DNA from: JAFGIT01 sp016929465 [NCBI: Candidatus Coatesbacteria bacterium]
Lineage (GTDB): Bacteria; B130-G9
Reading direction: 5' to 3'
Assembly (NCBI GenBank): GCA_016929465.1
Contig: JAFGIT010000039.1
Location: 1-24,285 of the forward strand
DNA length: 24,285 bases
Position numbers and translations under genes: made by a program. Numbering within the stretch: position 1 is the first letter of the stretch; each line of letters begins with the position of its first letter. Below are positions 1 through 24,285 of this stretch, one piece after another. The notes below the pieces were generated by a model that made no database searches, had not been told where the DNA came from, and was given only the letters and a program-made list of their open reading frames with translations.

Positions 1-282
1 CACGCCCTCTTGATTCTCGAGCGAGAGAGTTTCGATCTCATACTGCTGGACGAGGTCTTCAAGATCGGCCCGTTTGACGGGTTGGACACATACCGGAAGA
101 TCAGGAGTCTCAATCCCTCGATACCGGTCATCATGATGACAGGCTATTCCGACGTCGAGGAGCATATCACGCAGGCGATCCAGGAAGGTGCGTTTAAGCA
201 GGTTATAAAAAAGCCCTCGACAATAGCCGAGATAACCGAAGTCGTCGGTAACTGCCTGATGGAGTGCAATAGCAAAGAATAA
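1..282 (+). CDS. Response regulator receiver domain, 3' fragment
   Basis: The reading frame is open from the first base of the window, so the N-terminus lies outside. About 93 residues are visible and match the second part of a CheY-like receiver domain. The likely phospho-acceptor Asp is in the segment ILLDEV at the end of strand 3. A conserved Thr follows in MMTGY at the end of strand 4, and a Lys-Pro pair (KKP) closes strand 5. The usual MPxxDG loop is replaced by FKIGPFDGLD, longer than normal. The protein ends about 20 residues after the KP pair, so it has no C-terminal output domain. It could be a stand-alone receiver or the tail of a hybrid kinase or multidomain regulator. The stop at 280-282 lies 20 bp from the convergent stop of the next gene. 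Assignment to the receiver family is firm; the partner kinase cannot be seen. Confidence 0.85.
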   Translation, partial: HALLILERESFDLILLDEVFKIGPFDGLDTYRKIRSLNPSIPVIMMTGYSDVEEHITQAIQEGAFKQVIKKPSTIAEITEVVGNCLMECNSKE

Positions 283-301
283 TCGACCCGACCTTCGCAG
301 A

Positions 302-901
302 TCAGGAATGAGCGACTGTCCCCGGTGTGAGATATCGACCCGCGACCTCGCCGAAGAGCCTCATGCAGGCCATCGCCACGAAGAACGCTGCGAATACCGT
401 CCCCACAGAGAATAACAGGAGCAGGAAGCAGCGAAGGAATACGTCGAGGTACTCACCCAGAAAGCCGAAAATCCTGAGAAGACGTCTAACATCGAACGCG
501 CTTTTCACTGAATCCGTGCTCAGCCAATTGGCAATCCCCCAGGGCAGCAGTACCGCTGCCACTACCGTGAGTACCACACCAATCGTGAGAAAGGTACCCC
601 AGGCAGCATTTTCTTGATTGAGGCTTGCAAGCCAGAAGAAGAGCCCAGGCAGAATGCAGTATATTATCGATATGAAGAAGGCTTTGACGCCGAGTAGAAA
701 AGACCCTCCTACTCGCCATTCCGGCAGTCCTGAATACTGCTTATCCCGTATCGTGGTTCGAAGGATCTGAAGGAAGTAGCCCTTCGAGAAGAAGAAAAGC
801 ACTGGTATCCCCAACAGAAGGCCGCCCAAGAGCGTCTTACGCATCCAGTGCTTCTCCCCAAGAACCCCAGTCAGAGCCTCTGTAACACTCGTCTTTTGCA
901 T
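302..901 (-). CDS. DUF4013 family integral membrane protein
   Basis: This is a membrane protein of about 199 residues. It has hydrophobic segments around LLLGIPVLFFFS, an amphipathic LPEW segment, then FFISIIYCILPGLFFWL, FLTIGVVLTVVAAVLLP and a C-terminal FLLLLFSVGTVFAAFFVAMA. The early order of a Gly/Pro-rich helix, GYFLQILRTTIR, a short polar stretch, LPEW and a G-x-K-A helix is characteristic of the DUF4013 family, whose function is not established. The longest open frame starts at 931, but the ATG at 901 is preceded by an AGGAGA about 8 bases upstream, so I chose that start. It is divergent from the metallo-hydrolase gene across a gap of about 115 bp that may hold both promoters. It is convergent with the receiver fragment. 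Confidence 0.75.
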   Translation of the reverse strand: MQKTSVTEALTGVLGEKHWMRKTLLGGLLLGIPVLFFFSKGYFLQILRTTIRDKQYSGLPEWRVGGSFLLGVKAFFISIIYCILPGLFFWLASLNQENAAWGTFLTIGVVLTVVAAVLLPWGIANWLSTDSVKSAFDVRRLLRIFGFLGEYLDVFLRCFLLLLFSVGTVFAAFFVAMACMRLFGEVAGRYLTPGTVAHS

Positions 902-1017
902 AGTGCCGTCTCCTGCAATTTTGGATTCCATGCTCGCAACAACTAAGCTGTACTGTATAGTATATAGATCGAATAGTGATTGATTGGGTTACAAACTTCA
1001 AGCGACCGAGATAATAG

Positions 1018-1770
1018 ATGAGTGTCAAGGATCATCCGAGCGCGGGGCAAGGCCCGAGGGCGACCGTCGTATTCGACAACTACCGCTATGACCGTAGATT
1101 GGCTACCGGATGGGGATTTGCGGCGGTCATAGACGGCCTCGAGAAGGCCATTCTCTTCGACACCGGCAGCGACGGTGGGATTCTGCTCTCCAACTTGAGT
1201 GCACTGGACATCAGACCGGATTCGATTGACGTGGTCTTCCTCTCCCATATCGACGATGATCATACCGGCGGTCTCATGGAGTTCCTCGACAAGAATCCCT
1301 CCGTCAAGGTCTATTTGCCCTCATCATTTCCCAGCTCGTTCAAGTCCAGTGTGGCGCGGGCATGTGCCGAGATGGTAGAGGTAAGAGGCGCGACTTCGAT
1401 CTTCGACGGCGCCTTCACTACTGGCGAACTCGAGGGCACCAAGACGGAGCAGGCACTTGTCCTTGACCTGGGCGGCTCTATTGCCGTCATAAGCGGGTGT
1501 GCACACCCAGGTATCGATCGATTGGTTAAGGCTGCAATCGATATAGCAGGCGCCAAGGACGTCTTGATCCTGGGCGGCTTCCACTTCTTCAGGTCAGACA
1601 CCCACTCAATAATCGCAATGATCCGAAAACTGCGTGAGCTGGGGGTAAGATGGGCAGCGCCGACCCATTGCTCGGGTGATGAGGGGCGTCGTCTCTTCCG
1701 GGAGGAGTACGACGGGCACTATATCGAAGTGGGCATCGGAAAGACCATCGACCTCTCGGGATTGGATTGA
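1018..1770 (+). CDS. Metallo-beta-lactamase-fold hydrolase, DHPMP-synthase-like
   Basis: This 250-residue protein has the metallo-beta-lactamase fold layout of the 7,8-dihydropterin-6-methyl-4-(ribofuranosyl)-aminobenzene-phosphate synthase-like group. It shows an N-terminal strand with ILFDTGSDG, then LSHIDDDHTGG at residues 75-85, SGCAHPG around His163, GGFHFF around His189 and PTHCSGDE around His217. In the usual HxHxDH metal motif the second histidine is replaced: here it reads His77-Ile-Asp79-Asp80-Asp81-His82. An in-frame stop directly precedes the ATG, so no longer start is possible; the ribosome site is weak. It is followed after 12 bp by the helicase gene, so the two are probably co-transcribed. 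The family has few members with a proven reaction, so the substrate is unknown. Confidence 0.8.
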   Translation: MSVKDHPSAGQGPRATVVFDNYRYDRRLATGWGFAAVIDGLEKAILFDTGSDGGILLSNLSALDIRPDSIDVVFLSHIDDDHTGGLMEFLDKNPSVKVYLPSSFPSSFKSSVARACAEMVEVRGATSIFDGAFTTGELEGTKTEQALVLDLGGSIAVISGCAHPGIDRLVKAAIDIAGAKDVLILGGFHFFRSDTHSIIAMIRKLRELGVRWAAPTHCSGDEGRRLFREEYDGHYIEVGIGKTIDLSGLD

Positions 1771-1782
1771 CGCAAGGAGGCC

Positions 1783-4263
1783 GTGACAATCGACACTTCC
1801 ATTTTTTTTGAGAGATTTCTCAATGGCAATAAGGAGATCGTGCACCGCGTAAAGACGCCGCGATCCCCTGCCACATATCAGGTCCCATCTGAGCCATTAC
1901 ACCCAGAGCTCGATGTCGCTCTCAGGGAAATGGGCATCGAAGGGCTTTACTCTCACCAGGCGGAGGCAATAGACAGCATCCGCCGCGTCCAATCTGTCGT
2001 AATCGTCACTTCGACGGCAAGCGGAAAGACCTTCTGTTATACGCTACCGATAATCGATCGCTTGCTGAGGGATCCCAGGGCAAGAGCGCTGCTCATATTC
2101 CCCACAAAGGCACTCGCACAAGACCAGCTGAAATCACTGGCGAGATTCAGGGCAGCGAATCCGAAGATAGCCTTCGAGGCTGGCTGCTATGACGGGGATA
2201 CTCCTCCCGATCTGAGACGGAGGTTGCGCGACGAGGGAAGCATAATCCTCACCAATCCTGATATGTTGCATCAGGGAATCCTCCCCAATCATTCCCGTTG
2301 GGCGCACTTCTTCGCGAATCTCGAGTTTGTCGTTATAGATGAAATCCATTCCTATCGCGGAGTGTTTGGCTCGAACGTTGCCAACGTTATGAGGCGTCTC
2401 AGGCGGATAGCCAGCCATTACTCTGCGGCGCCAAAATTCGTCTCATGCAGCGCCACGATAGCGAACCCGAAGGAGCATGCCGAGGGGATTACAGGAGAGC
2501 ACACCGCTGAGATAACCAAGGATGGCTCACCGCACGGCGAGAAGCAATATCTGCTGTTTAATCCCGATTTCATCGACACGGCGAAGCTCACCAGGCGAGG
2601 CCCATTTGCCGTCGCAAGGAAACTCATGGCGAACCTCGTCAAGGAGAGAATCCAGACGATAACGTTCGTCAGAAGCCGCTATGCGGCAGAACTCGTCTAT
2701 CGCTATTGCCAGGAAACGCTGGCGAAGAAGAGCCCGACGCTCGCACAATCGGTCAAGGCATATCGAAGCGGTTACCTCCCGGTTGAGCGACGCGAGGTCG
2801 AGAAAGGACTCGCGGAGGGCAGGCTGCTCGGGGTGGTCAGCACGAATGCCCTCGAGCTCGGCATCGACATCGGCGGCCTGGATGCGTCGCTGATCGTGTC
2901 CTATCCGGGGACAATCGCCAGCTTCTGGCAGCAAGCAGGTCGCGCCGGACGAGGTGATGATAGGTCACTCGTGATACTCATCGCACAGAATACGCCTATC
3001 GACCAGTTCCTGATGAATAATCCCGACTATCTCTTCAGCCAGTCGCCGGAGCATGCAACGATAGACCCCGATAATCCGCAGATCGCCATATTTCACCTGC
3101 AGTGCGCACTTCGCGAGCTTCCATTAAAACCACTCGAGTATGCGCTCTTCGGAGAGCACACTCTGGCGATGCTCGACATCTTGAAAGACAACGAACTCGC
3201 CTCATATATCGGCGATCAATGGCACTGGGCAAGCGATACATATCCTGCCGCCGAGTCGAGCCTCAGAAACGGCGGGGCGGACATCTATGCGATTATGGAT
3301 GACACCAGCAAGCGAGTCATCGGCAACATCGATGCGGAGAGCGTCCCCTTCGAGACACACGAGAATGCAGTCTATCTCCATGACGCCGACACATACTTCG
3401 TCAAGAAGCTCGACACCGAGAACAACATCGTATTCGTCGAGCGCCGAGACCTCGACTACTACACCAGAGCGATGAGCGACTCGAGCATCCTGGTGGATGA
3501 TACAGAGGATGAGAGGCATTGGCTCGACAATATGGTCTTCTTTGGCGACGTAACCGTAACGACGGTCATTCCGATGTTCAAGAAGGTGAAGTTCTACAAC
3601 AGGGATAGTATAGGCTACGAGAAGCTTTCATTACCGCCCCAGAAACTCGAGACAGTTGCCGCCTGGCTCGTACCAGGCGCGAACGCCATGGCGAAAGTCG
3701 CCCACTATGGCGCGACAGCGGTGGACGCCCTCAAGGGCATAGCCAATGTCCTGGTGGACATAGCATCTCTCCATCTGATGGCCGATCAGGGCGATATCGG
3801 GACCGTCGTCGATGCGACGAACACCGGCTCGCCCACCTTGTTTGTTTACGACCGCTATCCATACGGAATCGGATACGCCGCAAAGCTCTACGAAGTCATC
3901 GACAAGGTCCTTTTCGATACGCTCAAGGTGATCAAGACCTGCCAGTGCAGCGAGGGATGCCCCTCCTGTGTGGGTAGCGCAATGCCCGCCTACGCGATGA
4001 CGAGCATTGACTCTGGCACTCGCGGCGTCCTTCCCGACAAAGAAGTGGCAATCGTCCTCCTCCATGAAATGCTCGGACTCGAACCGTACGAGCCCAAATT
4101 CATCAAGCCGAGGCCACACCCAGCATCCCTTCCTAAAGAAGCCGAACCCAAACCCGTCGGAGAACCGAGCGAGCCACCGACCGAATTCAAGCGACTCCCC
4201 ACTCGCACCGAGGACCGTATCCGAAGGAGGCTCAGGGGCCAGGGCGACAAAGCGAAGGAGTAG
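1783..4263 (+). CDS. DEAD/DEAH-box helicase with DUF1998 four-cysteine domain (MrfA/YprA-like)
   Basis: This is a superfamily 2 ATP-dependent helicase of 826 residues. Visible motifs are LYSHQ (Q-motif-like, about 55-59), STASGKT (Walker A, 77-83), FPTKALAQDQ (106-115), VIDEIHS (DExH, about 184-190), SCSATI (221-226) and AGRAGR (385-390). Near the C-terminus is the DUF1998 zinc-binding pattern Cys720-x-Cys722-x3-Cys726-x2-Cys729. This combination is typical of MrfA/YprA-type repair helicases (about 750 residues in Bacillus), which act with the exonuclease MrfB. No MrfB-like gene lies in the window. The protein has a longer C-terminal tail rich in Pro, Glu and Arg. The GTG start at 1783 has AAGGAGG only 2 bases upstream, an unusually short spacing. 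An in-frame GTG about 50 bases downstream also follows AAGGAG, so the exact start is uncertain. Confidence 0.88.
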   Translation: MTIDTSIFFERFLNGNKEIVHRVKTPRSPATYQVPSEPLHPELDVALREMGIEGLYSHQAEAIDSIRRVQSVVIVTSTASGKTFCYTLPIIDRLLRDPRARALLIFPTKALAQDQLKSLARFRAANPKIAFEAGCYDGDTPPDLRRRLRDEGSIILTNPDMLHQGILPNHSRWAHFFANLEFVVIDEIHSYRGVFGSNVANVMRRLRRIASHYSAAPKFVSCSATIANPKEHAEGITGEHTAEITKDGSPHGEKQYLLFNPDFIDTAKLTRRGPFAVARKLMANLVKERIQTITFVRSRYAAELVYRYCQETLAKKSPTLAQSVKAYRSGYLPVERREVEKGLAEGRLLGVVSTNALELGIDIGGLDASLIVSYPGTIASFWQQAGRAGRGDDRSLVILIAQNTPIDQFLMNNPDYLFSQSPEHATIDPDNPQIAIFHLQCALRELPLKPLEYALFGEHTLAMLDILKDNELASYIGDQWHWASDTYPAAESSLRNGGADIYAIMDDTSKRVIGNIDAESVPFETHENAVYLHDADTYFVKKLDTENNIVFVERRDLDYYTRAMSDSSILVDDTEDERHWLDNMVFFGDVTVTTVIPMFKKVKFYNRDSIGYEKLSLPPQKLETVAAWLVPGANAMAKVAHYGATAVDALKGIANVLVDIASLHLMADQGDIGTVVDATNTGSPTLFVYDRYPYGIGYAAKLYEVIDKVLFDTLKVIKTCQCSEGCPSCVGSAMPAYAMTSIDSGTRGVLPDKEVAIVLLHEMLGLEPYEPKFIKPRPHPASLPKEAEPKPVGEPSEPPTEFKRLPTRTEDRIRRRLRGQGDKAKE

Positions 4264-4285
4264 CATCAGAGCGGCGGTGGGAAGA

Positions 4286-6475
4286 CTATCTTAGCTCGAA
4301 CCTCTCCTGCTCGATGTCCCCAATCAGCTCCCCGTTTCCAGAGTCTATCAGCGCTCCCAGGAATGAATACTCACCCAGCGGCATTTCAGGAGAAATGTCC
4401 ATCCAGAAGACCGGATAGAAATAGCACCTGGCATGACTGTAAATCCTATGATCAGTGATGATTGGGGATGCTGTCGGAGCGAGATCCGGCAGGAACAACA
4501 GCGAGCCATCTGGCCCTGCAAGGGCAATATAAGCATCGACAAAGGCATCCATCCCGCGGTTGCATAGGTCTCCGTAGAGCACCAGCTCCTCACCTCTGAC
4601 ATACGATGGTTTCTCCGTTCTGAGACAAACACGCGGCAGGCCATCTCCCGGCTCCTCCACAAGACGCGAAAGCCCCTTCTTCGTAGCGATCCATTTGGCC
4701 CCGGCCGCATCGATCCCAATATCATACACTGTCCCGTTGCAGAGCCCATCAAGCCCATGATACGAGACGAAATCAATGCCATCGAATCGGCTTACTCCAA
4801 GTCCAGTCCCAAGCCAGAATATCCCGTCTGACGCTTGCTCTATTGTGCTTACGAAGTTGAAGGCTAGACCGTCCCTCGGGCGGTAGTATCTGAATCCCTG
4901 GCCGTCGAAGAGCGTCAAGCCAAAAACCGATCCGAACAGCCATTTGCCATCCGCAGCGAATTTGATCTCGAACACAAGGTTGTCCAACAAGCCATCATCC
5001 ATGTAATACGAGGCGAACTCTCCGTCCGAGAACCTAGTCACCCCAAAGGCGGTCCCGAACCAAACCGCGCCAGTCGGACCGAATTCGATGTCGAATATGC
5101 AGTCATTGCTGAGACCATCCAGAGCAGTGTAACTCGTCCATCGATCCCCATCGAGCCGGCTTGCGCCGAACCGGGTCCCCGCCCAGACCTCAGCGTCCGG
5201 GCTCTCCGCAAGGCAGAGAACGAGATTGTCTGCTAGGCCATCCACAATGGTGAACCACTCGAAGCCTCCGTCCCCAAGACGCCCGATCCCGCCGGCAGTG
5301 CCGACCCAGATAGAACCAATCTGCGAGACTATTACGTCATGCACCAAGGTGTTCTTCATTCCCTCTTCGACCCCATACCAATACTTACCGCCATCCGTAT
5401 CCATCCTGCAGATGCCATTCTTTGTTCCAAGCCATTTGCCGCCGGTGGCATCGATCTCGATCGCCTTCACATTTTGTTGCTCGAGCCCATCCTCTACCAG
5501 AAGATGCGTAAAACTCGTGCCGTCATACACGCAAAGCCCGCCATCCGTCGTCCCTATCCATGCTCGACCGTCATCGTCGATCGCGACAGAAGAAACATCA
5601 TTGCCCGGGAGACCGTCGGCGGTGCTAAAACTCTGCCAGTTCCCATTCTGGCGAATTGACACTCCATCTCGGGTCCCAAACCAGCTCCGACCGAATCGGT
5701 CGCAGTAGATCATCTTCACCTTGGGATTCGGGATGTAATAGCGCGAGCGATAGGTCGTGCTTCCCCTGTCGTCGAGAAGAGTCAGTCCATAGAGCGTCCC
5801 GAACCACTTCTCCCCATCGAGAGCGGCGCCGACCGCAAAGACGCAATTATCACCGAGGCCATCGAAGAGCCTGAATTTGGTCCAATCCTGTCCGTCGAAA
5901 CTGCCAACTCCGCCCTGATAGGTGCCGAACCAGACGACTCCCTTGTTATCCACCGCGATCGAAGTCACCCAGTTGCCTGCAAGGCCGTGGTCCGTCGTAT
6001 ATGTCCTCCAGCTGCCGCCATCGAGAACGGAAGCCCCATTCGTAGTGCCTGCCCAGATACGACCCTCCTTGTCCTGGGTGACCGAATAAATCCAATCCGA
6101 ACCGAGCTCATCGCGCGAGCCCGAAATCCAGAAATACCTGCCGTCATACCGGGCTAGCCCCCAGCCACCGGTCCCGATCCAAAGATCCCCATCATCGGCA
6201 AGCCAAAGAGACTTGATGAAGTTGCACGGGAGCCCATCTGTCGTGCGAAATATACGATAGCTGAAATCATGCCTCGACCAACGAACAAGCCCCCCCGAAG
6301 TGCCCGCCCAGACATATTCCCCGCCCGCGACCAGGCAATTTACGATGTTCGGATTGGTCCAGCTCTCGAACTCAGCCGCTCTGGCGACACGCGCAGGCGA
6401 CAACATAAGCAAGAGGATTAGATAGCAAAACAGCCCGACCAAAGAGGCACTCGATTTGCTGACTCTGACCCTCAA
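4286..6475 (-). CDS. Secreted two-component-regulator-type propeller protein with 14 repeats, no kinase
   Basis: The product is about 729 residues. From the TTG at 6475 it begins MRVRVSKSS, followed by a hydrophobic core ending in SPARVARA, a good signal peptide. An AGGGAG at 6482-6487 sits 6 bases before this TTG. The longer ATG start at 6589 would add about 38 unlikely residues, so I rejected it. The mature part contains fourteen copies of the W-x-G-T-x-x-G repeat (WAGTSGG, WIGTGGW, WAGTTNG and so on), commonly followed by a DGL linker. Fourteen repeats fit two seven-bladed beta-propellers, as in hybrid two-component sensor ectodomains. The last ~115 residues look like an Ig-like domain. 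No transmembrane helix or histidine-kinase region follows. It is a probable exported binding or scaffold protein; the ligand is unknown. Confidence 0.85.
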   Translation of the reverse strand: MRVRVSKSSASLVGLFCYLILLLMLSPARVARAAEFESWTNPNIVNCLVAGGEYVWAGTSGGLVRWSRHDFSYRIFRTTDGLPCNFIKSLWLADDGDLWIGTGGWGLARYDGRYFWISGSRDELGSDWIYSVTQDKEGRIWAGTTNGASVLDGGSWRTYTTDHGLAGNWVTSIAVDNKGVVWFGTYQGGVGSFDGQDWTKFRLFDGLGDNCVFAVGAALDGEKWFGTLYGLTLLDDRGSTTYRSRYYIPNPKVKMIYCDRFGRSWFGTRDGVSIRQNGNWQSFSTADGLPGNDVSSVAIDDDGRAWIGTTDGGLCVYDGTSFTHLLVEDGLEQQNVKAIEIDATGGKWLGTKNGICRMDTDGGKYWYGVEEGMKNTLVHDVIVSQIGSIWVGTAGGIGRLGDGGFEWFTIVDGLADNLVLCLAESPDAEVWAGTRFGASRLDGDRWTSYTALDGLSNDCIFDIEFGPTGAVWFGTAFGVTRFSDGEFASYYMDDGLLDNLVFEIKFAADGKWLFGSVFGLTLFDGQGFRYYRPRDGLAFNFVSTIEQASDGIFWLGTGLGVSRFDGIDFVSYHGLDGLCNGTVYDIGIDAAGAKWIATKKGLSRLVEEPGDGLPRVCLRTEKPSYVRGEELVLYGDLCNRGMDAFVDAYIALAGPDGSLLFLPDLAPTASPIITDHRIYSHARCYFYPVFWMDISPEMPLGEYSFLGALIDSGNGELIGDIEQERFELR

Positions 6476-6481
6476 AAGTCG

Positions 6482-6487
6482 CTCCCT
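6482..6487 (-). promoter_or_regulatory. Ribosome binding site deciding a TTG start
   Basis: AGGGAG on the minus strand, 6 bases before the TTG at 6475. It supports this start over the distant ATG at 6589 because it places the signal peptide at the N-terminus. Confidence 0.65.
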
Positions 6488-6680
6488 ATCAATGCGCCTT
6501 GTCGAAGCGCATACAAAATCATGTTGCAACGGCGCTCCCGCGACCAAAACCTTCGCCTGTGCTGGCCGCAAGGCCAGTTGGCTATTCAATAAATGAAGTA
6601 CATACGGTCAGGGCCATAACATCAAGCCCAAACCGTCTCTCGGATGACACCTTCTGCCGAATGCGGCCACAGTCGCCAAT

Positions 6681-9269
6681 CTATAGCGGTGCGCTCTCCG
6701 AAATGTCAAAGGAGACGCTCGCGTCGGAGATATGATCGCCTGTAGATGCGTCCAAAAGCTCCGCAAACAGATTGTATCGCCCCGCTGGCAGCGAGTCGGA
6801 GACAGGAAGCTCGCAGAAGATGTATGGCCCAAACTTGAAATCAGTCACCAGCGAGAGGTCGAATGTGGTCTTGGAGGCAGCATAGTCGGGGTAGAAGAGC
6901 CTCGTTCCGTCTGGCAGCTCGACGCCAAACGCGGCCTTGACCTGTCTTGCAGGCCCCCTGTTCTCCACCACGACCGCCGCTCGCAGCATCTGTCCCTGGC
7001 GATAGGCCGTTCGATTGGCCCAGATATCAATGAATGGAGCGTATTCGTTCATCACGGTCACTGTCATAGGTGTTGACCATCTGGATACCGCCTTCCGCGA
7101 GTCCCTGGCCGATGCTCGCAGATAATATCTGCCGATTTCCGATGAAGACCAGCTCTGAGAGCCTGCCGACCATTCCGAGGTCGTCCCGTCCGGCCATTGA
7201 AGCCTGAATTCCAGACCATCTCCGTCGGGATCGGTCGCCGTTGAGGAGAAGCTCAGAAACTCCCCGGGCTGCGCTGTCTGCCAATCGGCGATAACGGTCG
7301 GCTCCTGCGGATAATGGTTGGCCAGCAGGCTATTCATGAGAACCGACAATCCCTCGCGAGTCGCCATCCAGCAGTTGTCCAGAAAATCAAACGCGACGCG
7401 ATTTATCCAATTGGAGGAGATGCTGGATGTGTCAGTATCGAGCGTTATCCAACCCTCACCATCAAAGACCGAGACGCCGCTTCTCAGGATCCCAAACCAG
7501 TACTTGCCCTGGGCATCTCTTGTCAAAGTCCTGATCTCGTCGGAGGCCAATCCGCAATTCGCTGTCGTGAGCGTTTCGAAACTCTCGCCATCGAAGTGAA
7601 GCAAAGAGGCATTATCATTGCTCCAATCGCTAGCGATCCACATTTCCCAGTTGTCCTCGATCATAATCGCGCCGATCTTCTTCCAGGGCAGCGGGCTATT
7701 CTCCGGGTTAAAGATCGCGTGGTTGACACCGTCGAAATAGAGAAGGCCGAATCTGTACCCGAACCACTTCCCTCCGTCGGGGTCCTCCGCAAAGCACTTC
7801 GGCCCAGGCCTAACATATAGGCCGAAGTCGTGGGCCTTCCAGTCGACTCCATCGAAACTGGTTATCACTAAATGCTCGATGCCTGATGCATCCTCTGCTG
7901 CACCGTGGCAGAACCACTTAACGTTCTCGCTATCAACTGCGGCAAAAAAGATGTCGTCCCACCAGGGGGTGGGTAACGTAGCTGGGTCTCTGGTGTGATC
8001 GCTCCAGATATTGTTGTCAACGGAGTATATGCCATTCGAGGTGCCTAACCAGAGCACTCCATCCTGATCGATAACGACAGTGCGGGTCAGACCGCTGATC
8101 GGGCTGTTCTCTGGTGTATAAGTCAGCCAGGCATTCGTTGAATAATCGTAGTTAGTGATAACCCCATAGCTGTTGTGATAGATCATCCACATTGATGCGT
8201 TCATCACCCCGCCCGGGGGGAGCATCGCCAACTGCGTGATGTAGAGCGCCGCGGGGCCCGAAAAGGTTATGTCCGTCACATTCCAGTCCTGTCCGTCGAA
8301 TGAGAAGAGGCCATGCGCATCCGTCCCCACCCATAGCACGCCATCGGCATCGAAGCAGATCGACGTGATCGCGCCGTCGGCCTCTCCAGGCAACGGCGAG
8401 TTCGCTGCGCTATATTCGAACCAATCTATGCCGTCGAAACGCTGGAGCGTCCAGTTTGTCGCGAACCATAGGTTACCATCGTGATCGGTGGCTATCTGAA
8501 GAACCCCTGAACGGGCCTCGGTATATGTGGTCCAGACCCCATCAAGGAGTCTCGATGCTCCTCTTCCTGCACCGAACCCTCCGCAAAACCACACGCCGCC
8601 ATCCGCATCCACGCCAATTGGGCCCACATTGTCGGTATGGAGTCCGCTGTTCTCCGTGGTGTAGTGTTCCCAGTTCTGTCCATCGAAGCTGTAAACCCCG
8701 ATAGCAAGATTGTCAGGCGGGTAGTTGTGCGTCGAAAACCACTTCGTGTTGTTCTGATCGACCTCGACAGACTCCAAATATCGGGTCTCGAGCGGTGAGT
8801 TGGCCGGTTCGAACGTCGTCCACCCATGCTCGTCAAGGCATAGGACCCCCGCGTAAGTGGTAAGCCACTTAACTCCGTCGTGATCGATGGCGAGGTCCTG
8901 CGCCTGCGGCCTATCCCCCTGCAGTCCTTCCGGAGGCGGAGGCACGGAGATCCAGTTTGTGCCGACGAACTCCGCCAGATCTGAGGACTGGCCTACCGCC
9001 CAGAGGGAACCATCATCGCCGATGGAAATGTCAGTCGCATGTAGTTCGACGAGGCCCTCCGCGCGCGTGTATTGAGTCAACTTTCCGGTGGGCTTGTCGA
9101 GTGCGACTACCCCACCCTCAGTGCCAATCCATATTGTCGAGGAACTGGCACATAATGAGGTGATATTGCCGGCATAGACAAAATTCCGCCACTCATCTGC
9201 CCTGGCCAACACGCCAAAGCTGGCAATAAATATGAACACAACGAAAGACGCGAAAATCCGAGTATACAT
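6681..9269 (-). CDS. Secreted propeller-repeat protein with PKD-like and Ig-like tail
   Basis: This 862-residue protein starts at an ATG with GGGAGGTG at 9275-9282, a strong ribosome site. Residues 1-24 form a signal peptide (hydrophobic FVVFIFIASFGVLA, then ARADEW). I count fourteen propeller units, for example WIGTEGG, WVGTDAHG, WLGTSNG, WFGYRFG and WMATREG, more degenerate than in the neighbouring paralogue. After the repeats comes a domain of about 90 residues with TDPDGDGLEF and W-S rich strands, resembling PKD or cadherin-like folds. The last ~110 residues repeat the tail architecture of the downstream paralogue (ENRG, then LPDGTRLFYPDY). There is no membrane anchor or kinase. It lies upstream of its paralogue in the same direction with a gap of about 205 bp, suggesting tandem duplication and divergence. 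Confidence 0.85.
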   Translation of the reverse strand: MYTRIFASFVVFIFIASFGVLARADEWRNFVYAGNITSLCASSSTIWIGTEGGVVALDKPTGKLTQYTRAEGLVELHATDISIGDDGSLWAVGQSSDLAEFVGTNWISVPPPPEGLQGDRPQAQDLAIDHDGVKWLTTYAGVLCLDEHGWTTFEPANSPLETRYLESVEVDQNNTKWFSTHNYPPDNLAIGVYSFDGQNWEHYTTENSGLHTDNVGPIGVDADGGVWFCGGFGAGRGASRLLDGVWTTYTEARSGVLQIATDHDGNLWFATNWTLQRFDGIDWFEYSAANSPLPGEADGAITSICFDADGVLWVGTDAHGLFSFDGQDWNVTDITFSGPAALYITQLAMLPPGGVMNASMWMIYHNSYGVITNYDYSTNAWLTYTPENSPISGLTRTVVIDQDGVLWLGTSNGIYSVDNNIWSDHTRDPATLPTPWWDDIFFAAVDSENVKWFCHGAAEDASGIEHLVITSFDGVDWKAHDFGLYVRPGPKCFAEDPDGGKWFGYRFGLLYFDGVNHAIFNPENSPLPWKKIGAIMIEDNWEMWIASDWSNDNASLLHFDGESFETLTTANCGLASDEIRTLTRDAQGKYWFGILRSGVSVFDGEGWITLDTDTSSISSNWINRVAFDFLDNCWMATREGLSVLMNSLLANHYPQEPTVIADWQTAQPGEFLSFSSTATDPDGDGLEFRLQWPDGTTSEWSAGSQSWSSSEIGRYYLRASARDSRKAVSRWSTPMTVTVMNEYAPFIDIWANRTAYRQGQMLRAAVVVENRGPARQVKAAFGVELPDGTRLFYPDYAASKTTFDLSLVTDFKFGPYIFCELPVSDSLPAGRYNLFAELLDASTGDHISDASVSFDISESAPL

Positions 9270-9995
9270 CTTTGCACCTCCCAGCTATCTATGGGCCTGA
9301 TCTCGTCGGGCCCGAGTTATAACGCAACTCCGAAAGATAATGCGGAGATCACCATCTATCGGCCGGGGACGGCTGCACCGCCTAATCCTGACGCCATGCG
9401 CACTGCTGTGCCTATGATCAATAGTGGATTGAGCAGTTCCGCGACTCTTGGCGAAGACCGCGCTCGAATAGAGCGATTCAATTTGGGTATCCGGTCTTTA
9501 TCGTGTCACATCACCTCCTCACTCGCTGGTGGGTCCTCGTAGATAAACTCTCATTACTATAGCGATATTATTATCGATGCACCTACTGTCAGAACCACCG
9601 AGCTGAATAATTAAGCAGCTTTTGCCTTCGAAAAGTCAAGCTCATGCACACGATTTGAGAGGCTGTCTAATATATGAATCGATACGGGGATTCATGCATA
9701 CGGCGAACGCGGCGCTCACCGTATGAGGGACACGGCTCGTCTTCGCCCTTCTATATATCAGGGCAGACACAAGGCTGCCCTTACGCGACATGAGATCTTT
9801 ATCTGACAGCCTCTCGAGACGCGAATATCGAGCGGCTCAGGAGTGCTCGTCCGAAGCTGGACTCAGATGCGTGACCCCGTGCCGAGATGCGTGATGTAGC
9901 AGGCTCGTCTATTGAGCTGTTGAAAAACAACAACCAAGGAGTAGTATGCCGCCTCGAACGCTGCTTGCGTAAAATCTAAGAAAGGCCCCTGTGCG
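9270..9995. other. 726-bp non-coding gap between divergent genes
   Basis: I see no convincing gene here. An 83-codon plus-strand frame at 9291-9542 has no ribosome site and no recognisable domain. On the minus strand GTGAGGAGGTG (9512-9522 complemented) looks like a strong Shine-Dalgarno sequence, but the frames behind it stop within a few codons. A small hairpin (AGCTG/CAGCT followed by four T) lies near 9600-9623. The palindromic element 9657-9815 is listed separately. AGATGCGTGA occurs twice around 9865-9895. The gap must hold the promoters for the minus-strand propeller pair and the plus-strand antiporter array, but I cannot place them securely. Confidence 0.6.
9657..9815. repeat. Palindromic element with cloverleaf potential
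   Basis: The ends GAGAGGCTGTC (9657-9667) and GACAGCCTCTC (9805-9815) are a perfect 11-bp inverted repeat, extendable outward by a few pairs if G-T wobbles are allowed. Inside are three further perfect 7-bp stems in series. They are ATGAATC/GATTCAT (9674-9680 with 9689-9695, 8-base loop), CATACGG/CCGTATG (9697-9703 with 9719-9725, 15-base loop) and AGGGCAG/CTGCCCT (9760-9766 with 9775-9781, 8-base loop). This nesting is visible directly in the sequence. It could be a miniature transposable or REP-like intergenic element, or a structured RNA. No second copy is seen in this window. Confidence 0.6.
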
Positions 9996-11291
9996 ATGAT
10001 GCTGTTGGAAGAGGTTGAGCTCATCTTCATTCTCAGCGTACTTCTCTTGGTCGGCTACGCGTTTGGAGTCTTGGCCAAGAAAGTGAAGCTGCCGGAGGTC
10101 ACCGGCTATATCGGAGCCGGGATAATTCTCAAACAGTTCATCTTCGGCTTGGATATGATGTCAGAAGCCCAATTCAAGAGGCTTTTCTCTCTCGATCTCG
10201 TCCCAATCAACCATCTTGCGCTTGCACTGATCGCATTCGCGGTGTGCGGTGGCCTTCGAATCGAGCAAATGAAGCGTCTGGGGAAAGGCATTATTTATAT
10301 AGCTTTCGTTCAGGCATTCGCGACTTTTGTCATCGTGGCGATTGGAATCTCTATCATAGCGCCCTTCGCTGATGTCGAAGGGATCCCCTCCGGCAAGATC
10401 CTCGCCGCTATGCCGCTTGCACTCGTTCTTGGAGGGATAGCGACTGCCACGGCACCGGCAGCAACAGTAGCCGTTATTCGTGAGCTCAGGGCGAAAGGAC
10501 CTTTCACCACCACGCTCCTTGCAACCGTCGCCATCGACGATGCTATCGCACTTCTCATTTTTGCATTCGGACTCACAATCGCGGAGGGATTGCTGACTGC
10601 TGGAGCGTCAGCCGGCGCTGCTAGCAGTGTGTGGATATGGCTCGGACCTCTTCTCGAGGTCGTCGGATCGCTCGTTGTGGGAATGCTGGTCGGCCTAGCA
10701 TTCGATTACATTGCCAAGAAAGTCAGGCATGAAGTCGAGATGATGACCGTGTCCCTTGGAATAATAACCTTCGCAAGCGGATTGTCGATGCTGCTTGGAT
10801 TATCACCCCTCCTGACCATAATGTCCGCCGGCTTCGTGCTAGTAAACCTCTCGCAGAGAAACCAGAGGGTATTCGCATCGGTTGAGGCGATTCAAGGGCC
10901 TATCTTCGTCGTGTTCTTTACCCTCGCTGGCACCCAATTGCATCTTGAAAACCTGATAAGTTGTGGAATCATTGGCTCCGTTTTTCTCGTCTTCCGCTTC
11001 CTCGGGAAGGTCGGAGGGACGTATTTGGGTGCCGTTTTTGCTCGGGTTAGAGGTGCGGCGCGCCGGCATTTGGGCTTTGCGCTGCTTCCGCAAGCGGGCG
11101 TCGCAATCGGCTTGATGCTGGTGGCTCAGGAGAGCCCGCACTTTCTCGTTCACAAGTCGATCCTGGTTGATGTTGTCCTTGCCTCGGTCGCCTTGAATGA
11201 ACTGCTTGGACCTCCTCTCGCGGCCCACGCGCTGAGAAAGTCCGGGGAAGTGCCCGCATCGAGACCCGTCGCGACATCGAGAGCGAAATAG
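9996..11291 (+). CDS. Cation:proton antiporter, CPA2-like, first copy
   Basis: This is an integral membrane protein of 431 residues with about twelve hydrophobic segments and no cytoplasmic nucleotide-binding (RCK/TrkA-N) domain. Early signatures are KLPEVTGYIGAGIIL and LALIAFAVCGGLRIEQ. The discontinuous-helix region reads TATAPAATVAVIRELRAKG, and the ion-binding helix carries Asp181-Asp182 in VAIDDAIALLIFAF. Among cation/proton antiporters a DD pair marks electrogenic NapA/NhaA-like members, whereas electroneutral ones have ND; extending this here is inference. The start is an ATG preceded by AAGAAAGG with somewhat long spacing; the next codon but none lower, an ATG at 9999, is an alternative. 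It is followed after 14 bp by a paralogue. Substrate (Na+, K+ or other) cannot be decided. Confidence 0.85.
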   Translation: MMLLEEVELIFILSVLLLVGYAFGVLAKKVKLPEVTGYIGAGIILKQFIFGLDMMSEAQFKRLFSLDLVPINHLALALIAFAVCGGLRIEQMKRLGKGIIYIAFVQAFATFVIVAIGISIIAPFADVEGIPSGKILAAMPLALVLGGIATATAPAATVAVIRELRAKGPFTTTLLATVAIDDAIALLIFAFGLTIAEGLLTAGASAGAASSVWIWLGPLLEVVGSLVVGMLVGLAFDYIAKKVRHEVEMMTVSLGIITFASGLSMLLGLSPLLTIMSAGFVLVNLSQRNQRVFASVEAIQGPIFVVFFTLAGTQLHLENLISCGIIGSVFLVFRFLGKVGGTYLGAVFARVRGAARRHLGFALLPQAGVAIGLMLVAQESPHFLVHKSILVDVVLASVALNELLGPPLAAHALRKSGEVPASRPVATSRAK

Positions 11292-11305
11292 ATGGAGAAT
11301 TTACT

Positions 11306-12574
11306 GTGATCCCAATAGGGGCCGACCTTGTCTTTCTCATAGGCGCAATACTCACGATAGCGTATATCGGAGGTCGCGTCTCGAATCGACTCAAGCTGCC
11401 CGAAGTGACGGGGTATCTGTTCGCCGGAATCCTCCTGAAGGCCGCAATCACATGGATAGGCGTCATACCCCCAGAACGCTTCGATATGCTCCTTACGGAG
11501 CATTTAGGGCAGATACCTCAGATAACACTCGCAATGATCGCCTTCGTAATCGGAGGGAGTCTCCCGATTGAGCAGCTCAAACGGCTAGGGAGGGGCATTG
11601 CCTGGATCGGTCTTACAGAGGGATTCGGGGCCTTTGTAATGGTCGGCGTCTTGACCTATCTGCTCGCCCCGTTTGTTTGGTCCATGCCCATAGTCGAGGG
11701 GGTGACTCCAACCGAACACATCCTGGCGTTTGCTCTATTGCTCGGGGCCCTTTCATCGGCTACCGCCCCCGCAGCCACGGTCGCTGTAATTCGAGAGCTC
11801 CGCGCAAAGGGTGACGTTACCACCACCTTACTGGGTGTAGTCGGGCTCGATGATGCTGTGGCCCTGTTCATTTTCACCTTCGCAAGCGCTATCGCCTCTG
11901 GGCTGCTCGCCGGGGCAGAACAAGCATCTGTAGGTGTGATAAGCACTCTCGTTGTTCCGCTTATCGATGTCCTCGGCTCTGCAATCCTCGGTACCGCGAT
12001 GGGATTCTTGGCCCACTATGGCTCTCGGCTCTTCAGGAGCAAGCGAGAGACCATAGTTGGCGGCCTGGGATTCGTCTTGCTATCGGGCGGCATCGCTGTC
12101 GCATTTGGCCTATCACCGCTTTTCACAAATATGTTGGCCGGATTCACTCTCATTAACCTCTCCGCCCGAAATATGCGATTCTTCCGCTCCCTGGAAGATA
12201 TAGAAGCGCCCATTTACGCAGTGTTCTTCGCGCTTGCGGGAACTCACCTGGCCTTTGAGGACCTGGGGACACTCGGCGCTCTATCGGCAATCTATATATT
12301 GGCAAGGCTGGGTGGAAAGGTCTTTGGCGTCAAGATCGGTGCCAAGCTGGGAGGTGCCTCTCAGACTGTAAGCAAATATCTGGGATTGGGACTCGTCCCA
12401 CAGGCAGGCGTGGCCATTGGCCTCGTGCTCCTGGTGAAGGACAATCCAGCATTTGCTTCATTCGCGCCAGTGATGACCAATATCATACTTGGTACGGTGG
12501 CGGTCAACGAGATCATAGGGCCGCCCTTTACAGCCTATGCTCTCAGAAAGGCCGGTGAGACGCATTCTCCATGA
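11306..12574 (+). CDS. Cation:proton antiporter, CPA2-like, second copy
   Basis: This is a 422-residue paralogue of the upstream gene. It shares KLPEVTGYLFAGILLK, LAMIAFVIGGSLPIEQLKRLG, TAPAATVAVIRELRAKG and GLDDAVALFIFTF, with the ion-binding pair at Asp182-Asp183. Later shared segments include GLSPL, AGFTLINLS and GLVPQAGVAIGL. It also lacks a cytoplasmic regulatory domain. It starts with GTG at 11306, with TGGAG 8 bases upstream. The pair may form a heterodimer, since CPA antiporters are normally dimeric; this is inference from tandem arrangement and equal length. A gap of about 146 bp to the EIIA gene contains a short candidate frame. Confidence 0.85.
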   Translation: MIPIGADLVFLIGAILTIAYIGGRVSNRLKLPEVTGYLFAGILLKAAITWIGVIPPERFDMLLTEHLGQIPQITLAMIAFVIGGSLPIEQLKRLGRGIAWIGLTEGFGAFVMVGVLTYLLAPFVWSMPIVEGVTPTEHILAFALLLGALSSATAPAATVAVIRELRAKGDVTTTLLGVVGLDDAVALFIFTFASAIASGLLAGAEQASVGVISTLVVPLIDVLGSAILGTAMGFLAHYGSRLFRSKRETIVGGLGFVLLSGGIAVAFGLSPLFTNMLAGFTLINLSARNMRFFRSLEDIEAPIYAVFFALAGTHLAFEDLGTLGALSAIYILARLGGKVFGVKIGAKLGGASQTVSKYLGLGLVPQAGVAIGLVLLVKDNPAFASFAPVMTNIILGTVAVNEIIGPPFTAYALRKAGETHSP

Positions 12575-12635
12575 CCGGACAGACATGTCTTGAACCGAGA
12601 GATGCTCAGTGTCTAGTATGATGAAAGGGGTGGAG

Positions 12636-12728
12636 ATGAATAGCCTGGAGTATGTCACCGGCGCCATGTCTATCGGCGGGTGTTTGTGGCCCAATTCAAT
12701 ATTAGACAGAGAGGTAGCCTATGGTTGA
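12636..12728 (+). CDS. Possible 30-residue small protein overlapping the EIIA start
   Basis: A short frame begins at the ATG at 12636, preceded by AAAGGGG with 5-base spacing, a better ribosome site than many genes here. It ends with a TGA inside the first codons of the EIIA gene, an 8-bp overlap typical of translational coupling. The peptide reads MNSLEYVTGAMSIGGCLWPN followed by ten more residues and resembles nothing I know. It might be a leader or coupling peptide, a true small protein, or chance. Two in-frame ATGs just upstream (12618 and 12621) lack a ribosome site. Confidence 0.25.
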   Translation: MNSLEYVTGAMSIGGCLWPNSILDREVAYG

Positions 12729-13185
12729 ACTGACGTCATTTATGAAGGGAAAAATCGTGTGTCTCGATCTCAAGTCGGAGACCAAGGCCGACATGTTTGA
12801 GGAGATGTCTGATCTAATCTCACATTCAGAATTCGTTCCGGACCGAAGGGAATTCCTCGACGCGCTGAAGGAACGCGAGGCCGTGATGGTAACAAGTCTC
12901 GGTGATGGTGTTGGCATCCCCCACGCGAGATGCGATTCGATACAACAACTTGTCATCGCGGTCGGCATATCACGAAAGGGAATAGACTTCGGAGCGAAGG
13001 ACGACCCCGCAGTCCGGATAGTCTTCATGTTTGGAATTCCCACTCAGGAAACCAAGCTCTACATTCAAGTGCTCGCCAAGATATCGAGATTCGCGAGAAA
13101 GAAGGAAAACCGAGAGCGGCTGCTTTCAGCCAGGTCCGCAGACGAGATTTTCGCTGCTTTTGAGGAATTCGATGCGAATTCGTAA
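12721..13185 (+). CDS. Stand-alone PTS EIIA domain protein (fructose/nitrogen type)
   Basis: This 154-residue protein matches the PTS EIIA type-2 domain. Residues 59-69 carry SLGDGVGIPHA, in which His68 is the expected phosphorylated histidine. Preceding features (DALKEREAVMVTS) and the following strand (RIVFMFGIPTQETKLYIQVLAKISR) fit the family. No EIIB or EIIC sugar-permease genes are present, so a regulatory rather than sugar-uptake role is likely, as with EIIA-Ntr, which in enterobacteria binds potassium transport components. Its position directly after two cation antiporters supports an ion-transport role, but this is inference. GAGAGGT a few bases upstream serves as ribosome site. No EI or HPr gene is visible in the window. 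Confidence 0.88.
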   Translation: MVELTSFMKGKIVCLDLKSETKADMFEEMSDLISHSEFVPDRREFLDALKEREAVMVTSLGDGVGIPHARCDSIQQLVIAVGISRKGIDFGAKDDPAVRIVFMFGIPTQETKLYIQVLAKISRFARKKENRERLLSARSADEIFAAFEEFDANS

Positions 13186-13230
13186 CTTGTTTCATTGTAA
13201 GACGAGTCCTTTGTATTCAGAGGGATTGAG

Positions 13231-13563
13231 ATGCAGCTTGTCATTGTAGTTCTCTATAGGGAAGAGCAACTTGACGATATTCTCTCGGTATTCGCCGAGC
13301 TCGGGCTGGAGAACACCATAGTCATCGAGGGGACGAGAATGCAGGAAGTTCTGGCCTTCGATGTCCCGATTTTCGCGGGGCTTGCGGCTGGCTCGCTCGG
13401 CGGGAAAAGGTATGTGAAGATCTTGATGTCCACGTGCCCAGAAGAGGGAATCAGCAGACAAATCGCCAAAGTAGCTAAAGACTTCGACATAGATTTTTCG
13501 AATAGAGACGTAGGTGAAATACTAACTCTGCCGCTAAAGGAGCTCGTAACGGCAGAAGACTAG
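13231..13563 (+). CDS. Small P-II-like protein
   Basis: This 110-residue protein begins MQLVIVVLYREEQLDDILSV and contains ELGLENTIVIEGTRMQEVLA, then DVPIFAGL and a C-terminal LPLKEL. The alternation of a first strand ending in a Leu/Arg-Glu segment, a helix, a Gly-Leu turn, a second strand with TVIEG-like residues and a final strand is that of the ferredoxin-like P-II (GlnB) superfamily. It lacks the tyrosine-bearing T-loop of classical GlnB. Similar small P-II-like proteins are known to act with membrane transporters. It lies 45 bp after the EIIA gene and 7 bp before the hybrid kinase, with GAGGG about 6 bases before the ATG. The fold call is from pattern recognition and needs a profile search; the ligand is unknown. 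Confidence 0.6.
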   Translation: MQLVIVVLYREEQLDDILSVFAELGLENTIVIEGTRMQEVLAFDVPIFAGLAAGSLGGKRYVKILMSTCPEEGISRQIAKVAKDFDIDFSNRDVGEILTLPLKELVTAED

Positions 13564-13570
13564 CTCAAAT

Positions 13571-16500
13571 ATGGATGAGGGAAGCGATGATGATGGTGAA
13601 ATGACTGTCGTACTTGGCTTTCTAATCTCATTCACAACTTGGGTCTTCCCATTACTTGCGCTTGCGCTTTTCTCGTATGCTCTCGCTCTGAACTCCAAGG
13701 AGAGCACGGGAGCAGTTCATCTTTTCTTCGCGGCCTTCGCCGCATTCTGCCGAAATTTGCTCATACTGATCGACTTCGGCACTCGCTCTCCTTTTGCGGC
13801 GCCTCACTACCGCCTTTTCTTGGACCTACTTCTTCTGCTGGCCATGACCCTTGCTGTGATGGGATCATCCACCCTCCTTTCCGTGCAGGGAATATCTATA
13901 AGCTCCAGATACAAGCGGACCATGATTGGCGTTGCGCTGTGTTTCTGGTTGACAGCAGCCATCTCGGGTATCGTCGGCGAATCCTCCGCGGTAGAGGTTC
14001 TTCACTATGCAGTGTATGATTGCGCGGTCGTCTGTTTGGCATGGGCCTACCTCGTCATAGGCGTTGTCGCCGCCCATCACTTCGGCAGAATCGGTACGAT
14101 TGCGCTCCGTCTGGCCAAGACCGCGGCATTCATCATCTTGATCCACCCCCTTAACAGGATGTTCTTCTTCCGAGCATCTACGATCCCAAGGGGTATTGAA
14201 TGGTGGCTTCTTGACCTCTTCCTGCTCGGATCCAGCACAATGCTGTGTGGCGCTGCGGTGGTACTCATTGCGCGCGGCGCGCGGCGCGTAGAGCTCAAAA
14301 CACTCCTCAAAACGGACGTGAGGGCTCAGAAGGTGGTCTCGAAGCGATCGTTCGCCTTCATCGGACTGGGCGTCATCGTCGCAGTCATATTATCTCTCTT
14401 GCTGATCCAGAGGTCTGGAGAAGAACTGACTTCTGCAGTAACGAGAGAACTGCAGAATCGACATCTATCAGAATTGATGGGAATCGGCTCTAGAGTCCAG
14501 GACGCATCAAGGGGGCTCAGGTCGTGTATGGCGGCAATGTCCGAAGTATACAGCAAAAACGCCGTAGCCCCATTGCGTGAAGATCGTGTTTTTGACGTTT
14601 TCCTCAAAATTGCGAATGACCACATGCCGTGCAACATCTTGATCGCGACGCCTGAAGGGGAATTGATAAAGACCGATGCATCGAATGAGTTGGCTGAGGC
14701 CTTTCTGGACAAAGCCGGCCTGGCATTCGAAACATCCGACCCCGTGTCCGAAGAGAAAGGAGATGTGCTCGGACCGAAATTCATCTTCTTTGATGAGTCT
14801 GCAAATGGTCTCTTCGCCTTCTGCACCACGATTTTCCTTCCAAACGGCCCGGACGGCTCTCGCCCACTAAGGGTCTATCTGCTTGCCTCAACAAGGACCA
14901 TAACCAGCAGATACTTCAGTGGAATGGAGGGTGAACCGGTCTCAGTTTGCCTTATGAGCGAGCGTGGGGATATCGTTCTCTCCACTGCTACCAAACTCGT
15001 CTCCCGCAATATCGGTGAGATACTGTGTCCCGATTCTCCTGAGAGGAGGCAGGGCATGCTAACGGAGATAATCCGGCACAATCCCGGTTACAGAGTCCAC
15101 AAAGCTGCTGAAGCACCTCTTCTGCTTTCATATTGCTCTATACATATTAATGGGAGCGCTTTCTACCCGATCGCAATAGCTCCATGGGATATCGTCTTAG
15201 CCTCGATTGACTCTGCATACCTGAAGCAATACCAACTGCTCGGATTCATCATGGTCCTAATTCTATTTGGGAGCATTATCGCGGTATATATCTCGACCAG
15301 GTGGAGCAGGTCGCTCGAGAGAATCGCCCTCGAGAAGACTGATCAACTGAGGCATGAAAAAACTAACCTCGAACAGGCAATGCGGAGCATAGGAAAGCCC
15401 CTGATCGTAGTAAATGAGAATCTGGATATTACCTATGCGAATACTGAATTCATCGCAGCGTTCAGCGAACCGCTGGGGAAGAAGTGCCACGAAGTGATCT
15501 ATTGCCGTAGTTCGAAATGTGAGAACTGCCTTGCGGAGATGTCGATTCAGGGAGATGAAGTATGTCATGCAGTGAGACTTGAGGAAGAAGGTCCCGAAGC
15601 TCGATGCTTCGACATCACCGCAAGCCCGAAGAAGGATCTTGAAGGGAATGTCATCGGCTCCATCATTCTCCTGAGCGACGTTACAGAGAGAAATACATAC
15701 GAGCGGCGCATACGCGAATCCGAGGAGAAGTACAAACGCCTTGTCGAGACGTCGCCGGATATGGTCTGTATTATTCAATCCGGACGGCTGCTATACGCCA
15801 ACAAGGTGCTGATCGAGAAGATGGGCTTCTCCCCAAAAGATCTATTCGCCGATGAATTCGAGCTCGTCGCTAATATCGTGCACAGAGACTGGCGGGAAGA
15901 TGCGTCGCGCTTCCTTGACGACTTGAGAGGGAGCAAATTGCCTAAGGAAATGGAGCTTCCACTGGTCACCAAAGGTGGCCAGGAACTCCAGGTGCTCTTC
16001 AGAGGAGTGCCAATAACCTACGGCGGCCTCGAAGCGATCGAGGTGATATTCGTTGATATAACCAAGCTAAAGGAGCTTCACAGGCAGCTGCTGCAGGCGG
16101 AACGCCTCGCATCGCTCGGAGAGCTCACTGCATCCATAGCCCACGAGTTAAACAATAAACTCACTCCAATACTGGCCTACTCAGAGATGCTTCAAAACAG
16201 AATCGAGGATCATGCCATCGCGGAGAGATTGGCCTATATCGAAAGGTGCGCCAAGGGGGCCAAGTCTGTCGTCGAGACGCTTCTCGCGTTTCCGAGAAAT
16301 ACCACGTCAATGAGGAAGAGCATCAATCTCAACCGACTATTGGTGGACACTCTCCAACTTGTCAAATATCGCCTGGATGCCTGCAACATCGACCTCCTCA
16401 CTGAACTCGATGAAGACCTTCCTAGCACGATGGTCGATCCAAAGCAGATCGAACAAGTCTTCCTGAATATCGTCAACAACGCATATCAGGCCATGGAGGA

Positions 16501-17203
16501 GAGAGGCGGCACCCTGTATATCGTCTCGAACGTCCACGGCGATAGGATTGTAATCCAGATAACGGACACCGGGGCCGGCATCTCCGAGGCTGATCTTGGA
16601 CGCATCTTCGAGCCATTCTTCACAACAAAGCCTGCGGGGAAGGGAACGGGACTCGGCCTGCCATGCTCGCTCGGCATCATCAACGCGCACGATGGGGAAC
16701 TCAGGTGCACCAGCAAGCTCGGAAGGGGAACCACGTTCGAAATCGATCTGCCGGTTGTAAGACGCCAGACTGAGGAAGAACCCGAATTAATACAAGCTGA
16801 TGATCTGCTGCTAGAAAGCGATGTCGCGGGCGCAAAAATCCTCGTTGTGGACGACGAGGAGATGCTGCGCGGGATGGTCAATGAGATACTCTCTCTAGAC
16901 CACACTGTCCTGCTCGCGGGCGACGGCAGGGAAGCGATCGACCTCTTGAAGAAGGAAGCGATCGAGATGATCGTCACTGATCTACGTATGCCTGGATTGG
17001 ATGGATTTGCGCTCTACAACTGGGTCAAGGAGAATAAACCCGGACTGGAAAGACGCATGCTATTCACGACTGGCGATATATATGAGCCCAGAACCAGAGA
17101 ATTTATGAGGCGCGGCGGGATCAGATGCATATCGAAACCATTCTCGGTCAGCGCCTTCATGAATCAGGTCAATTCAGTTCTGGCCGACTCGAATCCCATC
17201 TGA
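13571..17203 (+). CDS. Hybrid histidine kinase: multi-TM N-terminus, extracytoplasmic sensor, two PAS, HisKA, HATPase, REC
   Basis: The protein has 1210 residues. Seven hydrophobic segments occupy about 12-235, an eighth about 256-278. An extracytoplasmic, probably Cache-like region spans about 280-555, followed by a membrane segment (about 556-576). PAS 1 (about 600-718) contains Cys639, Cys645, Cys650 and Cys653. PAS 2 spans about 719-838. The dimerisation box IAHELNN carries phospho-acceptor His858. The ATPase part shows FLNIVNNAYQAM, DTGAGIS, IFEPFFTTK and GKGTGLGL (about residue 1023). The C-terminal receiver has VVDDEE, phospho-acceptor Asp1137 in VTDLRMPGLDG, and a conserved Lys in SKPF. 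It starts 7 bp after the P-II-like gene. The ribosome site of the ATG at 13571 is poor and the acidic first ten residues (MDEGSDDDGE) are odd; the ATG at 13601 is an alternative. No separate output regulator follows. Confidence 0.9.
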   Translation: MDEGSDDDGEMTVVLGFLISFTTWVFPLLALALFSYALALNSKESTGAVHLFFAAFAAFCRNLLILIDFGTRSPFAAPHYRLFLDLLLLLAMTLAVMGSSTLLSVQGISISSRYKRTMIGVALCFWLTAAISGIVGESSAVEVLHYAVYDCAVVCLAWAYLVIGVVAAHHFGRIGTIALRLAKTAAFIILIHPLNRMFFFRASTIPRGIEWWLLDLFLLGSSTMLCGAAVVLIARGARRVELKTLLKTDVRAQKVVSKRSFAFIGLGVIVAVILSLLLIQRSGEELTSAVTRELQNRHLSELMGIGSRVQDASRGLRSCMAAMSEVYSKNAVAPLREDRVFDVFLKIANDHMPCNILIATPEGELIKTDASNELAEAFLDKAGLAFETSDPVSEEKGDVLGPKFIFFDESANGLFAFCTTIFLPNGPDGSRPLRVYLLASTRTITSRYFSGMEGEPVSVCLMSERGDIVLSTATKLVSRNIGEILCPDSPERRQGMLTEIIRHNPGYRVHKAAEAPLLLSYCSIHINGSAFYPIAIAPWDIVLASIDSAYLKQYQLLGFIMVLILFGSIIAVYISTRWSRSLERIALEKTDQLRHEKTNLEQAMRSIGKPLIVVNENLDITYANTEFIAAFSEPLGKKCHEVIYCRSSKCENCLAEMSIQGDEVCHAVRLEEEGPEARCFDITASPKKDLEGNVIGSIILLSDVTERNTYERRIRESEEKYKRLVETSPDMVCIIQSGRLLYANKVLIEKMGFSPKDLFADEFELVANIVHRDWREDASRFLDDLRGSKLPKEMELPLVTKGGQELQVLFRGVPITYGGLEAIEVIFVDITKLKELHRQLLQAERLASLGELTASIAHELNNKLTPILAYSEMLQNRIEDHAIAERLAYIERCAKGAKSVVETLLAFPRNTTSMRKSINLNRLLVDTLQLVKYRLDACNIDLLTELDEDLPSTMVDPKQIEQVFLNIVNNAYQAMEERGGTLYIVSNVHGDRIVIQITDTGAGISEADLGRIFEPFFTTKPAGKGTGLGLPCSLGIINAHDGELRCTSKLGRGTTFEIDLPVVRRQTEEEPELIQADDLLLESDVAGAKILVVDDEEMLRGMVNEILSLDHTVLLAGDGREAIDLLKKEAIEMIVTDLRMPGLDGFALYNWVKENKPGLERRMLFTTGDIYEPRTREFMRRGGIRCISKPFSVSAFMNQVNSVLADSNPI

Positions 17204-17261
17204 GGCAGTTTAGAGTCCACAGCACATAGACTGGCTGCCAAAGAGGATCGCCGTCCGTAAC

Positions 17262-17849
17262 CTACAGGTCCTCGGCGATGTTCGCCTTGTGGTCTCTGTA
17301 AAGCTGTGACACCGAGTTATACGCCATCAGGTATCGATTGAGCTCGCTCCCACACAGCAGCTCATCACCGTCCATGCAGCCAACGAACTCGCTCCGCTCG
17401 CGCTTCTTCAACTCCTCGTATCGATGCTCGGCAAGCTTCATGTGCATCATAAGATATGAAACCGAATCCCTGGCTCTCTGGAAATACGATTCGCGATATT
17501 GGGCGATCTCCTCAACGCTTTCCCGATAGAAGTTGGTGATGAAGCTCTCCTCCTCCTCGATAAGCCGACCGTGCTTGTGCGCGAAGTAACCCGCACGGGA
17601 TTCATCGAGTAGAATATCGAGATGCTCGAGGAAGTCTAACTCATCCTGAGATGGCGCCCGGAAGAACATCAAAGACCGCTCAGAATTGGCGTATGCGCGT
17701 TTGAGGTAGTAGATGATGTTGACCGGGTTCTCGCCCATTCTAGCGAAAATCGCATCCAGGTCGCCCGTCTCCAGGAGAGACCTCGCCCTGTCATAATAGG
17801 CATCGCGACGCCCAAACAGCGGCGCCTTATTATTGTCAATCTTTACCAT
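17262..17849 (-). CDS. Unrecognised helical protein, 195 aa
   Basis: I do not recognise this family. The product is soluble, without signal peptide or membrane segment, and strongly charged. From about residue 85 it is rich in Glu, Arg, Lys and Tyr with long helical stretches such as LIEEEESFITNFYRESVEEI and a following YRESYFQRARDSVSYL. That suggests a helical bundle or coiled coil. Two cysteines sit close together near the C-terminus (GCMDGDELLCGSELN). Base composition and codon use look like the neighbours, and the frame is uninterrupted. A weak GAGAAGAG precedes the ATG. It is convergent with the hybrid kinase (58 bp gap), so it is not part of that operon. It is probably a real gene on length and composition; function open. 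Confidence 0.65.
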   Translation of the reverse strand: MVKIDNNKAPLFGRRDAYYDRARSLLETGDLDAIFARMGENPVNIIYYLKRAYANSERSLMFFRAPSQDELDFLEHLDILLDESRAGYFAHKHGRLIEEEESFITNFYRESVEEIAQYRESYFQRARDSVSYLMMHMKLAEHRYEELKKRERSEFVGCMDGDELLCGSELNRYLMAYNSVSQLYRDHKANIAEDL

Positions 17850-18515
17850 ATTCTCTTCTCGATGTGTTTTCTCCGAGCTCTGCTTTCTTGAATTGCGATG
17901 CCAATATTAATTAGCCGTGTATGTTGCGGTGCCACAAGCTCCTCGCTAGGCGGTAAGGTCAATCTGGCCGCCTGTGGAAGGCGTGCGCCAGTATTGCCCT
18001 GAGCAGTCATAAAGCTCGCAGGCCCGTTTGCAGGAGTTGGCTCCTGTGAAGGAAAAGTGAGAGGAGCCGCCGAAGACATCTCCAGCAAGAAGAGCGACTG
18101 GACGCGTCCTGGAAGAGACATCGCGAGTGGCCGGTGATGAATCTGTGATATCTAAGCCTGACTCCTGTTGGAGAGCGAGGCATAGCGCCGCGCTGTGACC
18201 CCCAAATCGAGCCACGAGCCCCATTCCCAGGGCAGGCTTCCTCTGCCCGTCATACTGATACCTCAGCGCACCCCTGAGCCGATAGCCAGGAGCAGCCACA
18301 AGTGCCGTTGAAGCCATCTCTATGGCCTATCCAGTCCTCTTTCCATTCCAGTACTCGCGCCAGCCTATCGAGCTAAGACGCGAACTCGATATACCGATCC
18401 TACTCCTGAAATTATCACAGAAGCAGACATCGATCAAGCGATATATGCTCGATCAACGACACCATCCCTCGCGCATCGAGAGATATATGCCGATGCAGGA
18501 ACTCTTAGAGCAATG
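17850..18515. other. 666-bp stretch without a confident gene
   Basis: No confident gene is visible. A 123-codon minus-strand frame (17946-18317) begins after an in-frame stop without a ribosome site. Its first part (residues about 11-50, including GYRLRGALRYQYDG) has the alternating pattern of outer-membrane beta-strands, so a fragment of a decayed barrel gene is possible. On the plus strand a frame without a start codon at about 18311-18523 reads protein-like (PEIITEADIDQAIYARST). A hairpin CAGGAG-TTGG-CTCCTG lies at 18031-18046. The segment 18430-18495 has imperfect repeats around GATATATGC. I read the region as probable gene debris, with low certainty. Confidence 0.45.
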
Positions 18516-19076
18516 CTAGGTGTTCTCTTTCGCATTTCCCCGCAGAAAGTCCTTCTTCTTCTTGAGGTCCTCATCATTCATTTGGGCTGAAGCCTGCGGC
18601 GAACCTCCCTGCTGCATATCGATCTTACCTATCACGCGGCCACCTTCATCGATCTTGACGCTCTTCGCGACTATCTCGCCCTCAATCGTGCCCGTCGTCT
18701 TCAGTTCGAATAGCTGCCTCGCCTCCGTCCGGCCCTTGATACGGCCGCTAATGGAAACGTTCTCTGCCGATACGTCCGCCTCGACAAGACCTGACTCTGC
18801 GACGATCAGATCGCTCTGGATATTGATCTTGCCCTGGACGGTTCCGTGCACGATGACTGCTTTGTTGCTCTTAACCTCGCCAATGAGCACGGTTCCCTCT
18901 GCAATAATCGATTCTCCCGCTGCGTCCCCAGACGGAGACTGCTTTCTCGTGTTCACTTTGTCATTCCCCTTGATTATGGGTTTCGGTTCCGGTTTGAGTA
19001 CCGTGGGCGCGAGGTTATCTTGCTTTGGCGTTTCCTGAACCGGCTGCGCCTTATTGTCCTTACTGAAAAAGCCCAT
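18516..19076 (-). CDS. Bactofilin family cytoskeletal protein
   Basis: This 186-residue protein has a disordered, Pro/Lys-rich N-terminus (about 1-50), a central beta-helical bactofilin domain (about 55-150) and a short charged tail. The domain shows the typical six-residue hydrophobic periodicity: SIIAEGTVLIGEVKSNKAVI, then VHGTVQGKI, AESGLVEADV, ISGRIKG and TGTIEGEIVAKSVKIDEGGRV. Bactofilins (DUF583) polymerise without nucleotide and act as scaffolds for cell shape, polar positioning or cell-wall enzymes. No M23 peptidase or other usual partner is adjacent. AGGAG lies 6 bases upstream of the ATG at 19076; an out-of-frame ATG overlaps it. A tRNA gene lies 39 bp upstream on the same strand. 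Confidence 0.9.
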   Translation of the reverse strand: MGFFSKDNKAQPVQETPKQDNLAPTVLKPEPKPIIKGNDKVNTRKQSPSGDAAGESIIAEGTVLIGEVKSNKAVIVHGTVQGKINIQSDLIVAESGLVEADVSAENVSISGRIKGRTEARQLFELKTTGTIEGEIVAKSVKIDEGGRVIGKIDMQQGGSPQASAQMNDEDLKKKKDFLRGNAKENT

Positions 19077-19115
19077 CCATCACTCCTGCGTGCTCGAGCA
19101 TTGAAACAAGCATTC

Positions 19116-19191
19116 TGGAGCGGGCAACGGGGCTCGAACCCGCGACATCAAGCTTGGGAAGCTTGCACTCTACCAGCTGAGTTATGCCCGC
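19116..19191 (-). tRNA. tRNA-Gly (anticodon CCC)
   Basis: The complement strand folds as a complete tRNA. The acceptor stem is GCGGGCA (19185-19191 complemented) with TGCCCGC (19120-19126 complemented). A D arm with ACTC/GAGT, an anticodon stem CAAGC/GCTTG and a TTCGAGC T-loop closed by GCGGG/CCCGT follow. The seven-base anticodon loop TTCCCAA gives anticodon CCC (19156-19158). The discriminator is T, and the 3' CCA is encoded in the genome (19116-19118 complemented). It lies upstream of the bactofilin gene in the same direction. Confidence 0.95.
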
Positions 19192-19329
19192 TCTACCAAT
19201 TGATACTATAATCCCAAACACACACGCGACGCAAGTTGCTCTAATTCGGCATCGGTCTCTTCAACAAGGCCCAGGCGCCAGACTCCATAATATACGAGGC
19301 ACGCTCTCGGGAGAGAGCAGCTCTGGTCC

Positions 19330-19641
19330 CTATCCTGGCTTGTGCAACATGAGGATATTCTCTCTCAGGATCACGTTATAGAGCCCAAAGATAGTCTTGT
19401 TTATATCCTGGACCAATTCGAAGCCGGCCTCCGCCGCACATCTCTTCGCGAATGCCGCTGTCTTTGCATCCTAGCCCAGATACTTCGCGTCTCCTATGAG
19501 TCCATTTGTTTGCATATTGGTGACAAGTTGCATCCCCTGATAGATTATTGTAGAGATTGAGGCCAATCATATTCGTATCCCCGTGGTATGCAATTACACG
19601 ATTTAGTGAAGCAGCTATGTCTGGTCCAAAGATATCCAATT
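19330..19641 (-). pseudogene. Decayed minus-strand gene of unknown family
   Basis: On the minus strand the frame ending at 19330 is open for 46 codons after an internal TAG (19471-19473). It reads like a real protein C-terminus: FAKRCAAEAGFELV, then NKTIFGLYNVILREN and a short tail before the final stop. Upstream of the TAG the same frame continues without interruption to about 19566 (STIIYQGMQLVTNMQTNGLI, then GDAKYLG). Sensible sequence before that (DIFGPDIAASLNRVIAYHGD) lies in another frame, implying a frameshift near 19560-19575. One nonsense codon and one frameshift in a protein-like stretch indicate a pseudogene, possibly truncated at its 5' side by the adjacent plus-strand methyltransferase. 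I cannot name the family. Confidence 0.5.
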
Positions 19642-20336
19642 TAGAGTTCGACTGCCCCAAGGCACCACCGAGAGAGGTCGCTGCGTCCTACTACGATGCC
19701 AGGGCCGAGGAATACGACCAGTTCTACACTGGTGAGGGTAGCTTCGAGGACATTAAATCCGAGATAATGGCTGACCATAAGGCCATCTCGGCCATGATCG
19801 AGTCCTTCGCTCTGGGTAGCCTCCTGGATGTGGCGTGCGGGACGAGCTACTACTCGCAGACCTACTCGAAGGGCGCATCGTCGGTTACCGGAGTCGATAT
19901 TTCGAGAAGGATGCTGAGCGAAAGCAGAAAAAGACATCTCGCACTGGGAGTCAAATCGAGCTTGATCCGCGCTGATAGTTTCATGCTTCCGCTTGCCGCG
20001 GGGAAATTCGATCGATGCTTCATCGGCTTTTTATTGAGCCATCTATCAGACGAGGACATAGTGGCTTTGATCAAGGCCATATCTCCCCTGATGAAGGCCG
20101 ATGGCAAAATCGCGATAGTAGATAGCGCCTGGACCGAGATGCGGAGCAGGCAATCCAGGAAGCGAAGCTCATATCAGACGAGGACGCTCGACGACGGACG
20201 TGAATTTTCCGTATTCAAGCGGTACTTCACCCTCGATGAACTGAACTCGTTGATGAAGTGCGCCGGATACAGCCGCACCCGGGAATTCTCCGGGCAGCTC
20301 TTTCTTTCGACCGTATGCAGCCCGTCGGCCGATTGA
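19617..20336 (+). CDS. Class I SAM-dependent methyltransferase
   Basis: This is a 239-residue Rossmann-fold methyltransferase. Motif I is LLDVACGTSYYS, followed by the acidic end of strand 2 in VTGVDIS, a RADSFMLP segment (motif II-like) and KFDRCFIGFLLSHLSD (motif III/IV). The early YYDARAEEYDQFY is typical of this superfamily. The frame is open from a TTG at 19557, but that stretch overlaps the decayed minus-strand gene. The ATG at 19617 starts a normal-length protein, so I chose it, although its ribosome site is weak. The stop is one base from the convergent stop of the DUF2723-TPR gene. The methyl acceptor cannot be inferred. Confidence 0.82.
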   Translation: MSGPKISNLEFDCPKAPPREVAASYYDARAEEYDQFYTGEGSFEDIKSEIMADHKAISAMIESFALGSLLDVACGTSYYSQTYSKGASSVTGVDISRRMLSESRKRHLALGVKSSLIRADSFMLPLAAGKFDRCFIGFLLSHLSDEDIVALIKAISPLMKADGKIAIVDSAWTEMRSRQSRKRSSYQTRTLDDGREFSVFKRYFTLDELNSLMKCAGYSRTREFSGQLFLSTVCSPSAD

Positions 20337-20337
20337 C

Positions 20338-22890
20338 TTACTCCGGAGATTCTCCCATTTCTGACAGCAGCCGCCTTACATGCTGTGTCCTCGATCCGGT
20401 CGACTCCAGCGAGAGGAACTTGGACCAAGCCCGTCTGCAGGGTCCGGTTTCGTGTTGAGTATAGTAGATAGCCCCTAAATCGTAATAGGCGCTCGCATAG
20501 TCAGGATCAATCCGAAGCGCCGCCTCGTATTCCGGGATGGCCTCATCGAATTGGCCCATCTGAGCGTAAGTAGAGCCCAGATTTATTCGGGCCGCAAAAA
20601 ATTCGGGATCGATCTCGATGGCCCTCTTGAAATGCTCGATCGCAAGGTCATTCCGGCCGACCCGCTTGTATGCGGTTCCGAGATTGCTGTGCGATTCCTT
20701 CGAGTTCGGCTCGATCTCGATCGCCGTCTTATATTCGGCTATCGCTCGGTAATACTGGCCCACGGCTGCATAAGCTGCACCCAGATTAAGCCTCGGGGCA
20801 ACATATTTCGGATCGATTCGTATCGATTCTCTGAAATGCTCGATCGTTTTTTCCAGGTTCCCGATACGCCGATACGCCTGACCGAGGTTGTTGTGTATCT
20901 CGGCCGGGTTATCTGCCCCCTCGAGGGCTCGCTCGTAATATGAAATCGCCTCATCCAGTCGGTCTGCTCCCGACAGCGCATTCCCGAGATTATAGGCGTA
21001 GCTGCTCTCCTTAGGCTCCAGAGAGAGTGCTTTCTGAAAGACCTTGATGGCATCGCCATCGCGACCGCACCTTCGGTATAGAACGCCTAATTGGTTATAG
21101 TAATCCGCCTTATTCGGATTCAGGGATATTGCCGCCCTGAACTCATCTATCGCCTCATCGATCATCCCCGCCTCGGCGTATCCGTCACCCAGACGCGCCC
21201 GCATGAAATCAACCTCTCCCCCGGCCTGCGAAGCAGCTAAAAGCTCCCTCTTCCAGCCCTCGTCATCGCCGCGAAGCCGAAGATACTCCGCCTTGCGGAA
21301 GTGATACGTCGAGGTAATCTCCTGCGAGAGCATTCTCCTGAATATCGAGGCATCATCCAATCCACGGAGCTCATACAGCGGCCATATTGTCTCCGGAAGG
21401 CCAATGTCCTTCCCTGTGCGGAATAGCGCACCAAACGGTACCGCATCCTTTGCCAAGGAGCCGAGCTGCGAATCGGGCGTGAAACCGAAGAAACAAGCGT
21501 CGAAGTCTCGACAGACGAACTCTATCTTGGGCTGCAGCTCCCCAAACCTGAAACCGGCAAACGATCTCAGCGGGACCGCGAGGTCGCCATAGGCGTCGAA
21601 CAGCGCGACATCCGCGCGATGTCCCTCGATTGCTTGCAGGTATAGCAGGGAGAATATTTGGTTATCACCCTTTGCGAAGAGCGCGGAGTTCACAGGGAGA
21701 TGGCTCAAAAGGTTACTGCCATAGTCGTATGTCAGGTAATCCTCGGAGCGATCGTTGGGATGGTAGTTCGAGATAATCGCTACAAACACGATGAGAACTG
21801 CAAGAGCTGCGCCGAGACGCGGCATTCCGGCGGCAACTCGCATCAGCCCCGCCGAGAATAGAAGGACCAGGACTAGATACGACGGATACCCGAACCCAGT
21901 CGCCTGCAAAGGGACAACATTGATAAATTGGATATAGACGATGTTCATGATCACGACGAGAGCGGCAGCAATCAGCAGCGTTCGATTTCGCCTGAGAGAA
22001 ATCCATCCGACCAGGGCCACAATCAAGAACACAGCCGTCGCAGGTCCATACTGACTGGCGAATAAGCCAAGTATCGAGAGGAATCGCTGGCCGCCACTCT
22101 CGTAGCCTGTCGCGAGTATAGCCTTGCCCCGATGCTCCGCGGCCCCCGCGTGATATATGACTCCCTCTAGTGTATCAGGATCGCTCCAGTTTATGGCAGG
22201 ATCGCAAGACGCGCGAATCGGCAGATAGATGTAGCAGGAAAGCCCCACCAGCAAGAGCATAAGGCAGACAAGAGCGGCCGGGAAACTCCTGACAGAACGC
22301 CGCCTCCAGAGAAGAGATACGATCGCAGGCACCATCATCACCAATGAGATATGGTTCCCGAGGGAAAGCCCGAAGACGAACGCCGCGCAATAGAGCCACC
22401 TGAGGTCGTCACTATCGATAAATCTCGCGAGCAGATAGACCAGAACGGAAAGCGAGAGCAGATACAGTGTATAGACCTCCGCATCCGATGCCTGCCACCA
22501 GATGGTCGCGGAGATGGGCAACAGAAGGGCAGCAATCGCCGCCAAATACATACGTCTCGAGTAGAGGAGCACCGTCAAGAAGACGAAGACGGAACTCAGA
22601 ACTGCGCAATGGGCGGAGAAGAGATTGATCCTGAACGCAGGACTTCCCAATCCTAGAAAGCCAGCAGCTCGACCTAAGAGAGAATAGACTGGGTAGCCCG
22701 GATTATGCGCAATCCCGAGAGACCACGCCGATGTAATCAACTCCCCGCTGTCGCCTGTATGAACCGTAGGGGAGAGCGTTGACAAAAGGAGCAAGAAGAC
22801 CAGCGAGGATACAGCAAAAAGGGCAGCGGGCGCAAGCCAGGGGCATCTAATCAATTCCAACGCACCTCGCTCGCCTATCAAAGGCCTCAC
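20338..22890 (-). CDS. DUF2723 membrane protein fused to TPR repeats
   Basis: The product has 850 residues. The N-terminal part (about 1-420) is a polytopic membrane domain with the DUF2723 signature THTGDSGELITSAWSLGIAH-like region (VHTGDSGELITSAWSLGIAH, then NPGYPVY). This family resembles GT-C glycosyltransferases of the protein O-mannosyltransferase type, with the acidic residues in GDSGE in the first external loop. A soluble linker follows, and the C-terminal ~300 residues are eight TPR units recognisable by the repeated NLG-x-AY core (YNQLGVLY, YNLGNAL, NNLGQAY, LNLGAAY, SNLGTAY, INLGSTY, YDLGAIY). The GTG at 22890 overlaps the thioesterase stop as GTGA, indicating translational coupling. 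A TTG a few codons later is an alternative start. Donor and acceptor are unknown. Confidence 0.82.
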   Translation of the reverse strand: MRPLIGERGALELIRCPWLAPAALFAVSSLVFLLLLSTLSPTVHTGDSGELITSAWSLGIAHNPGYPVYSLLGRAAGFLGLGSPAFRINLFSAHCAVLSSVFVFLTVLLYSRRMYLAAIAALLLPISATIWWQASDAEVYTLYLLSLSVLVYLLARFIDSDDLRWLYCAAFVFGLSLGNHISLVMMVPAIVSLLWRRRSVRSFPAALVCLMLLLVGLSCYIYLPIRASCDPAINWSDPDTLEGVIYHAGAAEHRGKAILATGYESGGQRFLSILGLFASQYGPATAVFLIVALVGWISLRRNRTLLIAAALVVIMNIVYIQFINVVPLQATGFGYPSYLVLVLLFSAGLMRVAAGMPRLGAALAVLIVFVAIISNYHPNDRSEDYLTYDYGSNLLSHLPVNSALFAKGDNQIFSLLYLQAIEGHRADVALFDAYGDLAVPLRSFAGFRFGELQPKIEFVCRDFDACFFGFTPDSQLGSLAKDAVPFGALFRTGKDIGLPETIWPLYELRGLDDASIFRRMLSQEITSTYHFRKAEYLRLRGDDEGWKRELLAASQAGGEVDFMRARLGDGYAEAGMIDEAIDEFRAAISLNPNKADYYNQLGVLYRRCGRDGDAIKVFQKALSLEPKESSYAYNLGNALSGADRLDEAISYYERALEGADNPAEIHNNLGQAYRRIGNLEKTIEHFRESIRIDPKYVAPRLNLGAAYAAVGQYYRAIAEYKTAIEIEPNSKESHSNLGTAYKRVGRNDLAIEHFKRAIEIDPEFFAARINLGSTYAQMGQFDEAIPEYEAALRIDPDYASAYYDLGAIYYTQHETGPCRRAWSKFLSLESTGSRTQHVRRLLSEMGESPE

Positions 22891-23288
22891 TCGACCTTGA
22901 ACATCACCGCAGTGGCGCTAGTCACAAGCGTCCCATCTTCTCTGCGAGCCTCAGCCTTCACCTCAACCAGACGGCCTCGCTGACGGACCAGTCTCGCGCT
23001 GATCTTATGCAATTCGCAAGTTCTTGCGGGCTGGATGTATCGCACGTCGAGACGAGCCGTTACAGAGTTGATCCCGAGATGATGAACGACCTTTGCGGCC
23101 ACCTCGTCCAGCACCACCGCCATTATTCCGCCGTGGGTGATCCCAGACCAGCCTTCGTGGCTCTTCTGCGGTTCGAAATAGGTCCAGGCCGCCTCTCCAT
23201 CATCCGAATACTCGAAGGACAGGTGGAGCCCATGCGGATTCATCTCCCCGCACGCAAAGCAGTTGTTGTCGTCGGTAACCTTGACCAT
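22887..23288 (-). CDS. PaaI-like hotdog-fold thioesterase
   Basis: This 133-residue single-domain hotdog protein has the N-terminal NCFACGEMNPHGLHL segment and the catalytic-type HGGIMAVVLDEVAAK helix. Strands VTARLDVRYIQPA and LVEVKAEARREDG follow. The Asn/His-Gly-Gly and Asp-Glu pattern is that of 4HBT/PaaI acyl-CoA thioesterases. Their substrate range cannot be read from sequence. The stop overlaps the start of the DUF2723-TPR gene, so the two are co-transcribed. No clear Shine-Dalgarno sequence precedes the ATG at 23288. Confidence 0.82.
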   Translation of the reverse strand: MVKVTDDNNCFACGEMNPHGLHLSFEYSDDGEAAWTYFEPQKSHEGWSGITHGGIMAVVLDEVAAKVVHHLGINSVTARLDVRYIQPARTCELHKISARLVRQRGRLVEVKAEARREDGTLVTSATAVMFKVE

Positions 23289-23516
23289 TTTGATTGCTTG
23301 ATAGTCCTCGAATGTAGCGTTTCGATGTCAATATATCGCCGCCCGGAGAACTGTCAAGCCTCTGGGCCTGTCTCCTCGAATGGCAAAGGATCCCCTTGGT
23401 CGTCTCGCATTGACTCGCATTCGCGCAGACTATTGCAGCGAGGTTCTCTAAGTGCCAATATATGAGTTCTTTTGGATTTATCGCCTATCTTGATACGAAG
23501 ATGAGAGGAACGACCT

Positions 23517-24285
23517 ATGCGCGGCTTTGCTTGGGTAGCGATGATCGCCGCTGTTACGATTATCGTGTCGGCTTTTTTGGTTTACATGTTCAGCGGATTG
23601 CAGGAAAAGGAAAGCGCCACTGAAGCGGCGAATAACGCGGCTCCAGTCTCCGTAAATGGCCCCTCAGTAGGAGGAGTCCCTCTTCCGGTCGATAAATCGG
23701 GCAACATCGAATATACACCCGAGACGTTCGACATAATCTCCACCGCCCTCTTCGGGAATGTATATCGTCTCCTCGCAAGGCAGATATACGGCGATTACGG
23801 GGTCAACAAGGGTCTGTGCATCGACGTAGGATCCGGCCCCTGTGGGCTCTCACTCGAACTCGCCAAGATAACAAACTTGCAGTTCTATGCACTCGACATC
23901 GATCCGGGTGCATTCCCCATAGCGAGGCAGAAACTAACTGAAACGGGCCTCATGGAGCGGTTCTCATTGATAACCGGCGACGCCCAAGACCTGCCCTTCA
24001 AAGATAACCTCGCGGACCTGATAATAAGCCGTGGGTCATTTCTATTCTGGGACGACAAAGTTGCGGGTTTCAGAGAGGCCTATCGCGTCCTAAAGCCCGG
24101 CGGAATAGCATTCATAGGTGGCGGAATGGGCAGACTGCTCCCGCAAGAGGAAATGAGGAGAATAGGACGCGAACTGAAACGCCTCAGATACGGGCCGCGA
24201 TATTGGGGGGTAGGCGCTCCCTCCGTCTATGAGATGGAGGATATACTGAAAAAGGCGGGCATCCCGACTGCTAAATACAAAATCA
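23517..24285 (+). CDS. Membrane-anchored class I SAM methyltransferase, 3' end cut off
   Basis: The gene starts at an ATG at 23517 with GAGAGGAA about 8 bases upstream and runs open off the right edge, giving 256 codons. Residues about 3-25 form one hydrophobic helix (FAWVAMIAAVTIIVSAFLVY). A polar, acidic linker to about residue 60 and then a Rossmann methyltransferase domain follow: CIDVGSGPCGLS (motif I), YALDIDPGA (motif II), TGDAQDLPFKDN, and DLIISRGSFLFW, then AYRVLKPGG. The charge pattern (Arg at the N-terminus, Glu-rich after the helix) favours the catalytic domain on the outer face of the membrane, which is odd for a SAM-using enzyme. A strong AGGAGGAG near 23669 lies inside the coding region without a suitable start codon after it. 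Confidence 0.82.
   Translation, partial: MRGFAWVAMIAAVTIIVSAFLVYMFSGLQEKESATEAANNAAPVSVNGPSVGGVPLPVDKSGNIEYTPETFDIISTALFGNVYRLLARQIYGDYGVNKGLCIDVGSGPCGLSLELAKITNLQFYALDIDPGAFPIARQKLTETGLMERFSLITGDAQDLPFKDNLADLIISRGSFLFWDDKVAGFREAYRVLKPGGIAFIGGGMGRLLPQEEMRRIGRELKRLRYGPRYWGVGAPSVYEMEDILKKAGIPTAKYKI

Follow-up and report, generated by a model that had tools for sequence, protein, structure and literature searches.

How might cation/proton antiporters be regulated when they carry no cytoplasmic control domain of their own? This question is raised by five plus-strand genes in one run at positions 9996-17203 of the window (the whole 24,285-nucleotide stretch of DNA analysed here, from a Coatesbacteria-like bacterium). 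The closely spaced row, with gaps of 14, 146, 45 and 7 bases from 5' to 3', was found again when the ORF coordinates were re-checked, in agreement with a preliminary description of this DNA. Its products are two antiporters, an EIIA domain protein, a small protein resembling P-II and a hybrid histidine kinase. We propose, with a probability of roughly 0.6, that the antiporters are gated from the cytoplasm by a sugar-less PTS relay together with a P-II-like sensor, a reading in which we infer the contact, the ligand and the sign of the effect.

In all four genomes of the Coatesbacteria-like phylum to which the host belongs, the five genes stand in identical order. While the block itself is conserved, no match was found in L017 for the genes that follow it in the window, nor in L016 for the gene that precedes it. 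Scans for sigma-70 promoters (seven promoter-like sites against 6.2 expected from shuffles) and for terminators (seven against 7.0) performed no better than shuffled sequence; therefore, the limits of an operon were not read from them.

Twin antiporters without RCK domains

Antiporter A (CPA2-like, 431 aa; 9996..11291) and its tandem paralogue, antiporter B (422 aa; 11306..12574), both on the plus strand, show Na_H_Exchanger (PF00999; E 1.1e-24 and 6.3e-26, respectively) as their sole Pfam match above the cut-off. The Pfam scan found no RCK/TrkA domain in either protein, the chains end 31 (A) and 22 (B) residues past the last hydrophobic segment, and neither carries the C-terminal RCK/TrkA-N domain of the RCK-regulated (KefC) type. 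The two proteins are about 42-44% identical, and in the tree the B clade is sister to the A clade (support 98/94). Antiporter A was found in all four genomes of the phylum, the copy in G003 being interrupted by the contig end. The earlier view of two paralogous antiporters without RCK is thus supported for this block by the Pfam matches, the short C-tails and the sequence identity, but twin antiporters are not a universal feature, as 11 of the 59 P-II-like genes surveyed outside the phylum have two CPA genes.

For antiporters of the electrogenic CPA2 type, PMC6181914 gives a motif of two Asp residues in TM5 (positions 6 and 7) and a Lys in TM10 (position 8). In our motif alignment, both A and B display D181-D182 (TM5) and K338 (TM10) and so fit this definition, electrogenic transport itself being predicted, as is the identity of the transported ion. 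Their scores against the NCBIfam CPA2 model TIGR00932 (38.7 and 36.6 bits) are far under its cut-off of 238.3. A further comparison is with KefC-type CPAs, which are described as antiporters under cytoplasmic sensing domains (PMC11808508); KefC, however, carries its own cytoplasmic RCK domain, whereas here the control domains would be separate proteins.

An EIIA protein in a probable relay without a PF02378 permease

Downstream of the antiporters lies a fructose/Ntr-type EIIA domain protein (154 aa; 12721..13185, plus strand), of which PTS_EIIA_2 (PF00359, E 7.3e-33) covers residues 8-149. His68, within the segment GVGIPHAR, is invariant across the four sequences of the phylum, and the phospho-acceptor His is kept in 45 of 47 EIIA rows from the loci read. 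The protein scores below the cut-off of both the fructose IIA model TIGR00848 (91.5 against 103.5 bits) and the PtsN equivalog TIGR01419 (69.1 against 138.7 bits), which places it outside strict PTS-Ntr membership. By these profiles, this EIIA is nearer to the fructose IIA of TIGR00848 and is not classed as PtsN, although it would work like PtsN.

As first described, the EIIA has His68 and the block contains no EIIB or EIIC. A search limited to the PF02378 class of EIIC found none in the window's genome (86% complete) or across the phylum's four genomes G000-G003. Within this class, therefore, no EIIC was found elsewhere in the genome to pair with this EIIA; an EIIB/EIIC set that did so would, in the preliminary description, have refuted the proposal. 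The same genome encodes HPr (C353:788-1027) adjoining EI (C353:1081-1449); with EI and HPr but no cognate PF02378 EIIC, it has the genes of a PTS-Ntr-like relay. Among the 56 genomes with a P-II-like gene, EI is found in 51, HPr in 50 (49 of them above the cut-off) and a PF02378 sugar permease in one; among the matches listed, three of the 56 have a P-II-like gene but no EIIA. The window's genome also encodes a CPA fused to EIIA (623 aa) and an EIIA-CBS protein beside a permease.

According to PMC11808508, PtsN in its unphosphorylated form binds to the K+/H+ antiporter YcgO of E. coli and inhibits it, and by analogy we regard this as a direct precedent for the control of an antiporter by EIIA. 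Both systems would combine an EIIA_2 domain with a phospho-His, a cation/proton antiporter as the target and a relay without sugar transport. Nevertheless, YcgO belongs to CPA1 and has RCK and CorC domains predicted within its own chain, CorC being the proposed PtsN contact (PMC11808508), whereas the antiporters described here lack RCK and CorC, share one gene block with EIIA and are accompanied by a P-II-like partner. The absence from A and B of CorC, YcgO's proposed contact for PtsN, counts against our main reading.

A divergent P-II-like family

The fourth gene (13231..13563, plus strand) encodes a protein of 110 aa without any Pfam or NCBIfam match above the cut-off, and it was assigned through its family profile. 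Canonical P-II proteins (GlnB/GlnK) have a T-loop with a modified Tyr and a GDGK ATP-binding segment. In the family studied here, a conserved [DE][IV]P[IL]FAG[LF] segment replaces the T-loop (Pro46 in 58 and Phe48 in 61 of 63 family rows), and in place of GDGK the window protein has D-V-G-E, the commonest version in the family being G-T-G-I. The window protein does not match the canonical P-II model PF00543 above its cut-off. Of 47 members of its family scanned, however, 29 gave a Pfam P-II hit at E<=1 (best 7.7e-11), and a search of the PDB with the family profile reached solved P-II chains at E 2.2e-4. The alignment (A6) holds 47 of the 63 family rows, the omitted rows being the nine fused proteins, near-duplicates and some divergent sequences.

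An AlphaFold2 model of the window protein, made from two sequences, reached a mean pLDDT of 62.5, and its fold matches are therefore weak support for a P-II fold. With this low-confidence model, the best 50 of 829 Foldseek matches (E<=10) all belong to the P-II superfamily, none being significant (best E 0.017). VIA-align retrieved SbtB, CPII, PotN and GlnK, but with a Z of 6.9 that ties with unrelated ferredoxin-like folds, elongation factors and eIF4E having similar Z. The earlier label of a small P-II-like protein is supported through the family but not through a direct match of the window protein, whose assignment to P-II is indirect.

Two candidate identities were rejected. The first was a canonical nitrogen P-II: PF00543 is above the cut-off in one of the four genomes of the phylum (G003), which leaves the window's own genome without a detected GlnB/GlnK. 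The second was a universal c-di-AMP receptor of the PstA/DarA kind, whose P-II-like fold and link to potassium biology the present family would share. Only 4 of 47 family members match DarA, and weakly (best E 0.0041). A diadenylate cyclase (DAC) is present in 51 of the 56 genomes carrying the P-II-like gene, against 11 of 14 control genomes; it was undetected in G067, G206, G267, G336 and G338, and G206 (99% complete) and G336 (100% complete) carry the full module. Therefore, c-di-AMP cannot be the general ligand, although individual lineages may still use it.

P-II proteins are known to gate membrane transporters, as in GlnK-AmtB and SbtB-SbtA. For this comparison, we take PDB 2ns1 (among the profile and Foldseek matches) and 8zor (VIA-align) to be the corresponding entries. 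The likeness lies in a small protein, here of putative P-II fold, that would dock on a transporter. In contrast to those systems, the target would presumably be a cation/proton antiporter, the T-loop and GDGK are replaced, and EIIA would be a further partner, which some lineages carry as a fusion.

Linkage outside the phylum

The P-II-like profile matched 52 of 382 genomes outside the host's phylum. All 59 profile matches were read; one of them, L104 (E 9.6e-4), was unconfirmed by our own profiles, and dropping it while adding a second P-II-like gene in L062 gives the 59 rows analysed, which span 40 families and include a few close pairs. Each neighbourhood covered +-8 kb unless the contig ended sooner, and its ORFs came from a simple stop-to-stop caller and not from a gene finder; a separate EIIA was counted within 1.5 kb on the same strand, and a CPA within 2.5 kb.

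EIIA is next door or fused in 41 of the 59 cases (32 separate, nine as fused EIIA-P-II ORFs), and a CPA is close in 37 (two genes in 11, one in 26, none in the other 22). Random placement predicts 0.16 for EIIA and 0.17 for CPA, an estimate whose model leaves operon clustering and shared ancestry outside. The conserved neighbourhood asked for in the preliminary description is thus present in many families, with co-occurrence of antiporter, EIIA and P-II-like genes far above chance. The 23 full trios show four gene orders, and therefore the linkage survived rearrangement. No description of such a module was found in the literature among the matches listed.

Could these genes be merely a co-expressed ion/energy-homeostasis set, whose products make no physical contact? 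Neither EIIA nor CPA is close in 11 of the 59 cases, and some P-II-like genes adjoin purine-like, MlaE or other genes; such associations with unrelated genes would agree with co-expression, and they indicate that the family has other jobs too. Nevertheless, the two kinds of fusion (EIIA-P-II and CPA-EIIA), the four gene orders and the re-use with Mrp genes make simple co-expression distinctly unlikely. The EIIA/P-II-like pair lies beside the Mrp subunits MnhE/MrpF in L073 (by Pfam) and L077 (by eye), two of the nine cases in which EIIA and the P-II-like gene occur without a CPA.

These nine cases, together with the nine fused ORFs, are also what would be expected if the P-II-like protein tuned the phosphorylation or availability of EIIA, or the PTS relay, and EIIA alone contacted the transporter. 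We consider this rather unlikely, as seven of the 59 P-II-like genes stand beside a CPA while no EIIA is seen nearby (four of these loci, L047, L050, L075 and L080, are at contig ends), and in Subdoligranulum variabile the P-II-like gene directly precedes a CPA gene with no EIIA in 12 kb. This locus is one of two places, both unannotated, given by a plasmid search with the relative L066; at the other, in Acetoanaerobium noterae, the upstream neighbour of the P-II-like gene is a putative permease (by eye, from its first residues). Among viral contigs, 91 stretches fitted a pattern, none being a relative.

A phylum-specific kinase

The last gene (13571..17203, plus strand) encodes a membrane-bound hybrid histidine kinase of 1210 aa, as initially described. 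Hydropathy places eight hydrophobic segments within residues 1-280 and a ninth after ~555, and the region of about 280-555 is likely extracytoplasmic. After this, Pfam gives the order PAS-PAS-HisKA-HATPase-REC, so that HisKA, HATPase and a receiver are on one chain, as in hybrid histidine kinases.

The kinase lies inside the block in all four genomes of the phylum, and PtsN is reported to act on KdpD, with binding in several proteobacteria (PMC13104625). EIIA and the P-II-like protein might thus control the kinase, which would in turn control transcription of the antiporters without direct gating. This route appears very unlikely, since nothing in the outside loci read matches the sensor half (E<=1e-3), the catalytic half matches only generic kinases in four of them (L056, L076, L084 and L085), the hybrid kinase beside the module of L056 is another one, read divergently and bearing TPR repeats, and a CPA-EIIA fusion requires no kinase. 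The unmatched sensor half rules out the kinase as a core part of the module; contrary to the original proposal, it belongs to the block only in the host's phylum.

A model for antiporter control in trans

Under direct gating by EIIA and the P-II-like protein, the block would be an ion-homeostasis operon under post-translational control. Phosphate from PEP would pass through EI and HPr, encoded elsewhere in the genome, to His68, so that EIIA would report the carbon/energy state. The other input would come from the P-II-like protein, which is presumably trimeric and would report a further cytoplasmic signal; an adenine nucleotide or a related ligand is the likeliest candidate. Singly or as one complex, the two would dock on the cytoplasmic face and set antiporter activity, taking the role that RCK or CBS domains have in other antiporters; if PtsN-YcgO in E. 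coli is a guide, unphosphorylated EIIA would inhibit. The hybrid kinase may add an external input in this phylum only, probably via transcription. Of the earlier suggestion that the antiporters are controlled in trans by EIIA and the P-II-like protein, the association is upheld by the linkage and by the EIIA-P-II and CPA-EIIA fusions, whereas the contact remains our proposal.

In a broader reading, to which we give even odds, this would be a widespread module in which a permease-less PTS serves as a carbon/energy relay. EIIA and its own P-II-like family, separate or fused, would form one regulatory unit that plugs into unrelated antiporter classes (CPA and Mrp), and in a deep branch the antiporter would have become two unlike subunits, each requiring the other, with the charges of the ion site rearranged. 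Since the unit is found with both CPA and Mrp, ion balance would, on this reading, be set by two metabolic inputs.

The reason for PTS-Ntr control of potassium transport is termed unclear in a 2026 review (PMC13104625). The same kind of coupling appears here in compact clusters, in many bacterial families and without PF02378 permeases, and a P-II-like protein often accompanies it. Should this be confirmed, these two- to four-gene systems would be suited to reconstituting how ion homeostasis is linked to the carbon/energy state and to solving that link structurally. Cation/proton antiporters would then gain a class of trans-acting control, and a P-II-like family for which Pfam has no dedicated model would join their regulators. 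Together, the recurrence of the module and its sometimes fused, probable switches point to a little-noticed way of tying ion balance to energy state.

Conservation of the five-gene block

The window is an entire contig of 24,285 bases from a draft genome of 3.19 Mb with a completeness of 86%. The five genes that the preliminary description had placed in a row (9996-17203) were all found, on the plus strand and separated by short gaps. Using Pfam and NCBIfam, two Na_H_Exchanger proteins, one EIIA_2 domain and one PAS-PAS-HisKA-HATPase-REC hybrid kinase were recognized among the block proteins, and the 110-aa P-II-like protein had no match above the cut-off in either collection. The P-II-like gene and the antiporters are present in 4/4 genomes of the phylum examined, and the five-gene order is identical in all four (antiporter A being truncated by a contig end in one of them, G003). 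Identities of the phylum relatives to the window are 71-75% for antiporter A, 70-71% for antiporter B, 70-81% for EIIA, 68-71% for the P-II-like protein and 54-58% for the hybrid kinase. The contig QMNL01000027.1, filed as Candidatus Coatesbacteria, encodes an antiporter B 70% identical to that of the window and was counted, together with contig C27 of genome G001, as one relative. Nothing in relative L017 matches the window's genes downstream of the block, and the upstream neighbour is likewise unmatched in relative L016; the conserved unit therefore seems to be just these five genes. L016 and a further relative, L018, do share the window's downstream neighbours.

Around the block, two long proteins of Reg_prop (two-component-regulator propeller) repeats are encoded on the minus strand (4286-6589 and 6681-9269), with no kinase domain detected. 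Also on the minus strand, a 195-aa protein (17262-17849) without Pfam match shows 79-82% identity in two relatives, which puts it on a par with the module's best-conserved gene; a bactofilin gene (18516-19076) belongs to the same stretch, and a tRNA-Gly(ccc) lies at 19116-19191, minus strand.

The P-II-like protein

P-II signatures are retained in two parts of the family consensus: L.D.LS...E.GI..ATI.DS.GMG in the region of helix 1 and strand 2, and DF..PG.G..FT.PV at the C-terminal end. Both stretches align with P-II chains when the family profile is compared with solved structures. The T-loop is replaced by [DE][IV]P[IL]FAG[LF], with Pro46 in 58/63 and Phe48 in 61/63 family rows, and the GDGK segment is absent from the family alignment. 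The Pfam P-II model was matched at E<=1 by 29 of the 47 scanned members. In a Foldseek search with a low-confidence model (pLDDT 62.5), the best 50 of 829 rows at E<=10 were all from the P-II superfamily, although individually non-significant. We file the protein as P-II-like, not P-II. As its universal ligand, c-di-AMP was considered and rejected.

The module beyond the phylum

A profile built from the phylum's four P-II-like proteins matches 56/386 genomes (52/382 without the phylum). Outside the phylum the matches fall at 59 places, each of which was retrieved and its surroundings scanned with iterated profiles for four proteins; one place had no match and one locus had two genes, giving 59 P-II-like genes. 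Of these genes, 23 have both a separate EIIA gene no more than 1.5 kb away and a cation/proton antiporter (CPA) no more than 2.5 kb away. EIIA without CPA was found in 9/59, and in another 9/59 EIIA and the P-II-like protein are fused in a single ORF, adjoined by a CPA in seven, the other two lying at contig ends. A CPA with no EIIA in view was found in 7/59, and neither was nearby in 11/59. Under random placement, the expected number of genes is 0.16 with a separate EIIA and 0.17 with a CPA. The coding-strand order in the 23 full trios is EIIA-CPA-P-II (10), EIIA-P-II-CPA-CPA (9), CPA-EIIA-P-II (3) or P-II-CPA-EIIA (1). Functional coupling predicts that such linkage survives rearrangement and that fusions occur, and the persistence of linkage across rearranged orders, together with the fusions, is as expected from it.

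The P-II-like genes have other neighbours as well. In L073, where CPA is absent, EIIA and the P-II-like gene are followed by MnhE and MrpF (Pfam); in L077, also lacking CPA, genes similar by eye to MnhE/MrpF follow the pair, with a divergent MgtE beside. A lone P-II-like gene precedes MnhE in L065, with MnhG two genes further, and a CLC channel occurs, non-adjacent, in the neighbourhoods of L074 and L084. MlaE follows the P-II-like gene in L064, and purL/purQ-like genes, identified by eye, lie near it in L051 and L066; therefore, the family is not confined to antiporters, which suggests that it has further targets. An MlaE-like gene (by eye) also follows the P-II-like gene in L067, and the family members of L088, L094 and L095 have neither EIIA nor CPA. 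One protein of another locus (L048:8536-9510) carries two CBS domains N-terminal to EIIA and has a weak, sub-threshold match (E 0.0019) to PF07565 (band 3 cytoplasmic domain), which is found in anion exchangers of eukaryotes.

EIIA and the PTS relay

Among the 56 P-II-like-bearing genomes, EIIA is found in 53, EI in 51, HPr in 50 (over the cut-off in 49) and the EIIC PF02378 in one. The phospho-histidine is kept in 45/47 EIIA rows, with Asn in one (L087) and one cut by a contig end. In the window's genome, HPr and EI are carried together on contig C353, and there are five EIIA domains. Each of the three inspected, that of the block and two more, is linked to a transporter gene: contig C269 (L105:4255-6126) encodes a 623-aa CPA-EIIA fusion with EIIA as its C-terminal part, and on contig C71 (L106:994-3222) an EIIA-CBS-CBS protein is flanked by a CBS-like protein and an ArsB/NhaD-like permease (both neighbours called by eye).

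Antiporters and twin pairs

Antiporters A and B share an Asp-Asp pair in TM5 and a TM10 Lys. Under the motif rules of PMC6181914, this combination predicts electrogenic CPA2-type exchange. The two branch as sister clades (support 98/94; midpoint root), so the tandem pair originated within or near the phylum; L093 holds a separate lineage-specific pair (100/99). Twin antiporters of other lineages occur at L049, L052, L056, L079, L081, L082, L083, L087, L089 and L091, and one antiporter of each (10/10) falls in a single clade of 10 rows (100/100). In this clade Lys (7), Gly (2) or Ser (1) takes the place of the first Asp in the TM5 motif, and all 10 rows have lost the TM10 Lys. Their partners branch outside this clade and lack the Asp-Asp motif in 8/10, keeping it in L089 and L091; some of the branches are long. 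Each twin set looks like two dissimilar subunits that are obligate partners, with a charge relocated in the ion site.

Novelty and proposed control

In the open-licence literature, neither an EIIA/P-II-like/antiporter module nor an EIIA-P-II fusion is described in the best-ranked titles and abstracts; these include the PtsN-YcgO work and papers on P-II-like proteins, and PII, GlnB and "fused" do not occur in the main text of a 2026 PTS-Ntr review (PMC13104625). It is quite possible that CPA-EIIA fusions were already noticed, for instance in subscription papers on PTS genomics. Each half of the module has known precedent, and the combination, its spread and its fusions look new.

Judging from the loci examined, the kinase is a phylum-specific addition. 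P-II-fold proteins dock on transporters, as in GlnK-AmtB and SbtB-SbtA. In E. coli, according to PMC11808508, unphosphorylated PtsN (EIIA-Ntr) binds and inhibits the antiporter YcgO, and phosphorylation weakens the binding. From these precedents, and since both regulators are encoded alongside a short antiporter without its own control domain, we propose a two-input control, whose contact, sign and ligand we infer: EIIA would provide a PEP-dependent input and the P-II-like protein a second, ligand-dependent one, with the antiporter as their common target.
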